Assembly (NCBI RefSeq): GCF_030067705.1
Contig: NZ_JASJEX010000003.1
Location: forward strand, 186,001 to 250,000
DNA length: 64,000 nucleotides
Source: Kribbibacterium absianum
GTDB lineage: Bacteria > Actinomycetota > Coriobacteriia > Coriobacteriales > Atopobiaceae
Direction: 5' to 3'
Position 1 is the stretch's first letter, and every line of letters starts with the position of its first letter. Below are positions 1 through 64,000 of this stretch, one piece after another. A model generated the notes under the pieces. It did not search any database. It saw nothing but the letters and a program-made list of their open reading frames with translations, and had not been told where the DNA came from. A program made the translations under genes and the position numbers.

Positions 1-881
1 CCGGCTGCGGCCGCCACCATCACGGTGCCAAACGACCCCAGCTCCACCGTCTCTCCGTCGCATTCTGCTGTGCCAGCGCCGTCCACCACCATGAGCGCGG
101 CTGGGCGCCCCCGGTGGTCGTAGGGGAGCGCGCCGTGCACGTCGATGACGAGCGTGTCGTAGTCCGGGTCCTTCACGGCAACGGTCACGCGGCTCTCGCC
201 CGTCTTGGGCACGGGCACGATCTGTGGCTGGTTCTCGAGCCGCACCACGTCGAGGCTCTTGTCCAGGTGCAGCTCGCGGGCGTTGCCGGCAGAGTCGACG
301 CGGTTCCAGTCGAAGAAACGGTACGTGGTGTCGGAGTCCATCGACAGCTCGGCGCAGAGGATTCCCGCGCCGATGCAGTGGAGCGTGCCGTAGGGCACGT
401 GGACCACGTCGCCCGGGTGCACCTCGTGGTGCACGAGCAGGTCGCCTACGGTGCCGTTCTCGACGTGCTCGCGCAGCTCCTCGCGGGTCTTGGCGGTGGT
501 GCCCGCCACGAGCGTCGCGCCCGGCTCGCAGTCGATCACGTACCAGGTCTCCGTCTTGCCGTTGTCACCCTCATGGTGCTCGGCGTACGCGGGGTCCGGG
601 TGCACTTGCACCGAGAGGAACTGGTCCGCGTCGATGTAGCCGCCGTGGAGCATCTCGTGGCCTCCGAGCAGCGCGTCCGGCGCGGCGTCGACGGCCTCGG
701 CCATCGTGAGGCCGTCCATCGGGCCGCCGTCCACCGTGGTCATCGCGTGCGGGTGGCGGGACAGCGTCCACAACGTCCCGAGGCGGTTCGGGGAATCGAG
801 GGCCTTGGCCAGGTGCGTGCCGGCCCAGATGGTCTCGACCTCGACGGGCTTCTGGAGGAGGAGGGCGTTGTGATCGGCCAC
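1..881 (-). CDS. manA: Mannose-6-phosphate isomerase, class I (partial at left edge)
   Basis: Class I phosphomannose isomerase, a zinc cupin enzyme interconverting mannose-6-phosphate and fructose-6-phosphate in the cytosol. About 293 residues are visible and the C-terminus runs off the window. The metal-binding segment SVQVHPDPAYA lies near residues 90-100, followed by GKTETWYVID and the family block LHCIGAGILCAELS, whose neighbourhood supplies the remaining zinc ligands. The start is a GTG at 881, chosen because AGGAAGG lies about 8 nt upstream. It is divergent from the RmlD-like gene across about 185 bp. Identity is secure at family level; mannose rather than another hexose phosphate is inferred. 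Confidence 0.9.
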   Translation of the reverse strand, partial: MADHNALLLQKPVEVETIWAGTHLAKALDSPNRLGTLWTLSRHPHAMTTVDGGPMDGLTMAEAVDAAPDALLGGHEMLHGGYIDADQFLSVQVHPDPAYAEHHEGDNGKTETWYVIDCEPGATLVAGTTAKTREELREHVENGTVGDLLVHHEVHPGDVVHVPYGTLHCIGAGILCAELSMDSDTTYRFFDWNRVDSAGNARELHLDKSLDVVRLENQPQIVPVPKTGESRVTVAVKDPDYDTLVIDVHGALPYDHRGRPAALMVVDGAGTAECDGETVELGSFGTVMVAAAA

Positions 882-1065
882 AGTGAGTCCTTCCTAGGGA
901 GGGTTTGGCAATAGGATAAGACCAATGACCCAAGAATGCGACGAATATGTTAGAAATAAGTCAGTTCACGGGGAAGGCCGCGCGGGACACTCGCAGTGTC
1001 GCTCGTGGACGACCCCAACCCGGCCACTGAGCGGAAGCATGCTCTCGGCAAGAGAAAGGATGCCC

Positions 1066-1947
1066 ATGACCAAGCAAAGGCTCGCCGTCACCGGCGCCAA
1101 CGGCTACATCGCGTCGCTCGTTCGGCTGTACAACGGCCAGGAGTACGACATCGTCCCCGTCACGCGTCACGATGTGGACTTCTCAGACCCCGGCGCCGTT
1201 CGGGCGTTCTTCGAGGGCCTCGACTTCGACATCGTGTTCCACACGGCGGCTGTGGCCACGACCGCCCTCTGCGAGAACGAGCCGGAGCTCACGCACCGCA
1301 TCAACGTCGAGTCGCCCATCGAGCTGGCCACGGTCTGCGGCGAGCGCGGCAAGCGGTTGGTCTTCATCACCACCGAGCAGACGTTCAACGCCAAGACCGA
1401 GGGTGCGCCGTTCGCCGAGAGCGCGGAGCCCGAGAGCCACAGCCACTACGGTCGGCAAAAGACCGAGGTGGACGCATGGCTCGCGACGAGCGACGTGGAC
1501 TACGTGACGCTGCGCTTGAGCTGGATGTTCGGGCTCCCGATGCCGGGTGTGAAGCCGAGCCCCAACGTGGCGCTGCAGGTGCTCGACGCCATCCGCACGC
1601 ACGAGCCCGCGTCCTTCAAGGTGCACGACCGCCGCGGCCTCACCTACGCACAGCTGCTGGCCGAGAAGTTCCCCCGGCTGGCGAGGCTGCCGCGGGGCCA
1701 GTACAACGTCTCCTCCGAGACGGGCCTCACCCCGTATGGGGCCGCCCGGTACCTTGCCGCCGCACTCGGCGCCGACGACGAGCTCGTGGCCCAGGTGATC
1801 CTGCCGGACCTGGAGAGCTACGCCGACGCGCCGCGCGACTACCGCCTCGACACCGAGAAGCTGGCCGAGCAGGGCATCTCCTTTGGGACCTTCGAGGAGA
1901 ACGTGGCCCGCATGATGAGGGACTTCGGCTATCCCGAGCGCGGCTGA
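1066..1947 (+). CDS. RmlD-like sugar nucleotide-binding NAD(P)-dependent reductase
   Basis: Extended short-chain dehydrogenase of the dTDP-4-dehydrorhamnose reductase (RmlD) family, 293 residues. The N-terminal Rossmann fingerprint VTGANGYIA is at residues 8-16, and YGRQKTEVDAWL, near residue 130, contains the catalytic YxxxK. The reading frame is open upstream to 925, but the ATG at 1066 follows AGAAAGGA and gives the usual short lead into the first beta strand; an ATG at 1060 is the alternative. No rhamnose pathway neighbours (rmlA, rmlB, rmlC) are present, so the true substrate is uncertain. It is convergent with the antiporter, only about 20 bp from its stop. Confidence 0.8.
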   Translation: MTKQRLAVTGANGYIASLVRLYNGQEYDIVPVTRHDVDFSDPGAVRAFFEGLDFDIVFHTAAVATTALCENEPELTHRINVESPIELATVCGERGKRLVFITTEQTFNAKTEGAPFAESAEPESHSHYGRQKTEVDAWLATSDVDYVTLRLSWMFGLPMPGVKPSPNVALQVLDAIRTHEPASFKVHDRRGLTYAQLLAEKFPRLARLPRGQYNVSSETGLTPYGAARYLAAALGADDELVAQVILPDLESYADAPRDYRLDTEKLAEQGISFGTFEENVARMMRDFGYPERG

Positions 1948-1970
1948 CACGGGCGCTGCGCAAGGCCAGG

Positions 1971-3764
1971 TCACCCCACGAGCGTCATCTGCATCACGTA
2001 GACCTTCTCGCGGAGGGCGCGGGACTGCTCGGGAGTGATGGCACCCTCGATTGCGAGGTCGCGGATCACGTCCAGCTCGATGTGGAGCGAGCGGGCCTCG
2101 CACTCGGCCACGAGGTCGCACATCGTCTCGAGCTCGTCGTCGTCCGCGTTGACGAAGTCGTCGAGCCGGTCGCGCCGCTTCCAGAATCGCGATCGACCCG
2201 AGCCCTGGGCGCGGAGCTCCCGTTCGTGGCGCCGACGCTCGCGGCCGGTCATCTCGCGCATCCGCAGCCGCTCGCGCCGATGCTCGTAGGTGCGCTGCGT
2301 GATGGCGAGGGCGCGGGCCATGTTCGCGTCGTCCTCGTTGAGCTGGATTCCCTCGTCGAGCCGAAGGATCAGCTGGCTCAGCACAAGGCACTCGGCGTGG
2401 GCGAGGTCCGCGTCGGGGCTCGTCTCGGCCGGAGCCAGGAGCGGCAGCACGAAGTTCGCGAGCAGCAGCGTGATGAGGATCACGCCGCTCGCGATGAAGA
2501 TCAGGGTGCCGCGGTCCGGCAGAGCGGCGTCGCCCACCACAAAGCGCGGGAGGGTCATCGCGATGGACAGCGTGATGGCGCCCTTGGTGCCGGCGAGGGT
2601 GGAGACGAGGGCGGACCTGACGGGGTGGCAGGCGCCCGGCCCCGCAGGGGACGGCTCGCGCCCCCCGATGGCGCCCTTGGTGCCGGCGAGGGTGGAGACG
2701 AGGGCGGACCTGACGGGGCGGCCGTTGTCGTCTCCGGACTTCTTGCGGAGGGCCCCTTGCTGCGCCAACAGCCACACGAACCGCGTGCCGATCACGGCGG
2801 CCGCGACGGCCAGCATGAGGCCCACCATGACCCAGGAGTCAACGGGACCCGTCCACGAAGGCACAATCGCCATTGGCAGTTGCAGGCCGAGCAGCACGAA
2901 CACGGCGCCGTTGAGTGCGAAGACGAGGATCTCCCACAGGTCCTTGGTGAGCCGCTCCACTCGTGCGGTCGAGACGGTCTTGGGGCCCGGCGCCAGCGTC
3001 ATCGCGATTCCGGCGCCCACCACGGCGATCACGCCGCTCACGCCGAACGCGTTGCCCAGCAGGAACACCGCGAACGGCAGCATCAGGTCGAGGATCGCAT
3101 AGAACGCCGGTGGCGTCGACGCGTTGCGGTGCAGGAGCCGCACGGCCCAACCGGCGAGAAGGCCGACGGCCACGCCGAGGGCGGCTCCGCCGAAGAACGC
3201 CGCGAGGAACGAGACCGCGACCGCCGGCGCCGAGACCGACCCCGCTGCCAGGAACGCCACTGCGAACTGGAAGCCCACGAGGCCCGTGGCGTCGTTGAGG
3301 AGCGCCTCGGCGTTGAGCAGCGAGGACTCGTGCTCGTCCAGCTCCACTTCGCCTTCCAGGGCTGCCACGGAGACCGCGTCCGTGGGACCGAGCGCCGCGC
3401 CCAGCGCGAGCGCCGCACCGAGTGGGATGGATGGAGCCAAGCCGTGGAGCAGGAAGCCCACCACAAAGGTGGTCACGGCCACGAGCCCGACGGCCAGCGC
3501 GAGCACGGGGCCCCATTGGCGGGCGAGGGCGCGTTTGGAGAGCGAGCGAGACTCGTCGAACAGCAGGGGAGCGATGAACAGCACGAGAAACAGATTGGGG
3601 TCCATGCCGGCGGCGATGGTGGAGAGGGTGGGGAACAGGATGCCCGCCGCAAGTCCGGCGCCGATCTGGATGAGCGGCAGCGACAACCGGGACAGGCGCT
3701 CGTCCACGAGGGACGACGCGAGCACCACCAGCAGGACGACGAGGGCGAAGGAGAAGATCTGCAA
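1971..3764 (-). CDS. CPA1-type Na+/H+ antiporter with an in-frame internal duplication
   Basis: Monovalent cation:proton antiporter of the NhaP/CPA1 family, an integral membrane protein with about 12 hydrophobic segments in the first 430 residues and a charged cytoplasmic tail of about 150 residues. Conserved blocks include GPTDAVSVAAL and LLNDATGLVGFQ, the ion-binding region of the family. A TTG start at 3764 is preferred because GGAAGG is 6 nt upstream and the first membrane helix begins at once; an in-frame ATG at 3848 would add 28 residues. Near residues 349-397 the segment VRSALVSTLAGTKGAI occurs twice, 31 codons apart, with a Gly/Pro-rich insert between. Families normally carry it once, so the duplication may damage a helix. 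Confidence 0.82.
   Translation of the reverse strand: MQIFSFALVVLLVVLASSLVDERLSRLSLPLIQIGAGLAAGILFPTLSTIAAGMDPNLFLVLFIAPLLFDESRSLSKRALARQWGPVLALAVGLVAVTTFVVGFLLHGLAPSIPLGAALALGAALGPTDAVSVAALEGEVELDEHESSLLNAEALLNDATGLVGFQFAVAFLAAGSVSAPAVAVSFLAAFFGGAALGVAVGLLAGWAVRLLHRNASTPPAFYAILDLMLPFAVFLLGNAFGVSGVIAVVGAGIAMTLAPGPKTVSTARVERLTKDLWEILVFALNGAVFVLLGLQLPMAIVPSWTGPVDSWVMVGLMLAVAAAVIGTRFVWLLAQQGALRKKSGDDNGRPVRSALVSTLAGTKGAIGGREPSPAGPGACHPVRSALVSTLAGTKGAITLSIAMTLPRFVVGDAALPDRGTLIFIASGVILITLLLANFVLPLLAPAETSPDADLAHAECLVLSQLILRLDEGIQLNEDDANMARALAITQRTYEHRRERLRMREMTGRERRRHERELRAQGSGRSRFWKRRDRLDDFVNADDDELETMCDLVAECEARSLHIELDVIRDLAIEGAITPEQSRALREKVYVMQMTLVG
2574..2718. repeat. Direct 52-bp repeat inside the antiporter gene
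   Basis: Bases 2574-2625 and 2667-2718 are identical over 52 bp and are separated by 41 bp of unrelated GC-rich sequence. The period is 93 bp, exactly 31 codons, so the antiporter frame is preserved. The arrangement looks like a recent partial tandem duplication; an assembly artefact is also possible. Confidence 0.95.
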
Positions 3765-3879
3765 AAGGAGCCTTCCGTTGGGGGCTTCTTGGCGAGGTTC
3801 CCTTAAAACCCTACCAGAGCAAGTCCGGTGCTTTCGGGTGCTCATCATTTGCGCGGAACCATGGCCGAGCCTTCAGGCG

Positions 3880-3990
3880 TGGACGCTTCGGTCAAAGCGA
3901 AATGTCCACGCTCCAGCCGGGCGCAGCGTGGACAAACAGCTCTCTCCGAAGCGTCCAACCGTGGACAAGCGGCTCTCTCCGAAGCGTCCA
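3880..3990. repeat. 29-nt palindromic repeat array, locus A1 (3 units)
   Basis: Three 29-nt units at 3880-3908 (forward), 3929-3957 and 3962-3990 (both inverted). Each begins TGGAC and ends GTCCA, with an inner GCTT...AGC pairing. The first gap is 20 nt and the second is 4 nt. The forward unit and first inverted unit can form a long hairpin. The array lies in the divergent gap between the antiporter and trpF. Bases 3765-3879 and 3991-4135 hold no gene that I can see. Confidence 0.9.
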
Positions 3991-4135
3991 CGTTACAAAC
4001 GGGGGACTGGTTGCTGGTGCCGCCGTTGTCCCTGATATCCTCCTGAATGGCAATCGGGTCACCGGCGAGGCTCGGTGCCCGCGTCCATCGAGCCGCTGGC
4101 GGTTCGGCGCAGCGCTGCTTCGGAGGTGTGACGGC

Positions 4136-4747
4136 ATGACCCAGGTCAAGGTGTGCGGGCTGATGCGCTCAGAGGACATCGAAGCAGTCAATGCGGCCAG
4201 GCCGGACTACGCAGGCTTCGTGCTCGAGCACCCGCAGAGCCGGCACAACGTGCCGCTGCGGAACCTGCGCCGGCTGGTGGCAGAGCTGAACCCGGAGATC
4301 GCGCGCGTGGGCGCCTTTGTGAACGGCCCCATGGAGGTGATCGCCGGCCTCCTGAGCGAGGGCGTTCTCGGCGCGGCGCAGCTGCAGGGCACCGAGAACG
4401 ACGAGTACATCGGCCGCATCCGCTGGATGACGAGCCACGGCAGGATCTGGCAGGCCATCCGCGTGGAGCGTCTCGAGGACGTCGCGCGGGCCAACGCGTC
4501 CCGGGCGGACTTTGTGTTGCTCGATGTGGGGCTCGGGGGCGCCCGGCCCTTCGACTGGTCGCTGCTCGACGCCATGGAGCGGCCCTTTGGCCTGACCGGC
4601 GGTCTCGCGCTCGAGAACTTGCCGGAGGCGCTCGCGACGAACGCGTTGCTCGCGGATGTGTCCGATGGCGTCGAGACGGACGGCCTCAAGGACCCCGAGA
4701 AGATCCGGGCGTTCGTGGAACGCGTGCGCGCGGAGCCAGCACGCTGA
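4136..4747 (+). CDS. trpF: Phosphoribosylanthranilate isomerase
   Basis: Converts N-(5'-phosphoribosyl)anthranilate to CdRP in tryptophan synthesis; cytosolic (beta/alpha)8 barrel. The 203-residue product has the N-terminal KVCGLMRSED motif with the catalytic Cys, AQLQG in the middle of the barrel, and the C-terminal phosphate-binding region GGLALENL and VSDGVETDGLKD. The usual wording of that last block is SSGVE; here an Asp replaces one Ser. The ATG at 4136 has GGAGGTG 8 nt upstream. No other trp genes are nearby and it sits directly before mfd, so it is an orphan copy or the pathway genes are scattered. Confidence 0.88.
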   Translation: MTQVKVCGLMRSEDIEAVNAARPDYAGFVLEHPQSRHNVPLRNLRRLVAELNPEIARVGAFVNGPMEVIAGLLSEGVLGAAQLQGTENDEYIGRIRWMTSHGRIWQAIRVERLEDVARANASRADFVLLDVGLGGARPFDWSLLDAMERPFGLTGGLALENLPEALATNALLADVSDGVETDGLKDPEKIRAFVERVRAEPAR

Positions 4748-4786
4748 CGGACGTAGGCGGCGCCGGACTGCTCGACGTGCCGCACG

Positions 4787-4940
4787 GATGTGGGGAAACG
4801 TTTCCGCGCAACATCTTGCGGAGAAACGGTTCTCCGCAAGGCGCTCTTCTCGGGGTTTGTACGCGTGCGAGGCTCTCCGGCGCCATTTCCCCGCAACGGA
4901 GCCCCCTCTTTTGCGGGCAATCGTTTCCCCGCAACGGAGC
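4787..4940. repeat. 26-nt GCGGGGAAACG palindrome cluster, locus B1
   Basis: Between trpF and mfd (gap 4748-5052) lie several imperfect 26-nt palindromes with a GGAAACGTTTCC-like centre and GCGG/CCGC arms: 4787-4812, 4815-4840 and 4910-4935. The half-site TTTCCCCGCAACGGAGC occurs at both 4886-4902 and 4924-4940. The first two units are 2 nt apart. A TATACT at 4976-4981 could be the mfd -10 element. No gene is seen in the gap. Confidence 0.75.
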
Positions 4941-5052
4941 GTCGCCGACCCGGGCGCGCCCACACCTCTCGCGGGTATACTCACCGCCGATAAGCCCGCG
5001 CACTCACGCGCTGCGGGCCGTTTCCCATGCCGAGCGTCCGAGAGGCCCCGCA

Positions 5053-8000
5053 ATGTTCATCGACCGCGTATCCAAGCAGCTGCTCCACGCCGAGGCGATG
5101 GCCCCGCTCGTCCGGGCGCTGCGCCAAGGGGAGGACGCCACGCTCGCGGTGTCGCAGTCCGGCCGTGCCCTCGCGCTTGCGTCCATCTGGGCGTGGAAGC
5201 CGCGCCCGTGCCTGTACGTGGTCTCCGGCGAGGAGGCGGCGGACCGCGCGGCGCGGACGCTCGCCGCGTGGGTCGGGCTCGCCAACACCGGCCGCTACCG
5301 CGACCGCCCGGACCTCCCATGGTCCGACAAGGCCGCCGACCTCGCGATCATCGGCGAGCGGACCCGTTGCATCGAGCGCCTCGCCCTCGGCGAGCCCTGC
5401 ATCGTCGTCGCGAGCGCCCGCGCGCTCCTCCGCCGCGTGCCATCCAAATCCGAGAAGTATTGGCAATCGGTCACCTACTCCGTGGGCGACGAGGTGCCCA
5501 TCGACCAGATCGCGGCCACGCTGCTCGGCCTGGGCTACGCGAACCCCGGCGAGGTGGACGGCCCCGGCACGTTCCGCGTGCACGGCGACCTCGTGGATGT
5601 CTATCCCGCGCAGGCCACGGCGCCCGTGCGCATCGAGCTCTTCGGCGACGAGATCGACCGCATCCGCCGTATGGTGAGCTCCACCGGCCAGTCCATCGGC
5701 GACCTGGGCTCCGTCGAGCTGCTGCCGGCCCGCGAGTACGCCCTCACCGAGCAGGCCGTCAAGCGCGCCCGTCGCGCCCTGTGGGAGCCGGCCAAGGACG
5801 ACACGACCGTCGCCGCGGACCTCGAGGCCATCGAGACGGGCATCCCCAACCCGCGCACCGATCTCTACCTGCCGCAGCTCTACGGCAAGACCGGCTCGCC
5901 GATCGACCACCTTTCCAAGGACACGCTCGTCTGCCTCAACGAGCCCCGCGCGCTCTTCGACGACTGCCTGCGCGCCACGGAGGACCTCTCGGCGAGCGCC
6001 GCCGCCGCGCGGGCCACGCTCGAGGGCCTCTTCACGGCGCCGTCCGCCTTAGACTTCGGCACCCAACAGCGGCTCTCGCTCAGCTCGATCCTGATCCAGG
6101 GCGCCAAGCCCACGGCGGAGCTCACGGTGGCCCAGCCCCAGATTGCTGGGTCCGACCAGCGCATGCTCGGCCGCGTACGGCAGTTTGTGAACGACAACCT
6201 GGCCGTCGTGTTCGCGGTGCCGGACCGCGGCGCCCGCGAGGCGCTCGAGCTCACGTTCACCGACGAGCGCGTGCCCTTCTGCGAGTCCCTCGCCAACGAC
6301 CCCAAGAACGCCCTGCCCGCCACGGACCCCACAGCGTGGGAGCAGGCGCGACCGCCCCATCGCGGCGAGGTCACGTTCTTCGACGCCCCGGTGCCGGCCG
6401 GCGTCGTCGTGCCCACGGCCGGGCTCGCGGTCCTCTCGGTCGCGGACCTCTCGAACCGCTCGGCCAAGCGCGCCAAGCACCGCTCGGTGGACATCACCAA
6501 CGTCACGTTCCCGTTCAAGCCCGGCGACTACGTGGTGCACGCGAGCCACGGCGTCGCCAAGTTCACCGACATCGTGCGCCGCGAGGTGGGCGGCCGGGAG
6601 CGCGACTACTTCCTGCTGGAGTACGCCGAGGGCGACAAGCTGTACGTGCCGCTGGAACAGGTGGACCGTATAACGCGCTACGTGGGCGCCGGCGGCGACG
6701 CGCCGAGGCTCACGCGGCTCAACACCGCCGACTGGTCCCGCGCCACCACCAAGGCGCGCAAGAACGCCAAGAAGATGGCCTTCGACCTCGTGGACCTCTA
6801 CACGCGGCGCGCGGCCGTGACGGGCTTCGCCTTCTCGCCGGACGACGCGGCCCAGCGCGACATGGAGGCGAGCTTCTCCTACCAGCTCACGGACGACCAG
6901 GCCAACGCCGTCGCGGACATCAAGGCGGACATGGAGCAGCCCAAGCCGATGGACCGTCTGCTGTGCGGCGACGTGGGCTTCGGCAAGACCGAGGTGGCCC
7001 TCCGCGCGGCCTTCAAGGCCGTGGAGGACGGCAAGCAGGTCATGGTGCTCTGCCCCACCACGATCCTGGCGCAGCAGCACTACGAGACGTTCGAGTCGCG
7101 TTTCGCCCCCTTTGGCGTGAAGGTGGACGTGCTATCGCGTTTTCGCACCGCCAAGGAGCAAAAGGAGGCGCTCAAGGGGTTCGCCGACGGGCGCGTGGAC
7201 GTGCTCATCGGCACGCACCGTTTGCTGTCGGCGGACGTGAACCCCAAGGACCTCGGCCTCGTGATCGTGGACGAGGAGCAGCGCTTCGGCGTGCAGCACA
7301 AGGAGCAGCTCAAGAACCTGCGCGAGCAGGTGGACGTGCTGACCCTCTCGGCCACGCCGATCCCGCGCACCTTGCAGATGAGCCTCTCCGGGGTGCGCGA
7401 CATGAGCCTGATCATGACGCCGCCGGCCGGCCGCAAGCCGGTCAAGGTGACGGTGGCCGAGTACGACCCCGACGTGGTGAGCACGGCGATCCGCACCGAG
7501 ATGGCCCGCGGCGGCCAGGTGTACTACGTGTCCAACCGCGTGAAGACCATCGACGAGGCCGTCGAGCACGTGAGGGAGGCCGCGCCCGAGGCCCGTGTCG
7601 GCGTGGCGCACGGGCAGATGAGCGCCCGCGAGGTCGAGGACGTGATGATGAGGTTCCAGGAGCACGAGATCGACGTGCTCGTGGCGACGACGATCATCGA
7701 GAGCGGCATCGACAACCCGCACACCAACACGTTGGTGATCGAGGACTCGCAACGGCTCGGCCTGGCGCAGCTCTACCAGCTCAAGGGCCGGGTGGGACGC
7801 GGCAAGCTGCAGGCCTACGCGTACTTCCTGTTCCCGGGCGACAAACCGCTGACCGAGGAGGCCACCGAGCGCCTGACGGCCATCAACGAGTATCAGGAGC
7901 TGGGAAGCGGCATGCGCGTGGCGATGCGCGACCTCGAGATCCGCGGCGCCGGCTCGCTGGTGGGCGCCGAGCAGCACGGCAACCTCTCGAGCGTGGGCTT

Positions 8001-8529
8001 CGACCTCTTCACACAGATGCTCGGCAACGCCGTGGCCGAGGCCCGCGGCGAGGTGGGGGAGGTCGCACCGCCGGAGGTCACGATCAACCTGCAGGCGGAC
8101 TTCTTCTTCGACGACGAGTACCTCCCGGACATCGACAAGCGCGTGCTGGCCTACCGCCGGCTCGCGGCCGCGACGGAGCTGGCCGACGTGGAGCGGCTCG
8201 AGAACGAGCTTGCGGAGAAGTACGGCGAGCTGCCGGCGCCCGCACGGAACCTCGTGGACCGCGCGCGGCTGCGGATCCGCGCCGAGCGTCTGGGCGTGAC
8301 GTCCGTGGCGCTGACGGGCGGGCGGCTCGTGTACCAGGGGCTCGACGTGCCGCGCGACCTGCTGCCGGCGTTCAAGAAGAAGGGCGCGCTCGTGTACCCG
8401 AAGACGCACAAGGTGGCGTATCCGTTCCACAAGGGCGAGGAGGACGTGGTGGTCGCGGCGCTCGGCGTGCTGGAGGACATCGGCGGTGCCGGCGACGACG
8501 AGGAGCCGGACTACGAGCTCCCGGCGTGA
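5053..8529 (+). CDS. mfd: Transcription-repair coupling factor
   Basis: Mfd removes RNA polymerase stalled at DNA lesions and recruits UvrA. The 1158-residue length is standard. In order: a UvrB-like N-terminal module; a CarD-like RNA polymerase interaction domain from about residue 485 (FKPGDYVVHASHGVAKF); translocase motif I GDVGFGKTEVALRA near 640; motif II VIVDEEQRFG near 740; motif III LSATPIPRTL; the second RecA fold with TTIIESGIDNPHTNTLVI; and the C-terminal UvrA-binding TRCF domain from about 1010. The ATG at 5053 is preceded by a weak GAGAGG. The frame is open for 300 codons upstream, but that stretch overlaps trpF and is not conserved. Confidence 0.97.
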   Translation: MFIDRVSKQLLHAEAMAPLVRALRQGEDATLAVSQSGRALALASIWAWKPRPCLYVVSGEEAADRAARTLAAWVGLANTGRYRDRPDLPWSDKAADLAIIGERTRCIERLALGEPCIVVASARALLRRVPSKSEKYWQSVTYSVGDEVPIDQIAATLLGLGYANPGEVDGPGTFRVHGDLVDVYPAQATAPVRIELFGDEIDRIRRMVSSTGQSIGDLGSVELLPAREYALTEQAVKRARRALWEPAKDDTTVAADLEAIETGIPNPRTDLYLPQLYGKTGSPIDHLSKDTLVCLNEPRALFDDCLRATEDLSASAAAARATLEGLFTAPSALDFGTQQRLSLSSILIQGAKPTAELTVAQPQIAGSDQRMLGRVRQFVNDNLAVVFAVPDRGAREALELTFTDERVPFCESLANDPKNALPATDPTAWEQARPPHRGEVTFFDAPVPAGVVVPTAGLAVLSVADLSNRSAKRAKHRSVDITNVTFPFKPGDYVVHASHGVAKFTDIVRREVGGRERDYFLLEYAEGDKLYVPLEQVDRITRYVGAGGDAPRLTRLNTADWSRATTKARKNAKKMAFDLVDLYTRRAAVTGFAFSPDDAAQRDMEASFSYQLTDDQANAVADIKADMEQPKPMDRLLCGDVGFGKTEVALRAAFKAVEDGKQVMVLCPTTILAQQHYETFESRFAPFGVKVDVLSRFRTAKEQKEALKGFADGRVDVLIGTHRLLSADVNPKDLGLVIVDEEQRFGVQHKEQLKNLREQVDVLTLSATPIPRTLQMSLSGVRDMSLIMTPPAGRKPVKVTVAEYDPDVVSTAIRTEMARGGQVYYVSNRVKTIDEAVEHVREAAPEARVGVAHGQMSAREVEDVMMRFQEHEIDVLVATTIIESGIDNPHTNTLVIEDSQRLGLAQLYQLKGRVGRGKLQAYAYFLFPGDKPLTEEATERLTAINEYQELGSGMRVAMRDLEIRGAGSLVGAEQHGNLSSVGFDLFTQMLGNAVAEARGEVGEVAPPEVTINLQADFFFDDEYLPDIDKRVLAYRRLAAATELADVERLENELAEKYGELPAPARNLVDRARLRIRAERLGVTSVALTGGRLVYQGLDVPRDLLPAFKKKGALVYPKTHKVAYPFHKGEEDVVVAALGVLEDIGGAGDDEEPDYELPA

Positions 8530-8536
8530 GACAGTT

Positions 8537-8587
8537 CAAAGAGACGAGATTGTCCCACCCATTGAATGGGACGATCTCGTCTCTTTG
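8537..8587. terminator. Hairpin after mfd
   Basis: A 21-bp stem (8537-8557 with 8567-8587) with one G-U pair and a 9-nt loop begins 7 nt after the mfd stop. The following TTTGCTTTGT is only moderately T-rich, so this could be a terminator or an RNA-stabilising hairpin. Confidence 0.7.
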
Positions 8588-8686
8588 CTTTGTCCCACAT
8601 GGGGGTCTCGTGCCTTTACATTCGGCGGCCCCCCGTCCCCTAAACTGATAGGCATCTGTGAATGTCCGGGAGAAGGGGATCCAAAG

Positions 8687-9703
8687 ATGGCGGACCAGGA
8701 CTTCAGGTGGGGCGTGCTCGGTTGCGGCGTCATCGCGAACGAGATGGCACAGGCCCTTCAGGCGGACGGCCGGCACCTGGCCGGTGTGGCCAACCGCACG
8801 CTTCCCAAGGCGGAGGCCTTCGCGGAGCGCTACGGTGTCGAGACGGTCTATCCCTCCTTCGAGGCCATGATCTCGGACCCGGCCATCGACGCCGTCTACA
8901 TCACCACCCCGCACAACACGCACATCAACTACCTGCGCCAGGCCCTTGCCGCCAAGAAGCACGTGCTCTGCGAGAAGGCCATCACGTTGAACTCCGAGGA
9001 GTTGGACGAGGCCCTCGCCCTCGCTGAGGAGAACGGCGTCGTCCTGATGGACGCGATGACCATCTTCCACATGCCGCTCTACCGCGAGCTGCTCCGCCGC
9101 CTCGACACCGGCGAGTTCGGCGAGGTCAACGTCGTGACCCTCAACTTCGGCTCTTACAAGGACTACGACGAGCGCAACCGCTTCTTTAACGTCAATCTGG
9201 CCGGCGGCGCGCTGCTCGACATCGGCGTCTACGCGCTCAGCCTCGCGCGGCTGTTCGTGCCCGGCGAGCTGGTGCAGCTCAAGTCGATCATGGGACAGGC
9301 GCCCACCGGCGTGGACGAGCGGAGCGCCATCATCGCGCAGTCGGAGGAGGGCCAGCTCGTCTCGGCCACGCTGACGCTGCGCTCCAAGCAGCCCAAGCGC
9401 GCGATGGTCTCCTGCGACAAGTGCTACATCGAGGTCATGGAGTACCCGCGCGCCGACGAGGCGAAGATCGTCTGGACCGAGACGGGCGAGGTCGAGCTCG
9501 TGCAGTGCGGTGAGCGCCCGCGCGCGCTGGCCTACGAGATGGCCGACCTCGAGCGGGCCGTCGAGGACCCGGCCTACGGCAACCAGCTCATGGCCTGGAC
9601 CTGCGACGTGATGGACACGATGACCAAGCTGCGCCGCGAGTGGAGGTTCTTCTATCCCGAGGAGGCCGAGATCCGCGCCGCCCTGGAAGCCGAGGAGGTG
9701 TAG
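8687..9703 (+). CDS. Gfo/Idh/MocA family oxidoreductase
   Basis: NAD(P)-dependent dehydrogenase of the glucose-fructose oxidoreductase family, 338 residues. The Rossmann nucleotide-binding motif GVLGCGVIANEMA is at residues 9-21, and the family's EK motif (HVLCEKAITLN) is near residue 96, which supplies the catalytic Lys. The substrate cannot be read from sequence; inositols, sugars and trans-dihydrodiols are all known in the family. The ATG at 8687 has GAAGGGG about 9 nt upstream. It is followed after 3 nt by the SGNH-MazG fusion, whose ribosome site overlaps this stop codon, so the two are probably translated together. Confidence 0.85.
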   Translation: MADQDFRWGVLGCGVIANEMAQALQADGRHLAGVANRTLPKAEAFAERYGVETVYPSFEAMISDPAIDAVYITTPHNTHINYLRQALAAKKHVLCEKAITLNSEELDEALALAEENGVVLMDAMTIFHMPLYRELLRRLDTGEFGEVNVVTLNFGSYKDYDERNRFFNVNLAGGALLDIGVYALSLARLFVPGELVQLKSIMGQAPTGVDERSAIIAQSEEGQLVSATLTLRSKQPKRAMVSCDKCYIEVMEYPRADEAKIVWTETGEVELVQCGERPRALAYEMADLERAVEDPAYGNQLMAWTCDVMDTMTKLRREWRFFYPEEAEIRAALEAEEV

Positions 9704-9706
9704 GGC

Positions 9707-11686
9707 GTGGGCGTCCTGCCGATCACCGTCACAGACAAGAAGGGCCACGAGGTCCCGCTCGACGAGGCCCCGGAGATCTGCCGCTACCTGCGCGGGTGCG
9801 TCGGCGCCCGCGTGCTCGAGAACGGGCTCGTCGCCCCGCAGCGCTTCTCGGCAAAGCAGCTCAAGCACCTCAAGGCCAAGGGCCGCGGCCACCGTGCCCG
9901 GGCCACGGCCGGCGTGTGCGTGGCCTTCACGACGACGGGCACCCAGGTGTTGCTCGACGTGAAGGTGCTGCACCCGCTCTCACGGAGCCATGACGCGGAC
10001 ATCGTGCGCGAGGTCTTCGACGCGAGCGGCGTGTCCGAGGCGGACGCCGCGCCCGAGTCCGGCATCGTCGACGCCATCACCCTCGAGGCCGACGGCGTGC
10101 AGCACGAGGCCACGGTCGCGTCGGGCTCGGTGTCCTTCTCTCTCGACAATCCCTGTGGCCGACCCGTGGTCTGCCGCATCTGGCTGCCGTACATCATGGC
10201 CGTGGGCGTGGGCAACCTCTCCTCCAACGGCGAGCTGGCGCCCGCACCGGTACGCCCCCTCATGGTCGCGTTCGGCGACTCCATCACCCAAGGCTTCGTG
10301 TCCGGTGCCCCCGGCACCACGTGGCCCGTCCGGCTGGCGCGCTCCCTGGACTTCACGCTGCTCAACCAGGGCGTGGCCGGCTACGTCTTCGACGAGGACA
10401 CCCTTCGCGGCCTGAAGGCCGTGCGCGAGGCGGACCCGTCTCTCGTGGTGGTGGCCTACGGCACCAACGACTGGTCCCGTGTGCGCTCCTCGCACCAGAT
10501 CTCCAAGGCTGCCGAGGCTTACCTCAAGCGTGTTAAGAAGCTCTTCCCCACGGCGCGCGTCTACGTGCTGTCGCCGCTCTGGCGCGCGGACGAGCAAGAG
10601 GCGTCCGCCTCTGGGCGTCCTTTGGGCTGGATGGCCATCATGCTCCGCGCCGTCTGCCACAAGCTCGGCCTCGAGTTCGTGGACGGTCGCGACCTCGTGC
10701 CGTCCGACCCGCAGCTGTTCGGCGACCTGCGCCTGCACCCCAACGCGGCGGGCGCGGCACACCTGGCCTCGGCGCTCCGCTGCCGCATCGAGGCCGACGG
10801 TGCGCTGGCCGGCCAGGCCGGTGCCCCGGAGCTGTCCATCGGCGCCCGCGCGGCCGACGAGGAGAGCCGCGAGCGCCCCGGCGCCCCGGGCACCCACGAG
10901 GCGATGGACGCGCTCGTCCGCACCATCTGGCGCCTGCGCCAGCCGGACGGCTGCCCTTGGGACAAGGAGCAGACCCACCGGTCCATCAAGCGCAACCTGG
11001 TGGAGGAGGCCTACGAGGCGGTCGACGCCATCGAGGAGGGCAGCGACGCCCACCTGGCCGAGGAGCTCGGCGACGTGCTGATGCAGGTGCTGCTCCACGC
11101 GCAGATCGCCGCCGACGAGGGCGCGTTCACCTTCGACGACGTGGCCTGGGGCCTCAACGAGAAGCTAATCCGTCGTCATCCGCACGTCTTTGGCGAGGCC
11201 GCCGCTCAGGACCCCGACGACGTGCTCGGCATCTGGGAGTCCGTCAAGGCCGAGGAGCGCGCGGGCCGCACAGGGGTCGAGGGCCTGCTCGACTCGGTGC
11301 CCCGGAGCCTCCCGGCGCTCATGGAGTGCCAGAAGCTCTCCGCGCGGGCGGCGCGGGCCGGGTTCGACTGGCCGGACGTGGACGCCGTGTGGGACAAGTT
11401 CGCCGAGGAGCGCGCCGAGGTGGCCGCCGAGCCGAGCGGCAGCGAGAGCCAGGCGCTCGAGTTCGGCGATTTGCTCTTCACGCTCGTGAACGTGGCCCGC
11501 AAGCTCGGCATCGACGCCGAGGACGCGCTGCGCCAGTCCAACGCCAAGTTCCGCCGCCGCTGGCAGGGAGTGGAGACGCTCGCGGCCGCGGATGGCGAGC
11601 CGGTCACAGAAGAGGGCCACGAGCGCTTAGAGGAGCTCTGGGGGATCGTGAAGGACCGGGAGGGCGGCGAGAAGCCGGGGCACTGA
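9707..11686 (+). CDS. Fused SGNH/GDSL hydrolase - MazG nucleotide pyrophosphohydrolase
   Basis: A 659-residue protein with two enzyme halves. Residues about 1-370 form an SGNH esterase: a beta-rich lead, then AFGDSITQG (nucleophile Ser, near 190), GTNDW (near 252) and DLRLHPNAAG (Asp-His pair, near 343). Residues about 400-655 form a complete two-domain MazG: CPWDKEQTH, EEAYEAVDA, EELGDVLMQ in the first domain and LEFGDLLFTLVNVARKLG in the second. MazG hydrolyses NTPs to NMPs and removes damaged nucleotides. The GTG start at 9707 has GAGGAGGTG 7 nt upstream. An ATG at 10903 could start a separate MazG but has only a weak GAGGCG ahead of it. The fusion is unusual; I know no functional reason for it. 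Confidence 0.85.
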   Translation: MGVLPITVTDKKGHEVPLDEAPEICRYLRGCVGARVLENGLVAPQRFSAKQLKHLKAKGRGHRARATAGVCVAFTTTGTQVLLDVKVLHPLSRSHDADIVREVFDASGVSEADAAPESGIVDAITLEADGVQHEATVASGSVSFSLDNPCGRPVVCRIWLPYIMAVGVGNLSSNGELAPAPVRPLMVAFGDSITQGFVSGAPGTTWPVRLARSLDFTLLNQGVAGYVFDEDTLRGLKAVREADPSLVVVAYGTNDWSRVRSSHQISKAAEAYLKRVKKLFPTARVYVLSPLWRADEQEASASGRPLGWMAIMLRAVCHKLGLEFVDGRDLVPSDPQLFGDLRLHPNAAGAAHLASALRCRIEADGALAGQAGAPELSIGARAADEESRERPGAPGTHEAMDALVRTIWRLRQPDGCPWDKEQTHRSIKRNLVEEAYEAVDAIEEGSDAHLAEELGDVLMQVLLHAQIAADEGAFTFDDVAWGLNEKLIRRHPHVFGEAAAQDPDDVLGIWESVKAEERAGRTGVEGLLDSVPRSLPALMECQKLSARAARAGFDWPDVDAVWDKFAEERAEVAAEPSGSESQALEFGDLLFTLVNVARKLGIDAEDALRQSNAKFRRRWQGVETLAAADGEPVTEEGHERLEELWGIVKDREGGEKPGH

Positions 11687-11814
11687 CCGCCGTCGATGAC
11701 CTAAGCTGATAACCCCTGACCCAGAAGGGCCTCAGCCGCGCGACCGGTTGCCGTGCAGTCGAGGCCCTCCTCAGAGGCTCGCGGACCCGCTCCTCACGCA
11801 CCTGAAAGGCACCC

Positions 11815-12675
11815 ATGGGACGTCGTTCCTCAGACACGCTGCTCTTCCCGGGCCCGTCGGGGCTCGCGCCGGAGGAGCCCATCTACGAGGTGGACGGTAT
11901 CCCCGTTGAGGGCGAGGGGGCGATTGTCCGTCAGCGCCCGGCGGCTCCGCGCAGGCTGCGCCCGGCCGGCGAGACGCGCCGTCCTCGGGTCGCGGCGAGC
12001 GCGGACGCCACCGCCGACCTTTCCCGTGCGCGGACGGTCAGCCGGGCTACATCCGAGCGGCCTTCTCGGGGTTCGGCGCGGACTGACCGCCGCCGACCAC
12101 GCCGGGCCGCTTCGCAGGCGGTTGACGACGCGGAGCGTCCCGGGCGCACGCGGCGCTCGGCGACCAAGCGGGGCATCGGTGCGAAGATGGCGGCGCTGCC
12201 GCGCAGCGTGGCCGCCAAGGCGTCCTCGCTCACCGGCACTGCGACCGCTACGGACGAGAAGCCCCGGCAGCTCGAGGCCTCCGTCCTCAAACGGCCGTGG
12301 CTTGTGGCCATAGCGGCCGTGCTCGTGGCGGCCCTCTTCCTCTACGCCCCGGTGCGCGACCTCTACTGGGCTCACCGCGACAACGAGGTGCTGACGGCGC
12401 AGGCGGCGGCGCTCGACGAGAGCAACGCCGAGGCCCTCGCCCGGGCGAAGTCGCTTTCCACCGAGGAGGGCATCAAGGACGAGGCGCGCCTCCACGGCTA
12501 TGTAGAGAAGGGCGAGGAGGCCGCGACCGTGGAGGGCCTCCCCGGGCAGGAGGACGAGTCCGAGGCCGCACCGGTGCCCACCGACGTCGCGAACGAGGTG
12601 CTCCAACAGGAGGACCCCTGGTACGTGAAGGCGCTGGACACCGTCTTTGGCTACGACAAGACAGCCCGCAACTAG
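11815..12675 (+). CDS. DivIC/FtsB-like septum formation initiator protein
   Basis: Bitopic membrane protein of 286 residues. A long basic, disordered N-terminal region (to about residue 155) is followed by one membrane helix near residues 161-178 (LVAIAAVLVAALFLYAP), a short coiled-coil-like stretch rich in Ala/Glu (VLTAQAAALDESNAEAL) and an acidic tail. This matches the septum formation initiator (DivIC/FtsB) layout, which stabilises the FtsW-FtsI division complex. Context agrees: in many actinobacteria a DivIC-like gene lies just before ppx, as here, 44 nt away. The ATG at 11815 follows GAAAGG. The assignment rests on architecture and neighbours, not on strong motifs. Confidence 0.65.
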   Translation: MGRRSSDTLLFPGPSGLAPEEPIYEVDGIPVEGEGAIVRQRPAAPRRLRPAGETRRPRVAASADATADLSRARTVSRATSERPSRGSARTDRRRPRRAASQAVDDAERPGRTRRSATKRGIGAKMAALPRSVAAKASSLTGTATATDEKPRQLEASVLKRPWLVAIAAVLVAALFLYAPVRDLYWAHRDNEVLTAQAAALDESNAEALARAKSLSTEEGIKDEARLHGYVEKGEEAATVEGLPGQEDESEAAPVPTDVANEVLQQEDPWYVKALDTVFGYDKTARN

Positions 12676-12719
12676 CGGGCGCCGCGTCGGGGGACCGACG
12701 CCACAGTGAAGGAGCACCC

Positions 12720-13736
12720 GTGGAGCGTGTTGGGCTTATCGATATCGGAACCGTGACCACCCGGGCGGCCGCGATGGACGTCGAGGACGGGGAGCCCCTG
12801 TTCCTCGCTCGCGAGTCCCGCGTCTGCGACCTCGGCCGCGGCGTGGACGCGACCGGCCAGCTGGACCCGGAGGCCATCGCCGCGGTGCTCGCCATGGTGG
12901 ACGAGGCGCTCGGGTTCTTTGCCGAGAACGACGTCCACATTGCCGGCTGCTTCTTGACGAGCGCCGCTCGCGACGCCAAGAACGTCGAGGAGCTGCTCGA
13001 GCCGCTGCGTCAGCGTGGCCTCGCTCCCGAAGTGATCGAGGGCGACGTGGAGGGCGCGCTCACGTTCCGCGGCGCCGCATGGCACTATCCGGATGAGCCG
13101 CTCATCGTGGCCGACCTCGGCGGCGGGTCCACGGAGCTCACCTATGGCACGTGGGAGCCGGGCGCCGAGAACAACCAGCCTGCCAACGTGGAGTGGGTAC
13201 ACTCCTTTGAGCTGGGCGCGCGCCGGCTCACGGACCGGTTCCTCTCCAAGAACGACCCTCCCGCCCGAGACGAGGTGTTCGAGTGCCGCGCCTACTCGCG
13301 CGTCACCATCGAGAACCATCTGCCGTGGGTGGGGGAGGAGGTCACGCAGCCGGAGCGGCTCGTCGTGACCGGCGGCACGGCGACGTCCCTCGTCGCGATG
13401 AAGGCCGAGCTCGAGCCCTACGACCCCGCGATGGTGCAGGACGCGACGCTGACCCTGGACGACGTGGACGAGCAGTGCCAGCGCCTGGCGTCGATGACGG
13501 AGAGCGAGCGCGCCGGCATCGTGGGGCTGCAGCCGCGCCGTGCGGGCGTGATCCTCGGCGGGGCGCTGCTCCTCGGCGAGCTGATGCGCGCCACCGGATT
13601 CACGAAGGTGACCGTGAGCGAGGCGGACGGCCTCACGGGCGGCTGTCTCGCGGTGTACGGCGCCGCCCACGGACAGCCGGGCCCGATCGGCTTCATGCCG
13701 GAGGTCGTGGACCCGTCGGCGCGGGCGTCCCAGTAG
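12720..13736 (+). CDS. ppx: Ppx/GppA family exopolyphosphatase
   Basis: ASKHA-fold phosphatase removing terminal phosphate from polyphosphate or pppGpp. The 338-residue product has the phosphate-1 loop VGLIDIGTVTTR at the N-terminus (usually IDIGTNS; the TVT wording is atypical), the phosphate-2 motif VADLGGGSTEL near residue 130, and VVTGGTATSL later. The length matches the short, two-domain actinobacterial Ppx rather than the long E. coli form. The GTG at 12720 is preceded by AAGGAG at 7 nt. It follows the DivIC-like gene closely and is followed by tRNA-Leu. Confidence 0.85.
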   Translation: MERVGLIDIGTVTTRAAAMDVEDGEPLFLARESRVCDLGRGVDATGQLDPEAIAAVLAMVDEALGFFAENDVHIAGCFLTSAARDAKNVEELLEPLRQRGLAPEVIEGDVEGALTFRGAAWHYPDEPLIVADLGGGSTELTYGTWEPGAENNQPANVEWVHSFELGARRLTDRFLSKNDPPARDEVFECRAYSRVTIENHLPWVGEEVTQPERLVVTGGTATSLVAMKAELEPYDPAMVQDATLTLDDVDEQCQRLASMTESERAGIVGLQPRRAGVILGGALLLGELMRATGFTKVTVSEADGLTGGCLAVYGAAHGQPGPIGFMPEVVDPSARASQ

Positions 13737-13748
13737 GATGGTCTCAAC

Positions 13749-13833
13749 GGGGGCGTGGCGGAACTGGCAGACGCAGGGGACTTAAAATCCTCCGCCTCAC
13801 GGCATGTGGGTTCGAGCCCCACCGCCCCTACCA
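13749..13833 (+). tRNA. tRNA-Leu (UAA)
   Basis: Cloverleaf of 85 nt with encoded CCA. The acceptor GGGGGCG pairs with CGCCCCT with one terminal G-U. The D-arm is of the TGGCGGAACTGGCAGACGC type, the anticodon arm is GGGGA-ctTAAaa-TCCTC (anticodon UAA), there is a variable arm, and the T-arm is GTGGGTTCGAGCCCCAC. It starts 12 nt after the ppx stop. Confidence 0.93.
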
Positions 13834-13941
13834 TGGTGAAACCCGCAGATCGGAGGGTAGTCCTACTCCGACCTTGTTTCATGTTTTCGGGCGCCGTGTG
13901 CCATTGTGTGGCAAGGTGCTCCGGTGCCGGCGGGCGAGTGG

Positions 13942-14100
13942 TTTGCGGGGAACCGTTTCCGCACAAACCACGGGCTCGTTTTGCGGAGAAACGACGCGCT
14001 GCCCGCCCGCTATCTCGGGCTTTTCTCCTCCAACGCCGATATGGCGCGCGTTTCCCCGCAAGATCTCCCGCTGCTTTGCGGAGAAACGTTTCCCCGCAAA
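13942..14100. repeat. 26-nt GCGGGGAAACG palindrome cluster, locus B2
   Basis: Same family as the cluster before mfd. Units: 13942-13967, a split unit with half-sites at 13980-13993 and 14049-14062 separated by 55 nt, and 14075-14100, which is an almost perfect 26-nt palindrome with centre AAACGTTT. The cluster fills the space between the intact tRNA-Leu and its degenerate copy. No gene is seen in 13834-14246. Confidence 0.75.
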
Positions 14101-14103
14101 CGT

Positions 14104-14182
14104 GGCGACGGCGCATGGGGACCGTCGAGCCTCCTCATGGCCTCGCCTCACCGCAGGTGGGTTCGAGCCCTCGCCCCTACCA
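14104..14182 (+). pseudogene. Degenerate tRNA-Leu 3' half
   Basis: Bases 14142-14182 match the 3' 41 nt of the upstream tRNA-Leu, including the T-arm GGTGGGTTCGAGCCC and the end CGCCCCTACCA, with a 2-nt deletion and a few substitutions. Sequence back to about 14104 has only vague resemblance to the anticodon region. The T-stem is broken, so it is unlikely to be a working tRNA. It may be an attachment-site remnant or a decayed duplicate. Confidence 0.7.
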
Positions 14183-14246
14183 CGTGTGCCAGCGGCTGCT
14201 GGGTATGAACCAGGGGTTCCGTCGCACCGACCTCTAAGGAGCCCCC

Positions 14247-14741
14247 ATGACCGTCCGCGTGCCTGCGATTCTCGCCTCCGTTCTTCTTGCGCTGACGCTG
14301 GCGGGCTGCGGCAACGCTCCGGCGTCGCAGCCGGCGGACGACGCGGCCGCGTCCGAGACCGAGGACGCCACCGCGACTACGCTGCCCGACGACCTCGACA
14401 GCGACCAGTACGGCGAGCGTGGACAGGGGTCCGCCTATCTCGTGACCTCGAGCGGCTCCACCGAGGAGGGGTCGTCCATCGACCTCAAGGTGAACCCGAG
14501 CAGCTCCGAGGCCGAGGTCTCCGTGATCACCGACGGCGTGGACGCCGACACGCCCGTGTGGGTGTATGTGGACGGCGCGTTCTGCACCAAGCTGGAGGGG
14601 GCCTCCGCCCACGAGACGTTGACGCTGGGCGGCGACGCCGCGACGACGGGTCAGCACTCGGTGCAGTTCGTGCAGTACGAGGGCGGCGACAGCTCGGGCG
14701 CGGTCACGTTCTACCGGGTGGCTCGCTACACGGTGAAGTGA
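14247..14741 (+). CDS. Putative lipoprotein of unknown function
   Basis: A 164-residue secreted lipoprotein. The signal peptide spans residues 1-20 and ends in the lipobox LAGC with the lipidated Cys at 21. An acidic, low-complexity linker (residues 25-70, rich in Ala, Asp, Ser, Thr) precedes a small beta-rich domain (about 75-164) with no motif I recognise. The start follows AAGGAG by 6 nt. It stands alone between the tRNA-Leu region and the TPR genes. Surface location is confident; no function can be given. Confidence 0.75.
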   Translation: MTVRVPAILASVLLALTLAGCGNAPASQPADDAAASETEDATATTLPDDLDSDQYGERGQGSAYLVTSSGSTEEGSSIDLKVNPSSSEAEVSVITDGVDADTPVWVYVDGAFCTKLEGASAHETLTLGGDAATTGQHSVQFVQYEGGDSSGAVTFYRVARYTVK

Positions 14742-14931
14742 GCGCGGAGAACAGCCGTGCACGCGGGCCTGTGCTGCCACGGGAGCCGGTGCGATTCGGC
14801 GGCGGGCGTCTCTCGGGCGCCTGGCTTCCGTTGCCGCGCTGACCTTTGTTTTTCTCCTGATACCATGAACCTCCACGGGCGCCGTCAGGCCGTTTGTGAC
14901 CCTGTGCCCCGCTGAAGGAGAGGAGACGGCG

Positions 14932-15978
14932 ATGGCGTTCGACCCCGCCCAAGAGGAATACCGGCGTCTCAGCCTGCGCTTCGCGCGCACCCAGGACCTG
15001 CACGACCCCTTCGCCGTGACCCGTGCTGCCTCGGCGTTTAGGCGCCGCTTCGCGTGGAACCACGACTCGCTGCCCCAGACCGACCGCGACCGCGCGTTCC
15101 ATCTGGTGGCCCGGTCGTCGCAGATCGTTGACTCGGACCTTCCCTTCGCCGATGAGCGCGACGTGGCGGCCCTCGTGTACGAGGCCCATGGGCTGCTCGA
15201 GGAGGCGCTCGCGCTGGACCCGGACTGCCACGACGCCCGCCGCATGCTCGCCGCCCAGGACTGCACCGCCTTCGAGGACTATTACCGGTTCCTTGTGGAC
15301 GGCCTCGACGAGGTGCGCGCGAAAAGCCTCGCCCAGCGCGACGCCATCATCGCCAAGAACGAGCCGGGATGCCGCGCCGAGGCGCGCCTCGGGATGTTCC
15401 CGCTCTACCGCTGGCTGGCCGCGCTCGCGGCCCGCGCCCTTGTTTGCGGCCGTTACCGCAAGGCACTGGCCGCTGCGGAGGAGCTGCTGGCGCTCGACCC
15501 GGCCGACCATGGCGACGTGCGCTTCACGGCGGCGCTGGCCTACGCCAAGCTGGAGGACGAGGAGGGGCTTCGGGGGCTTCTTGAGCGGTGCTCCCACAGC
15601 GTCCAAGGGCGGCTCCGTCCGGACGCGTGGTCGCTTCTCGCCCAGTGCGGCCTCGCGCTCAAGGCGGGCCGCGATGAGGAGGCCCGTGCCCACCTGCACA
15701 AGATCCTCGACGTGTACCCCCACGCCGGTTCGGTGCTGGCCGCCCAGGGCGAGGTTCCGGACGGCATCTTCGCACGGCTGGCCGTCGAGCCCTACTCCAA
15801 CGACGAGCTGGTGCTCGCGGTCTCCGAGGCCACCGTGCTCACGCAGGAAGGCCTTGACCTCCAGGGCATCGGCGCCCTCGGCTCGTTCATCGCCAAGGAC
15901 GCCGAGGTGATCCACGGCGCCATGCAGGACGAGCTGGAAGTGGCCGCTGTGCAGGGCGCGCTCTCGGGCAGGTCCTGA
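14932..15978 (+). CDS. TPR-repeat protein, first of a pair
   Basis: Cytosolic, helix-rich protein of 348 residues with no signal peptide. Two TPR-like stretches stand out: ALVYEAHGLLEEALALDPDC near residues 78-97 and ALVCGRYRKALAAAEELLALDP near 166-187, followed by further helices to the C-terminus. TPR proteins act as binding scaffolds; the partner is not visible. The ATG at 14932 has GGAGAGGAG upstream. The downstream gene begins 2 nt after the stop and has the same plan (FTAA.A.AKLEDE... block), so the two are probably cotranscribed paralogues. Confidence 0.7.
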   Translation: MAFDPAQEEYRRLSLRFARTQDLHDPFAVTRAASAFRRRFAWNHDSLPQTDRDRAFHLVARSSQIVDSDLPFADERDVAALVYEAHGLLEEALALDPDCHDARRMLAAQDCTAFEDYYRFLVDGLDEVRAKSLAQRDAIIAKNEPGCRAEARLGMFPLYRWLAALAARALVCGRYRKALAAAEELLALDPADHGDVRFTAALAYAKLEDEEGLRGLLERCSHSVQGRLRPDAWSLLAQCGLALKAGRDEEARAHLHKILDVYPHAGSVLAAQGEVPDGIFARLAVEPYSNDELVLAVSEATVLTQEGLDLQGIGALGSFIAKDAEVIHGAMQDELEVAAVQGALSGRS

Positions 15979-15980
15979 CG

Positions 15981-16958
15981 ATGGCGACGGACTGGATGGG
16001 GGAGCGCGTCGCGCGTCTCGTGGCCAAGCGGGCGGCGGCGCTCGGCGACCTGTCGCAGGGGGCCGTTGAGGAGTTGACGCGCTCGGTGCGCGAGGACCCG
16101 GACGCCTTTGTGGACGATGACGAGGAGCGCGCGTTCGCCCTGCTCGTGAGGGCACAGACGACGCTCGCGCAGGGTCGCGCCGAGGACGAGTTCCTCTCGG
16201 ACGACCAGTACGCCGCCGCGCTCGAGGACCGTCTGGCGCGGCTTCGTGCCACGGCAGAGCAGGCGTTGGAGCTGGACCCGTCGAGCCCTGACGCCGCGCT
16301 GCTGGGCATCCTGTGCACCGCCGCCGACGAGGTGGACACGATGCTCGAGCTGCGTGCGCTCGACGAGCGGCTGACGGCCGAGAACCCCGGTGCTCTCGGC
16401 GGGTCGGGCGATCGCTGGGAGCAGCCGTTCGCGCGGCCGCTCTTGCGCGTCAAGGCGGCGCTCGCCCGGAGCGCGTTCGGGGCGGCGTCGTTCTCGGAGG
16501 CGCGGGACGTGTCGCTGGCGCTGCTCGACCTGATGCCGGGCGACCCGCTCGGCCTGCGCTTCACCGCCGCCATGGCGCTCGCTCGCCTAGAGGACGAGAA
16601 GGGCTTCGACGACCTGGACGTGCGCTTCGAGCGTCACGGCAACGCCTGGTCCAACCTTGCGCGCTCGCTCATGCTGTTCAAGCTGGACCGGCTCCCGGCC
16701 GCGCGGCGCGCGCTCAACGGCTACCTGCGCCTCAACGAGGGCGCTGCCTATGCGCTGCTTCGTCCGGTGTACATCGAGCCGTACCTGCCGGACCGCCCCG
16801 ATGCCGAGCCGGGGTCCTACTGGGAGGCCGCCCTTGCGGTGCACGAGGCCGACCCGATCATCGTGGACGCCCCGGACTTCATCGACTGGTGCAGCGACCA
16901 GCCGGGGGTGCTGGAGCAGGCGAGCACGTTCGCGGCGGCCAACGGGTTCGAGTGGTGA
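15981..16958 (+). CDS. TPR-repeat protein, second of a pair
   Basis: A 325-residue acidic, alpha-helical protein related to the preceding gene. TPR-like units include LRATAEQALELDPSSPDAALLG near residues 89-110 and the ASFSEARDVSLALLDLMPGDPLGLRFTAA region near 170-200; the latter ends in a block (LRFTAAMALARLEDEKGF) close to DVRFTAALAYAKLEDEEG in the partner. The start is 2 nt after the previous stop with only a weak ribosome site, which suggests translational coupling. No catalytic motif or localisation signal is seen, so the function is unknown. Confidence 0.7.
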   Translation: MATDWMGERVARLVAKRAAALGDLSQGAVEELTRSVREDPDAFVDDDEERAFALLVRAQTTLAQGRAEDEFLSDDQYAAALEDRLARLRATAEQALELDPSSPDAALLGILCTAADEVDTMLELRALDERLTAENPGALGGSGDRWEQPFARPLLRVKAALARSAFGAASFSEARDVSLALLDLMPGDPLGLRFTAAMALARLEDEKGFDDLDVRFERHGNAWSNLARSLMLFKLDRLPAARRALNGYLRLNEGAAYALLRPVYIEPYLPDRPDAEPGSYWEAALAVHEADPIIVDAPDFIDWCSDQPGVLEQASTFAAANGFEW

Positions 16959-17072
16959 CGGGCGAGGGGCTGGGGCTTCTCGGTAACGCGCAAGGCCGCG
17001 CGGCAGATTCTGGCGCGGGCGCCAAAAACTGTGACGCCCAGCTGTGACGCCCAGCTGCGACGCTGGATTCGC

Positions 17073-17107
17073 AAACAAAAAGCCGGAAACCAAATTCGGC
17101 TTCCGGC
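17073..17107 (-). terminator. Terminator downstream of tRNA-Glu
   Basis: Read on the minus strand, GCCGGAA pairs with TTTCCGGC and is followed by TTTTTG. It lies 15 nt past the tRNA 3' end. Just beyond it, a 13-bp sequence TGTGACGCCCAGC is tandemly repeated at 17030-17042 and 17043-17055. Confidence 0.8.
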
Positions 17108-17121
17108 CTGCGGTTTCGCTC

Positions 17122-17197
17122 TGGTGCCCCCAACGGGGTTCGAACCCGTGTTACCGGCTTGAAAGGCCAGCGTCCTAGACCACTAGACGATGGGGAC
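17122..17197 (-). tRNA. tRNA-Glu (UUC)
   Basis: A 76-nt cloverleaf with encoded CCA on the minus strand. The acceptor GTCCCCA pairs with TGGGGGC; the anticodon arm is CTGGC-CTTTCAA-GCCGG with anticodon UUC; the T-arm is ACGGGTTCGAACCCCGT with one mismatch. An AGTATA at 17212-17217 (TATACT on the minus strand) is a plausible -10 element. Confidence 0.93.
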
Positions 17198-17254
17198 AGA
17201 TGCGGTTTGCTAGTATAGCAAAGCTTGTGCAGCCCACCTGGCGAGGAGGACCCC

Positions 17255-17728
17255 ATGGCCTTTGAGCGCGCCCTCACCTACCTCGAGCAGCGCGGCTATG
17301 GCGACCGCGTGAAGACCTTCGACGTGTCGAGCGCCACGGTGGACCTCGCCGCCGCCGCGCTCGGCGTGGAGCCCGCCGCCATCGCCAAGACGCTCTCGTT
17401 CTACCGCGGCGACCGCACGATCCTCCTGCTTGCGGCCGGCGACGCCCGTGTCGACAACCCCAAGTTCAAGGCCACCTTCGGCACCAAGGCCAAGATGCTC
17501 AGGGGCGACGACGTCGAACAGCGGGTGGGTCACGGCATCGGCGGCGTGTGCCCGTTTGGCGTGGAGGACGGCTGCGACGTCTTCCTCGACCGCTCGCTGC
17601 TCGCGCACGACACCGTCTACCCGGCCTGCGGCAACGCGGCGAGCGCCGTGCGCCTGACCCCGGAAGAGCTCGCGTCCGTGCTGCCCGATGCCGAATGGGT
17701 TGATGTGTGTCGCGTGCCTGAGGCGTAA
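17255..17728 (+). CDS. YbaK/EbsC family aminoacyl-tRNA deacylase
   Basis: A 157-residue protein of the YbaK/ProX editing family, which hydrolyses mischarged aminoacyl-tRNAs in trans (for example Cys-tRNA-Pro). Conserved features are the Lys in AAIAKTLSFY, the LLAAGDARVDNPKFKATFG block and the GHGIGGVCPFGV loop that lines the substrate pocket. The ATG at 17255 lies behind GCGAGGAGGA. Specificity within the family cannot be assigned from sequence alone. It runs opposite to tRNA-Glu, with the two starts about 60 bp apart. Confidence 0.85.
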   Translation: MAFERALTYLEQRGYGDRVKTFDVSSATVDLAAAALGVEPAAIAKTLSFYRGDRTILLLAAGDARVDNPKFKATFGTKAKMLRGDDVEQRVGHGIGGVCPFGVEDGCDVFLDRSLLAHDTVYPACGNAASAVRLTPEELASVLPDAEWVDVCRVPEA

Positions 17729-17874
17729 AAACCCGCAGGTGAGCGCGTCGCCGATGAACCTGAAGACAAGCTGATACCCGGGTGGCGCGCGAATTGGAAA
17801 TCGATTACTGTGTATGGGTGGGGTTCTCGGACCCCTCTGTCATGCCGCTCCCGTGTCGGTGAGGGGGATTCCCA

Positions 17875-18630
17875 ATGGGCAAGCGCGACACGAGGATCCT
17901 CGAGGTCCTCACGCAACGCAAGCGGGTGGAGGTGGTGGAGCTGGCCCGCGAGCTGGGCGTCTCCGCCGTGACGATGCGCAAGGACCTCGACGCCCTCGAG
18001 GCGCGGGGCGTGATCGTGCGCCAGCACGGCCACGCGGCGCTCGGCAACCCCAACGACATCAACGGCCGCTTGGCCTATCACTACGAGACCAAGCAGTCCA
18101 TCGCCGCCCGCGCCTGCGAGCTCGTGGACGACGGCGAGACCGTGATGGTGGAGTCCGGCTCCTGCTGCGCGCTGCTCGCCTCGGCGCTCGACGAGAGCGG
18201 CCGCTCCATCGTGGTCGTGACCAACTCGGCGTTCATCGCCGGCTACGTGCGCAACGCGCGGTCGCCGCGGACGGTGCTGCTCGGTGGCGCCTATCAGAAC
18301 GATGCGCAGGTGAACGTCGGGCCCATGGTGGCCCAGTGCGCCGAGAACTTCCGCGTGGAGCGGCTGTTCATCGGGGTGGACGGGTTCACGCGCGAGCAAG
18401 GCTTCACCAACAGCGACCAGATGCGCGCCCAGGCGGTGCGCGACATGGCCGCCCGCGCGACGGAGGTCGTGGTGCTGACCGAGAGCGAGAAGTTCGACCG
18501 GTCCGGCGTCGTGCCTCTCAACCTTGGGGACAAGATTCGCTGTGTGATCACGGACGACGGCATTGCGCCGGACATCCGTGCCCGGCTCGAGAACGACGGC
18601 GTGAGGGTGATCACCGTTCCGTCGGCGTGA
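17875..18630 (+). CDS. DeoR family transcriptional regulator
   Basis: A 251-residue sugar-responsive repressor type. The N-terminal winged helix (residues about 5-57) contains the DeoR signature VVELARELGVSAVTMRKDLDALEARG. The C-terminal sugar-phosphate sensor (DeoRC) carries ETVMVESGSCCALLAS, VVTNSAFIAGYV and FIGVDGFTREQGFT. Start chosen at the ATG 10 nt after GAGGGGG. No adjacent sugar genes exist: the next downstream genes are the phenylalanyl-tRNA synthetase operon with its own leader. The target and inducer are therefore unknown. Confidence 0.87.
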   Translation: MGKRDTRILEVLTQRKRVEVVELARELGVSAVTMRKDLDALEARGVIVRQHGHAALGNPNDINGRLAYHYETKQSIAARACELVDDGETVMVESGSCCALLASALDESGRSIVVVTNSAFIAGYVRNARSPRTVLLGGAYQNDAQVNVGPMVAQCAENFRVERLFIGVDGFTREQGFTNSDQMRAQAVRDMAARATEVVVLTESEKFDRSGVVPLNLGDKIRCVITDDGIAPDIRARLENDGVRVITVPSA

Positions 18631-18714
18631 GGGCGCTCGCCGACGGCGCGACCTGTGAGCGGGCCGGGACAACTGGAGCCGGCACCGGTGTCCCGGTGCC
18701 CCTGCCTTTGGATT

Positions 18715-19018
18715 TGCTACCATCGAGCGATACGGCGTTGACGGAGAAGGTTCCGCGCGTCGCGTCCCGAACGGACAGAGAAGGCCGCCACCGGTTGAGA
18801 GCGGCCCTACGGTCGGTGACGCGCGGCGTTCGCTCCCGAGCCGCTCCCTGAAGGGCCGCGCGGCCTGCGTAGGGGAGCCGGCCGACCCTCGACACGGGTT
18901 CCAAACAAGCGGGCCTCCCGGCCAGTGCCGGGACGCCAATCAAGGTGGTACCGCGGGTCACACGCACGCGACTCGTCCTTGGGAGTTCAGACACCGGGGG
19001 CGGGTCGCTTTCTCGTCC
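18715..19018 (+). promoter_or_regulatory. T-box leader of the pheST operon
   Basis: The T-box core AAGGTGGTACCGCG is at 18942-18955, with the TGGT bulge that pairs with an uncharged tRNA acceptor end. Upstream is about 220 nt of stem-rich leader (stem I/III region) in which UUC Phe codons occur near 18832 and 18898; I could not decide which is the specifier. Downstream, arms 18968-18978 and 18998-19008 form an 11-bp terminator stem followed by TTTCT. Uncharged tRNA-Phe would favour the antiterminator and switch on pheST. Confidence 0.85.
18968..19014 (+). terminator. T-box controlled terminator before pheS
   Basis: GCGACTCGTCC (18968-18978) pairs with GGGCGGGTCGC (18998-19008) through two G-U pairs and is followed by TTTCTCG. 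Its left arm begins 12 nt past the T-box core, as expected for the terminator conformer of a T-box switch. Confidence 0.7.
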
Positions 19019-19066
19019 CACGACAGACGGCGCCCGATGGCGCCGGAGGGAGGGACGGACCTGTCC

Positions 19067-20125
19067 ATGGGGATGATCGAAGAGCTTGAAGCGGTGCGCG
19101 AGCGCGCGCAGGCCGGCATCGGCGAGGCGGGCACGCTCGACGCGCTCGACGCGGTCCGCGTGGCCGTCACTGGCAAGAAGGGCGAGCTCACGGCGCTGAT
19201 GCGCGGTATGGGCAGGCTGAGCCCGGAGGAGCGCCCACTCGTGGGCAAGCGGGCCAACGAGGTGCGCCAGCAGGTGGAGGCCTGGATCGCTTCTCGGAGG
19301 GAGGAGCTGGAGGCCGCCGAGCTGGCGCGCCGCATCGAGGCGGACGCGGTGGACGTGACGCTGCCCGGGCGTCGGCCCGTGGTGGGGCACGAGCACCTGA
19401 TCAGCCAGATTGTGGACGAGATCACGGACATCTTCGTCGCCATGGGCTACACGGTGGCCGACGGCCCCTACGTGGAGACCGAGTACTACAACTTCACGTC
19501 GCTCAACGCGCCGGCGGACCACCCGAGCCGCTCGCCGCGCGACACGTTCTACGTGGCCGACCCCACCGACCCGCAGCCGGGCTCCCTGGTGAGCGACGTG
19601 CTGCTCCGCACTCAGACGTCCCCGGTGCAGATGCGCGTGATGGAGGCCGAGAAGCCCCCCATCTACATGATCAGCCCGGGCCGTGTGTTCCGTCCGGACA
19701 CCGCCGACGCCAACCACCTGCCGCAGTTCACGCAGATCGAGGGGCTCGTGGTGGACGAGGGCATCACGTTCGCGGACCTCAAGGGCACGCTCGACCATAT
19801 GACCCGCGAGATCTTTGGCAAGGACCGTGCCACGCGCTACCGGCCGCACTTCTTCCCGTTCACGGAGCCGAGCTGCGAGGTGGACGTGTCCTGCGGCGTG
19901 TGCCACGGCGAGGGGTGCCGCTTCTGCAATCACACCGGATGGATCGAGATCCTCGGCTGCGGCATGGTGGACCCCAACGTCTTTGGTTACGCGGGCATCG
20001 ACCCGGAGACCTATAGCGGCTTCGCCTTTGGCATCGGCGCCGAGCGCGTCGCGGCCCTGCGCTACGACCTGCCGGACCTTCGCATGCTGATGACCGGCGA
20101 CATGCGCTTCCTCCGGCAGTTCTAG
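19067..20125 (+). CDS. pheS: Phenylalanyl-tRNA synthetase alpha subunit
   Basis: Catalytic class II subunit that charges tRNA-Phe as an alpha2-beta2 tetramer. The 352-residue protein has an N-terminal coiled-coil (residues about 1-85), the motif 1 region GHEHLISQIVDEITDIF, the motif 2 substrate region ETEYYNFTSLNAPADHP, and motif 3 GFAFGIGAERVA near the end. A Cys cluster (CGVCHGEGCRFCNHTGW, near residue 277) resembles the zinc-ribbon insert of many Gram-positive PheS. The ATG at 19067 is chosen by alignment; GGAGGGAGGG is about 12 nt upstream, and an in-frame ATG at 19037 is possible. The T-box leader controls it. Confidence 0.95.
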   Translation: MGMIEELEAVRERAQAGIGEAGTLDALDAVRVAVTGKKGELTALMRGMGRLSPEERPLVGKRANEVRQQVEAWIASRREELEAAELARRIEADAVDVTLPGRRPVVGHEHLISQIVDEITDIFVAMGYTVADGPYVETEYYNFTSLNAPADHPSRSPRDTFYVADPTDPQPGSLVSDVLLRTQTSPVQMRVMEAEKPPIYMISPGRVFRPDTADANHLPQFTQIEGLVVDEGITFADLKGTLDHMTREIFGKDRATRYRPHFFPFTEPSCEVDVSCGVCHGEGCRFCNHTGWIEILGCGMVDPNVFGYAGIDPETYSGFAFGIGAERVAALRYDLPDLRMLMTGDMRFLRQF

Positions 20126-20128
20126 TCG

Positions 20129-20256
20129 TGGACGCTTGCGTCAAAGCTTCTTGTCCACGGTTGGACAGTTGGCTCTGACCGAAGCGTCCAGACGTGGACA
20201 AATGGCTCTCTCCGAAGCGTCCAGACGTGGACAAACGGCTTTGACCGAAGCGTCCA
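20129..20256. repeat. 29-nt palindromic repeat array, locus A2 (4 units, between pheS and pheT)
   Basis: Four 29-nt units at 20129-20157 (forward), 20162-20190, 20195-20223 and 20228-20256 (inverted), each separated by exactly 4 nt, giving a 33-nt lattice. The first two units can pair over nearly their whole length around a 4-nt loop. The array fills most of the 167-bp gap between the two synthetase subunit genes and ends 36 nt before the pheT start. Confidence 0.95.
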
Positions 20257-20292
20257 GATTCGCAACCCCCGCGCTCAAGAAAGGCTGATTCC

Positions 20293-22758
20293 ATGCGCGT
20301 CTCCTATGAATGGCTCGGCACGATGGTCGACCTTCCGGCCGACCCTGCCGACCTCGTGAAAGAACTGATCCGCACCGGCACCGAGGTGGAGGCCGTCGAG
20401 CGCGTCGGCGCCGACCTCGAGAACGTCGTCGTGGGCCGCGTCGTCTCCTGCGAGCCGCACCCGGACTCCGACCACATGCACGTGACACAGGTGGACGTGG
20501 GCGACCTCAACACCGACGCCGAGGGCAACCCCGTGCCGCTGCAGATCGTCTGCGGCGCCCCCAACGTCGTCGACGCCGAGTGCGTGGCCGTCGCCATGAT
20601 CGGGGCCGAGCTGCCCGGCGGCGTCAAGATCAAGAAGTCCAAGCTCCGCGGCGTCGAGTCCTGCGGCATGAACTGCTCCCAGAGGGAGCTGGGCATCGGG
20701 TCCGAGCACGAGGGCGGCATCATGCTGCTCCCGGCGGACGCTCCGGTGGGCATGCCCATCGCGGACTACCTCGGCATCGCGGACACCGTGCTCGACTGCG
20801 AGATCACGCCCAACCGCCCCGACTGTCTCTCGATGACCGGCTTCGCCACCGAGGTGGGCGCCGTGCTCGAGAAGCCCGTGGCCGTCGAGCTGCCCGACAT
20901 CCAGCGCGAGGTGCGCCCGGCGTCCAAGGACCTCGTCACGGTCGCCATCGACGACCCCGAGCTCTGCTCCCGCTACGTCGCCCGCGTGGTCAAGGACGTC
21001 AAGATAGGCCCGTCGCCGGAGTGGCTCGCCCAGCGCGTGACCGCTGCCGGCAGCCGCCCCATCAACAACGTCGTGGACGTCACCAACTACGTGATGTACC
21101 TCACCGGCCAGCCGCTCCATGCGTTCGACCTCGGCAAGCTCAAGGACCGCGACGGCAAGCGGTCCATCGTGGTGCGGGCCGCCCGTGAGGGCGAGGAGAT
21201 CGAGACCCTCGACGGCCAGGTGCGCCAGCTGACCCCGGACATGGCCGTGATCACCGACGGCGGTGAGACGCCCGTGGCCCTCGCCGGCGTCATGGGCGGC
21301 ATGAACTCGGAGATCGACGACACCACGACCGAGGTGCTCCTCGAGAGCGCGTGCTTCTCGCCCGGCCACACGAGCCGCACAAGCCGCGACCTCGGCCTCA
21401 TGAGCGAGGCCTCCATCCGCTTCGAGCGCCAGGTGGACGCTGCCGGTTGCGCCGAGGTGGCCGACATTGCGGCGGCGCTCTTTGAGGCTTGCTGCGGCGC
21501 GGAGGTCTGCAAGGGCGCCGTCGACGTGTACCCGGAGCCCGTCACCGTCGAGCCCATCACGCTGCGCCCGTCCCGCGTGCGCCAGCTGTGCGGCGCGGAC
21601 ATCCCCACCGACTTCATGGTCGCGTGCCTCGCCCGTCTCGGGTGCGCCGTCGTGCCGGGCAAGCCGGGCATGCCCATCGAGGTGGTGCCGCCCACGACGC
21701 GGCCGGACCTGACCCGCGAGATCGACCTGGTCGAGGAGGTCCTCCGCCTCTGGGGCATGGGCTACGTCGAGCCGAGCATCCCGGCCGCGCGCAACCACAC
21801 CGGCGGCCTCACCGAGGAGCAGCGCCGCGAGAAGCTCATCGGCGCCACCCTTCGCGAGAGCGGCCTCAACGAGACGCTCACCTACAACTTCGCGACCTCT
21901 GGCGACCTCGAGCGCCTGCGCATGACCGACGACGGCCGCGGCGACGCCGTCGCGATCCTCAACCCGCTGACGAGCGACCAGGGCGAGATGCGCCGCTCCA
22001 TCGTGCCGGGGCTGCTCCGCTCCGTGGCGTACAACATCGACCATGGCGTGCCCGACGTCGCGCTCTACGAGCAGGGCCGTGTGTTCTTTGGCCGCGCGGA
22101 CCAGGCCCAGCCGGACGAGCCCCATTATGTGGCCGCGGTCTACTCCGGCCAGTGGCGTCAGGACGGCTGGGACCAGCGCTTCGAGCCGTTCTCGTTCTTT
22201 GACGCCAAGGGGGCCGTGGAGCAGCTCGCCGCCGCGCTCAAGATCGAGCGTCTGCGCTTCAAGACGGCCAACCCCGAGAAGTACCCCTGGCTGCAGCCCG
22301 GTCGCGCCGCAGAGGTGCTGGTGGGGAAGGAGCGCATCGGCTGGTGCGGCAACGTCCATCCGCTCGCGCTCGCGGACTTTGGCATCGACGCCGAGGTCGT
22401 GGCGTTCGAGCTGGATCAGGACAAGCTGCTGGCCCATGCGCAGGAGTTCCGCGCCTACGAGGACATCCCGACGCTCCCGGGCGTCGAGGTGGACCTGGCG
22501 CTCGTGGTGGGCGAGGACAAGGACTACGAGACGGTCGTCCAGCGCGTGAAGTCCGCCGGCGGCAAGCTGCTCGACGACGTGCGCCTGTTCGACGTGTACC
22601 GCGACCCGGTGCGTGTGGGGCCGGGCAAGAAGTCGATGGCGTTCGCGCTGACGTTCCGCAGCCCGGACCGCTCGCTGACGAGCGAAGAGGTCGACAAGAC
22701 GATGGGCAAGCTCGTGCAGAAGGTCCAGCGCTCGTTGGGCGCCGAGGTGCGTGGCTAG
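20293..22758 (+). CDS. pheT: Phenylalanyl-tRNA synthetase beta subunit
   Basis: The tRNA-binding and editing subunit, 821 residues, a usual length. In order: the N-terminal lead MRVSYEWLGTMVDLP; an EMAP-type tRNA-binding domain (about residues 40-155, with VVGRVVSCEPHPDSDHM and QIVCGAPNV); B3/B4 editing region (SRYVARVVK, PINNVVDVTNYVM, LDGQVRQL); B5 domain with RPDLTREIDLVEEVLRLWG; and the C-terminal anticodon-binding FDX-ACB domain (VYRDPVRVGPGKKSMAFAL). The ATG at 20293 follows AAAGG. It is separated from pheS by the unusual repeat array, yet the pair is presumably one transcript. Confidence 0.97.
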   Translation: MRVSYEWLGTMVDLPADPADLVKELIRTGTEVEAVERVGADLENVVVGRVVSCEPHPDSDHMHVTQVDVGDLNTDAEGNPVPLQIVCGAPNVVDAECVAVAMIGAELPGGVKIKKSKLRGVESCGMNCSQRELGIGSEHEGGIMLLPADAPVGMPIADYLGIADTVLDCEITPNRPDCLSMTGFATEVGAVLEKPVAVELPDIQREVRPASKDLVTVAIDDPELCSRYVARVVKDVKIGPSPEWLAQRVTAAGSRPINNVVDVTNYVMYLTGQPLHAFDLGKLKDRDGKRSIVVRAAREGEEIETLDGQVRQLTPDMAVITDGGETPVALAGVMGGMNSEIDDTTTEVLLESACFSPGHTSRTSRDLGLMSEASIRFERQVDAAGCAEVADIAAALFEACCGAEVCKGAVDVYPEPVTVEPITLRPSRVRQLCGADIPTDFMVACLARLGCAVVPGKPGMPIEVVPPTTRPDLTREIDLVEEVLRLWGMGYVEPSIPAARNHTGGLTEEQRREKLIGATLRESGLNETLTYNFATSGDLERLRMTDDGRGDAVAILNPLTSDQGEMRRSIVPGLLRSVAYNIDHGVPDVALYEQGRVFFGRADQAQPDEPHYVAAVYSGQWRQDGWDQRFEPFSFFDAKGAVEQLAAALKIERLRFKTANPEKYPWLQPGRAAEVLVGKERIGWCGNVHPLALADFGIDAEVVAFELDQDKLLAHAQEFRAYEDIPTLPGVEVDLALVVGEDKDYETVVQRVKSAGGKLLDDVRLFDVYRDPVRVGPGKKSMAFALTFRSPDRSLTSEEVDKTMGKLVQKVQRSLGAEVRG

Positions 22759-22778
22759 CCCTCTCAGCGACATAAAAC

Positions 22779-22822
22779 AAGCAATGAGTCAGTGCCCATC
22801 GGGTTCTGGCTCATTGCTTTTG
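22779..22822 (+). terminator. Terminator after pheT
   Basis: AAGCAATGAGTCAG (22779-22792) pairs with CTGGCTCATTGCTT (22806-22819) with one G-U, followed by TTGT. It begins about 20 nt past the pheT stop. Confidence 0.8.
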
Positions 22823-23110
22823 TCGGGCTGGTTCGCACTGTGATTTCGTGCGGGCTGCGGTTCTCCGCCCTGTGTGTGGCGCAATGTGCGGTGCCAAAGG
22901 GGTTGGGCACCTTTGCCACTGGCTTGCATTCGCAAAGCAAACTCGCAAGTTGGAGTTGCAATTGCAAACCAAGGCCAAGCGATAGACGCTCCGCTCGCAA
23001 AACCCCAGCTAAAGAGTTCAATAATACAGCCATCTTTAGTTTGTATTGCGTTTGCAAGCTTAACCGGCGTTTCGGCTGCGGCGTGACGATGGGCCAAGCC
23101 CTCTGTCAGG
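22823..23110. other. Gene-free, lower-GC convergent intergenic stretch
   Basis: About 290 bp between the pheT terminator and the yhcH-like stop. It is visibly richer in A/T than its neighbours and full of GCAAA/TTGCA words, including the perfect 12-bp palindrome TTGCAATTGCAA at 22956-22967. Open frames here have no recognisable product and poor composition. I see no gene. Confidence 0.6.
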
Positions 23111-23112
23111 TT

Positions 23113-23610
23113 CTACAGCGCGACCTTCACCACCGCTTTCTTGAGCGGTGCCGGGCCGTTCTCCCCGCAGCAGCCGGGCTTGTGCGCCACGCCCGGCTCC
23201 GTCACCACAACGTCGCCCGCCCGCGCCGTGACCCAGGTTTCCTGGTCCTTCGGCGCGCGATAGAGCGCGAAGTCGTCGCGCTCGTTGTACTCGGTGACGG
23301 CCTCGCAGGCCTCGACGGGCGCCACGGCCATGTGCTCCTCGCCCTCGACCACGTAGTGGACGTCGATGTACGCGCGGTGCGCCTCGTGGTCCTTGGAGTC
23401 CGGGGAGCTCGTCTCGAAGGCCATCACGTTCGCAAAGAGCGCATCGCCGTCAATCTCCGCGCGGCCAAGCTTCTGGGCCTTCCAGTCGTTCTCGGCGAGC
23501 CAGTCGAGGCCGCGCTTCAGGCGGGCCTTGGCCTCGTCCGAGAGGCCGAGCCCCTCGATCTGCTCGATCACTTCCGGGCTTCTGCGTTCATCGATGGATG
23601 CGACGATCAT
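23113..23610 (-). CDS. YhcH/YjgK/YiaL family protein (DUF386)
   Basis: A cupin-like protein of 165 residues. The family signature is clear: AHRAYIDVHYVVEGEEHMAVAPVE in the middle (metal-binding His and Glu), YNERDDFALY and the C-terminal EPGVAHKPGCC...LKKAVVKV strand. Relatives include EbgC (beta-galactosidase small subunit) and YhcH of sialic acid operons; most act on sugar anomers or are uncharacterised. The ATG at 23610 follows AGGAGGAACC. It is alone here, so the sugar it serves is unknown. It is convergent with pheT and divergent from the toxin-antitoxin pair. Confidence 0.82.
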   Translation of the reverse strand: MIVASIDERRSPEVIEQIEGLGLSDEAKARLKRGLDWLAENDWKAQKLGRAEIDGDALFANVMAFETSSPDSKDHEAHRAYIDVHYVVEGEEHMAVAPVEACEAVTEYNERDDFALYRAPKDQETWVTARAGDVVVTEPGVAHKPGCCGENGPAPLKKAVVKVAL

Positions 23611-23731
23611 GGTTCCTCCTGACGGTGATGGTGGTGGCTCCAGTGTGCAACGGGGTGCGTACCCGGAGGAGCCGCGGACGCATCGACGGCCCGCGTTGGG
23701 CGGCCGCCGGCACTTGGCATGACTTTGTCCC

Positions 23732-23764
23732 TTGACCCGAACAAGTGTCCCTCATATAATGAGG
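23732..23764 (+). promoter_or_regulatory. Promoter with overlapping palindromic operator for the toxin-antitoxin pair
   Basis: TTGACC (23732-23737), a 17-nt spacer and TATAAT (23755-23760) form a near-consensus promoter. The -10 lies inside the palindrome CCTCAT-ATA-ATGAGG (23750-23764), a good candidate for autoregulation by the antitoxin. The antitoxin ATG is 28 nt further on. Confidence 0.82.
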
Positions 23765-23792
23765 TATGACGTGATACGACCGAGGAGCACCC

Positions 23793-24188
23793 ATGCCTAC
23801 TGCCACTGTCGAGCGACCGAGCAAGCCGAGGAGTGCCAACCCTGCCACCGCGATGATCACCGCGCGCATGACGCCGGAGAAGAAAGAGGAGGGCAACGCC
23901 GCGCTCAAAGCGCTGGGCGTCACGCCCTCCGAGGCCGTGAACCAGCTCTACGACTACGTGATCAGATGCGGCGACCTGCCCTTTGAGCCGGAGGAAAAAG
24001 TGTGGCCGTCGCAGCTGCTGACCGACGAGGAGAAGCGGAGGCGACTGGAGGAGGCAAAGGCGCGGCTCGAGAAGATCGCGGCATCGCTGCCTCCCTACGA
24101 CCCGGCAAACGATCCGTTCTTGTACGCCTCTAATGGCGACATCGCTCGTGCGCGGGCAGAGCAGCGCCTCGCGGAAGGGAAGTGCTAA
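23793..24188 (+). CDS. RelB/DinJ-like antitoxin
   Basis: A 131-residue protein with a ribbon-helix-helix type N-terminal domain at about residues 27-62: ITARMTPEKKEEGNAALKALG then VTPSEAVNQLYDYV, the RelB/DinJ DNA-binding wording. It is followed by a long charged helix (EEKRRRLEEAKARLEKIAASL) likely to wrap the toxin. It would neutralise the PIN protein encoded 2 nt downstream and repress the shared promoter. GAGGAG lies 8-13 nt ahead of the ATG. DinJ-like antitoxins more often accompany YafQ/RelE ribonucleases, so the pairing with a PIN toxin is of interest. Confidence 0.82.
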   Translation: MPTATVERPSKPRSANPATAMITARMTPEKKEEGNAALKALGVTPSEAVNQLYDYVIRCGDLPFEPEEKVWPSQLLTDEEKRRRLEEAKARLEKIAASLPPYDPANDPFLYASNGDIARARAEQRLAEGKC

Positions 24189-24190
24189 CG

Positions 24191-24655
24191 ATGGCGATGA
24201 ACGTTGTGGTCGACACCAACGTTGCCCTCGACTATCTCATGCACCGGGGCACCTTCTTCGAGCCGGCGCGGCAACTTGTCGACTATGGGTACTGGGGCGA
24301 TTACCGGCTTCTCATGCTAGTGAGTCAGGTCACCGACTTGTTCTACGTGATGACGACCACGCCAGGCCCAGAAAGAGCTTCAAAACGAGGCGCAAAGGAG
24401 GCACTGGCTTCCTTTTTCGAGGAGGTCTCGCTGCGGCCATTGATGCCCGGGGACGTGCAGCGCGCTTTGAGCGACGACTGGGCTGACTTTGAGGACGCCT
24501 GTCTCTATGAGGGGGCTGTCCGTGCGGGTGCCAAGGCGATTATCACAAGGAACAAAAAAGACTTTGCGGCCTCGAACATCCCCGTCTACACCTGCGAGGA
24601 GTGGTTCCAGCACCTCAAGGACGACTATGGACTCGAGTACGCGGAGTTTAACTAG
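24191..24655 (+). CDS. PIN domain toxin ribonuclease
   Basis: A 154-residue PIN-fold protein. The metal-binding acidic set is visible: Asp8 in VVVDTNVALDYL, the DWADFEDACLYEGA block near residues 96-110, and the C-terminal IITRNKKDF with its Asp near 123. PIN toxins (VapC-like) cleave tRNA or rRNA with Mg2+. Start at the ATG 24191 because GAAGGGAAG is 8 nt upstream; an in-frame GTG at 24182 overlaps the antitoxin stop. Its base composition is less GC-rich than that of flanking genes, which suggests transfer. Confidence 0.85.
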   Translation: MAMNVVVDTNVALDYLMHRGTFFEPARQLVDYGYWGDYRLLMLVSQVTDLFYVMTTTPGPERASKRGAKEALASFFEEVSLRPLMPGDVQRALSDDWADFEDACLYEGAVRAGAKAIITRNKKDFAASNIPVYTCEEWFQHLKDDYGLEYAEFN

Positions 24656-24710
24656 GCCGTAGCGCGCGATCGCTAAAGTGGTCACGTCACGGCGTTCGTT
24701 GAGGAGCCCT

Positions 24711-25514
24711 ATGCCTTCCTGGAACATCCACACCGGCCTGGTCGAGCGCCTGGCCTCCGGGAACGACCTCGCGTCGCTCGGTATTCGCGACCTTAACGCG
24801 TACCACTTTGGCAACCTGGTGCCGGACGTGTACGTGGGCTACATGGTGCCGGACGTCTCGCACACCTTGCTCTACACGGACACGCACCACACGCTGCCGT
24901 CCCACATTCCCGTTGCGGACCATCAGGAGTTCTGGGACCGGTGGGTCGAGCCGTTCGTCGAGACGGGCGGCGTGGACGACGTGACGCTTGGTGCGTGGGC
25001 GCACCTGTTGGCGGACCACCATTACAACGAGCGCGTCAACGCGTTTCTGGCCGAGCACAACGTGCCGTCGGGCGAACAGACCCGCATCCGCAAGCAGGGG
25101 GACTTCGACCGCTTTGGTCACGGGCTCGGCATCACGCTCACGGTGGACCCGAACGAGCGGCTCAAGGCGCAGGCGGCGCGGTTCCCGGAGTACCAGATCG
25201 AAGGCGCCGACGTGGAGGCTGCCTGTCGTGCGCACGCCAAGCTCGTTGAGGCGAGCCGAGAGGTGCCGGACGGCGCGGGTTACTCGCTCCTCTCCGAGGA
25301 GCTGATCGGCGACGTGTTCGACCGCATCGACCGCGACACCCGTGAGCGGTTGAGCGGCTATGCGGCGGCCGTGCGCGCGGCGGGACATGACCCGATGGCC
25401 TCGCCCCCCGAGCGCCCACTCGATCGGCCGAGCCTGCGCGTGGGCCCGGAGCCGGCGGTGCTGCTCGCCCAGGACTGGCAGGCGGCTGCAGCAGCCGCCC
25501 AATTGGCCGGGTGA
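24711..25514 (+). CDS. Zinc-dependent phospholipase C-like protein
   Basis: A 267-residue protein matching the zinc-dependent phospholipase C/S1-P1 nuclease fold often annotated as a hydrolase of unknown substrate. Likely metal ligands appear in order: PSWNIHTGL at the N-terminus, HFGNLVPDVY near residue 37, TDTHHTLPSH near 60 and LGAWAHLLADHHYNERV near 97-113, where His/Asp spacing matches the family. No signal peptide is seen, so it is probably cytosolic. The ATG at 24711 follows TTGAGGAG. It lies between the toxin gene and a GntR regulator; no functional link is evident. Confidence 0.7.
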   Translation: MPSWNIHTGLVERLASGNDLASLGIRDLNAYHFGNLVPDVYVGYMVPDVSHTLLYTDTHHTLPSHIPVADHQEFWDRWVEPFVETGGVDDVTLGAWAHLLADHHYNERVNAFLAEHNVPSGEQTRIRKQGDFDRFGHGLGITLTVDPNERLKAQAARFPEYQIEGADVEAACRAHAKLVEASREVPDGAGYSLLSEELIGDVFDRIDRDTRERLSGYAAAVRAAGHDPMASPPERPLDRPSLRVGPEPAVLLAQDWQAAAAAAQLAG

Positions 25515-25598
25515 GCTGGGCACACGCGAGGCTCTGGCGTATCGGCACCGTCCCTAAGGGATACACTGTCGCGGATGGAACGACAGGGGAGGCCCCAA

Positions 25599-26342
25599 GT
25601 GTCCGATTTCGAGCGGTCCGATTCCAGCCTGCTGTACGTGCAGGTGGCGGACTACGTGCGCGAGAAGATCTACAGCCATGAGTGGGGCGTCGACGACCGC
25701 ATCCCCTCCGAGCACGAGCTGATGGCGATGCTCGGCCTGTCCCGCGGCACCGTGCAGAAGGGTATCCGCGCGCTGGTGGACGAGGGTCTGCTCGTGCAAC
25801 AGCGCGGCCGCGGCACCTACGTGGTGCAGCCGGTGATGGCCGAGCCGTCGGGCAACAAGCTCTTGTCGTTCGCGGAGTCGATGGGGTCACAGGGCATCCC
25901 GTTCGTCACCACGGTGGTCGAGAAGCGCGTGGAGCCGGCCAACAAGGCCTGTGCCTGGGCGCTTCACGTGAAGCGCGGCGCCCCCATCCTCTACTTGGAG
26001 CGCGTGCGCTCGGTGTTCGACGAGCCGGTGATGTTCATCGAGAGTCACGTGGCGCTGTCCCAGTGCCCGGGGCTCGAGGACGTGGACTTCACCGACGAGG
26101 GGCTCTTCGTCGCCGTCGCGCGGACGAGCGGGCGCACCATCGGACGCTCCGAGCGCATCTTCTCGGCTCGCGTGTGCGGCAAGCGGCGCTCGGAGTGGCT
26201 CCGCTGCGACGAGCACGCGCCGGCGCTGGAGTTGGAGCAGACGGTCTTCTTCAGCGACGGCACCGCGTTCGAGTGGGGGAGCGTGTGGCTCCCGGCCAAC
26301 CGCTGCGTCATCAGTAGCACCACGCAGCGTCTCGCGTTCTGA
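25599..26342 (+). CDS. GntR/HutC family transcriptional regulator
   Basis: A 247-residue regulator. The N-terminal winged helix (about residues 12-78) has YVQVADYVREKIYS, IPSEHELMAMLGLSRGTVQKGI and LVQQRGRGTYVVQP, all standard GntR wording. The C-terminal UTRA-type effector domain has YLERVRSVFDEPVMFIESHV. The GTG at 25599 is preferred because GGGGAGG ends 6 nt upstream; an ATG at 25575 is in frame. UTRA domains bind small sugars or amino acids, but no target operon is adjacent. Confidence 0.88.
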   Translation: MSDFERSDSSLLYVQVADYVREKIYSHEWGVDDRIPSEHELMAMLGLSRGTVQKGIRALVDEGLLVQQRGRGTYVVQPVMAEPSGNKLLSFAESMGSQGIPFVTTVVEKRVEPANKACAWALHVKRGAPILYLERVRSVFDEPVMFIESHVALSQCPGLEDVDFTDEGLFVAVARTSGRTIGRSERIFSARVCGKRRSEWLRCDEHAPALELEQTVFFSDGTAFEWGSVWLPANRCVISSTTQRLAF

Positions 26343-26878
26343 CCGGAGGCCTACGCCCGCCGGCTCGGTGCTTGGGAAGCTTCCAGCGCTTTGGACACCT
26401 TGTGACCGTGGCTCCATGTTGCCTATTGGGGGAGTGACGCCGCGATTCTCGGGGAAGAAGAATCCCGAGCACGAAGACGGTGATTCCTGCGGGCGTTCCC
26501 CCGACGCCCCTGGACCTCCAACACCGCCTCCGCCGGAGCCCGGACGCCAGCGCGTCTTTCTCTCTGCTTTCTCTCCGCTGGCGCCTGGGCTCCATTTTTG
26601 TGTCCGGCGTCGACCCGGTGTCACCGGCGGTGCGGCTTTCCGGGCGCCCTCGGCTCCATCGCATTCTCAACCGTCGCCGCCGCTCGGTAGCGAAACTTCT
26701 GAAGTGCCTTCAGGTATGGCGCTTGGATGTGCCTCTCCACCTGATTCCGTTAAATCGAAGTCCCTCGTTTTTTCTCGGGAATAGCACCGGTCGAGGGAAT
26801 TCGATGAAGGCCCCGGACGAGGTCGTCCTGTCCCGCACGACGCAGAGGCCGGGACGCGAGCAACGAGTGAGGTGGATC
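26343..26878. other. Gene-free leader region before the pepC cluster
   Basis: A 536-bp stretch without a convincing gene. The pepC1 frame stays open back to 26480, but the implied extension is Arg/Pro/Ser-rich and unlike PepC N-termini. A small hairpin CTCGGG...CCCGAG (about 26447-26469) is the only clear structure. The region probably holds the pepC1 promoter. Confidence 0.55.
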
Positions 26879-28237
26879 ATGGAGCTGACAAAGCAGGACC
26901 TGGAGCGCATGCGGGCGTCCTACCGGGAGGCAAAGGCACAGCACATCGCCGAGAACGCCGTGAAGAACAACGGCATCCACGCGAGCGCCGAGCGCGAGAG
27001 CGTGGCGGTGACCAAGAACCAACCGGTGTTCTCCATCGACGTGGACTCCGAGGCCGTCGCCAACCAACGCCAGGCGGGCTTCTGCTGGGACTACTCCGGC
27101 CTGAACTTCCTGCGCTGGCACATCGAGAAGAACCTCGACCTGCCCCACGGCACGTTCCAGCTGTCCCAGGCCCACACGATCTTCTACGACAAGCTGGAGA
27201 AGGCCAACTTCTTCATGGAGTCGATCATCAAGTACGCCGGCGACGGCCTCGACGACCGTCGCGTCGACTTCCTGCTGGCCCAGCCGCAGCAGGACGGCGG
27301 CGACTTCGACCCGTTCGTCGCGCTCGTTGAGAAGTACGGCGTCGTGCCGTATGACGCGTACCCCGACACTGCGCCCTCCAAGAACACCGCCGAGCTCAAC
27401 GCGGTCCTCGACCGCCTGCTTCGTGAGGACGCCCTGGCGCTCCGCGACGCCGTCGCCTCTGGCAAGGAACAGCGTGCGCTCGACGACATGCGCAAGGACA
27501 TGCTCAACGAGGTCTATCGCGTGATGTGCGTGGCCTTCGGCGAGCCGCCCGAGAGGGTCGACTTCGAGTACCGCGACAGCAAGAAGCAGTACCATGCGGA
27601 CCTCGGCCTCACGCCGCTCGAGTTCTACAAGAAGTACCTGGGCGCCGTGAACCTGCCGGACTATGTGGGCGTCATCAACCTGCCGGGCGAGCGCTTCCCG
27701 TACAACAACGTCTACACCATCGACATGGCCCACGAGATGCAGGGCGGCGCGCGTCACCTGCGCTACCTCAATGTGGAGATGGCGCAGCTCAAGGGCTTTG
27801 TGCTCGACCAGCTCAAGGCCGGCGAGCCGGTGTGGTTCGCGTCCGATGTGACCCAGGACGCCGACTTCCAGAAGGGCATCCTCGACCTCGATCTGTACGA
27901 CACCGAGCAGCTCTTCGACGTGAAGTGGACCATGGACAAGGCGCAGCGCTTTGACATGGGCCAGTCGATCCCGACCCACGCGATGATGATCGCCGGTGTG
28001 GACCTTGTGGACGACAAGCCGGTGCGGTGGAAGATCGAGAACTCCTGGGGCACGGAGAACGGCGGCAAGCCGACCGGCCACAAGGGCTACTTCATCGCCA
28101 GCGACGCGTGGTTCGACAACTACGTGTACGAGGTCGCCATCGACCGCAAGCGGCTGCCCGAAGACCTCCAGAAGCTCTATGACGAGGGCGAGGCCAAGGT
28201 GTGGCCGTACTGGAACGGCTTCAACCCGCTGCCCTAA
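26879..28237 (+). CDS. pepC: Aminopeptidase C (bleomycin hydrolase family), paralogue 1
   Basis: Papain-like cysteine aminopeptidase of family C1B, 452 residues, normally a cytosolic homohexamer that trims peptides. Catalytic elements: the oxyanion Gln and nucleophile Cys in NQRQAGFCWDYSG (near residues 59-71), His in THAMMIAGVDLVD (near 366), and Asn in WKIENSWG (near 386). The usual core is GRCWxFA; here it reads GFCWDYS, with Arg replaced by Phe and an Asp after the Trp. The same change occurs in both neighbours. The ATG at 26879 follows GAGGTGG. First of three tandem paralogues. Confidence 0.92.
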   Translation: MELTKQDLERMRASYREAKAQHIAENAVKNNGIHASAERESVAVTKNQPVFSIDVDSEAVANQRQAGFCWDYSGLNFLRWHIEKNLDLPHGTFQLSQAHTIFYDKLEKANFFMESIIKYAGDGLDDRRVDFLLAQPQQDGGDFDPFVALVEKYGVVPYDAYPDTAPSKNTAELNAVLDRLLREDALALRDAVASGKEQRALDDMRKDMLNEVYRVMCVAFGEPPERVDFEYRDSKKQYHADLGLTPLEFYKKYLGAVNLPDYVGVINLPGERFPYNNVYTIDMAHEMQGGARHLRYLNVEMAQLKGFVLDQLKAGEPVWFASDVTQDADFQKGILDLDLYDTEQLFDVKWTMDKAQRFDMGQSIPTHAMMIAGVDLVDDKPVRWKIENSWGTENGGKPTGHKGYFIASDAWFDNYVYEVAIDRKRLPEDLQKLYDEGEAKVWPYWNGFNPLP

Positions 28238-28255
28238 GAGCGCATCGTCCGCGCC

Positions 28256-28366
28256 TGGACGCTTCGGTCAAAGCCATTTGTCCACGCTCCAGCCCGCGAC
28301 AGCGTGGACAAACGGCTCTCTCCCAAGCGTCCAGGCGTGGACAAACGGCTCTCTCCCGAGCGTCCA
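28256..28366. repeat. 29-nt palindromic repeat array, locus A3 (3 units)
   Basis: Units at 28256-28284 (forward), 28305-28333 and 28338-28366 (inverted). The gaps are 20 nt and 4 nt, the same layout as the locus before trpF, and the 20-nt spacer is nearly the same sequence (both begin CGCTCCAGCC and end CAGCG). It lies between paralogues 1 and 2 of pepC. Confidence 0.95.
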
Positions 28367-28400
28367 CGGGGACGCTCTGCACGACACAGAAAGGTTCACC

Positions 28401-29762
28401 ATGGAACTCACCAAGGAACTCCTCGGCCGGTTCGCCGAGGACTACAAGAAACAGGGCGCCGCGGCCGTCATCGCCGAGAACGCCGTCAAGAACAACGGCA
28501 TCCACGCCGCCGCCGAGCGCGAGACCTGCGCCGTGACCGACAACGCGCCGGTCTTCTCCGTGGACGTCGACTCCGAGGCCGTCGCCAACCAGCGCCAGGC
28601 CGGCTTCTGCTGGGACTTCAGCGGCCTTAACTTCCTGCGCTGGCACATGGAGAAGAAGCTCGACCTGCCCCACGGCTCCTTCCAGCTCTCGCAGGTCTAC
28701 ACGATCTTCTACGACAAGCTCGAGAAGTCGAACTTCTTCATGGAGCAGATCGTGAAGTACGCCGGCGACGGCCTCGACGACCGTCGCATCGACTTCCTGC
28801 TGGCCCAGCCGCAGCAGGACGGCGGCGACTGGGACCCGTTCTGCGCCCTGGTCGAGAAGTACGGCGTCGTGCCCCAGAGCTCGATGCCGGACACCGCGCC
28901 CTCCAAGAACACCGCCGAGCTCAACGCCGTGCTCAACAAGCTGCTGCGCCAGGACGCCCAGCAGCTTCGTGACGCCGTCGCCTCTGGCAAGGAGGGGAAG
29001 GCCATCGACGACCTGCGCTCCCAGATGCTCTCCGAGGTCTACCGCGTGCTGGCCGTGTGCTTTGGCGAGCCGCCCCAGCATGTGGACTTCGAGTACACCG
29101 ACAGCAAGAAGAAGTACCACGCGGACCTCGGGCTCACGCCGCTCGAGTTCTACAAGAAATACCTGGGCGACATCGACCTCAAGCGGTTCCAGGCGGTCAT
29201 GAACCTGCCCACCGTGCCCTTCGACGAGCACTACACCATCGATATGACCCACGAGGTGCAGGGCGGCCACAACCCCATCAGCTACCTCAACCTCTCGATG
29301 GACGACCTCAAGGCCCTCGTCATCGCCCAGCTCAAGGGTGGTCAGCCGGTGTGGTTTGGCTGCGACGTGACCCAGGACGCCGACTTCCAGAAGGGCATTC
29401 TCTCCGAGAAGCTCTACGACCTCGAGACGCTCTTCAACATCACGTGGACCATGGACAAGGCTGAGCGCTTCGAGACCCTGCAGTCGCTGCCGACCCACGC
29501 GATGATGATCGCCGGCGTGGACCTCGTGGACGACAAGCCGGTGCGCTGGAAGATCGAGAACAGCTGGGGCGCCACCGCCGATGGCAAGCCCGTGGGCCAC
29601 AACGGGTACTTCATCGCGGACGACCCCTGGTTCGACCAGTACGTGTTCGAGGTGGCCATCTCCGATAAGTACCTGAGCGACGAGCAGAAGAAGATCGCCG
29701 CTGGCGAGGCCAAGGTGCTCCCGTACTGGAACGCGTTCAATCCGGTGCCGCTGGCTGAGTAG
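28401..29762 (+). CDS. pepC: Aminopeptidase C (bleomycin hydrolase family), paralogue 2
   Basis: A 453-residue family C1B peptidase, very close to paralogue 1 over its length. The active-site Cys segment is NQRQAGFCWDFSGLNFLRW, the His is in THAMMIAGVDLVDDKPVRW, and the Asn is in WKIENSWG. The C-terminal end, whose last residues enter the active site in characterised PepC and set aminopeptidase specificity, is FNPVPLAE here and FNPLP in paralogue 1. The ATG at 28401 has GAAAGG upstream. It is probably a recent tandem duplicate, separated from its neighbours by a repeat array and a structured leader, so expression may differ among copies. Confidence 0.92.
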   Translation: MELTKELLGRFAEDYKKQGAAAVIAENAVKNNGIHAAAERETCAVTDNAPVFSVDVDSEAVANQRQAGFCWDFSGLNFLRWHMEKKLDLPHGSFQLSQVYTIFYDKLEKSNFFMEQIVKYAGDGLDDRRIDFLLAQPQQDGGDWDPFCALVEKYGVVPQSSMPDTAPSKNTAELNAVLNKLLRQDAQQLRDAVASGKEGKAIDDLRSQMLSEVYRVLAVCFGEPPQHVDFEYTDSKKKYHADLGLTPLEFYKKYLGDIDLKRFQAVMNLPTVPFDEHYTIDMTHEVQGGHNPISYLNLSMDDLKALVIAQLKGGQPVWFGCDVTQDADFQKGILSEKLYDLETLFNITWTMDKAERFETLQSLPTHAMMIAGVDLVDDKPVRWKIENSWGATADGKPVGHNGYFIADDPWFDQYVFEVAISDKYLSDEQKKIAAGEAKVLPYWNAFNPVPLAE

Positions 29763-29777
29763 CCATCGCTTGATGCG

Positions 29778-29902
29778 GGCTGGAGGGATCCAAGGGTTCC
29801 GCACCAAGTAATAGGTCGCTCCACCCTTAATCCCGCCAGCCTCAACCGGCGCTGGGGACGGACTTCGAGACCACCTGCGTTTCTCGGCGGAGCCGGGAAA
29901 CG
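29778..29902 (+). promoter_or_regulatory. Structured leader before pepC paralogue 3
   Basis: Two hairpins occupy the 155-bp gap. The first pairs 29778-29788 with 29831-29841 (GGCTGGAGGGA with TCCCGCCAGCC, one mismatch) around an inner AGGGT/ACCCT stem. The second pairs CGTTTCTCGGC (29878-29888) with GCCGGGAAACG (29892-29902) around a 3-nt loop, ending about 5 nt before the ribosome site AAAGGA. A role in RNA stability or translation control is inferred. Confidence 0.55.
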
Positions 29903-29917
29903 CGCGAAAGGACAACC

Positions 29918-31261
29918 ATGGAACTCACCAAGCAGATGCTTGCGACGTACTCCGAGCAGTACCGGGACGCTGCGGCCCAGCACATCTCTGAGAACGCCGT
30001 CAAGAACAACGGCATCAAGGCCGCCGCCCAGAGCGAGGGCTACAACTCCCAGAACCTGCAGCCGGCCTTCTCCATCGACGTGGACGACGAGGCCGTCGCC
30101 AACCAGCTCCAGGCCGGCTTCTGCTGGGACTTCGCCGGCAACAACTTCCTGCGCTGGCACATGGAGAAGAACCTCGACCTCAAGCACGGCAGCTTCCAGC
30201 TGTCGCAGCTGTGGATCGCGTTCTGGGACAAGCTCGAGAAGTCGAACGCGTTCCTCGAGCGCATGGTCGAGTACGCGGGCGACCCGATGGACGACCGCCG
30301 CATCGCCTGGCTGCTCCAGAACCCGCAGCAGGACGGCGGGGACTGGGACCCGTTCTGCGCGCTCGTCGACAAGTACGGCGTCGTGCCCCTGGAGTCCATG
30401 CCCTTCACGGAGCCGGCCAAGAACACGGCCGAGGTCAACGCCGCACTGAACCGCCTGCTGCGCCAGGACGCCCTCGAGCTGCGCACGATGGCCAACGACG
30501 GCAAGGGCCCCAAGGCCCTGGACGACCGCCGCGCCGAGATGATGAGCGAGGTGTACCGCATGCTGTGCATCTCGTTCGGCGAACCGCCCACAAAGGTGGA
30601 CTTCGAGTACCGCGACGCCAAGAAGAACTACCACCGGGACGCAGGCCTTACGCCGCAAGAGTTCTACAAGAAGTACCTGAGCCCCTCGGTGAACCTCGCC
30701 GACTACGTGAGCGTCGTGAACTGCCCCACCGACGACACGCCCTACAACCAGGTCTACGGGCTCGAGCTGGCCGAGCAGATGATCGGCGGCCGGCAGATCC
30801 GCTACCTCAACGTGGACATCGACGCCCTGAAGGGACTCATCATCGACCAGCTCAAGGGCGGCGAGCCGGTCTGGTTCGCCTGTAACGTCGTGCCCGACTC
30901 CAACTTCGTGTCCGGCGTCCTGTCCGAGAAGCTCTACGACTTCGAGCAGCTCTTCGGCATCACCTGGACCCAGGACAAGACCGAGCAGTTCCTGTACCTC
31001 CAGAACGCGATGGACCACGCGATGATGATCGCCGGCGTGGACATCGTCGAGGGCAAGCCGGTTCGCTGGAAGATCGAGAACAGCTGGGGCACCAAGAACA
31101 ACGGCAAGCCCACCGGCCACGACGGCTATTTCCTGGCCGACGACGACTGGTTCTCGATGTTCCTCTGGGAGGCCGCGATCAACAAGAAGTACCTGGACGA
31201 GGACCAGAAAAAGGCCCTCGAGGGCGATGTCACGATGCTGCCGTACTACAGCCAGCTGTAA
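29918..31261 (+). CDS. pepC: Aminopeptidase C (bleomycin hydrolase family), paralogue 3
   Basis: A 447-residue family C1B peptidase, the most divergent of the three. The Cys segment is NQLQAGFCWDFAGNNFLRW, the His region AMDHAMMIAGVDIVEG, and the Asn region WKIENSWGTK. The three catalytic positions are kept, while the residue before His is Asp rather than Thr. The C-terminus ends MLPYYSQL, unlike the FNP ends of the others, so the exit of the tail into the active site and hence cleavage pattern may differ. The ATG at 29918 follows AAAGGA. A strong terminator follows. Confidence 0.92.
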   Translation: MELTKQMLATYSEQYRDAAAQHISENAVKNNGIKAAAQSEGYNSQNLQPAFSIDVDDEAVANQLQAGFCWDFAGNNFLRWHMEKNLDLKHGSFQLSQLWIAFWDKLEKSNAFLERMVEYAGDPMDDRRIAWLLQNPQQDGGDWDPFCALVDKYGVVPLESMPFTEPAKNTAEVNAALNRLLRQDALELRTMANDGKGPKALDDRRAEMMSEVYRMLCISFGEPPTKVDFEYRDAKKNYHRDAGLTPQEFYKKYLSPSVNLADYVSVVNCPTDDTPYNQVYGLELAEQMIGGRQIRYLNVDIDALKGLIIDQLKGGEPVWFACNVVPDSNFVSGVLSEKLYDFEQLFGITWTQDKTEQFLYLQNAMDHAMMIAGVDIVEGKPVRWKIENSWGTKNNGKPTGHDGYFLADDDWFSMFLWEAAINKKYLDEDQKKALEGDVTMLPYYSQL

Positions 31262-31284
31262 ACGCCTCTCGTCCCCGCACGTAC

Positions 31285-31322
31285 CGGCCCCGGCTGTCTT
31301 CGCGACGGCCGGGGCCGTTTTT
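31285..31322 (+). terminator. Intrinsic terminator of the pepC cluster
   Basis: CGGCCCCGGC (31285-31294) pairs with GCCGGGGCCG (31308-31317), followed by TTTTTC. It begins 24 nt past the pepC3 stop. Confidence 0.92.
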
Positions 31323-31384
31323 CGTGCCGCGGGCTTTGGGCTGGCCCTGATGTAGGACGCGAGGCAACCGCGCGAGACAAGAAA

Positions 31385-31409
31385 GCGGCCGCCCCTGTGG
31401 GACGGCCGC
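31385..31409 (-). terminator. Intrinsic terminator of pyk
   Basis: On the minus strand, GCGGCCGTCCC pairs with GGGGCGGCCGC around a very short loop and is followed by TTTCTTG. It lies 32 nt beyond the pyk stop. Confidence 0.85.
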
Positions 31410-31441
31410 TCGCCTTCGTGCCGATGTCTGCGCGCGCGAGG

Positions 31442-32887
31442 TTAGGAGACCTGCGCCACCATCATCATGTTGGTGCTCGTGATGTAGTCGCCCTGGCTCG
31501 GCGAGGTCTGCGGGTCGCCGGCCGTCACGACGGCGAGGTCGCCGGTGTCCACGACGCCGTTCTTCTTGGCCACGTTGAGCGCGTCGTAGATGGTCGCGGA
31601 GAGCGTGCCCTGCGTGGTGGACTTGAACGCCTGGACGCCCCAGTAGAAGGAGCACTTGCGGATCGTGATCTCGCTCGGGCTCACGGCGTACACCGGGAGC
31701 TTCGGACGGAAGTTGGACACGATACGGGCGGTGCGGCCGGTGGCCGTCGGGGCGAGGATGCAGATGGCGCCGCAACGGTCGGCGGTGGTCACGGACGCGA
31801 AGCCGATGGCGCCGTTCACGTTGCGCACGCCGCCGCGGTCGAAGTAGCGGTGACGCTCCTCGAGGAAGTGCTCGGTCTCCTCGCAGATGGAGGCCATCAT
31901 CTCAACGGCCTTGACCGGGTACTTGCCGGCCGCGGTCTCGCCGGAGAGCATCACGCAGTCGGTGCCGTCGAGCACGGCGTTCGCGACGTCGGCCACCTCG
32001 GCGCGGGTCGGGCGCGGGTTGCGGATCATGGAGTCGAGCATCTGCGTCGCGGTGATGGCCGGCTTGTAGGCCTCGTTGCACTTCCGGATGATCGCCTTCT
32101 GGATGTGCGGGACCTTCTCGGGCGGGATCTCCACGCCGAGGTCGCCGCGGGCCACCATGATGCCGGAGGCGGCGTCGATGATCTCGTCGATGTTGTCCAC
32201 GCCGAGCGCGCACTCGATCTTCGGGTACACGGACACGCGCGGGCAGCCGTGGTCGGCGCAGAGCTGGCGGATCTGGCGCACGCCCTCGGCGTCACGGATG
32301 AAGGACGCGGCGATGGCGTCGATGCCCATCTCGCAGCCGAAGGCGATGTCCTTCTTGTCCTGCTCGGTCACGGCCGGGAGGCCGATGGCGACGTTCGGGA
32401 CGTTGACGCCCTTGTGCTCGCCCAGCTCGCCGCCGTTGGTGACGACGCAGTAGATGTCGGTGCCCTCGACGTGGTCCACCTCGAGGCCGATGAGGCCGTC
32501 GTCGATCAGGATCACGGAGCCCTTGGTGACCTCCTCCGGCAGCGCCTTGTAGTCGAGCGAGAAGCGCTCGGCAGTGCCGATGACGTCGTCGTCGGTGGTG
32601 ACGACCACGTGGTCGCCGGTCTTGAGGGTCACCTTCTGGCCGCCCTCGAGCAGGCCGGTGCGGATCTCGGGGCCCTTGGTGTCGAGCATGATGGCGACGT
32701 TGGCGCCCAGCTCGTCGGACACGCGGCGCACGCGCTCGATGCCGGCCTTGTGGTACTCATGGCTGCCGTGCGAGAAGTTGAAACGGGCGACGTTCATGCC
32801 GGCCTTGATCAGCTCGCGCAGGACGTTCTCGTCCTCGGTCGAGGGGCCCATCGTGCAGACGATCTTCGTCCTCTTGGTTGGCTGCAT
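31442..32887 (-). CDS. pyk: Pyruvate kinase
   Basis: Final ATP-forming step of glycolysis, phosphoenolpyruvate plus ADP to pyruvate plus ATP. The 481-residue protein starts TKIVCTMGPST and has the nucleotide/PEP site NFSHGSHEYH, the catalytic Lys in VYPKIECALG, the divalent-metal region MVARGDLGVEIP, TQMLDSMIRNPRPTRAEVADVANAVLDG, and the C-terminal allosteric domain with ILAPTATGRTARIVSNFRP. The ATG at 32887 sits behind AAAGGAAC; a longer frame to 32953 lacks family similarity. It lies downstream of the D-lactate dehydrogenase gene with a terminator between, giving a small glycolysis/fermentation cluster. Confidence 0.97.
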   Translation of the reverse strand: MQPTKRTKIVCTMGPSTEDENVLRELIKAGMNVARFNFSHGSHEYHKAGIERVRRVSDELGANVAIMLDTKGPEIRTGLLEGGQKVTLKTGDHVVVTTDDDVIGTAERFSLDYKALPEEVTKGSVILIDDGLIGLEVDHVEGTDIYCVVTNGGELGEHKGVNVPNVAIGLPAVTEQDKKDIAFGCEMGIDAIAASFIRDAEGVRQIRQLCADHGCPRVSVYPKIECALGVDNIDEIIDAASGIMVARGDLGVEIPPEKVPHIQKAIIRKCNEAYKPAITATQMLDSMIRNPRPTRAEVADVANAVLDGTDCVMLSGETAAGKYPVKAVEMMASICEETEHFLEERHRYFDRGGVRNVNGAIGFASVTTADRCGAICILAPTATGRTARIVSNFRPKLPVYAVSPSEITIRKCSFYWGVQAFKSTTQGTLSATIYDALNVAKKNGVVDTGDLAVVTAGDPQTSPSQGDYITSTNMMMVAQVS

Positions 32888-32955
32888 GAAGTTCCTTTCT
32901 TTTGAATCCGTGTCCGCTCGGTACCTACATTCCCATAACGGACGCCCACACAAAA

Positions 32956-32982
32956 GCCGGCCCCGAATTCACGAGGCCGGCC
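32956..32982 (-). terminator. Terminator between the D-lactate dehydrogenase gene and pyk
   Basis: On the minus strand GGCCGGCC pairs with GGGCCGGC and is followed by TTTTG. It is 11 nt past the dehydrogenase stop, so pyk probably has its own promoter in 32888-32950. Confidence 0.85.
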
Positions 32983-32993
32983 GAAACATCCGG

Positions 32994-33992
32994 TTAGCAG
33001 ACGATGTTGGGCTTGGGCAGCGTGTCAAGCTCGCCGTTGGCGAAGGCCCGCCCGTTGGAGAGCGTGGTCCGCGCGATGGCCGCCAACGCCTGCTTGGTGA
33101 AGAAGGCCTGGTGCGAGGTCACCACGGTGTTCGGGAACGAGCACAGCGTGGAGACGACGCTCTCAAAGACCGCACTGGAGCGGTTCTTGAAGACGTTGGG
33201 GCCCTCCTCCTCGTACACGTCGAGGCCGCAGGCGCCGATCTTCTGGGTGCGGATGCCGTCGATGAGGGCCTGCGTGTCGACGAGGCCGCCGCGGGCGGTG
33301 TTCACGAAGATCACGCCGGGCTTCATCTTCTCGATGGCCGCCGCGTCGATCATGTGGTAGTTGCTCTCGAAGAGCGGGCAGTGGAGCGAGATGAGGTCGG
33401 ACTGCTCGAGCAGCGTGTCGAGGTCGACGTACTCCACGAAGTCCTTGAGCGCCGGGTTCTCGTACACGTCGTAGCCGAGGACCTTCATGCCGAAGCCGCG
33501 GACGACGTTGCACATCGCGGCGCCGATCTTGCCGGTGCCCACGATGCCGGCCGTCTTGCCGTACAGCGTGGTCCCGAGCAGGCCGGAGAGCGCGTAGTCG
33601 TTCTCGCGCACGCGGTTGTAGCCCTTGACGATGTGGCGGTCGGCGGCGAGGGCGAGGCCCATGGCGTGCTCGGCGATGGCCTCGGGGGAGTAGCCCGGGA
33701 CGCGCAGCACGCTGATGCCGAGCTCCTTGGCCACGTCCACGTTCACCGCGTCGAAGCCGGCGCAGCGCATGAGGACGAGCTTGATGTCGAAGCCCGCGAG
33801 GATCTCGAGGGTCATCGCGTGGATGTCCGAGTTCACGAAGCCGCAGACGGCGTCGAAGCCCTTGGCCAGGGTCGCCGTGATGGGGTTGAGGTCGGCCTCG
33901 ATGAACTCGATCTCCATGTCCGTGAAGTCCTTGAGCTCTTCCTCGAACGACTTCTTGTCGTAGTCCATGGTGTCGTAGAACAGGATGCGCAT
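32994..33992 (-). CDS. ldhA: D-lactate dehydrogenase (D-2-hydroxyacid dehydrogenase family)
   Basis: NAD-dependent D-2-hydroxyacid dehydrogenase, 332 residues, most like fermentative D-lactate dehydrogenases. The Rossmann motif GIVGTGKIGAAM is near residue 148. Catalytic positions are Arg in NTARGGLVD, Glu in DVYEEEGP and His in SHQAFFTKQA. VPGYSPEAIAEHAMGLAL is a typical LdhA block. It would regenerate NAD+ from pyruvate, which fits its place beside pyruvate kinase. The ATG at 33992 follows AGAGGGAGAAG. A related specificity such as 2-hydroxyisocaproate cannot be excluded. Confidence 0.88.
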   Translation of the reverse strand: MRILFYDTMDYDKKSFEEELKDFTDMEIEFIEADLNPITATLAKGFDAVCGFVNSDIHAMTLEILAGFDIKLVLMRCAGFDAVNVDVAKELGISVLRVPGYSPEAIAEHAMGLALAADRHIVKGYNRVRENDYALSGLLGTTLYGKTAGIVGTGKIGAAMCNVVRGFGMKVLGYDVYENPALKDFVEYVDLDTLLEQSDLISLHCPLFESNYHMIDAAAIEKMKPGVIFVNTARGGLVDTQALIDGIRTQKIGACGLDVYEEEGPNVFKNRSSAVFESVVSTLCSFPNTVVTSHQAFFTKQALAAIARTTLSNGRAFANGELDTLPKPNIVC

Positions 33993-34166
33993 CGCTTCTC
34001 CCTCTGATGGGACGGCAGGGAACGGGTCGGGGCTCAGCGCCTCGAGCCATAGTCGGGTGCGATTCTACGCGGGCGCCTCGGAGGCGACGCGGTGAGCCGG
34101 GGACTCCATGTAAAAAGTTGCCCATCTAGCAGGGACAACTTGCCGACGGCGCAGCGAGGGGAGGTT

Positions 34167-34835
34167 TCACTCGCAATGGTCGTCATTTTCGAACGGCCAT
34201 GACTCGCTCAGGGTCTGAAGGCCGCGGGACAGTTGGAACCCGTTGCCGGGCCCGCGCTCGTGGGCCCAGGACGAGAAGGTCTCCGCCAGTTGCGGGGACT
34301 CGACCATCTCGGCGAGGGCCCGGTCCATCGAGAGCAGCCGCTCGCGGCCGTCGGCCTCGAACGTGAGCACGGCTGCGGCGCAGCCAAGGGTGTAGGCGAA
34401 CTCCGCGGCGAGCAGGTCGAGCGCGTCCTGCGTGATGGGGGTCGGGACGCCGGGCCAGCTCATGGACTCGGCCATGAGCTGGTACTGCCGTGGGGTGGAG
34501 AAGAGCCGCGTGGCCATCGCGCTCACCATGCCCGGGTGCCGCTGCAGGGTGTCCCACAGGCTGAGCGCCACCATGTGCGCGTAGGAGCGCCAGTCCGGGG
34601 CCGGGTGCTCGGCCACCTCCCGGCGGGCCGTCTCGGAGACCTCTTCCCAGACGGCGTCGCACATGGCGTCGATGAGCGCGTCCTTGTCCCTCAGATGACG
34701 GTAGAACGCCGCCTGCGTGACGCCGAGGCGTTCCCCGAGGGCTCGGAGCGAAAGGGCCAGGATGCCTTCCGTGTCGGCCATCTCGATGGCCGCTGTGACG
34801 GCCATGTCACGGTCGATGATCCGCTTGCGTGCCAT
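34167..34835 (-). CDS. TetR family transcriptional regulator
   Basis: A 222-residue repressor type. The N-terminal helix-turn-helix (residues about 8-55) reads AVTAAIEMADTEG, LSLRALGERLGVTQAAFYRHLRDKDALID, standard TetR wording. The C-terminal part (TetR_C-like, with WRSYAHMVALSLWDTLQRHPGMV) is the ligand domain. The ATG at 34835 has GGGGGC upstream. It lies 174 bp upstream of the D-lactate dehydrogenase gene in the same direction, and may or may not control it. Confidence 0.87.
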   Translation of the reverse strand: MARKRIIDRDMAVTAAIEMADTEGILALSLRALGERLGVTQAAFYRHLRDKDALIDAMCDAVWEEVSETARREVAEHPAPDWRSYAHMVALSLWDTLQRHPGMVSAMATRLFSTPRQYQLMAESMSWPGVPTPITQDALDLLAAEFAYTLGCAAAVLTFEADGRERLLSMDRALAEMVESPQLAETFSSWAHERGPGNGFQLSRGLQTLSESWPFENDDHCE

Positions 34836-34986
34836 GGGACTGCCCCCTTCATTGACGTAGGTGGATGCAAGACCAGCTTAGAGTAAGAGCGGGTTAAAAC
34901 CGACCCCTATCGCTCCTGGCGGTGTACCGGCGTATCACCGGGGCGTCCGAACCTGGCCGCTCTCGGGAGACGCTGCCGCGCTGCGC

Positions 34987-36255
34987 TCAGGCCAGGCGCT
35001 CGAGGAACGCCTGGGCACGTGTGACCATCTGGCCGTCCGAGGCGTTGCGAGGGTCGCAGCCGTCGCCGTCGAGGACGAGCAACGGCAGCCCGCGCTTGGC
35101 GTAGGCCTCGGCCACGAGCCGCGACTGGCCCGACGTCTGCTTGCAGCCCCAGTGGGCGAAGAGCACCCCGCCGTCCGCACCGGACGTGACCGCCTGCTCG
35201 GCGGAGGCCTCGGCGCGTCGGAGCGCGGGGCCGTTGCCCGTGCATTTGACGAGGCACCGGGCCATGAAGTCGAACGGGTCGTCGGGGTTCAGCTCGCCGA
35301 TGACGCCGACGGAGTCGTTGGCCATCTCGTTGCCCACCACCTCGGCCTGCTCCGAGAAGACCCTCGTCATCGAGGCCTGCCAGTTGGGCAGCGTGTGGTG
35401 CCAGTAGATGCGGGGTCGGTGATTGACGGCCGGCAGTGGGGAGTGGGTCGCCGCCTCCAGGAGGCCCTGGGCGAACGCGAGCCCCTCCGGTGTGCCCAGG
35501 AGACAGTGGGTCGTGATCATCGAGCAGAGCTCGGCCGTGAGGTCCATGGGCAGGCTGGCCCGGGCGCGCCGCTTGAGGAACGCGGACTGCGTTCTCAGGG
35601 TGCGCAGCGAGGTCGCGCACACGTCGCGGAGCCGCTGGGGGTCGAGCTCGCGGTGGTAGGTGACCGCAAGCGCCCGGGCCTGCTCGCGCAGCTGCCCGGC
35701 GACGTAGGCAACGGTCTCCTCGTCGGTTCGCGCCGGCACGTCCAGAACGAGCCGCTGGGCACCGCCACGCTCGGCCAAGCGCCGGAACGACACCTGGTTC
35801 GCGTCGCAGGCCAGCGTCGTGTGCGCCACGACGGGAGGCACCGGGAGCACCTGCGTGTCTGCCATGCCGAGCATGAGCTTGTGGTAGCTGCAGAAGCTCT
35901 CGGGCACGCCGCACTGCTCGGCATGGTCACAGAACACCTCGGCGCACTGGGTGCAGGCCACGTAGACCGAGATGCCCTCCGGGAACATCGGGGTGATGCC
36001 GAGCGCGTGGAGCATCTCGCAGGGCTGGTAGATGTTCACCATGCACGCGCGCTCGGGATGCTTGAGCGCCGAGACGATGGTGGACGCGATCGCGCCGTTG
36101 TGCCGGTCCACCAGGGCCGGGACGTCCGATCCGACCCGCAGCCGGCCCTTCAACGCGACCGCGCCGTAGGCGGTCTCGAGCCAGCGACGCGAGCGCTCGG
36201 GGTGCTCGTCCGCGTTGCGTGACACGACCTCGCCGATGATCCGTACCGGGTTCAT
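34987..36255 (-). CDS. 2-hydroxyacyl-CoA dehydratase (HgdB/BcrB) family protein, orphan
   Basis: A 422-residue member of the 2-hydroxyacyl-CoA dehydratase D-component family, whose subunits bind [4Fe-4S] clusters. Cysteines cluster at YQPCEMLHALGITP (near residue 77), ACTQCAEVFCDHAEQCGVPESFC (near 100-122) and AHWGCKQTSGQSR near 375, positions where relatives hold the cluster and substrate. True dehydratases need a partner subunit and an ATP-dependent activator (HgdC/BadF type); neither is nearby. It may be a double-cubane or unknown iron-sulphur reductase. The ATG at 36255 follows GGAGGCCC. Confidence 0.75.
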   Translation of the reverse strand: MNPVRIIGEVVSRNADEHPERSRRWLETAYGAVALKGRLRVGSDVPALVDRHNGAIASTIVSALKHPERACMVNIYQPCEMLHALGITPMFPEGISVYVACTQCAEVFCDHAEQCGVPESFCSYHKLMLGMADTQVLPVPPVVAHTTLACDANQVSFRRLAERGGAQRLVLDVPARTDEETVAYVAGQLREQARALAVTYHRELDPQRLRDVCATSLRTLRTQSAFLKRRARASLPMDLTAELCSMITTHCLLGTPEGLAFAQGLLEAATHSPLPAVNHRPRIYWHHTLPNWQASMTRVFSEQAEVVGNEMANDSVGVIGELNPDDPFDFMARCLVKCTGNGPALRRAEASAEQAVTSGADGGVLFAHWGCKQTSGQSRLVAEAYAKRGLPLLVLDGDGCDPRNASDGQMVTRAQAFLERLA

Positions 36256-36308
36256 GGGGCCTCCGGGTTCTGGTGCAGGGGAGTCCTAGTGTGCCAAAAC
36301 CCGCCCCC

Positions 36309-36370
36309 TGGACGCTTCGGAGAGAGCCGTTTGTCCGGGATCGGACGCTTCGGAGAGAGCCGTTTGTCCA
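36309..36370. repeat. 29-nt palindromic repeat pair, locus A4 (2 units, same orientation)
   Basis: Units at 36309-36337 and 36342-36370, 4 nt apart. Both have the same orientation, unlike the other loci. The facing ends GTCCG and CGGAC differ from the usual GTCCA/TGGAC but stay complementary to each other. The pair lies between ribokinase and the HgdB-like gene, directly after the ribokinase stop on the minus strand. Confidence 0.9.
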
Positions 36371-36393
36371 CGCCTGGGCGCCCCTCCGCGCCG

Positions 36394-37302
36394 TTACTCG
36401 ATCTCGGCAGCACGCGGGATGGACGGTTGCGCGCCGTAGCGCTGGACCGTGAGCGACGACGCCTTGTTGCCATAGCGGATCGCCTCGGCCAGGTTCGACA
36501 GGTCGGGGCGCAGTCTGCTCGCCATGGCGCCGATGAACGTGTCGCCGGCCGCTGTCGTGTCGACCGCCTCGACCGGGAACGCCGGGACGAGACCCGACTC
36601 ACCGTCATCCCTGTGGTAGTAGGCCCCGCGATGCCCGAGGGTGATGATGGCCCCCTGCACGCCCAGCTCATGGAGCCTCCCTGCGGCCCGTGCGAGGCTC
36701 TCGTCGTCCACGACGTCGATGCCGGTGATGACCTGCGCTTCCGTCTCGTTGGGGACGATGACGTCCGTCACGGCCAACAGCTCGTCCGGCACGCGCTCGA
36801 GCGCCGGGGCCGGATTGAGGATCGTGGTGGCGCCAGAGCGACGGGCAAGCGTGAAGGCCTCGACCACCGGCTGGATGTTGGTCTCGAGCTGGGCGATCAC
36901 GAAGTCGCTGGCTGTGATGGCGTTGGCACAGACGTGCGGTTGCTCCGCCGGGATGGCCTGATTGGCGCCACCGTGGATCATGATCGAGTTCTCGCCGCCG
37001 TCGTCCACCACGATGTAGGCCTGCCCGGTGTTCTGGTCCTCGAGCGTGAGCACGCCGGCGGTGTCGATCCCCTCGCGCTCGAGCAGGTCGCGCATGTGCT
37101 CGCCGGCGGAGTCCCAGCCCACGGCCCCGATGAAGTTCACTGCCGCACCCGAGCGCCTCGCGGCCACGGCCTGGTTCGCGCCCTTGCCGCCGCCTGCGGA
37201 GAAGACCCCGCTCGCGTGGACCGTCTCGCCGGGAGCCGGCATGCGGTGCACGCGGATCGTGCGGTCCAGGTTGATGCTTCCAACGACGGTGATGGTGTTC
37301 AT
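36394..37302 (-). CDS. rbsK: Ribokinase (PfkB family)
   Basis: Phosphorylates ribose to ribose-5-phosphate. The 302-residue protein has the PfkB N-terminal signature VVGSINLDRTIRVHRMPAPGET and GGGKGANQAVAARRSG (near residue 40), substrate residue region GGANQAI, and the C-terminal signature VDTTAAGDTFIGAMA with the anion hole and catalytic Asp. The ATG at 37302 follows AAGGAGCTG. No ribose transporter is beside it; a RpiB-type isomerase lies about 2 kb away, and deoC is at 56 kb. A related pentose or nucleoside kinase specificity is possible. Confidence 0.9.
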   Translation of the reverse strand: MNTITVVGSINLDRTIRVHRMPAPGETVHASGVFSAGGGKGANQAVAARRSGAAVNFIGAVGWDSAGEHMRDLLEREGIDTAGVLTLEDQNTGQAYIVVDDGGENSIMIHGGANQAIPAEQPHVCANAITASDFVIAQLETNIQPVVEAFTLARRSGATTILNPAPALERVPDELLAVTDVIVPNETEAQVITGIDVVDDESLARAAGRLHELGVQGAIITLGHRGAYYHRDDGESGLVPAFPVEAVDTTAAGDTFIGAMASRLRPDLSNLAEAIRYGNKASSLTVQRYGAQPSIPRAAEIE

Positions 37303-37519
37303 GCGGGTCAGCTCCTTGGCGTGCGGGGTTTCCCGCAGCCTACCCGTCTCGGAGGGACATCCGGCCGGCCGGTCCGCCGATGGGGAGCTGCGCCGGGTCT
37401 GCGGTATAGTCTCGGAGGAATCAAGGGCTTTTCAGAAACGGACGGACATATATCAACAGAGAAACCTGACGCGGGCCTGACGCGCGCCGTCAGGATCGAC
37501 AACGGGTGAAGGGACGAGC

Positions 37520-39064
37520 ATGCCCAGCTGGCTGAGCGACGCGCGGTTCTACGAGGTCTACCCCCAGACGTTCCTCGACACCGATGCGGACGGCGTCGGC
37601 GACCTGCGCGGCATCATCGAGAAGCTCGACTACGTGCGGGAGCTGGGCTGCAACGCGCTCTGGCTCAACCCGTGCTTCGTCTCGCCGTTCCTGGACGCCG
37701 GCTACGACGTCGAGGACTTTTGCACGGTGGCGCCGCGCTACGGCACCAACCAGGACCTCAAGGACCTCTTCGACGAGGCCCACGCCCGCGGCATGCACGT
37801 GCTGCTCGACCTCGTGCCGGGTCACACGTCCGTCGAGCACCCGTGGTTCAAGGCCTCCTGCTGCGCGGAGCCCAACGAGTTCTGGGACCGCTACATTTGG
37901 ACCGAGCACGTCTTCGACATCCCCGACGGCATGGGGTGCATCCGTGGCATGTCCGAACGGGACGGCTGCTGCGCGGTGAACTTCTTCTCGCACCAGCCGG
38001 CACTCAACTACGGATTCGAGAACCCGGACCCCGAGAAGCCTTGGCAGCAGCCCACGGACGCGCCCGGCCCCCAGGCCACGGTGCGGGCCATGATCGAGGT
38101 CATGCGGTTCTGGCTGGGCCTCGGCGCGGACGGCTTCCGCTGCGACATGGCGAACTCGCTCGTCAAGAACGATCCCGAGTACGCGGGCACGATGCGCGTG
38201 TGGCGGCAGGTCCGCGCGTTCCTCGACGAGGAGTTCCCCGAGGCCGCCATCGTGAGCGAGTGGGGCGAGCCGGACTACTCGCTGCCGGGTGGGTTCCACA
38301 TGGACTTCCTGCTGCAGTTCGGCACGTCCCACTACAACGACCTGGTTCGCTGCGAGGCCCCGTACTTCTCGGCCGATCCGGCCGGCGACGCCTCGCGGTT
38401 CGTGGCCGCGTACCGGGCCTATGCCGAGAAGACCGCCGGCCAGGGGCTCATGTGCCTCATCAGCGGCAATCACGACTGCGACCGGCTGTCCCTGCGCCTG
38501 GACGACCGTGCGGAGCGACTCTGCTTCGCGTTCCAGCTGACGATGCCGGGGGCGCCGTTCATCTATTGCGGCGACGAGATCGGCATGCGCCACATCGGCG
38601 GCCGTCCGTCCAAGGAGGGCAGCTACTGGCGCACCGGGGCGCGCACGCCGATGCAGTGGGACTCGACGCCCAACTGCGGCTTCAGCGCGGCGCCCCCGGC
38701 GGCACTGTACCTGGGGGTCGACCCGGCAGAGGATCGGCCGACGGTGGCGGCGCAGATGGCCGACGAGGGCTCGCTGTGGCACACGGTGCGCGCATTGTTG
38801 GAGCTGCGCGCGGCGCATCCCGCGCTGGGCAACGACGCGCCGGTGGAGTTCCTGGCCGACGGAGCGGGCCACGGGGTGCTGGCCTACGTGCGCGAGGCGG
38901 CCGGCGAGCGTGTGCTGGTGGCCATCAACCCGGACGAGCGGGAGCAGTCCTTCGCGAGCGACCTTGAGCCGGGCGAGGTGCTGTTCTCGGTAGGGGAGGG
39001 GCTCGCGGTCCAGGAGGGCGACATCATCGTCGCCCCGCGCACGGCCGTGGTCTGCATCCTGTAG
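37520..39064 (+). CDS. GH13 alpha-glucosidase/trehalose synthase-like enzyme
   Basis: Alpha-amylase superfamily enzyme, 514 residues, no signal peptide, so it acts on imported oligosaccharides. Conserved regions: LDLVPGHTS (region I), GADGFRCDMANS with the nucleophile Asp, IVSEWGEP with the acid/base Glu, and SGNHDCDR with the third Asp. PQTFLDTDADGVGDLRGI at the N-terminus and RTPMQWDSTPNCGFS near residue 378 are typical of oligo-1,6-glucosidase, sucrose hydrolase and trehalose synthase subfamilies. The exact substrate is undetermined. The ATG at 37520 follows AAGGGACGAGC. Divergent from rbsK across 217 bp in which I see no gene. Confidence 0.87.
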   Translation: MPSWLSDARFYEVYPQTFLDTDADGVGDLRGIIEKLDYVRELGCNALWLNPCFVSPFLDAGYDVEDFCTVAPRYGTNQDLKDLFDEAHARGMHVLLDLVPGHTSVEHPWFKASCCAEPNEFWDRYIWTEHVFDIPDGMGCIRGMSERDGCCAVNFFSHQPALNYGFENPDPEKPWQQPTDAPGPQATVRAMIEVMRFWLGLGADGFRCDMANSLVKNDPEYAGTMRVWRQVRAFLDEEFPEAAIVSEWGEPDYSLPGGFHMDFLLQFGTSHYNDLVRCEAPYFSADPAGDASRFVAAYRAYAEKTAGQGLMCLISGNHDCDRLSLRLDDRAERLCFAFQLTMPGAPFIYCGDEIGMRHIGGRPSKEGSYWRTGARTPMQWDSTPNCGFSAAPPAALYLGVDPAEDRPTVAAQMADEGSLWHTVRALLELRAAHPALGNDAPVEFLADGAGHGVLAYVREAAGERVLVAINPDEREQSFASDLEPGEVLFSVGEGLAVQEGDIIVAPRTAVVCIL

Positions 39065-39077
39065 CCGTTTCGAAGAC

Positions 39078-39118
39078 GGCCAATGAGACGCTACCCGTCG
39101 GGTCTTGTCTCATTGGCC
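39078..39118. terminator. Bidirectional hairpin between the GH13 gene and rpiB
   Basis: GGCCAATGAGAC (39078-39089) and GTCTCATTGGCC (39107-39118) form a perfect 12-bp stem, with a small ACCC/GGGT stem in its loop. It sits between convergent genes and could stop transcription from either side. Confidence 0.75.
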
Positions 39119-39134
39119 GCCGTCTGTCTTGCGG

Positions 39135-39578
39135 CTACTGTCGCGCCTCGATGTCCGTCAGCATCTGCACCCGGCGGGCGTGGCGGTCGCCCTGGTACTC
39201 GCCGGCCAGCCATTCGTCCACGATCATCTTGGCCAGCTCGATGCCCACCACGCGGGCGCCGAACGACAGCACGTTGGTGTCGTTGTGCTCACGGGAGAGC
39301 CGCGCCGAGTAGGGCTCCGAGCAGGTGACGCAGCGGACCCCATTGACCTTGTTGGCCGCGATGCCGATGCCCACGCCGGTGCCGCAGATCAGGATTCCAC
39401 GGTCGGCCTCGCCGGACACGACGGCGTTGGCGACGGCCTCGCCGTAGATGGGGTAATCGGTGCGCTCCTCGGTGAAGGTGCCGAAGTCCGTGAGCTCGTG
39501 GCCCTGCTCCTCCAGGTACCGCTTGATCTGGTTCTTGTAGTCAACGGCCACGTGGTCATTGCCGATGGCGATCTTCAT
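39135..39578 (-). CDS. rpiB: Ribose-5-phosphate isomerase B / allose-6-phosphate isomerase
   Basis: A 147-residue RpiB-family aldose-ketose isomerase. Key blocks are IAIGNDHVAVDYK, TDYPIYGEAVA, the active-site Cys loop ILICGTGVGIGIAANK and SREHNDTNVLSFGARVVG. RpiB interconverts ribose-5-phosphate and ribulose-5-phosphate and in E. coli also allose-6-phosphate and allulose-6-phosphate. Its place at the end of an operon with a PTS and an AlsE-like epimerase makes the allose/allulose role attractive but unproven. The ATG at 39578 follows TAAGGAGAC. Confidence 0.88.
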   Translation of the reverse strand: MKIAIGNDHVAVDYKNQIKRYLEEQGHELTDFGTFTEERTDYPIYGEAVANAVVSGEADRGILICGTGVGIGIAANKVNGVRCVTCSEPYSARLSREHNDTNVLSFGARVVGIELAKMIVDEWLAGEYQGDRHARRVQMLTDIEARQ

Positions 39579-39628
39579 GGGGGTCTCCTTAGCTTAGGAG
39601 GGGCACGGATCACTTCAAGGTTCCAACG

Positions 39629-39661
39629 ACCTGTAAAAGTGCTCCGTCCCCTTTTGCAGGT
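39629..39661 (-). repeat. 33-nt element copy C1, immediately after the PTS gene stop
   Basis: An inverted repeat with arms ACCTGCAAAAG and CTTTTACAGGT (minus strand) around GGGACGGAGCA. It starts 1 nt past the stop codon of the PTS gene. The same element, with only a base or two different, follows the P-type ATPase at 55751-55783. Confidence 0.85.
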
Positions 39662-39662
39662 T

Positions 39663-41540
39663 CTAGGCGGGGACGGCGGCGCCCAGGCTGGGCTCTGCCT
39701 CGGGCTCCGCGAGTTCGAGCACCGCGTCGCCGTGCTTGTGCTGGCCGGTGGTCGCCAGGCGCACCTCGCGGCCGTTGGCGTTGGTGACCAGGATCGGCGT
39801 CTCGATGGAGCGGCCGGATGCTTGGATCTGCGCGAGGTCGATGTCCATCAGCAGCTGCCCGGCGCTCACCCGGTCGCCCTGCTTGACGTGCGCCGAGAAC
39901 GGCTTGCCCTCGAGCTGCACGGTGTCGATGCCGATGTGCACGAGCACCTCGGTGCCGTCGTTCGCGGTCAGGCCCACGGCGTGGCCGGTCTCGAAGAGCA
40001 TCGTCACCTCGCCGTCAAAGGGCGCGTAGAGCTTGCCCTCGCTCGGGGTCACCAGGCAGCCGGTGCCCATGGCGCCGCTCGCGAACACGTTGTCGGAGCA
40101 AGTGGACAGCGGTTGGACGTCGCCGGAGACGGGGAGGGACACGGAACCGGACTGCTCGGCGGGCTCCTCCTCGGAGTTCTGGTAGCCGGTCACCAGCACG
40201 ATGGCGCAGGCCACGACCAGCGCGGCGGCGATGCCGACGAGGAACCACACGAAGTTCGGCCCGACGAACGCGGGGAGGTTGAGCAGCGAGCCGAACGTGC
40301 TGGCGTAGGCCACGGCGTTGAAGGCCGCCACGATGGCGCCGCCCACCGCGCCACCGATGATCGACGCGACGAAGCACTTCTTGAAGCGGAGCAGGATGCC
40401 GTAGACGGCGGGCTCGGTAACGCCGGCGACGAGCGCGGTCACGACGGCGGACAGCGAGAACTGGTGGACCTCCTTGTCTTTGCGGCTGCGGAGGAACACG
40501 GCCAGCGCGACGCCGGAGACCGCGAAGTTGGCGGTGGCGGCCATGGCGACGACGATGGAGGAGCCGGACGCGGAGACCTGCTGGATCATGATGGGCACGA
40601 CGCCCCAGTGCACGCCGAGGAGCACGAAGACGTTCCAGAAGCCGCCGACGACGGCGCCGCAGAGCCAGGGGCTGAAGGCCATGAGGGCATCAATGGCGGC
40701 TCCGATGCCGTTGCCCAGGTACACGCCGATGGGACCGAACACGGCGGCGGTCAGCGGCACCATCACGAGAAGCGACACGAGCGGCACGATGGCCAGCTGC
40801 AGCATCTCCGGAACCACGCGCTTGAGCCACTTCTCCAGCTTGGAGAAGACCCACACGGCGATGAGGGCCGGAAAGACGGTGGACGCGTAGCTCTGCAGCA
40901 TCACCGGGAGGCCGAAGAAGCTCGCGACCGCGCCGGTGCCCATCTCGTCCACGAGGGTGGTGAAGCTTGGCATCAGGAGCGACGCCATGATGCAGACGGC
41001 CACGAACGGGCTGCAGTCGAAGCGCTTGGCGGCCGTCCAGGCGAGGAGCAACGGCAGGAAGTTGAAGACGGACTGGGACGCGCAATCGAGGATCAGGTAC
41101 GTGGAGCCGGCGGTGTCGAGCAGCCCGAGGTTCGCGAAGAGCAGCACGCAGCCGCGGAGCAGGCCGGCGCCGGCCATGAGTGAGAGAAGCGGGGTGAAGA
41201 TGGCCGTGATCGTGTCGAGGGCCAGGTTGAGGAGGCTCTTCTTCTCGGCTGGGACGTCGGTAGGAGGGGCGGCCGCAGCGGTTCCGACGTTGCCACAGGC
41301 GAGCACTTGGTCGTAGACGGTGCCGACGGCCGGGCCGATGACCACTTGGTACTGGCCGCCCTGCTGCACGACGCTGATCACGTCGGGCAGGGCCTCGATG
41401 GCCTTGGTGTCCGCCCTGCCCTCGTCGGAGAGCCGGAAACGGAGGCGCGTGGCACAGTGCGCGACGCTTTGGACGTTGGTCTGCCCGCCCACGAGCTCGA
41501 GGATCTGGGCGCCCGGGGTGGTTCCGGAGGTCGATGCCAT
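39663..41540 (-). CDS. PTS beta-glucoside-type sugar permease EIIBCA
   Basis: A 625-residue phosphotransferase permease of the glucose/beta-glucoside superfamily. Domains in order: EIIB (residues 1-90) with the phosphocysteine Cys29 in VAHCATRLRF; EIIC (about 110-450), about ten membrane helices with VTEPAVYGILLRFKK; and EIIA (about 480-615) with the phosphohistidine His535 in VLVHIGIDTVQL and the TPSEGKLYAPFDGEV lead. It imports and phosphorylates one sugar, with phosphate from HPr. The ATG at 41540 follows GAGAGGAC. Operon partners point to a hexose whose phosphate is handled by AlsE and RpiB-like enzymes. Confidence 0.9.
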   Translation of the reverse strand: MASTSGTTPGAQILELVGGQTNVQSVAHCATRLRFRLSDEGRADTKAIEALPDVISVVQQGGQYQVVIGPAVGTVYDQVLACGNVGTAAAAPPTDVPAEKKSLLNLALDTITAIFTPLLSLMAGAGLLRGCVLLFANLGLLDTAGSTYLILDCASQSVFNFLPLLLAWTAAKRFDCSPFVAVCIMASLLMPSFTTLVDEMGTGAVASFFGLPVMLQSYASTVFPALIAVWVFSKLEKWLKRVVPEMLQLAIVPLVSLLVMVPLTAAVFGPIGVYLGNGIGAAIDALMAFSPWLCGAVVGGFWNVFVLLGVHWGVVPIMIQQVSASGSSIVVAMAATANFAVSGVALAVFLRSRKDKEVHQFSLSAVVTALVAGVTEPAVYGILLRFKKCFVASIIGGAVGGAIVAAFNAVAYASTFGSLLNLPAFVGPNFVWFLVGIAAALVVACAIVLVTGYQNSEEEPAEQSGSVSLPVSGDVQPLSTCSDNVFASGAMGTGCLVTPSEGKLYAPFDGEVTMLFETGHAVGLTANDGTEVLVHIGIDTVQLEGKPFSAHVKQGDRVSAGQLLMDIDLAQIQASGRSIETPILVTNANGREVRLATTGQHKHGDAVLELAEPEAEPSLGAAVPA

Positions 41541-41557
41541 GGGGTGTCCTCTCATTC

Positions 41558-42259
41558 TTACTGAAGCCATTCTGATACAGACGGAGTGGGGTGCCAGGTC
41601 CCGAGCCAGGCGGCCCTCAGCCCCCTCACCAGCTCGTCGTAGGGCCGGTCCTTGCCAAAGAGCGCGCTCGTGCCGAGCACGAAGCCGTCGGCGCCGCGGC
41701 TCCCGAGCGTCGCGATACGCTCGGGGGAGCAGGCGCCGTCGACCACCACCGAGAAGCCCATCTCGGCGCCGAGCGCGATCAGGCGCTCGAGCTTCTCGTC
41801 GACGAAGTCCAGGTAGGGCTGGCCGGCGAAGCCCGGGTTCACGGTCATCACGAGCACGTGGTCCACGAGGGGGAGCAGGGTGCGGACGGTGTCGAGGGAG
41901 GTGCCGGGATTGATTGCCAGGCCCGGCTCGGCTCCGGACTCGCGAATCTTGAGGAGCGTGCGGGCGATGTGCGGGTCGCTCTCGGAGTGGACGTAGATGA
42001 TCTGGGCGCCCGCGTCCGCGAAGAGCTGCACGTGGTCGGCCGCGCGCTCGATCATCAGATGCACGTCGCAGGGCACGCTGGCCGCCTCGCAGATGAACGC
42101 GACGTCGCCAAGGCCGAGCGCGTAGTTGGGCACGAACGCGCCGTCCATGACGTCCAGGTGGAAGCCGTCGACGCCGGCGGCCTCGAGTGCCGCCACTTCC
42201 TCGGCCAGATGGCCGAAGTCGGCGCACATCATCGAGGGGAGGAGGAGCGGAGTTGCCAT
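41558..42259 (-). CDS. Ribulose-phosphate 3-epimerase family, allulose-6-phosphate epimerase-like
   Basis: A 233-residue (beta/alpha)8 epimerase. The metal and catalytic Asp are in FHLDVMDGAFVPNY (near residue 35), and HLMIE holds a metal His. Two blocks read MTVNPGFAGQPY and GFVLGTSALF; general Rpe enzymes usually have GFGGQ and VAGSA here, whereas E. coli AlsE (D-allulose-6-phosphate 3-epimerase) has GFAGQP and VGTSGLF. I therefore favour AlsE-type activity. The ATG at 42259 has AAGGGA upstream; an ATG at 42274 is in frame. It ends 17 nt before the PTS start. Confidence 0.82.
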   Translation of the reverse strand: MATPLLLPSMMCADFGHLAEEVAALEAAGVDGFHLDVMDGAFVPNYALGLGDVAFICEAASVPCDVHLMIERAADHVQLFADAGAQIIYVHSESDPHIARTLLKIRESGAEPGLAINPGTSLDTVRTLLPLVDHVLVMTVNPGFAGQPYLDFVDEKLERLIALGAEMGFSVVVDGACSPERIATLGSRGADGFVLGTSALFGKDRPYDELVRGLRAAWLGTWHPTPSVSEWLQ

Positions 42260-42279
42260 GATCGGTCCCTTCATGAGAG

Positions 42280-42301
42280 TAATCGGTTAATCAATCGGTT
42301 G
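42280..42301. promoter_or_regulatory. Tandem LacI-type operators before the epimerase gene
   Basis: TAATCGGTTA (42280-42289) and CAATCGGTTG (42292-42301) are adjacent CG-centred palindromes of the form YAANCGNTTR, the form expected of a LacI-family site. They lie in the 42-bp gap upstream of the epimerase and match sites beside the lacI-type gene at 43420. Confidence 0.65.
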
Positions 42302-43228
42302 TCAGCGATTGGTGCTCGCCATGCGCCAATAGGTGTAGGGGCGCCCTTTGAGCGACACGGACAGCTGGTGCACGTTCTCGGGGCTCGAGCAGCCGGCGAA
42401 CCCGCCGTCGCCGATGGCGTGGATGTCCGCGCCGGTCTCCTTCATCTGGAGGGCGATGAGGCGCACGGTGTCCGGGTCCGCGCCCTCGACGGAGCTGTTG
42501 AGGAAGCACATCGCGAGCGTGCCCGGCTTGTAGGTGTGCGCAAAGGTCACGAGGTCGCGGACGTCCTCCGTCGTGACGCCGGCGCGGGAGCCGGGGCAGG
42601 GGAGGTCGATGACATCCGCGCCGGCGTCGATGAGGCGGCCGATGACCTGCTTGGGGTCGTAATCGGCGAGCGGGTCGCCGAGGACCCGCTCGTCCGCGCC
42701 GTCCTCCCACTTGCCCGCGAAGAGCAGCACGTCGTCGCCGTACGTGTCCTTGACCTCGCGCGTCGTGCGGATGACGTCCTCGAGGCGGGTGCCGGCGCCG
42801 GGGTTGCCTCCCAGGACCAAGAAGTCCGCGCCCATCTCGACGGCCTGCGCGACGTGATCGCGCGTGGCCGTCATGCCGCCCACGGAGTAGAGCTCGTCGT
42901 CCACGTCGACGCCCTCGTGCGGGCAGCCCAGGTACACACCGGTGGGGCGCCGGCAGAGCTTCTTGAGCTCGCGCACCGTGAGGCCCTGGAGGCCGAGGTT
43001 GGCGGACGGGTCGTCGAAGTTGAAGGTGTTGAGCATCACCATGTCCGCACCGAAGGCGAAGAGCAGCTCGGTGTTGGTGACCCCGCGCACGAGGCCCTTG
43101 CCGTCGAAAAGCAGGTGCTGGCCCATCACTACGCGACCCTCCGAGAGGGCGATGGAGCGCTTGAGGTCGGCGGCGCTCATGTCCTCGATGATGGATCCAG
43201 GGGCGCTGATAAGGCGCTTGACTGCCAT
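42302..43228 (-). CDS. DUF7916-like TIM-barrel protein of a PTS sugar operon
   Basis: A 308-residue cytosolic protein resembling a family found beside PTS genes in Gram-positive bacteria and variously labelled haloacid dehalogenase-like or PEP phosphonomutase-like. Repeating strand-helix units suggest a TIM barrel: FAFGADMVMLNTFNFDDP, GVYLGCPHEGVDVDDE, GADFLVLGGNPGAGT, GADVIDLPCPGSRAGVT, GADIHAIGDGGFAGCSSPEN. No haloacid dehalogenase DxDx(T/V) motif is seen. Its biochemical role is unknown; operon position suggests sugar-phosphate metabolism or control. The ATG at 43228 follows GGAAGGAGAAG. It leads the operon. Confidence 0.72.
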   Translation of the reverse strand: MAVKRLISAPGSIIEDMSAADLKRSIALSEGRVVMGQHLLFDGKGLVRGVTNTELLFAFGADMVMLNTFNFDDPSANLGLQGLTVRELKKLCRRPTGVYLGCPHEGVDVDDELYSVGGMTATRDHVAQAVEMGADFLVLGGNPGAGTRLEDVIRTTREVKDTYGDDVLLFAGKWEDGADERVLGDPLADYDPKQVIGRLIDAGADVIDLPCPGSRAGVTTEDVRDLVTFAHTYKPGTLAMCFLNSSVEGADPDTVRLIALQMKETGADIHAIGDGGFAGCSSPENVHQLSVSLKGRPYTYWRMASTNR

Positions 43229-43252
43229 GGCTTCTCCTTCCGGGTGAGGTGC

Positions 43253-43264
43253 TTAAACGGATAA
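43253..43264. promoter_or_regulatory. LacI-type operator before the sugar operon
   Basis: TTAAACGGATAA is a CG-centred palindrome (half-sites TTA and TAA) 25 nt upstream of the first gene of the minus-strand operon. It matches the consensus of the other three sites nearby. Confidence 0.65.
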
Positions 43265-43339
43265 GCACACCCTAGGCCTTGAAGCCTGATGGCACCTTGA
43301 GAATCCCCAAAAAGCAGCTGAACGGTCGGTTTTCGTAAG

Positions 43340-43349
43340 TAAACGGTTA
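43340..43349. promoter_or_regulatory. LacI-type operator in the divergent promoter region
   Basis: TAAACGGTTA, CG-centred, 71 nt before the lacI-type gene and 112 nt before the divergent operon. It is suited to controlling both directions, including autoregulation. Confidence 0.65.
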
Positions 43350-43419
43350 ATCGTAGGTTGATGGGATGTCTTGCTAAAGTGATGAAGACATAACCTCGTT
43401 CGCCCTCAGGAGGACCTTC

Positions 43420-44439
43420 ATGGCACGCTCCAGCGTCTCTATCTACGACATCGCCCGCATCGCGGGCGTCAGCACCGCCACGGTCTCCAACGTGCTCAAC
43501 GGCAAGGGCCGTTTCTCCCAGGCCACCAAGGAGCTCGTGGAATCGGTCGCTGCTGAGCAGGGCTATGTGGCCAGCTACGCGGCAAAGGTGCTTCGCGAGG
43601 ACCGTTCTCGCACGGTCGGCATCCTCACGCCGGATGTGAGCAACGAGTTCTTCTCGGCGATGGTGCTCGGCGCAGAGGCGACGCTCAACGACGCGGGGTA
43701 CTCCTCGTTCATCTGCAACACGGGCAATCGGCAGGACCGGGCGGCCGCGAGTGTCCGGTCGCTGATGGAAAAGAGCGTCGACGGCCTCGTGTTCATAGGG
43801 GGCAGTCGCGGTGCGGAGCCGGCTGTGGTGGGGGACTTGCCCTGCGTGCTGAGCGACTACGAGACCCAGACCCTGCCGGCGCGGTGCGCGGTGGTGGGCA
43901 ACGACCTGCGGGGGATGACGCGGAGTCAGGCGGCCGTGCTGGCGCGGCGCGGCTGTGAGCACATCGCGTACGTGGGCGTGGGCACCGGGGGCCGCCGGTG
44001 GAAGACGAGCCCGCGGTATCTGGGCTATCTGGACGCGCTTGACGTGCTGGGGTTGGAGCCGATGGCCGCACTGGAATCGCCGATCGAGGGCGCGAGCCGC
44101 GACGAGGCCAAGGCCGCCGTGGTCGAGGCTTTCGCACGGAACTCTTCCGTTGACGGCTTGGTGGCGCCGGGCGACCGCATCGCGCTCGGGTGTCTCGATG
44201 CGCTGTTGGAGCTGGGGGTCGAGCCGGGCGGGGACGTGAGGCTGATCGGTTGCGATGACTCGGTGTACTCGCGAATCGTGACGCCGGCCATCTCGTCGGT
44301 GGACCGTCATGTGCCAGAGATAGCCGCGCAGTGCGGTCGAGCGATGCTGGCGATGCTGGCGGGTGAAGAGCCGGTCGGCCAGGTTCTCGTGCCCTACGAC
44401 GTGGTGGAACGGGAAACCACCCTCGGCCCTTCCGCGTGA
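43420..44439 (+). CDS. LacI family transcriptional regulator of the sugar operon
   Basis: A 339-residue repressor. The N-terminal LacI helix-turn-helix is complete: VSIYDIARIAGVSTATVSNVLNGKGRFSQATKELV (stated here as two blocks, residues 6-25 and 26-40), followed by the hinge GYVASYAAKVLRE. The periplasmic-binding-protein-like sensor begins RTVGILTPDVSNEFFS and includes GLVAPGDRIALGCLDAL and VRLIGCDDSVYSRIVTP. It is divergent from the PTS operon, and four CG-centred palindromes flank that operon, so it is very probably the local regulator. The ATG at 43420 follows CAGGAGGACC. Confidence 0.92.
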   Translation: MARSSVSIYDIARIAGVSTATVSNVLNGKGRFSQATKELVESVAAEQGYVASYAAKVLREDRSRTVGILTPDVSNEFFSAMVLGAEATLNDAGYSSFICNTGNRQDRAAASVRSLMEKSVDGLVFIGGSRGAEPAVVGDLPCVLSDYETQTLPARCAVVGNDLRGMTRSQAAVLARRGCEHIAYVGVGTGGRRWKTSPRYLGYLDALDVLGLEPMAALESPIEGASRDEAKAAVVEAFARNSSVDGLVAPGDRIALGCLDALLELGVEPGGDVRLIGCDDSVYSRIVTPAISSVDRHVPEIAAQCGRAMLAMLAGEEPVGQVLVPYDVVERETTLGPSA

Positions 44440-44482
44440 GGCTCGTGACCTGACGCTACTCGTCGGGCTCTCTCACCTCCCG

Positions 44483-44544
44483 TGGACGCTTCGGTCAAAG
44501 CCAAATGTCCACGGTTGGACAAATAGCTTTGACCGAAGCGTCCA
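44483..44544. repeat. 29-nt palindromic repeat pair, locus A5 (2 units)
   Basis: Units at 44483-44511 (forward) and 44516-44544 (inverted) with the 4-nt spacer CGGT. They are nearly complementary over the full 29 nt, giving the simplest form of the hairpin. It lies between the LacI gene and argC, about 110 nt before the argC start. Confidence 0.95.
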
Positions 44545-44650
44545 GATGCATAACATGTGCCAAAGTATCCGTTCTATTGCAAACCAATCCAATACAACTC
44601 AATCCCGTTAGCATACCGAACCCATAGGTATGCGAAGCGGCGGGAGCGGC

Positions 44651-45592
44651 ATGGGCAAGCCAACGGTGTACATCGACGGCCAGGTAGGCACGACGGGTCT
44701 TCAGATCCGCGAGCGCCTCGCGCGCCGCGACGACATCGAGCTGCTCTCCATTGCCGATGCCCTGCGCCATGACACTACCGAGCGGGCGCGGCTTCTCAAC
44801 ACGGCTGACCTCGTCTTTCTCTGCTTGCCGGATGCCGCGGCCCGTGAGGCCGTGACGCTGATCGAGAACCCCGAAACCCGAGTGATCGACGCCTCCACCG
44901 CGCACCGCACGGCGCCCGGTTGGGTCTACGGCTTCCCCGAGCTCGACCGCGGCCTCCGCCGTGAGGCCATTGCGCGCGCGACCCGTGTCGCGAACCCCGG
45001 CTGCCACGCCACGGGATTCATCGCGTGTGTCGCGCCGCTGGTGGAGGAGAGGCTTCTCGTGCCGGACGCGACGGTTCCGTGCTTCTCGGTCACGGGCTAC
45101 ACGGGCGGCGGGCGCTCGATGATCGAGGCGTACGAGGCCCCGGCCCGCGCGGCCGCCCTCAGCGCCCCTCGCCTCTACGGCCTCTCGCTTGCGCACAAGC
45201 ACCTGCCCGAGATGCGCGCGCAGTGCGGCCTCGACGTCGCACCGCTCTTCGTCCCGGTCGTCGCCGATTACCCCCGGGGGATGGCGACGTCGGTGCTGCT
45301 CACGCGCGACCTGCTGCGACGACGAGTCACCGCCGCCGATGTCCGTTGCGTGCTCGCCCAGTACTTCGCGGGAGAGCCGCTCGTGACCGTGAGCCCGGAG
45401 CCCGATGGCGGCATGCTGGCCGGCAACGAACTGGCCGGCAGCGATGCGCTCGTGCTTCACGTGAACGGCGAGGATGATCAGGTGCTGGTCACGGCCCTCT
45501 TCGACAACCTCGGCAAGGGCGCCTCGGGCGCGGCGGTGCAATCGATGAACCTGATGCTCGGGCTTGGCGAGACCTGCGGCCTCGCGGTCTGA
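44651..45592 (+). CDS. argC: N-acetyl-gamma-glutamyl-phosphate reductase, uncommon (type 2) form
   Basis: Third step of arginine synthesis, NADPH-dependent reduction of N-acetylglutamyl phosphate. At 313 residues it is the shorter type 2 AGPR. The start VYIDGQVGTTGLQIRERL is the type 2 nucleotide-binding lead, the catalytic Cys118 is in ANPGCHATGF, and SVTGYTGGGRSMIE and LAHKHLPEM follow. The ATG at 44651 has GGGAG upstream. First gene of argC-argJ-argB-argD; the gap to argJ is 36 nt. No ARG-box operator was recognised. Confidence 0.92.
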   Translation: MGKPTVYIDGQVGTTGLQIRERLARRDDIELLSIADALRHDTTERARLLNTADLVFLCLPDAAAREAVTLIENPETRVIDASTAHRTAPGWVYGFPELDRGLRREAIARATRVANPGCHATGFIACVAPLVEERLLVPDATVPCFSVTGYTGGGRSMIEAYEAPARAAALSAPRLYGLSLAHKHLPEMRAQCGLDVAPLFVPVVADYPRGMATSVLLTRDLLRRRVTAADVRCVLAQYFAGEPLVTVSPEPDGGMLAGNELAGSDALVLHVNGEDDQVLVTALFDNLGKGASGAAVQSMNLMLGLGETCGLAV

Positions 45593-45628
45593 CGGCCAAG
45601 CCACCCCGACAGCTAAGGAGGCTCACCC

Positions 45629-46855
45629 ATGGCGAGCTTTGTGTCCGGCGGCGTTTGCGCGCCTTGCGGGTTCTCGGCGGCCGGCGTGCATGCCGGCGTC
45701 AAGACCCATGCCACGTGGAAGAAGGACGTGGCCCTGATCGTCTCCGACGTGCCTTGCGCGGCGGCGGGCGTCTTCACCACCAACCGCGTGAAAGCGGCGC
45801 CGCTGCTCGTGGATCGCGAGCATCTGGCGAACGGGCAGGCCCGCGCGATCATTGCCAACAGCGGCAACGCCAACGCCTGCGCGCCCAACGCCCTCGCGCA
45901 CGCGACGGCCGAGTGCGAGGCGGTGGCAGCGGCGCTTGGATGCCCGTCGACGGACGTGCTGGTCTCGTCCACCGGCGTGATCGGACAGGAGCTCAACGTG
46001 CGCGCCATTGAGGCCGCCGTTCCCGGGCTGGTCGCGAGCTTAGAACGCTCGCCTGAGGCCAGCGACGCGGCGGCCCACGCGATCATGACCACCGACACGG
46101 TGACCAAGGAGGCGGCCGTGACCTGCGAGGTGGCCGGTGCGACCGTCGCCATCGGCGGCATCGCCAAGGGCAGCGGCATGATCCATCCCAACATGGGCAC
46201 GATGCTCGGTTTCCTCACGACCGACTGCGCGATCGACGCCGCGCTGCTCCACGAGGCGTTGCTCGAGGTGGCGCGCGTGTCGTTCAACCGCATCTCGGTG
46301 GACGGCGACACCTCCACCAACGACTCGTGCCTGATTCTGGCCAACGGAACAGCGGGCAACGCGCCCATTGCCGAGAAGGGCGCCGGGTACCGGGCGTTCG
46401 TTGCCGCGCTCACACAGCTGTGCGTGCGTCTCGCACGCGCGATGGCGGCGGACGGCGAGGGCGCGAGGCACCTGATCGAGTGCACGGTCTCAGGCGCGCG
46501 CACGGAGGGCCCCGCCGAGACCATCGCGAAGTCGGTGATCTCTTCCACGCTCACCAAGGCCGCCGTCTTTGGGGCCGATGCCAACTGGGGGCGCGTGCTC
46601 TGCGCGATGGGCTACTCGGGCGAGGAGTTCGACCCCGAGGCCGTGGACGTGGCCTTTGCGAGCGCGGCCGGACGCGTGGAGGTGTGCGCGGCGGGCCAGG
46701 GGCTGCCGTTCGACGAGGCGGTCGCCAAGGCGGTGCTCCTTGAGCCGGAGGTGCAGATCCTGATCGACCTTCACGACGGTGACGCCGCCTGTACCTGCTG
46801 GGGCTGCGACATCACGTACGACTACATCCGCATCAACGGCGACTACCGCACCTAG
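45629..46855 (+). CDS. argJ: Glutamate N-acetyltransferase / amino-acid acetyltransferase
   Basis: Recycles the acetyl group from N-acetylornithine to glutamate. The 408-residue precursor normally self-cleaves before a Thr nucleophile. Here the site reads KGSGMIHPNMG-TMLGF, with Thr191 preserved but Gly190 in place of the usual Ala. Other blocks are NSGNANAC, VSSTGVIGQ, SVDGDTSTNDS and GADANWGRVL. Whether it is bifunctional (also using acetyl-CoA) cannot be told from sequence. The ATG at 45629 follows TAAGGAGGC. A repeat array separates it from argB. Confidence 0.95.
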   Translation: MASFVSGGVCAPCGFSAAGVHAGVKTHATWKKDVALIVSDVPCAAAGVFTTNRVKAAPLLVDREHLANGQARAIIANSGNANACAPNALAHATAECEAVAAALGCPSTDVLVSSTGVIGQELNVRAIEAAVPGLVASLERSPEASDAAAHAIMTTDTVTKEAAVTCEVAGATVAIGGIAKGSGMIHPNMGTMLGFLTTDCAIDAALLHEALLEVARVSFNRISVDGDTSTNDSCLILANGTAGNAPIAEKGAGYRAFVAALTQLCVRLARAMAADGEGARHLIECTVSGARTEGPAETIAKSVISSTLTKAAVFGADANWGRVLCAMGYSGEEFDPEAVDVAFASAAGRVEVCAAGQGLPFDEAVAKAVLLEPEVQILIDLHDGDAACTCWGCDITYDYIRINGDYRT

Positions 46856-46857
46856 CC

Positions 46858-46952
46858 CGGACGCTCCGGTCAAAGCCATTTGTCCGGGGTTGGACAGTTG
46901 GCTCTGACCGAAGCGTCCAGCCGTGGACAAGAAGCTTTGACCGAAGCGTCCA
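46858..46952. repeat. 29-nt palindromic repeat array, locus A6 (3 units, between argJ and argB)
   Basis: Units at 46858-46886 (forward, ends CGGAC/GTCCG), 46891-46919 and 46924-46952 (inverted), all with 4-nt spacers. The first unit starts 3 nt after the argJ stop and the last ends 30 nt before the argB start. Confidence 0.95.
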
Positions 46953-46981
46953 CGGTGCCCGTCCGCGACCCGGGAGGCCCC

Positions 46982-47842
46982 ATGTCAACCCATGCCGAGC
47001 AGGCCCAGACCCTGATCGAGGCCCTGCCCTACATTCAGAAGTTCAACGGCAAGACCGTCGTCGTGAAGTACGGCGGCAGCGCGATGGTGTCCGACGGGCT
47101 GCGCCGCGCCGTCATGAGCGACATCGTGCTGCTGTCGCTCGTCGGCATACGCGTGGTCGTGCTGCACGGGGGCGGCCCGGAGATCTCACGGATGCTCAAG
47201 GCCATCGGGCACCCCTCTCGCTTTGTCGACGGCCTGCGCTACACGGACGCGGCCACGATGGGCGTGGTGCAGTCGGTCCTCTGCGGCAAGGTGAACAAGG
47301 ACCTCGTCGCCCAGATCAACGGGCTCGGCGGCAGCGCGCTCGGCATCTGTGGCATCGACGGCCGGCTGTTCCAAGCGCGGCAGCTGGATCCGCGCTACGG
47401 GCTCGTCGGCGACATCACGGCCGTGGATCCCACACTCGTCCGTCGCGCGCTCGACGACGGGTTCGTCCCTGTGGTCTCGACCGTGGCCCAGGGCGTCGAC
47501 GGCAATCCGGCCTGCAACATCAACGCGGACACGGCGGCCGCAAAGCTCGCGGTGGCCCTCGGGGCCGAGAAGCTCATCCTGCTCACCGATGTCCGCGGGC
47601 TGCTGCGCGACCCGGCGGACGACGCGACGCTGATCTCCGTCGTGCGCCCGGACGACGTCCCCGCGCTTCGCGACTCCGGCATCGTGACCGGTGGCATGAT
47701 CCCCAAGCTGGACTGTTGCCTCGACGCCCTCGCGGGCGGCGTGCGCCGGGTGCACCTCTTGGACGGCCGCATCCCACACTCCATCCTCGTCGAGCTTCTC
47801 TCGGACAAGGGCATTGGCACCATGCTCGAGCTGGCTGCCTGA
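46982..47842 (+). CDS. argB: Acetylglutamate kinase
   Basis: Phosphorylates N-acetylglutamate, the second step of arginine synthesis. The 286-residue amino-acid-kinase fold has VVVKYGGSAM (residues about 22-31), VVLHGGGPEISRML (near 60), the substrate Arg region FVDGLRYTDAATM, NINADTAAAKLAVALGAEKLI and the C-terminal SGIVTGGMIPKL. An N-terminal helix (HAEQAQTLIEALPYIQKF) is of the kind present in arginine-sensitive hexameric enzymes, so feedback control is likely. The ATG at 46982 follows GGGAGGCCC. Confidence 0.96.
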   Translation: MSTHAEQAQTLIEALPYIQKFNGKTVVVKYGGSAMVSDGLRRAVMSDIVLLSLVGIRVVVLHGGGPEISRMLKAIGHPSRFVDGLRYTDAATMGVVQSVLCGKVNKDLVAQINGLGGSALGICGIDGRLFQARQLDPRYGLVGDITAVDPTLVRRALDDGFVPVVSTVAQGVDGNPACNINADTAAAKLAVALGAEKLILLTDVRGLLRDPADDATLISVVRPDDVPALRDSGIVTGGMIPKLDCCLDALAGGVRRVHLLDGRIPHSILVELLSDKGIGTMLELAA

Positions 47843-47882
47843 CCGTCCTCCCTTCCAGCCCCTCTACCGCACAGGAGCGCCC

Positions 47883-49230
47883 ATGGATTCCGAACACATC
47901 AAGGCCCTCACCGACCGCTACATCATGAACACCTACGCGCGCTTCCCGGTGGCGCTCGACCACGGCCGCGGCGCGACGCTCTGGGACGCGGACGGCAAGG
48001 ACTACATCGACTTCACGAGCGGCATCGGCGTTTGCAGCCTCGGCTACGACGACCCGACCTGGGTCGACGCCATCGCGTGCCAGGCCGCCAAGCTGGGGCA
48101 CGTCTCGAACCTCTTCTACACCGAGGCCCCGGCGCTGCTCGCCCAGCGGCTGTGCGAGCGCACGGGCATGAGCCGCGTGTTCTTCGCGAGCGGCGGCGGC
48201 GAGGCCAACGAGGGCATGATTAAGCTGGCGCGCAAGTACAGCGAGGACCGCTACGGTGAGGGACGTGCCACGATCGTCACGCTCAAGAACTCGTTCCACG
48301 GCCGCACCATCGCGACGCTCGAGGCCACGGGCCAGGAGGCGTTCCACCGGTGGTTCCTGCCGTACACCGGGGGCTTTCGCTACGCGGAGGCCAACAGCGT
48401 GGCGTCGCTCAAGGAGGTCTCCGGTGACGACGTCTGCGCCGTGATGGTGGAGCTCGTGCAGGGGGAGGGCGGCGTGCTGCCGTTGGACCCGGCCTATGTG
48501 CACGAGCTGCGTGCGCTGTGCGACGAGCGCGACTGGCTGCTGTTGGTGGGACGAGGTGCAGACGGGCGTCGGGCGCACGGGCGCGCTGTTCGCGTTCCAG
48601 CGCTACGGCGTGGAGCCAGATGTCGCGACCTTCGCCAAGGGCATCGCGGGCGGCCTTCCGATGAGCGGGTTCCTCGCGAACGAGCGGTGCCGCGACGTCC
48701 TCGGGCCCGGCATGCACGCCACGACGTTCGGCGCCAACCCGATGGCGGCCGCAGCGGGGCTCGTGGTGCAGGACCGCCTGACGGACGAGTTCCTGGCCGA
48801 GGTGGACGAGAAGGGCCGCTATCTGCGCGAGTCCATCGAGGCCCTGGGGCTGCCGTGCCTCGGCGCGACCCGCGGGCTGGGTCTTATGATCGGCATCGAT
48901 GTGACTCCGGGCTACGACCGAGCGGCCATCGTGGACGCGCTCATCGGCGCCGGCGTGCTCGTGCTCACGGCGGGCGACGGGCTGCGCCTCCTGCCGCCGC
49001 TCGTGATCACACAGGCCGAGATGGACGAGGGACTGCGCCGCATGGCCGTCGCGCTCGGCTGGAGCACGCGCCGCGTCACCCCTCGATGCGCTCCACGAGC
49101 CAGGCGTTCGTCGGCACGAGCAGCCCGTGCCGCTCGGCCAGCCGCAGCACCGTGCCGCCGAACTCCTCCACCTCCGTGCGCTTGCCGTTCAGGCGGTCCT
49201 GTGCCATCGAGGGGATGCCGTCCGGCGTGA
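47883..49230 (+). pseudogene. argD: Acetylornithine aminotransferase with a frameshift and lost stop
   Basis: PLP-dependent acetylornithine transaminase. The first frame (47883-48548, 222 residues) covers FTSGIGVCSLGY, SGGGEANEGMIKLARKYS and VELVQGEGGVLPLDPAYV, then DWLLLV. The family continues DEVQTGVGRTG, which is found in the +1 frame from 48550; a GGG at 48548-48550 has one G too many. The second frame carries the PLP-Lys region ATFAKGIAGGLPMSG, TTFGANPMA and the end GLRRMAVALGW. The usual stop is also missing: the frame runs about 53 codons further, to 49230, antisense to the end of panE. Either the gene is decaying, or there is a base-call error or programmed slippage. Confidence 0.85.
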
Positions 49231-49972
49231 GCGACGCCATGAGCTGCGCCATCGCCATCAGGTCCCGCTCGGTCACATCGTGGCCCTCGGCTCGTGCACA
49301 GGCGAGCGCCTCGCGCATCGCCCCGACGAACACCCGGTTCTGCTCGCCGGGGGCGCTCACGCTCCCGTAGGTGCCTCCGAACGCGGCGCAGGTCTGGTTC
49401 ACGCCCACGTTGAGCATCCATTTGGTCCAGAGCCGGTGGTCGATGTCCTCCTCGACGGCGTGCGGCACGTCCATGGCCGTGAGGAACGCGTCAAGCTCCG
49501 GCACCACCCACGGGGCCGTTCCCGTCGCGGGCCCCAGCCGGATCTCGCCGCGTTGCCGGTAGGTCAGCTCGCCGCCCATGAAGACGGCGTCCATGCCCTG
49601 CGCCACCGCCAGTGGCACGCCCTGCCATCCGAATCGCTCCGCGACACGCTCCTCGCTGGTCACGCCGTTGCAGACCGAGAGCACGGTCGTCCGGGGCCCC
49701 ATGAGCCCTTCCATCGTGTCCAACGCCAGCTCCAGCCCTGTGGTCTTGATCGCGAGCAACACCAGGTCCACCGGGTGCGCCTGTGACGCCGGCACCACCG
49801 GCACTCGCGCCAGCTCGCCGTTCACGAGCAGCCGCTGCGCGCCCTTCTCGGCGAAGCGGGCGTCGTCCATCACGAACTGCACGGCACCCGGAGCCATCCG
49901 CGCGCCGAGCCACTCACCGAACAGCAGCCCCAGCGCGCCGCGCCCGATCACCGCAACGGTATCGATGGCCAT
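49076..49972 (-). CDS. panE: 2-dehydropantoate 2-reductase family protein
   Basis: NADPH-dependent ketopantoate reductase family, pantothenate synthesis, 298 residues. The nucleotide-binding motif AVIGRGALGLLFG is at residues 8-20. LLAIKTTGLE, SVCNGVTSEE (Asn near the substrate), the catalytic Lys in RLWTKWMLNVGVNQTCA and a C-terminal helical domain follow. The ATG at 49972 follows AAGGGAGGCC, preferred over 50035. Its 3' end overlaps the run-on part of argD by about 155 bp on the opposite strand. Other ketoacid reductases share the fold, so the substrate is probable rather than certain. Confidence 0.85.
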   Translation of the reverse strand: MAIDTVAVIGRGALGLLFGEWLGARMAPGAVQFVMDDARFAEKGAQRLLVNGELARVPVVPASQAHPVDLVLLAIKTTGLELALDTMEGLMGPRTTVLSVCNGVTSEERVAERFGWQGVPLAVAQGMDAVFMGGELTYRQRGEIRLGPATGTAPWVVPELDAFLTAMDVPHAVEEDIDHRLWTKWMLNVGVNQTCAAFGGTYGSVSAPGEQNRVFVGAMREALACARAEGHDVTERDLMAMAQLMASLTPDGIPSMAQDRLNGKRTEVEEFGGTVLRLAERHGLLVPTNAWLVERIEG

Positions 49973-49988
49973 GAGGCCTCCCTTTTGG

Positions 49989-50792
49989 TCAGTGGATGTC
50001 CCGCGGGAGACGGTAGCGCGTGGAAGGGCCGGCACCCAGTTTCTCCAGCGCCCCTTCGGTCACCAGCGCGGTCAGGGCGCGCACCGCCGTGGGCTGCGTC
50101 AATCCGAGCAGGTCCTGCACCTCGCGCCGGGTCACCGTGCCCCGGTCGCTCACGAGCGTCAGCAGCCGGTCCTGCGTGTCGGTATGGGGCTTGGGGCGGC
50201 TCGAGGGCAGCACGACTCCGGATTGGGTGGGGTCCACGCGCACCTCGGGAGCGGCGGGAAGCCCACGGTACGCGTGGGCATAGGTGTTCAAGGGAATCGC
50301 CTGAAACTGGCCGACGCCGAGCAGCGAGAGGACGCTGGCCAGAGTGAAGTCGGTGCGGGAACGGAGGCCGGAGCCCGGCCACCGCACCTCCACGCCGGTG
50401 GGGCCGACGACGACCGTGACGTCCTCCTCGGTGTCCCAGCGGCGCGTGGCGAAGGCCTCCGCCAATGCCTGGAGGAACGCGCTCTCCGGCACGTCGTGGG
50501 CATGCACGCGGAACGCGTCGAGGGCCGTTTCCAGACACTTCAGCAGCGAGCAGTGCCGCACTGGCCGGGGAGGACCGGCCACCTGGCCGGTCTCGTCCAG
50601 CGTGATGACGGCAAGGCCCGGGAGGTCGTTCTCGTCCGCGCAGACGCGCCCCGCGAAGGTGGGCGCCCCTTGCGGGTCAAGCAGGCCGAGGGTCTTGAGC
50701 GAGGCCTCGTCCAGCGAGGCGATGTCGAGGCGTTTGGCCAGAACGGCGCCCAGGACGAGGAAACCAGCGGCATGCGACACGGAGACCCCCAA
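49989..50792 (-). CDS. Winged-helix regulator resembling the C-terminal half of AlbA_2/divergent AAA-4 proteins
   Basis: A 267-residue protein. Its C-terminus (about 205-262) is a winged helix: RLLTLVSDRGTVTRREVQDLLG then TQPTAVRALTALVTEGALEK. The N-terminal part, with LDEASLKTLGLLDPQGAPTFAGRVC and ENDLPGLAVITLDE, resembles the region after the Schlafen AlbA_2 domain in ATP-binding regulators, but the AlbA_2 domain itself is absent. It may be a shortened regulator or a remnant with a new role. It is divergent from the CxxC/Rpn pair across 127 bp containing tandem operators, and is a good candidate for binding them. Confidence 0.55.
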   Translation of the reverse strand: MGVSVSHAAGFLVLGAVLAKRLDIASLDEASLKTLGLLDPQGAPTFAGRVCADENDLPGLAVITLDETGQVAGPPRPVRHCSLLKCLETALDAFRVHAHDVPESAFLQALAEAFATRRWDTEEDVTVVVGPTGVEVRWPGSGLRSRTDFTLASVLSLLGVGQFQAIPLNTYAHAYRGLPAAPEVRVDPTQSGVVLPSSRPKPHTDTQDRLLTLVSDRGTVTRREVQDLLGLTQPTAVRALTALVTEGALEKLGAGPSTRYRLPRDIH

Positions 50793-50839
50793 GCGACGGG
50801 AACGAGGCTGCCCCCTCAGTATCCTTCACCCGGCCGGTC

Positions 50840-50895
50840 TTGACACCCTCATGCTCCCCCAGTAGGATAAGATCAGACGATCTGATCATATCAGA
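50840..50895 (+). promoter_or_regulatory. Promoter with two overlapping palindromic operators
   Basis: TTGACA (50840-50845), a 17-nt spacer and TAGGAT (50863-50868) form a strong promoter for the rightward pair. Directly at the expected start of transcription are two overlapping 6-3-6 palindromes: ATCAGA-CGA-TCTGAT (50872-50886) and TCTGAT-CAT-ATCAGA (50881-50895). Tight repression by a local dimeric regulator is inferred. Confidence 0.82.
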
Positions 50896-50919
50896 TGATC
50901 GACACGGTAAGGGGGAACT

Positions 50920-51258
50920 GTGAGCTGTCACGACATAGGCGCTGGGATGAACTCTGTGGCCAAGGACGTTCTGAAGCTGTGGGAGCAGGGGGCGTTCACT
51001 CGAGAGACCGCGCACCGGCTTCTTCGGGACCTGCAGAAAGGCGTTCACTGGTGCGACGGCAACGAGTACGAGGCTGTGGAATGCCTATACGACCATCGGT
51101 GTGGACGCTGTCTCGAGGAGAGTTCGGAACTGAGCGATGCGTTCCGGGCGCTCGGAGATCTCGCCTATCAGCAGGAGGAGGCCGTTTGGGACTACGGGCT
51201 GACTCCTCAGCTCTGCCCCTCGTGCCTTGAAGAGCTGCGCGCGCAGCTGGTGCATTAG
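50920..51258 (+). CDS. Small CxxC protein of unknown function
   Basis: A 112-residue protein with a GTG start at 50920 behind AAGGGGGAA. It is mainly helical and acidic. Two Cys pairs, DHRCGRCLEE (near residue 61) and QLCPSCLEE (near 100), suggest one zinc site. No family is recognised. It is the first gene after a strong, operator-covered promoter and precedes the Rpn-type nuclease gene by 9 nt, so the two form an operon. A possible role as inhibitor or partner of the nuclease is speculation. Confidence 0.6.
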   Translation: MSCHDIGAGMNSVAKDVLKLWEQGAFTRETAHRLLRDLQKGVHWCDGNEYEAVECLYDHRCGRCLEESSELSDAFRALGDLAYQQEEAVWDYGLTPQLCPSCLEELRAQLVH

Positions 51259-51267
51259 GAGCGTCCG

Positions 51268-52218
51268 GTGAAGACAAGTGATTCCCGCCGTAAGGGCCGC
51301 GTTGATATCAAGGACGCCCTGATGTTCTCAACCGTGTTCAGTGACCCGACGATTGCCGTGCCGTTCTTGGAGCGTGCTTTTCAGCGCAGCTTTCCCGGCA
51401 TGACCGTTGTCCAGCAGGAACATGTCGTTGCGCTTCCCGATGGGTCGAAGGGCGTGAGGTTCGACGTCATGTACGAGTCTCCCGATGCCGTGGCCGATCT
51501 GGAGATGCAGCGCACCAACAACGGTGACGACGAGCAGCGCCCGACGCTCTACTGCATAAAGCTCGACCAGGAGCGCTTGCCGCGCGGCATCGACTACGAC
51601 GCACTGGGAGACCTCTTCGTCCTGTTCGTGTGTGACTACGACCCGTACGGCGAGGCGGTCAGGGCGAGAGAGCGCTACGAGGACCTCGATGGAAGCCGCT
51701 CTGCGCTCTATCACCGCTATGAAACGGTAGAGGAGCTCCCAGGCCACATCGTCGACAACCGCACCCACATCGTGGAGGCTGTGATCCCGAACGCGGAGCT
51801 TGCAGAGGACGCGATAGTGAGAGAGGTGCTCCGGTACCTCGGAAGCAGTCAGGTCACAGGAGAGCTGTCCGCTAGAATTGAGCGAGAGGTTCGGCGCCAT
51901 AACGAGGACGCGTCCTGGAGAAAGGAGCACGCGATGATCTCGATGGAGTTTGAGCGCGAGAAGGCACGGGCGCGTGCGGTGGGCCGCGAGGAAGGTCGTC
52001 AGGAAGGCCGCGAGGAGGGCCGTCAGGAAGGGATCCAGGAGGGGCGCCAAGAGGGGCGCCAAGAAGGCCGCGAGGAAGGCAGCACGGTCACCTTGAGCAT
52101 CATTGACGAGCTTTGTGGTTACGTCTCGCCCGGCCGCGCGCTAGCGCTTATCCGCGGCAAAAGCCTGGGGGAGGCCGAGCAGGTTCTCGAACAAGTCAAA
52201 CGAGGCCAGCTCGCTTAG
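51268..52218 (+). CDS. Rpn family recombination-promoting nuclease / PD-(D/E)XK putative transposase
   Basis: A 316-residue PD-(D/E)XK protein. The core contains KDALMFSTVFSDPTIAVPFLER, then VRFDVMYESP and ADLEMQRTNNGDD, which fit the Asp...Glu-x-Gln nuclease motif of Rpn/PDDEXK_2 proteins, and LFVLFVCDYDPYG. After about residue 215 a charged helix contains short repeats of the EGRQEGRE type (about residues 236-271), common in this family. A GTG at 51268 follows TAGGAG. Rpn proteins are linked to recA-independent recombination and, in some reports, to phage defence. Base composition is less GC-rich than that of the neighbours. Confidence 0.82.
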   Translation: MKTSDSRRKGRVDIKDALMFSTVFSDPTIAVPFLERAFQRSFPGMTVVQQEHVVALPDGSKGVRFDVMYESPDAVADLEMQRTNNGDDEQRPTLYCIKLDQERLPRGIDYDALGDLFVLFVCDYDPYGEAVRARERYEDLDGSRSALYHRYETVEELPGHIVDNRTHIVEAVIPNAELAEDAIVREVLRYLGSSQVTGELSARIEREVRRHNEDASWRKEHAMISMEFEREKARARAVGREEGRQEGREEGRQEGIQEGRQEGRQEGREEGSTVTLSIIDELCGYVSPGRALALIRGKSLGEAEQVLEQVKRGQLA

Positions 52219-52312
52219 GGGCAGGGCGCCTGCTCCGGTTGCCCGGGGGAGGCTTTCTCCATACCATAAAAGCTCGATGAAAGGCTCCGCACTCCCATGC
52301 TTGGAGGCGCCC

Positions 52313-52843
52313 ATGAACCAGAACGTCAAGGACTTTGTCACGCTCGGTGCCATCGTCGCCATCTCCGTCGTGGTCACGTTCGCGATGTCGCCCCTGGTCG
52401 AGGGGCTGTTCAAGCCGCAGGAGCCCGCGGTCGCCGAGGCGGAGCCCGAGGCGGACGCGGGCGACACCGCCGAGGAGCCCGCCGCCCAGACGGTCTGGCC
52501 CGGCACTGAGGGCGCCGATGACGCCGCCGTGGCCGCGCTTGTCCCAGAGGCCGTCGACGGGGCAGTGCTCGAGGAGGCCGGTCTCTCAGGCGCCACTGCG
52601 TCCGTACAGACGAAGGTGGGCGCGGGCCTTAACGCGGGCAGCGACTGGTGGGTGGTGCTGGCGGACGTGCCGGCCGAGGACGGCACCGCGGTGCGTAACG
52701 GCTTTATCTATAACCGCGCCACCGGCACGCGCCTCACGCTGGCTCTGGACGACCCATGGTCCGGCATCGACTGGTCCGGCGACACGCTCGCCCGGGGTCA
52801 GGCCGCGCTCAAGGCGGCCTATCAGAGTCTCGAGAGCGCGTGA
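52313..52843 (+). CDS. Small membrane-anchored protein of unknown function
   Basis: A 176-residue protein with one N-terminal membrane helix (residues about 9-30, FVTLGAIVAISVVVTFAMSP) acting as an uncleaved anchor. An acidic Ala/Glu/Pro-rich linker (about 35-65) and a small extracellular domain with WWVVLADVPAEDGTAVRNGF follow. No family is recognised. The ATG at 52313 follows GGAGGCG. A strong terminator follows, so it is a single-gene unit. Confidence 0.65.
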   Translation: MNQNVKDFVTLGAIVAISVVVTFAMSPLVEGLFKPQEPAVAEAEPEADAGDTAEEPAAQTVWPGTEGADDAAVAALVPEAVDGAVLEEAGLSGATASVQTKVGAGLNAGSDWWVVLADVPAEDGTAVRNGFIYNRATGTRLTLALDDPWSGIDWSGDTLARGQAALKAAYQSLESA

Positions 52844-52849
52844 CGCGCG

Positions 52850-52880
52850 AGGCCCCGGCACGTCGCCCGGGGCCTTTTTT
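52850..52880 (+). terminator. Intrinsic terminator after the small membrane protein gene
   Basis: AGGCCCCGG (52850-52858) pairs with CCGGGGCCT (52867-52875) and is followed by a run of T. Confidence 0.93.
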
Positions 52881-53060
52881 CAGTTCGCGCTTCCCTTATA
52901 GAGGCTGCGTGAATCCTCCGGGGCGCGGGTAGAATCTTCCTCGCTTTAAGCCATAGCTCCCGGCTCGGCAGCCTTGGCGAGCCCTTGCCCCTCCCGGGGA
53001 GTTATTATCGGGCGCCTCATTCAGCGTTGGCGGGAGCCCGATCCCAGGAGGGAAGTAGCG

Positions 53061-55751
53061 TTGAAAGCGTACCTAGCCACAGCCGACCACGTGGTTCAGG
53101 AGCAGGGCACCGATGCCGCCCGAGGCCTGACCACGACCGAGGCGGACGCCCGCCTCAAGAAGTTCGGCCCCAACGAGCTGGAGAAGGCCGAGAAGGACCC
53201 GCTCTGGAAGCGGTTCTTCGCGCAGATGGCCGACCCGATGATCATCCTCCTGCTCGCCGCCGCCGTCATCAGCGCGGTCACGGGCGCCGTGCAGGGTGAG
53301 TCCGACATCGCGGACGTCGTGATCATCCTCTTCGTCGTCATCGTGAACGCGGTGCTCGGCGTCGTGCAGGAGTCCAAGGCCGAGGAGGCGCTCGAGGCGC
53401 TGCAGAAGATGGCCGCCTCCACTTCCAAGGTCTATCGCGACGGCAAGCTCATCGACATCAAGAGCCAGGACCTGGTTCCCGGTGACGTGGTGGTGCTCGA
53501 GGCCGGCGACGCCGTGCCCGCCGACTGCCGCGTGATCGAGTGCGCGTCCATGAAGGTGGAGGAGTCCGCGCTCACCGGTGAGTCCGTGCCGGTGGACAAG
53601 GCCATTGCCGCCCTCGAGGCCGAGGGCGACGACGTGCCCCTGGGCGACCGCGTCAACATGGTGTACATGGGCTCCACGGTGGTCTATGGCCGCGGCCGCG
53701 CCGTCGTGGTGGCCACCGGCATGGACACCGAGATGGGCAAGATCGCCGACTCCATCAACGAGGCCAAGGACGAGCTGACCCCGCTGCAGGTGAAGCTGGC
53801 CGAGCTCTCGAAGGTCCTGACCATCGCGATCATCGCGATCTGCGCGATCATCTTCGTCGTGGACTGGATCAAGCATGGCATGGGGTTCTGGGGCGACCTC
53901 GACCTCGTGCTCAACACCTTCATGGTGGCCGTGTCTCTGGCCGTCGCCGCCATCCCTGAGGGCCTCGTGGCCGTCGTGACCATCGTGCTGTCCCTGGGCG
54001 TCACCAAGATGTCCAAGGAGGCCGCGATCATCCGCAAGCTCACCGCCGTGGAGACGCTCGGCTGCACGCAGGTGATCTGCTCCGACAAGACCGGCACGCT
54101 GACCCAGAACCTCATGACCGTCGTGCGCCACGAGGGCGCGGACGAGCGCGAGCTGGTCAAGGCTATGGCGCTCTGCTCCGACGCCCAGTGGGTGCTCGCT
54201 GAAGACGGCACCGGCCAGGCCAAGGGCGAGCCCACCGAGGCGGCGCTCGTGGCCGACGCCGCCAAGCTCGACATGCCGAAGACCGAGCTGGACGCCGAGT
54301 ACGAGCGTGTGGGCGAGGCGCCGTTCGACTCCTCCCGCAAGATGATGTCCGTGGTGCTCAAGGCCCCGGACGGCTCGATCGTCCAGTACACCAAGGGCGC
54401 GCCCGACGAGGTGCTCAAGTGCTGCACGTCCTATCTCTCCGCTGACGGCGTGAAGCCGCTCACCGACGACGTGCGCGAGGCCATCCTCGACGAGAACAAG
54501 GGCATGGCCAACGAGGCGCTCCGCGTGCTCTGCGCCGCCCGTCGTCCGTGGACGTCCGCGCCCACCGACGACTCTGCCGAGAACCTCGAGCAGGACCTCA
54601 CCTATCTCGGCCTCTGCGGCATGATCGACCCGGTGCGCCCGGAGGTCGGGCCCTCGATCGCCGAGGCCCACGACGCCGGCATCCGCGTGGTCATGATCAC
54701 CGGCGACCATGTGGACACCGCCGTGGCCATCGGCAAGGAGCTCGGCATCATCGAGAACAAGAAGCAGGCGCTCACCGGGGCCCAGCTGGACAAGATGTCC
54801 GACGATGAGCTGACCGCGCGCATCCAGGACTACAACGTCTACGCGCGCGTGCAGCCGGAGCACAAGACCCGCATCGTCGAGGCCTGGAAGAAGCAGGACC
54901 AGATCGTCGCCATGACCGGCGACGGCGTGAACGACGCGCCCTCCATCAAGCGCGCCGACATCGGCATCGGCATGGGCATCACCGGCACCGACGTCACCAA
55001 GAACGTGGCCGACATGGTGCTCGCCGACGACAACTTCGCCACCATCGTGACCGCGGTGGGCGAGGGCAGGCGCATCTACGACAACATCCGCAAGGCTATC
55101 CAGTTCCTGCTGTCCTCGAACATCGCCGAGGTCATCGCCGTCTTTGTGGCCACGCTTATCGGCTTTGTGATCCTCGAGCCGGTGCACCTGCTCTGGATCA
55201 ACCTGATCACCGACTGCTTCCCGGCCCTTGCCCTGGGCATGGAGCCCGAGGAGCCCGGCATCATGAAGCGCAAGCCGCGCAACTCCAAGGACGGCATCTT
55301 CGCCGGCGGCATGGGCGTCGACGTGGTGTTCCAGGGCGCCGTGATCGCGCTCTTCACGCTGATCAGCTACTTCATCGGCGTGTACATCGAGTTCGGCACC
55401 ATGGACCTTGCCTTCATCGCCGAGGACCCGCACGCCGGCCTCGAGGGCATCACGATGGCGTTCCTCACGCTGTCGATGATCGAGATGTTCCATTCGTTCA
55501 ATATGCGCTCCGCGCGCCAGTCGATCTTCAAGCTGGGGAGCCACAACAAGTGGCTGTGGGGCGCGTTCGCGCTGTCGCTCGTGCTGACGTTCGTCGTGAT
55601 CGAGGTGCCGCCCGTGGCCGAGGTCTTCGGCTTCGCCGAGCTGGACTTCGTGAGCTACATGATTGCGATGGGCCTGGCCTCCATGATCATCCCGATCATG
55701 GAGGTCTACAAGGCCGTCTGGCGCGCGGTGGATCGTCGCAAGGCCGCCTAA
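53061..55751 (+). CDS. Cation-translocating P-type ATPase (Ca2+-type, P2)
   Basis: An 896-residue pump. In order: a cation-ATPase N-terminal domain (TTTEADARLKKFGPNELEK), helices M1-M2, the actuator domain with ALTGESVPVDK near residue 173, M4 with IPEGLVAVVTIVLSLG (Pro-Glu-Gly, P2-type), the phosphorylated Asp342 in CSDKTGTLTQN, the nucleotide domain with KGAPDEVL, TGDGVNDAPSIKRADIG near 619, and six C-terminal helices. It is closest to Ca2+ pumps of the PMCA/SERCA group, but Mn2+ or Na+ transport is possible. A TTG start at 53061 is chosen for AGGAGGGAAG 7 nt upstream; the frame is open to 52974. Confidence 0.92.
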   Translation: MKAYLATADHVVQEQGTDAARGLTTTEADARLKKFGPNELEKAEKDPLWKRFFAQMADPMIILLLAAAVISAVTGAVQGESDIADVVIILFVVIVNAVLGVVQESKAEEALEALQKMAASTSKVYRDGKLIDIKSQDLVPGDVVVLEAGDAVPADCRVIECASMKVEESALTGESVPVDKAIAALEAEGDDVPLGDRVNMVYMGSTVVYGRGRAVVVATGMDTEMGKIADSINEAKDELTPLQVKLAELSKVLTIAIIAICAIIFVVDWIKHGMGFWGDLDLVLNTFMVAVSLAVAAIPEGLVAVVTIVLSLGVTKMSKEAAIIRKLTAVETLGCTQVICSDKTGTLTQNLMTVVRHEGADERELVKAMALCSDAQWVLAEDGTGQAKGEPTEAALVADAAKLDMPKTELDAEYERVGEAPFDSSRKMMSVVLKAPDGSIVQYTKGAPDEVLKCCTSYLSADGVKPLTDDVREAILDENKGMANEALRVLCAARRPWTSAPTDDSAENLEQDLTYLGLCGMIDPVRPEVGPSIAEAHDAGIRVVMITGDHVDTAVAIGKELGIIENKKQALTGAQLDKMSDDELTARIQDYNVYARVQPEHKTRIVEAWKKQDQIVAMTGDGVNDAPSIKRADIGIGMGITGTDVTKNVADMVLADDNFATIVTAVGEGRRIYDNIRKAIQFLLSSNIAEVIAVFVATLIGFVILEPVHLLWINLITDCFPALALGMEPEEPGIMKRKPRNSKDGIFAGGMGVDVVFQGAVIALFTLISYFIGVYIEFGTMDLAFIAEDPHAGLEGITMAFLTLSMIEMFHSFNMRSARQSIFKLGSHNKWLWGAFALSLVLTFVVIEVPPVAEVFGFAELDFVSYMIAMGLASMIIPIMEVYKAVWRAVDRRKAA

Positions 55752-55783
55752 CCTGCAAAAGGAGACGGAGCACTTTTACAGGT
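55751..55783 (+). repeat. 33-nt element copy C2, at the P-type ATPase stop
   Basis: Same inverted repeat as at 39629-39661: arms ACCTGCAAAAG and CTTTTACAGGT. Its first base is the last base of the ATPase stop codon. It precedes the strong terminator by 13 nt. Confidence 0.85.
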
Positions 55784-55796
55784 CGTTAGACAGTTG

Positions 55797-55834
55797 AAGG
55801 GGGTCGCGTCCAAATGGGCGCGACCCCCTTTGTT
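55797..55834 (+). terminator. Intrinsic terminator after the P-type ATPase
   Basis: AAGGGGGTCGCGTCC (55797-55811) pairs with GGGCGCGACCCCCTT (55816-55830) and is followed by TGTT. Confidence 0.9.
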
Positions 55835-55946
55835 AGCGCGCGGCCTTTCGCACCCACTCTGGACGTGCTCCGTTTCCGGCCACATTCACGTGTTCCAGCG
55901 GCCCGCGACCGGCGAGTCAGCGCACCGGGTCAGCAAGGCAGGTCTC

Positions 55947-55976
55947 TGAGTCAAACACCCGACGGGTGGTGACTCA
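55947..55976 (-). terminator. Hairpin overlapping the deoC stop
   Basis: TGAGTC and GACTCA with an inner CACCC/GGGTG form a stem that includes the deoC stop codon on the minus strand. No T-run follows, so its role as terminator is uncertain. Confidence 0.5.
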
Positions 55977-56681
55977 AGCGAGCCCGAGCACCACCGGCGT
56001 GGAGCGGTACCCGATGCCCATGCGGTCGATGCCCATGTCGATGAGCTGGAAGAAGCGCTCCTGGTCGCGGATGCAGCCGGACCCCTTGACGGCGATCTTC
56101 CCCTCGCCGGCGTCCATCATCATCTGGACCACCTCGGGCGTGGCGCCGTGCTGCTCGCCGCCGGTGTAGAAGCCGGTGGAGCTCTTGATGAAGTCGGCAC
56201 CGGCCTCAACGGCGCAGCGGGTGCCGTCGGCGATCTGCTCGGGGGTGAGGGCGTCGGTCTCGATGATCACCTTCACCTTGGTGCCGTGCTTGTGGGCAGC
56301 CTCGACCACGCCCTTGAGGTCCTCGACCACGTAGTCCAGGTCGCCGGAGCGCAGGCGCCCGTAGTTGGCGACGATGTCGAGGTCCTCGATGTCGTACTCG
56401 GAGCAGTAGGCCTCTGCCTGCGCGGCCTTGGACTCGGGAGTGGAAAGGCCAAAGGGGAAGTCGCACACCACGCAGATGCCGGTGTCGGTGCCCTCGACGA
56501 TGGGGGCCACGAGCGGCAGCGACGCGGGGTTCACGCACACCGTGGCGCAGCCGAAGTCCACAGCGTCCTTGGTGTGCTTGACGATCTCCTCAGCCGTGAA
56601 CTCAGGCTTGAGCACCGAGTGGTCGATGTAGCGGGCGAGCTCGGCTTGGGTCATCTCGACGGCGGGCTTGGTCGGCTTCAT
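55974..56681 (-). CDS. deoC: Deoxyribose-phosphate aldolase
   Basis: Class I aldolase cleaving 2-deoxyribose-5-phosphate to acetaldehyde and glyceraldehyde-3-phosphate in nucleoside catabolism. The 235-residue protein has IDHSVLKPEFTAEEI, the VCVNPASLPL loop, the Schiff-base Lys in ADFIKSSTGF (near residue 164) and the second Lys in IAVKGSGCIRD. The ATG at 56681 follows AAAGGGGAC. Divergent from a GntR regulator across 170 bp; the promoter on this strand (TTGCCT, 16-nt spacer, TATGAT) is overlapped by a 15-bp palindrome. Confidence 0.95.
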   Translation of the reverse strand: MKPTKPAVEMTQAELARYIDHSVLKPEFTAEEIVKHTKDAVDFGCATVCVNPASLPLVAPIVEGTDTGICVVCDFPFGLSTPESKAAQAEAYCSEYDIEDLDIVANYGRLRSGDLDYVVEDLKGVVEAAHKHGTKVKVIIETDALTPEQIADGTRCAVEAGADFIKSSTGFYTGGEQHGATPEVVQMMMDAGEGKIAVKGSGCIRDQERFFQLIDMGIDRMGIGYRSTPVVLGLA

Positions 56682-56780
56682 GAGGTCCCCTTTCTGGGAT
56701 GCTCCGGGTCGCGCGGACCCTTGATTCCGGTTCCAAACGTCCCTCGGGATGGTAAGGTCTCCCTGAAGTTCGTTTGTTGG

Positions 56781-56813
56781 TTTGTATCATACAAAGTGAC
56801 AAATCGGAGGCAA
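56781..56813 (-). promoter_or_regulatory. deoC promoter overlapped by a GntR-type operator
   Basis: The perfect palindrome TTTGTATCATACAAA (56781-56795) covers the minus-strand -10 TATGAT (56791 to 56786); TTGCCT (56813 to 56808) is the matching -35. The palindrome is a plausible site for the divergently encoded GntR protein. Confidence 0.75.
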
Positions 56814-56851
56814 CTGCCTGTTCAGCAGGTATGAAGGAAATGAGGAGACCG

Positions 56852-57658
56852 ATGGACGCTCCGGGCATCTTGTCGTCGTTCTCGGTGTCGAGAGCGAGCA
56901 CCACGCCGCTCTACCAGCAGCTTTACGAGTTCCTCTCGCTGCAGGTCAGGCTCGGAGCGCTCCAGCCCGGTGACCGCATGCCCACGGAGGAGGAGATGTG
57001 CGACGCCCTCGGGGTGAGCCGTTCCACGGCTCGTCAGGCGCTGGCGTTGCTCGTGGACAAGGGCGTCGTCGAGCGGTTTCGCGGCAAGGGCACCTTCGTG
57101 GCGCAGCCGGCCAGCTATCACCGGTCCATGAGCCATCTGTACAACTTCTCTGCGGACATGGAGGAGGCCGGCCGCGTGCCGTCGTCGCGCACGGTGGTGC
57201 AAGAGGTCGTGACGGCGGACGCGGGGGAGCGATCGACACTCGAGCTGGTGGCGCCGCAGGCGCAGGTGTTCCGCCTGTGCCGCGTGCGACAGGCGGACGG
57301 TGCCCCCGTGCTCTACGAGGACACCCGGTTGCCGCTCGCGCTGTGTCCGGGGATCCAGGACCTGTCGTTCGACGACGCGTCCCTGTACGCGGCGCTGCGC
57401 GACGACTACGGGCTGGAGCCCGCCTCGGCCGTCGAGACGATGCGCGGCGTGCTCTTGCCGGACGACGTCTGCGGGCTCTTGGGCTGTCCGTCCGGCACCG
57501 TGGGCTACCGCATCGAGCGCGTGGCGCGGCTCTCTTCGAACGTGGTCTACGAGCACACCCAGTCCTACGCACGCGCGGATCTCGTGGCCTATCGCTTCGA
57601 GCTGGGGAACCTCGGCGCGGGCGCCAACGGCGCGCGCATGACGCTCGCTGGGACGTAG
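56852..57658 (+). CDS. GntR/HutC family transcriptional regulator
   Basis: A 268-residue regulator. The winged helix (about residues 14-82) has TTPLYQQLYEFLSLQVRLG, MPTEEEMCDALGVSRSTARQAL and VVERFRGKGTFVAQP. The UTRA-type sensor has VFRLCRVRQADGAPVLYEDTRLPL and EHTQSYARADLVAYRFEL. It is divergent from deoC with a palindromic operator between them, so control of deoxyribose or nucleoside use is likely. The ATG at 56852 follows GAGGAG; the frame is open upstream to 56774. Confidence 0.9.
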   Translation: MDAPGILSSFSVSRASTTPLYQQLYEFLSLQVRLGALQPGDRMPTEEEMCDALGVSRSTARQALALLVDKGVVERFRGKGTFVAQPASYHRSMSHLYNFSADMEEAGRVPSSRTVVQEVVTADAGERSTLELVAPQAQVFRLCRVRQADGAPVLYEDTRLPLALCPGIQDLSFDDASLYAALRDDYGLEPASAVETMRGVLLPDDVCGLLGCPSGTVGYRIERVARLSSNVVYEHTQSYARADLVAYRFELGNLGAGANGARMTLAGT

Positions 57659-57690
57659 GCGCCGCAGCCAACTGCTCCGCTCATGTTCTG

Positions 57691-57898
57691 CCACCCAACC
57701 CGGGGTCTCAGGTGTCCTCGGTGCCCTTCTATGGACGGGTTGGGTGGTAACCCTGCACCCCACCATCCCCCAACCCCTTCATGCGCGGCTGCCATACCCG
57801 CCCCAGACACGGGTTGGGGGGTGGTGCCCTCGCGTCTCACCACCCAACCTGGCTCCGAATGACGGATAAGGCCCACGTGGGGCATGGGTTGGGTGGTG
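57691..57898. repeat. Three consecutive long hairpins with shared CCACCCAACC arms
   Basis: Three inverted repeats in a row: 57691-57702 with 57736-57747 (12 bp, perfect, 33-nt loop); 57761-57776 with 57811-57826 (16 bp, one G-U, 34-nt loop); 57838-57849 with 57887-57898 (12 bp, perfect, 37-nt loop). All arms carry CCACCCAACC or its complement, while the loops are unrelated. They fill the 366-bp gap between the GntR gene and the Spx/ArsC-like gene. No T-run follows any of them and no gene is seen. Confidence 0.9.
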
Positions 57899-58024
57899 AA
57901 TCAAGCCCTCGGACCCGCGTACTGGCGCCACGGATCTATCCAGAGTGCGGTTGCAGCAGCCATGCGTCCCTGTTGCCGGTAGGCTAGAGCCCGTCAGGCA
58001 CATCCATAGAGATGGAGGTAACCC

Positions 58025-58393
58025 ATGGCCGACGTGCTCTTCGTCGCCTATCCCCGCTGTTCCACTTGCAAGAAGGCCCAGAAATGGCTCGACGAGCGCG
58101 GTGTGGCGTACACGCTCCGCGACATCGTTGAGGAAAACCCGAGCGCCGAAGAGCTGGCCGCTTGGCTCGATGGCAGCGACCTCGCGCCTCGCAAGCTCTT
58201 CAACACAAGCGGGCGCCTCTATCGCGAGCGCGGCCTCAAGGCGCAGCTCGATGCCGGCATGAGCGTCGAGGACATGTTGGCGCTGTTAGGGGAGGAGGGC
58301 ATGCTCGTGAAGCGCCCGCTCCTCGTGGTCGACGGCACGGTGCGCGCCGCAGGCTTCCGGGAGCCGGCCTGGACAGAGGCCCTCGGTCTCTAG
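58025..58393 (+). CDS. Spx/ArsC (YffB-like) family protein
   Basis: A 122-residue thioredoxin-fold protein of the Spx/MgsR/YffB group. The N-terminal redox motif is YPRCSTCKKAQKWL with Cys12 and Cys15 (CxxC, as in Spx-type proteins; classical arsenate reductases have a single Cys here). RDIVEENPSAEEL, KLFNTSGRLYRE and the cis-Pro region VKRPLLVVDG follow. A role in oxidative stress control or thiol chemistry is likely; arsenate reduction cannot be excluded. The start follows GGAGGTAACC. No ars genes are adjacent. Confidence 0.85.
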   Translation: MADVLFVAYPRCSTCKKAQKWLDERGVAYTLRDIVEENPSAEELAAWLDGSDLAPRKLFNTSGRLYRERGLKAQLDAGMSVEDMLALLGEEGMLVKRPLLVVDGTVRAAGFREPAWTEALGL

Positions 58394-58530
58394 GGCGCCC
58401 GACCGCCCCAGGACGGCTCGTGCGGAGAGCCGTTCGGGGCAGGTGAGCTGTGCGGGCAACAGGCTGTTGCTTGGCTGCGGCGCCCTCCTCGGGGACGATG
58501 GACTCACGACCGGCGAGGAGAGGAGGCCCC

Positions 58531-58992
58531 ATGGCCATGAAGGACACCATTGCGGCGGTTCGTCGCGAGCAGGGCATCACGCAGGAGCAGATGGCGCGCG
58601 ACTTGTGCGTGACGCGCCAGGCGGTGAGCCGCTGGGAGAACGGCGACACGGGACCGGGCATCGACATGGTCAAGCTCATCGCCGTGACCTACGGCGTGCC
58701 CTTGGAGCGGTTCTTCGACATGCCGAGCGAGTACTTCTGCCAGTGCTGCGGCATGCCCATCCCGGACCCGTCGCTCCATGGCACCGAGGAGGACGGCTCC
58801 GAGTCGGACGAGTACTGCAAGTTCTGTTACCAGAACGGCCGGTTCACGGCGCCCGACATGGACATGGACGACTTCATCGAGGCCACCGCTCAGTACTACG
58901 TGGCGCAGTCGGGCGGCACCTTTGACGAGGCGGTCTCGTTCATGGCGACCGTCCTGCCGCACCTCAAACGCTGGCGGGAGCGTCAAAGCTAG
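58531..58992 (+). CDS. XRE-type helix-turn-helix protein with a C-terminal zinc ribbon
   Basis: A 153-residue protein. Residues about 3-60 form a Cro/C1-type helix-turn-helix (IAAVRREQGITQEQMARDLCVTRQAVSRWEN as two blocks around residue 17). Residues about 68-102 form a putative zinc ribbon: FCQCCGMPI, GTEEDGS and EYCKFCYQNGRF, with four Cys in two CxxC pairs. This pairing is seen in small Gram-positive regulators of unknown signal. The ATG at 58531 has GAGGAGG upstream, preferred over 58450. A terminator follows at 16 nt or less. Confidence 0.85.
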   Translation: MAMKDTIAAVRREQGITQEQMARDLCVTRQAVSRWENGDTGPGIDMVKLIAVTYGVPLERFFDMPSEYFCQCCGMPIPDPSLHGTEEDGSESDEYCKFCYQNGRFTAPDMDMDDFIEATAQYYVAQSGGTFDEAVSFMATVLPHLKRWRERQS

Positions 58993-58997
58993 CACGG

Positions 58998-59020
58998 AGC
59001 CCCGGCAACGGGGCTTTTTC
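58998..59020 (+). terminator. Intrinsic terminator after the XRE-zinc ribbon gene
   Basis: AGCCCCG (58998-59004) pairs with CGGGGCT (59009-59015) around a 4-nt loop, followed by TTTTC. Confidence 0.9.
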
Positions 59021-59363
59021 TTGGCGTGTTTACCAGCACTTTTATCGGTTAAAGCGCTCTGGGTGGGGCTCTGGGCCACCAAGCTGGAACCGTTTACGAA
59101 CGACTTGTGAAATGGGCGGAATAGGGTTCAAACTGCGGCAAAACCTGACAAGAGCGCTTCAGACTGCTATCAAACCGATGTCAGACAGGAAACAGGCAGG
59201 TACGCGGCATAAAGCTTCCTGATATATCGAAGGTTTTCAAATCATTGGCCGCCGGCCTCACAACTCCCAGCTCAGGGCGAACAGTAGGATTTCGCCGGTG
59301 AACGGCTTCTTCCGAATTCTGATCCCTTTTGGGCACTTTCTACGCTATCTTGCTAATCGTCAA

Positions 59364-59379
59364 TTGGAAACGTTTCCAA
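59364..59379. promoter_or_regulatory. LacI/CcpA-type operator before the maltodextrin-type operon
   Basis: TTGGAAACGTTTCCAA is a perfect 16-bp CG-centred palindrome 40 nt before the binding-protein start. It probably binds the LacI protein encoded at 62606. A TTGGGC (59330-59335) and TGCTAAT (59351-59357) may be the promoter. The remaining gap 59021-59350 holds no gene that I can see and is richer in A/T. Confidence 0.78.
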
Positions 59380-59419
59380 ACCACACCAGCGATGGAAACA
59401 GACACAGGAGGTTGCCCCT

Positions 59420-60754
59420 ATGCTTAACCGCCGTTCGTTCCTGTCCGCCGGTCTTGGCGTTGGCGCCATGGCCGCTCTCGCCGGCTGCAGTGGCTCCGAC
59501 AACGCCACCGCCTCTGCCGCCGAGGGTTCGGGCAAGGTCTACTACCTGAACTTCAAGCCCGAGCAGGATGAGCAGTGGCAGGAGCTCGCCGAGATCTACA
59601 CCAAGGAGACCGGCACCGAGGTCACCGTGCTCACCGCCGCTTCCGGCCAGTACGAGACCACCCTCAAGTCCGAGATGGCGAAGACCAACGCCCCGACCCT
59701 CTTCCAGGTGAACGGCCCCGTCGGGCTCGCCTCCTGGGAGCAGTACTGCTACGACCTCGACGGCTCCGATGTCGTGAACGCCCTCACCTCCGACTCCTAC
59801 GAGCTCCACGGCTCCGATGACAAGATCAAGGGCGTCGCCTACGTCGTCGAGACCTACGGCCTGATCGCCAACACCGACCTCCTCGAGAAGGCCGGCTACA
59901 AGGCCGAGGACATCACGAGCTTCGCCGAGCTCAAGAAGGTCGCCGAGGACATCACCGCCCGCAAGGACGAGCTGGGCTTCGCCGCCTTCACCTCCGCCGG
60001 CATGGACGGCTCCTCCGACTGGCGCTTCAAGACCCACCTGGCCAACCTCCCCATCTACTACGAGTACCAGGCCGACGGCATCGACAGCACCGACGCTATC
60101 AAGGGCACCTACCTGGACAACTACCGCCAGATCTGGGACCTCTACATCAACAACGCCACCTGCGAGCCCTCGATCCTCTCCACCAAGACCGGCGACGACG
60201 CCGTGGCCGACTTCGTGACCGAGAAGGCCGCCTTCTACCAGAACGGCACCTGGGCCTACGCCGACGTCGAGGACCTCGGCGCCGACAAGCTCAAGATGCT
60301 CCCGATCTACATCGGCGTTGACGGCGAGGAGAACCAGGGCCTCTGCACCGGCTCCGAGAACTACTGGTGCGTGAACGGCAAGGCCTCCGAGGAGGACATC
60401 AAGGCCACCCTGGACTTCATCAACTGGTGCGTCACCTCCGACGAGGGCAAGAACGCGATGGCCGGCGCCGAGGGCGCGATGCCGTCCGGCGCTGACGGCA
60501 TGGGCTTCGTCATCCCGTTCGAGGGCGCTCCCGAGTCCGCCAACCCGTTCGTCGAGCAGGACGCCGCCTACACCGCCGACGGCAAGACCCCGGTCGACTG
60601 GTGCTTCTCCACGATGCCCTCCGAGGAGTGGAAGAACGGCGTCGGCTCCGCTCTGACCACCTACGCGGCCAACCAGACCGACGACGAGTGGAACAAGGTC
60701 GTCGCCGCGTTCGTCGATGGCTGGGCCACCGAGTACGCCGCTGCCAACAACTAA
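59420..60754 (+). CDS. ABC transporter sugar-binding lipoprotein
   Basis: Family 1 solute-binding protein, 444 residues, captures oligosaccharide outside the membrane. The signal has RRSFLSAG (a twin-Arg pair) and the lipobox LAGC with Cys23. Mature features include GKVYYLNFKPEQDEQW, VNGPVGLASWEQYCYDL, AYVVETYGLIANTDLLEKAGY and FYQNGTWAY, the usual layout of sugar-binding proteins. The following permeases and malQ suggest maltodextrin, but the exact ligand is inferred. The start follows AGGAGG. Codon use is very biased toward C-ending codons, as in highly expressed genes. Confidence 0.9.
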   Translation: MLNRRSFLSAGLGVGAMAALAGCSGSDNATASAAEGSGKVYYLNFKPEQDEQWQELAEIYTKETGTEVTVLTAASGQYETTLKSEMAKTNAPTLFQVNGPVGLASWEQYCYDLDGSDVVNALTSDSYELHGSDDKIKGVAYVVETYGLIANTDLLEKAGYKAEDITSFAELKKVAEDITARKDELGFAAFTSAGMDGSSDWRFKTHLANLPIYYEYQADGIDSTDAIKGTYLDNYRQIWDLYINNATCEPSILSTKTGDDAVADFVTEKAAFYQNGTWAYADVEDLGADKLKMLPIYIGVDGEENQGLCTGSENYWCVNGKASEEDIKATLDFINWCVTSDEGKNAMAGAEGAMPSGADGMGFVIPFEGAPESANPFVEQDAAYTADGKTPVDWCFSTMPSEEWKNGVGSALTTYAANQTDDEWNKVVAAFVDGWATEYAAANN

Positions 60755-60809
60755 GCGGCGCCCCTCGCGCCGGAGCCCCTCCGGCATCCATTAACCGTGC
60801 ATGAAACAA

Positions 60810-60847
60810 GGCCGGCAGGCGGTTCCTGTCTCCCGCCTGCCGGCCTC
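60810..60847 (+). terminator. Intercistronic attenuator hairpin between binding protein and permeases
   Basis: GGCCGGCAGGCGG (60810-60822) pairs perfectly with CCGCCTGCCGGCC (60833-60845), followed by TCTTC. It would allow partial termination or protect the upstream RNA, raising binding-protein output over the permeases. Confidence 0.8.
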
Positions 60848-60897
60848 TTCATGCCTCGAGCCCGTTTCTTCTCGGAATCTGAAAGGAGGTCGATTCC

Positions 60898-61740
60898 GTG
60901 GAAAAGGCAATCAAGCGCTGGTGGCCCGTCTTCGTGCTCCCGACGTTCGCGGCGTTCTGCATCGGCTTCATCGCCCCGTTCATCATGGGCCTGGGTCTGT
61001 CGTTCTGCGACTTCACCACCGTGGCCGACGCCACCTTCACCGGCATCGACAACTACGTCAAGGCGTTCTCGGACACCGTGTTCCAGCACGCCTTCTGGTA
61101 CACGGCGCTGTTCGCGGTCGCGTCCCTCGTCGTCATCAACGTGGTGGCCTTCGCCTTTGCGCTGGCCCTCACCAAGAAGCTGCGCGGCACCAACATCTTC
61201 CGCACCGTCTTCTTCATGCCCAACCTCATCGGCGGCATCGTGCTCGGCTACATCTGGCAGCTCATCTTCAACGGCGTGCTCGCCCAGTACAGCACGAGCA
61301 TCAACCTCAACGAGTGGTATGGCTTCGCCGGCCTCATCATCCTCGTCGCCTGGCAGCAGATCGGCTACATGATGATCATCTACATCGCCGGCCTGCAGTC
61401 CATCCCCGGCGACGTGCTCGAGGCGGCCGAGATCGACGGTGCCGGCTCCTGGCGCCGTCTTTTCAGCGTCACCATCCCGATGATGATGCCCTCGATCACC
61501 ATCTGCATGTTCCTGTCGCTCACCAACGGCTTCAAGCTCTTCGACCAGAACCTCTCGCTCACTGCGGGCGAGCCGGCCAAGATGTCCGAGCTTCTCGCCC
61601 TCAACATCTACAACACGTTCTACGGCCGCACCGGCTGGGAGGGCGTCGGCCAGGCCAAGGCTGTGATCTTCTTCCTCTTGGTCGTCGCCATCGGCCTCAT
61701 CCAGCTGCGCGCCACCCGCTCGAAGGAGGTGCAGGCGTAA
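60898..61740 (+). CDS. ABC sugar transporter permease (MalF/LacF-like)
   Basis: Inner-membrane permease of 280 residues with six predicted helices, the first near residues 12-35. The cytoplasmic EAA loop that contacts the ATPase reads EAAEIDGAGSWRRLFSVTIP near residue 178. The GTG start at 60898 is preceded by AAAGGAGG. It partners with the next gene, whose start directly abuts this stop. No ATP-binding subunit is present in the operon, so a shared MsiK/MalK-type ATPase elsewhere is implied. Confidence 0.93.
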   Translation: MEKAIKRWWPVFVLPTFAAFCIGFIAPFIMGLGLSFCDFTTVADATFTGIDNYVKAFSDTVFQHAFWYTALFAVASLVVINVVAFAFALALTKKLRGTNIFRTVFFMPNLIGGIVLGYIWQLIFNGVLAQYSTSINLNEWYGFAGLIILVAWQQIGYMMIIYIAGLQSIPGDVLEAAEIDGAGSWRRLFSVTIPMMMPSITICMFLSLTNGFKLFDQNLSLTAGEPAKMSELLALNIYNTFYGRTGWEGVGQAKAVIFFLLVVAIGLIQLRATRSKEVQA

Positions 61741-62592
61741 ATGGCCTCGAATTCTGCTAAGGCGAAGAGCACCCGCAGCTGGCTTGGCACCGCGGGCTTC
61801 ACGGTCCTCGCCCTCGCGTGGATCGCGCCGATCATCATCGTCCTCTACGACTCGTTCAAGAAGAAGACCTTCATCAACGCCGAGCCGTTCGCGCTGCCCA
61901 ACGCGCAGACTTTCGTCGGGCTGGAGAACTACTCCAACGCGGTGGACAAGTACGGCTTCATCGAGGCCGTGGGCTGGACCGTCTTCATCACCGTGGGCTC
62001 CGTCGCCCTCATCCTGCTCTGCACCTCGATGCTCGCCTGGTACCTCACCCGCGTGAACAACAAGGTCACCAAGCTCCTGTACCTGCTCTGCGTGTTCTCG
62101 ATGGTCGTGCCGTTCCAGATGGTCATGTTCACCCTTTCCATGACCGCCGACCGTCTCGGCCTCAACACCCCGTGGGGCATCATGATCATCTACCTGGGCT
62201 TCGGCGCGGGCCTCGCGACGTTCATGTTCTGCGGCTTCGTGAAGTCCATCCCGGTGGAGATCGAGGAGGCGGCCATGATCGACGGCTGCAGCCCCCTGCG
62301 CACCTTCTTCTCCGTCGTGCTCCCGATCATGAAGCCGACGATGATCTCCACGGGCATCCTCGAGATCATGTGGGTCTGGAACGACTTCCTGCTCCCGTAC
62401 CTCACGCTCGACACGAACCAGTACAAGACGATCTCCATCGTGATCCAGTACATGAAGGGTTCCTACGGGCGCGTCGACATGGGCGCGGTCATGGCGGCGC
62501 TCATCATGGCCGTCATCCCGGTCGTCATCTTCTACCTGTGCTGCCAGAAGCACATCATCAAGGGCGTCGCCGCCGGCGCCGTCAAGGGCTGA
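61741..62592 (+). CDS. ABC sugar transporter permease (MalG-like)
   Basis: Second permease, 283 residues, six predicted helices, first near residues 16-37. The EAA loop is EEAAMIDGCSPLRTFFSVVL near residue 175, followed by the typical WNDFLLPYL segment. The ATG immediately follows the stop of the first permease with an AAGGAGG inside that gene's end, so translation is coupled. It delivers the oligosaccharide captured by the upstream lipoprotein. Confidence 0.93.
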   Translation: MASNSAKAKSTRSWLGTAGFTVLALAWIAPIIIVLYDSFKKKTFINAEPFALPNAQTFVGLENYSNAVDKYGFIEAVGWTVFITVGSVALILLCTSMLAWYLTRVNNKVTKLLYLLCVFSMVVPFQMVMFTLSMTADRLGLNTPWGIMIIYLGFGAGLATFMFCGFVKSIPVEIEEAAMIDGCSPLRTFFSVVLPIMKPTMISTGILEIMWVWNDFLLPYLTLDTNQYKTISIVIQYMKGSYGRVDMGAVMAALIMAVIPVVIFYLCCQKHIIKGVAAGAVKG

Positions 62593-62605
62593 TGGGAGGT
62601 CGTTG

Positions 62606-63655
62606 ATGGACATCCGAGACATCGCGCGCCTCTCTGGGTACAGCGTTGGCACCGTGTCACGAGCCATCAACGACAAGCCCAACGTCTCCGAGAAGGCGAA
62701 GGCCCGGATCCAGCAGGTGATGCGCGAGCAGGGCTACCAGCCCAACCCGAACGCCCAGCACCTGAAGCAGTCCACCCGCACCTCGATCGGCGTGCTCGTC
62801 AAGGGCGCCCACAACCAGCTCTTCGCCGAGCTGGTGGAGCACGTGCAGGCCAGCCTCGGGCAGGTCGAGGAGGAGTCCCAGCTCGTGTACCTGGACGAGG
62901 ACGCCGACGAGGTGGCGGAGGCCGTGCGCTACCAGAGCAGCCTGCACTTCAAGGGGATCCTGTTCCTGGGTGGCGACCCGGCGAACTTCCGGGCGGGCTT
63001 CGAGGCCATCACGATCCCGTGCCTGCTCCTGACGAACACCGCGGAGTCCATCGGCCGCGACAACCTCTCGAGCTTCACCACCGATGACGCGAAGGCCGCG
63101 GCCGAGGCCGTGGACGAGCTGGTGAGGTTCGGCCACCGTCGGATCGGCATCATCGGCGGCAACCGGCGTCCCGAGCAGATCGGCACCCTGCGCTTGCAAG
63201 GGGCCATGGACGCGCTGGAGCGGCACGGCGTGCCGTTCGAGGTCGAGCGGGACTACGAGCCCTGCCGCTTCTCGATGCGGGACGGCTACGACGCGACGAT
63301 GTGCCTGCTCCGCCGGCGCCCCGACCTCACCGCGATCTTCGCGCTCGGCGACGTGATGGCGATCGGCGCGATGCGCGCCCTTCGCGACGTCGGGCGCCCG
63401 GTCCCCGAGAGCATCTCGGTGGTCGGCTTCGACGGCATCGAGGCCTCCAAGTTCACGGTGCCCCGCCTGATGACGGTGCGCCAGGACGTGGAGGGCATCG
63501 CCGAGAAGGGCGTCGCGGCGCTGCTCGAGCGCCTCGAGGACCCTGCCAAGGAGCCCGTGCACGAGCGCGTGGGCCACACACTGCACCGCGGGGAGAGCCT
63601 GTGCCCGCCCCCGCACGACATCTATCACACACTCTACGAAGGGATGGCGAGCTGA
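62606..63655 (+). CDS. LacI family transcriptional regulator of the maltodextrin-type operon
   Basis: A 349-residue LacI protein. The helix-turn-helix at the extreme N-terminus reads MDIRDIARLSGYSVGTVSR, followed by AINDKPNVSEKAKARI and the hinge QPNPNAQHLKQS. The sensor domain starts TSIGVLVKGAHNQLF and has FGHRRIGIIGG and ISVVGFDGIEASKFTVPRL. The ATG at 62606 follows GGGAGG; a TTG at 62603 is in frame. It lies inside the operon it probably controls through the palindrome at 59364. Its stop overlaps the malQ start by one base. Confidence 0.92.
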   Translation: MDIRDIARLSGYSVGTVSRAINDKPNVSEKAKARIQQVMREQGYQPNPNAQHLKQSTRTSIGVLVKGAHNQLFAELVEHVQASLGQVEEESQLVYLDEDADEVAEAVRYQSSLHFKGILFLGGDPANFRAGFEAITIPCLLLTNTAESIGRDNLSSFTTDDAKAAAEAVDELVRFGHRRIGIIGGNRRPEQIGTLRLQGAMDALERHGVPFEVERDYEPCRFSMRDGYDATMCLLRRRPDLTAIFALGDVMAIGAMRALRDVGRPVPESISVVGFDGIEASKFTVPRLMTVRQDVEGIAEKGVAALLERLEDPAKEPVHERVGHTLHRGESLCPPPHDIYHTLYEGMAS

Positions 63656-64000
63656 TGACCAAACGTGCCGCAGGTGTCCTGCTGCCTGTCACGTCTCTGC
63701 CGTCGTCCTATGGCGTTGGCACGATGGGGGCGGCGGCCCGTGAGTTCGTGGACTTCCTCGCCGCGGCGGACCAGGCGTACTGGCAGATGCTGCCGGTGGG
63801 GCCGACGAGCTACGGGGACTCGCCCTACCAGTCCTTCTCGTCCTACGCGGGCAATCCCTACCTGATCGACCTCGACGACCTTGCGGCCGAGGGACTGCTC
63901 GACGCCGAGGACTACCAGGGCATTGCGTGGGGCGCTGAGCCGGGGCGCGTGGATTACGGCCGCCTCTATCGCGAGCGCACGGGCGTGCTCGCCCAGGCCG
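63655..64000 (+). CDS. malQ: 4-alpha-glucanotransferase (partial at right edge)
   Basis: GH77 amylomaltase, which transfers glucan segments between maltodextrins inside the cell. Only the first 115 residues are seen; the catalytic residues lie beyond the window. The N-terminal wording is diagnostic: AAGVLLPVTSLPSSYGVGTMG, YWQMLPVGPTSYGDSPYQSFS and SSYAGNPYLIDLDDL. The ATG overlaps the LacI stop as TGATG, indicating translational coupling and a single operon for uptake and processing of maltodextrin. Confidence 0.93.
   Translation, partial: MTKRAAGVLLPVTSLPSSYGVGTMGAAAREFVDFLAAADQAYWQMLPVGPTSYGDSPYQSFSSYAGNPYLIDLDDLAAEGLLDAEDYQGIAWGAEPGRVDYGRLYRERTGVLAQA

Follow-up and report, generated by a model that had tools for sequence, protein, structure and literature searches.

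A species-specific, helically phased triple-palindrome element at gene 3' ends in Kribbibacterium absianum and its putative role as a docking array

The window analysed here is a stretch of 64,000 nucleotides of Kribbibacterium absianum (assembly GCF_030067705.1, contig NZ_JASJEX010000003.1, positions 186,001 to 250,000 of the forward strand). Near its right end, three inverted repeats follow one another (57691-57899); they lie between the genes for a GntR/UTRA regulator and an ArsC-family protein. The locus comprises the following features.

56774-57658, plus strand: GntR/UTRA regulator, upstream neighbour; its stop codon lies 30 bp before the array
57688-57751, no strand: palindrome unit 1; perfect arms 57691-57702 and 57736-57747 (12 bp, 33-nt loop); AA/TT steps at 57697-57698 and 57740-57741
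57741-57772, no strand: link from unit 1 to unit 2; AA steps 32 bp apart (3 turns of the helix); spacer unlike the other spacers
57763-57826, no strand: palindrome unit 2; perfect arms 57767-57776 and 57811-57820 (10 bp, 34-nt loop); AA/TT steps at 57772-57773 and 57814-57815
57815-57846, no strand: link from unit 2 to unit 3; AA steps again 32 bp apart
57837-57900, no strand: palindrome unit 3; perfect arms 57837-57849 and 57887-57899 (13 bp, 37-nt loop); AA/TT steps at 57846-57847 and 57889-57890
58025-58393, plus strand: ArsC-family protein, downstream neighbour; its start lies 125 bp past the array

This bears out the description given in an earlier note, which had been made from the letters of the window and had reported three long hairpins in a row; the arms measure 10-13 bp and the loops 33-37 nt. 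Successive units start 74 and 75 bp apart, the expected number of related patterns in shuffles of the window is 0.00, and the region folds better than its shuffles (z = -3.6). The earlier note was also right that the array carries none of the usual signatures: neither a T-run nor a plausible gene was found inside it, and an Rfam search returned no match above gathering.

The earlier note described this array alone. The genome holds seven such arrays, all of them intergenic, with 21 units in total, and each is built of exactly three palindromes of about 60 bp that recur with a period of 74-75 bp.

C3:243688-243900: array, the window copy
C1:74483-74693: array, intergenic
C2:136019-136229: array, intergenic
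C2:603130-603342: array, intergenic
C3:407165-407377: array, intergenic
C3:421573-421784: array, intergenic
C5:134232-134444: array, intergenic

The copies were found by a one-mismatch search with the arm, by a relaxed scan and then by a covariance model built from 18 units; the array on C5, left out of model building, was recovered blind. Searched with this model, the genome yielded no single palindrome copy below an E-value of 0.1. Six arrays lie 0-30 bp past a stop codon, at the 3' end of a gene: a class IV aminotransferase (ilvE-like), recR, a TauE-family exporter, a 6-pyruvoyl-tetrahydropterin synthase, crcB and the GntR gene. Two arrays sit between convergent genes, and the seventh (C2:603130) is close to a contig end, where the gene context is uncertain. 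A T-run directly behind the array is absent from all seven sequences on inspection, and the remaining arrays gave only miRNA matches at chance level in Rfam. Searches of open-licence papers on these organisms and on repeats of this type brought up no account of the element, and two REP surveys make no mention of Coriobacteria; to the extent of that literature, the triple-palindrome element is previously undescribed. Other repeats in the same genome include a long CRISPR array with the repeat GTCGCCCCTCGCATGAGGGGCGTGGGTTGAAAC from C2:440001 on (L246 1-8000) and, directly after the C2:136 array (L043 1037-1180), a repeat ATTCGGGGCGAAYCTGC of which two copies lie about 72 bp apart. The view of this genome beyond the element came from sampled stretches, and array families of other kinds may occur elsewhere in it.

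Which parts of the element are constrained? The arm core, CCCAA-N-CC / GG-N-TTGGG, is near-invariant in the 42 half-sites. Arm pairing reaches 85.7% of cells, compared with 79.9% in shuffles, and modest covariation is present, with 21 arm cells changed on both sides against 13.4 in shuffles. When the 3' arms were permuted among all hairpins, the observed pairing was reached in 96 of 20,000 trials, and in 545 of 20,000 when they were permuted within arrays. The compensatory-change test proposed in the earlier note, run here on the copies within this one genome, is thus modestly positive. Contrary to that note, the loops are not unrelated. In a common register they are 34-35 nt long, and all 21 share a weak, degenerate profile that has two-fold symmetry and a tract of A or T at its centre; its motif score is 209, whereas shuffled loops score 141-159. 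The profile is equally common to all loops regardless of array, position or orientation (mean pairwise z 0.84 +/- 0.08), so it is not a trace of recent duplication, of which the loops carry no homology signal; with recent common descent thereby lacking, the arms and the lengths look selected. The suggestion of a repeat family with variable cargo is weakened accordingly, since no relatedness specific to an array or a position accompanies the shared profile. Both halves of every palindrome match one degenerate profile up to the centre, where little pairing occurs beyond a few columns and the central tract is anti-complementary. Such a profile, common to two halves that do not pair centrally, is as expected of recognition by a two-fold symmetric protein. 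The spacers between hairpins are unrelated in sequence and free to vary.

The distances within the arrays, by contrast with the spacer sequences, are fixed. In all seven arrays each unit has its AA steps at a distance of 42-43 bp, and from one unit to the next the distance is 32 bp at 13 of 14 junctions and 31 bp at one; 42-43 bp and 32 bp correspond to four and three turns of B-DNA. The A+T content of the arrays is periodic, with a peak at 10.5-10.75 bp and a z of about 12, a value that derives from few conserved features and overstates the independent evidence, because the signal rests on the arm AA, the centre tract and the period. At 10.6 bp the arms alone give a z of 8.7 and the loops alone 5.2, with matching phases, and the spacers alone display no A+T phasing. 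Since the lengths between half-sites are fixed and the intervening sequence is free, the geometry is presumably that of double-stranded DNA, which points to a protein-docking array. Constant lengths with free sequence would follow from a protein complex assembled along one side of the DNA duplex; RNA hairpins on single-stranded linkers have no need of them.

We therefore read the arrays as docking sites for a putative sequence-specific DNA-binding protein, at a probability of roughly one in two; we infer the binder, its binding and its effect. This was the best fit among the three suggestions of the earlier note by virtue of the whole-turn spacing and the 10.6-bp A+T phasing, the binder itself being putative. 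How might such an array work? Six half-sites with the core CCCAA-N-CC alternate in orientation at intervals of 4, 3, 4, 3 and 4 turns of B-DNA, which puts every one of them on the same face of the double helix. We envision that a putative sequence-specific protein docks as dimers on the three palindromes, that the dimers bind cooperatively along this face, and that the phased A/T steps and central A-tracts ease bending, such that a compact nucleoprotein complex of about 200 bp might form. This complex might serve chromosome architecture or topology, or might function at the 3' ends of genes as an insulator or a roadblock. The compensatory arm changes count against the docking of a protein, because a dimer site has no strict need of them. 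The arrays are best read as a species-specific chromosomal element, helically phased and located at gene 3' ends, whose docking role is putative.

Could the occupant be a known wrapping enzyme? The arrays might be BIME-2-like docking sites for DNA gyrase or another enzyme of this kind, whereby the phased A/T steps would let DNA wrap and positive supercoils would be absorbed at gene 3' ends. In Escherichia coli, the gyrase motif is symmetric, spans about 130 bp and varies periodically in G+C at 10.75 bp, and BIME-2 repeats show an enrichment of gyrase cleavage sites (PMC6379681). The present arrays likewise are symmetric, phased at 10.6 bp and mostly adjoin gene 3' ends, and they display the symmetry and the roughly 10.7-bp phased G+C variation of a gyrase site, as judged on their A+T period of 10.5-10.75 bp and their symmetric units. 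Gyrase, however, reads a degenerate G+C pattern, whereas CCCAA-N-CC is here near-invariant, and the spacing of the arrays is exact to the base pair. We thus consider gyrase or a similar enzyme an unlikely occupant.

Alternatively, the arrays may belong to the mobile repeats, of REP/REPIN-like or MITE-like type, with a RAYT (REP-associated tyrosine transposase) recognising their hairpin arms. The 2.2-Mb genome encodes five Y1_Tnp (PF01797) proteins, the genes of which are located as follows.

C3:393265: Y1_Tnp gene
C1:174277: Y1_Tnp gene
C5:60009: Y1_Tnp gene
C1:153992: Y1_Tnp gene
C4:32287: Y1_Tnp gene

Mobility would also suit an element that is intergenic and missing from the ilvE-hisS gap of relatives with that gene order. 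REPINs have conserved ends, a less conserved spacer and compensatory changes (PMC3116915), and conserved ends and compensatory changes of this type are found here as well. None of the five Y1_Tnp genes, however, is flanked by CCMCCCAACC hairpins, and at least three of them adjoin hairpins of other sequence. A cognate RAYT gene flanked by the same repeat is thus missing, and a RAYT/REP origin was rejected on the grounds that the arms are absent from the flanks of all five RAYT genes. Nor do the arrays resemble REPs and REPINs in number and uniformity. Those are short, near-identical palindromes present in many copies, for the most part alone or in pairs; the 21 units here are highly diverged and form few copies (seven), always triple and never single. 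The invariant GT[AG]G tetranucleotide at the hairpin foot was not found in the 42 half-sites. Taken together, a mobile repeat appears improbable. Several of the Y1_Tnp genes adjoin distinct hairpin repeats of their own, for example GTGACAAAATGCTCTGACCCC and GTGCATTTGGGGAC. A second dispersed hairpin family (TGGACGCTTCGGTCAAAGC...) occurs in the window at 3880-3957, 28255-28345, 44483-44544 and 46867-46943, and since it is also present beside the Y1_Tnp gene at C1:174277 it is probably the REP of that RAYT.

A further possibility is a transcribed 3'-UTR element, in which three tandem hairpins would act as terminators lacking a U-tract or as mRNA stabilisers. Its appeal lies in the position of six of the seven arrays 0-30 bp past a stop codon, in the ordinary terminator-like hairpins that relatives often carry in their gaps before hisS and nth, and in the better-than-shuffled folding of the region (z -3.6) combined with modest arm covariation. 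An intrinsic terminator, however, consists of a GC-rich hairpin followed by a U-tract, and no U-tract is present here; terminators require neither an exact length between hairpins nor an arm sequence common to seven loci, and no known structured RNA family of Rfam matches. At the level of the RNA itself, arm mismatches show no G-U excess (4 G-U against 5 A-C in columns 4-14) and the loops fold no better than shuffles (mean z -0.19 +/- 0.20). The idea of a structured RNA, raised in the earlier note, hence loses ground on loops and G-U pairs and retains the compensatory changes between arm pairs; we hold a 3'-UTR role to be rather doubtful. Integron attC sites have the consensus RYYYAAC ... GTTRRRY, which resembles the arms here, and some arms read ACCCAAC ... 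GTTGGGT, but an identity of the arrays as attC-like recombination sites is largely refuted and very improbable, given that the AAC ... GTT core is not invariant (position 12 is C, A or G in both arms), that most units end in GTTGGGG instead of GTTRRRY, and that there are no cassette genes in the array.

How far does the element extend beyond this genome? At an E-value of 1e-4 the arm model found no match in the family, of which 139 other genomes were searched, or in 395 others of the class sample. In the nearest relatives it gave weak matches (in G015, G072 and G039), each of which is an isolated, unrelated hairpin or part of another array. A plasmid collection yielded nothing. Pattern scans over 84,980 species and viral contigs returned, among genomes, only chance matches or unrelated repeats; apparent arrays in Nitriliruptoraceae and Oscillatoria proved to be near-identical tandem copies of other repeats. 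The ilvE-hisS gap of four relatives that keep the gene order (G040, G041, G018 and G072) does not contain the element; it is either empty or occupied by hairpins, some of them terminator-like. Relatives differ in gene order upstream of nth, and most have ordinary terminators there. In the ilvE-hisS gap of G072 (L205 1260-1390), where the genome of the window has a triple array, a long hairpin with arms GACTCCGCCCATATACCTCAG encloses a terminator-like hairpin.

The closest relative, G039 of a sister genus (HisS 83% identical), carries arrays of other palindromes. A detector blind to arm sequence, which recovers all seven known arrays, was run on sampled stretches of G039 and revealed different tandem palindrome arrays, among them hairpins of CTGGCATGGG with a spacing of 52.5-53 bp, hairpins of TGCGGAG spaced by about 42 bp and palindromes of the CCAAC-N6-GTTGG type. 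When the whole genome of G039 was searched by pattern, 24 matches were obtained in the forward direction and 2 in the reversed control. The forward matches include the longest array, of eleven palindromes with spacing alternating between 53 and 52 bp; its spacers are 59% identical, so it is in part a diverged tandem duplication and its regularity is partly inherited. A locus of G039 at C1 about 966060 (L302 16060-16480) has some nine tandem hairpins that have diverged from one another; their arms are (G)TGCGGAGT..ACTCCGCA and their period is about 42 bp. Stretches of G046/G047 held one 53-bp pair and one 85-bp pair. Across nine array families the mean cosine of the spacing peaks at 10.5 bp (0.72), which speaks for the docking reading; since the arrays were picked by eye from the detector output, this is suggestive and not a formal test. 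The arrays of other palindromes in the sister genus are spaced mostly by whole helical turns. Several spacings there are off (50, 55.5 and 46.5 bp), and these, like the partly inherited regularity of the longest array, count against that reading.

Intergenic palindrome families have mostly been explained as REP-type mobile repeats or RNA hairpins. We tentatively raise a different scenario, speculative at this stage, of a fast-evolving nucleoprotein system in bacteria. Within a single family, several genera would each maintain a palindrome sequence of their own, arranged in intergenic arrays of multiple units with spacings tuned to whole helical turns, and a putative architectural or insulator protein would bind these arrays, its specificity co-evolving with the sites. 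As to the element described here, a sequence that drifts while the three-unit number and the helical spacing stay would mean that selection acts on the geometry of the double helix, and would point to an uncharacterised DNA-binding protein and to a system by which these bacteria organise or insulate their chromosome in a sequence-specific manner. For finding the putative binder, the seven arrays are ready baits.

Among known systems, the arrays resemble the BIME-2/REP clusters of E. coli, which likewise group palindromes between genes, for the most part at 3' ends, and may have a role in DNA topology. E. coli REPs, however, are high-copy palindromes of 20-40 bp with a GTAG-type foot and a cognate RAYT, whereas here seven low-copy arrays each have exactly three palindromes of about 60 bp at fixed helical spacing, and a cognate RAYT was not found. 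With the REPINs of Pseudomonas fluorescens SBW25 they share inverted conserved ends, a less conserved spacer of constant length and compensatory changes; those REPINs are mostly single, number hundreds of copies and form clusters that are near-identical tandems, whereas the present arrays are always triple and strongly diverged. The centromere-like sopC of plasmid F consists of 12 near-identical 43-bp repeats at one plasmid locus. Like the arrays, it has regular inverted half-sites at near-whole helical turns, and it seeds a nucleoprotein complex; unlike sopC, the element described here places three diverged units at each of seven chromosomal loci, for a binder that is putative.
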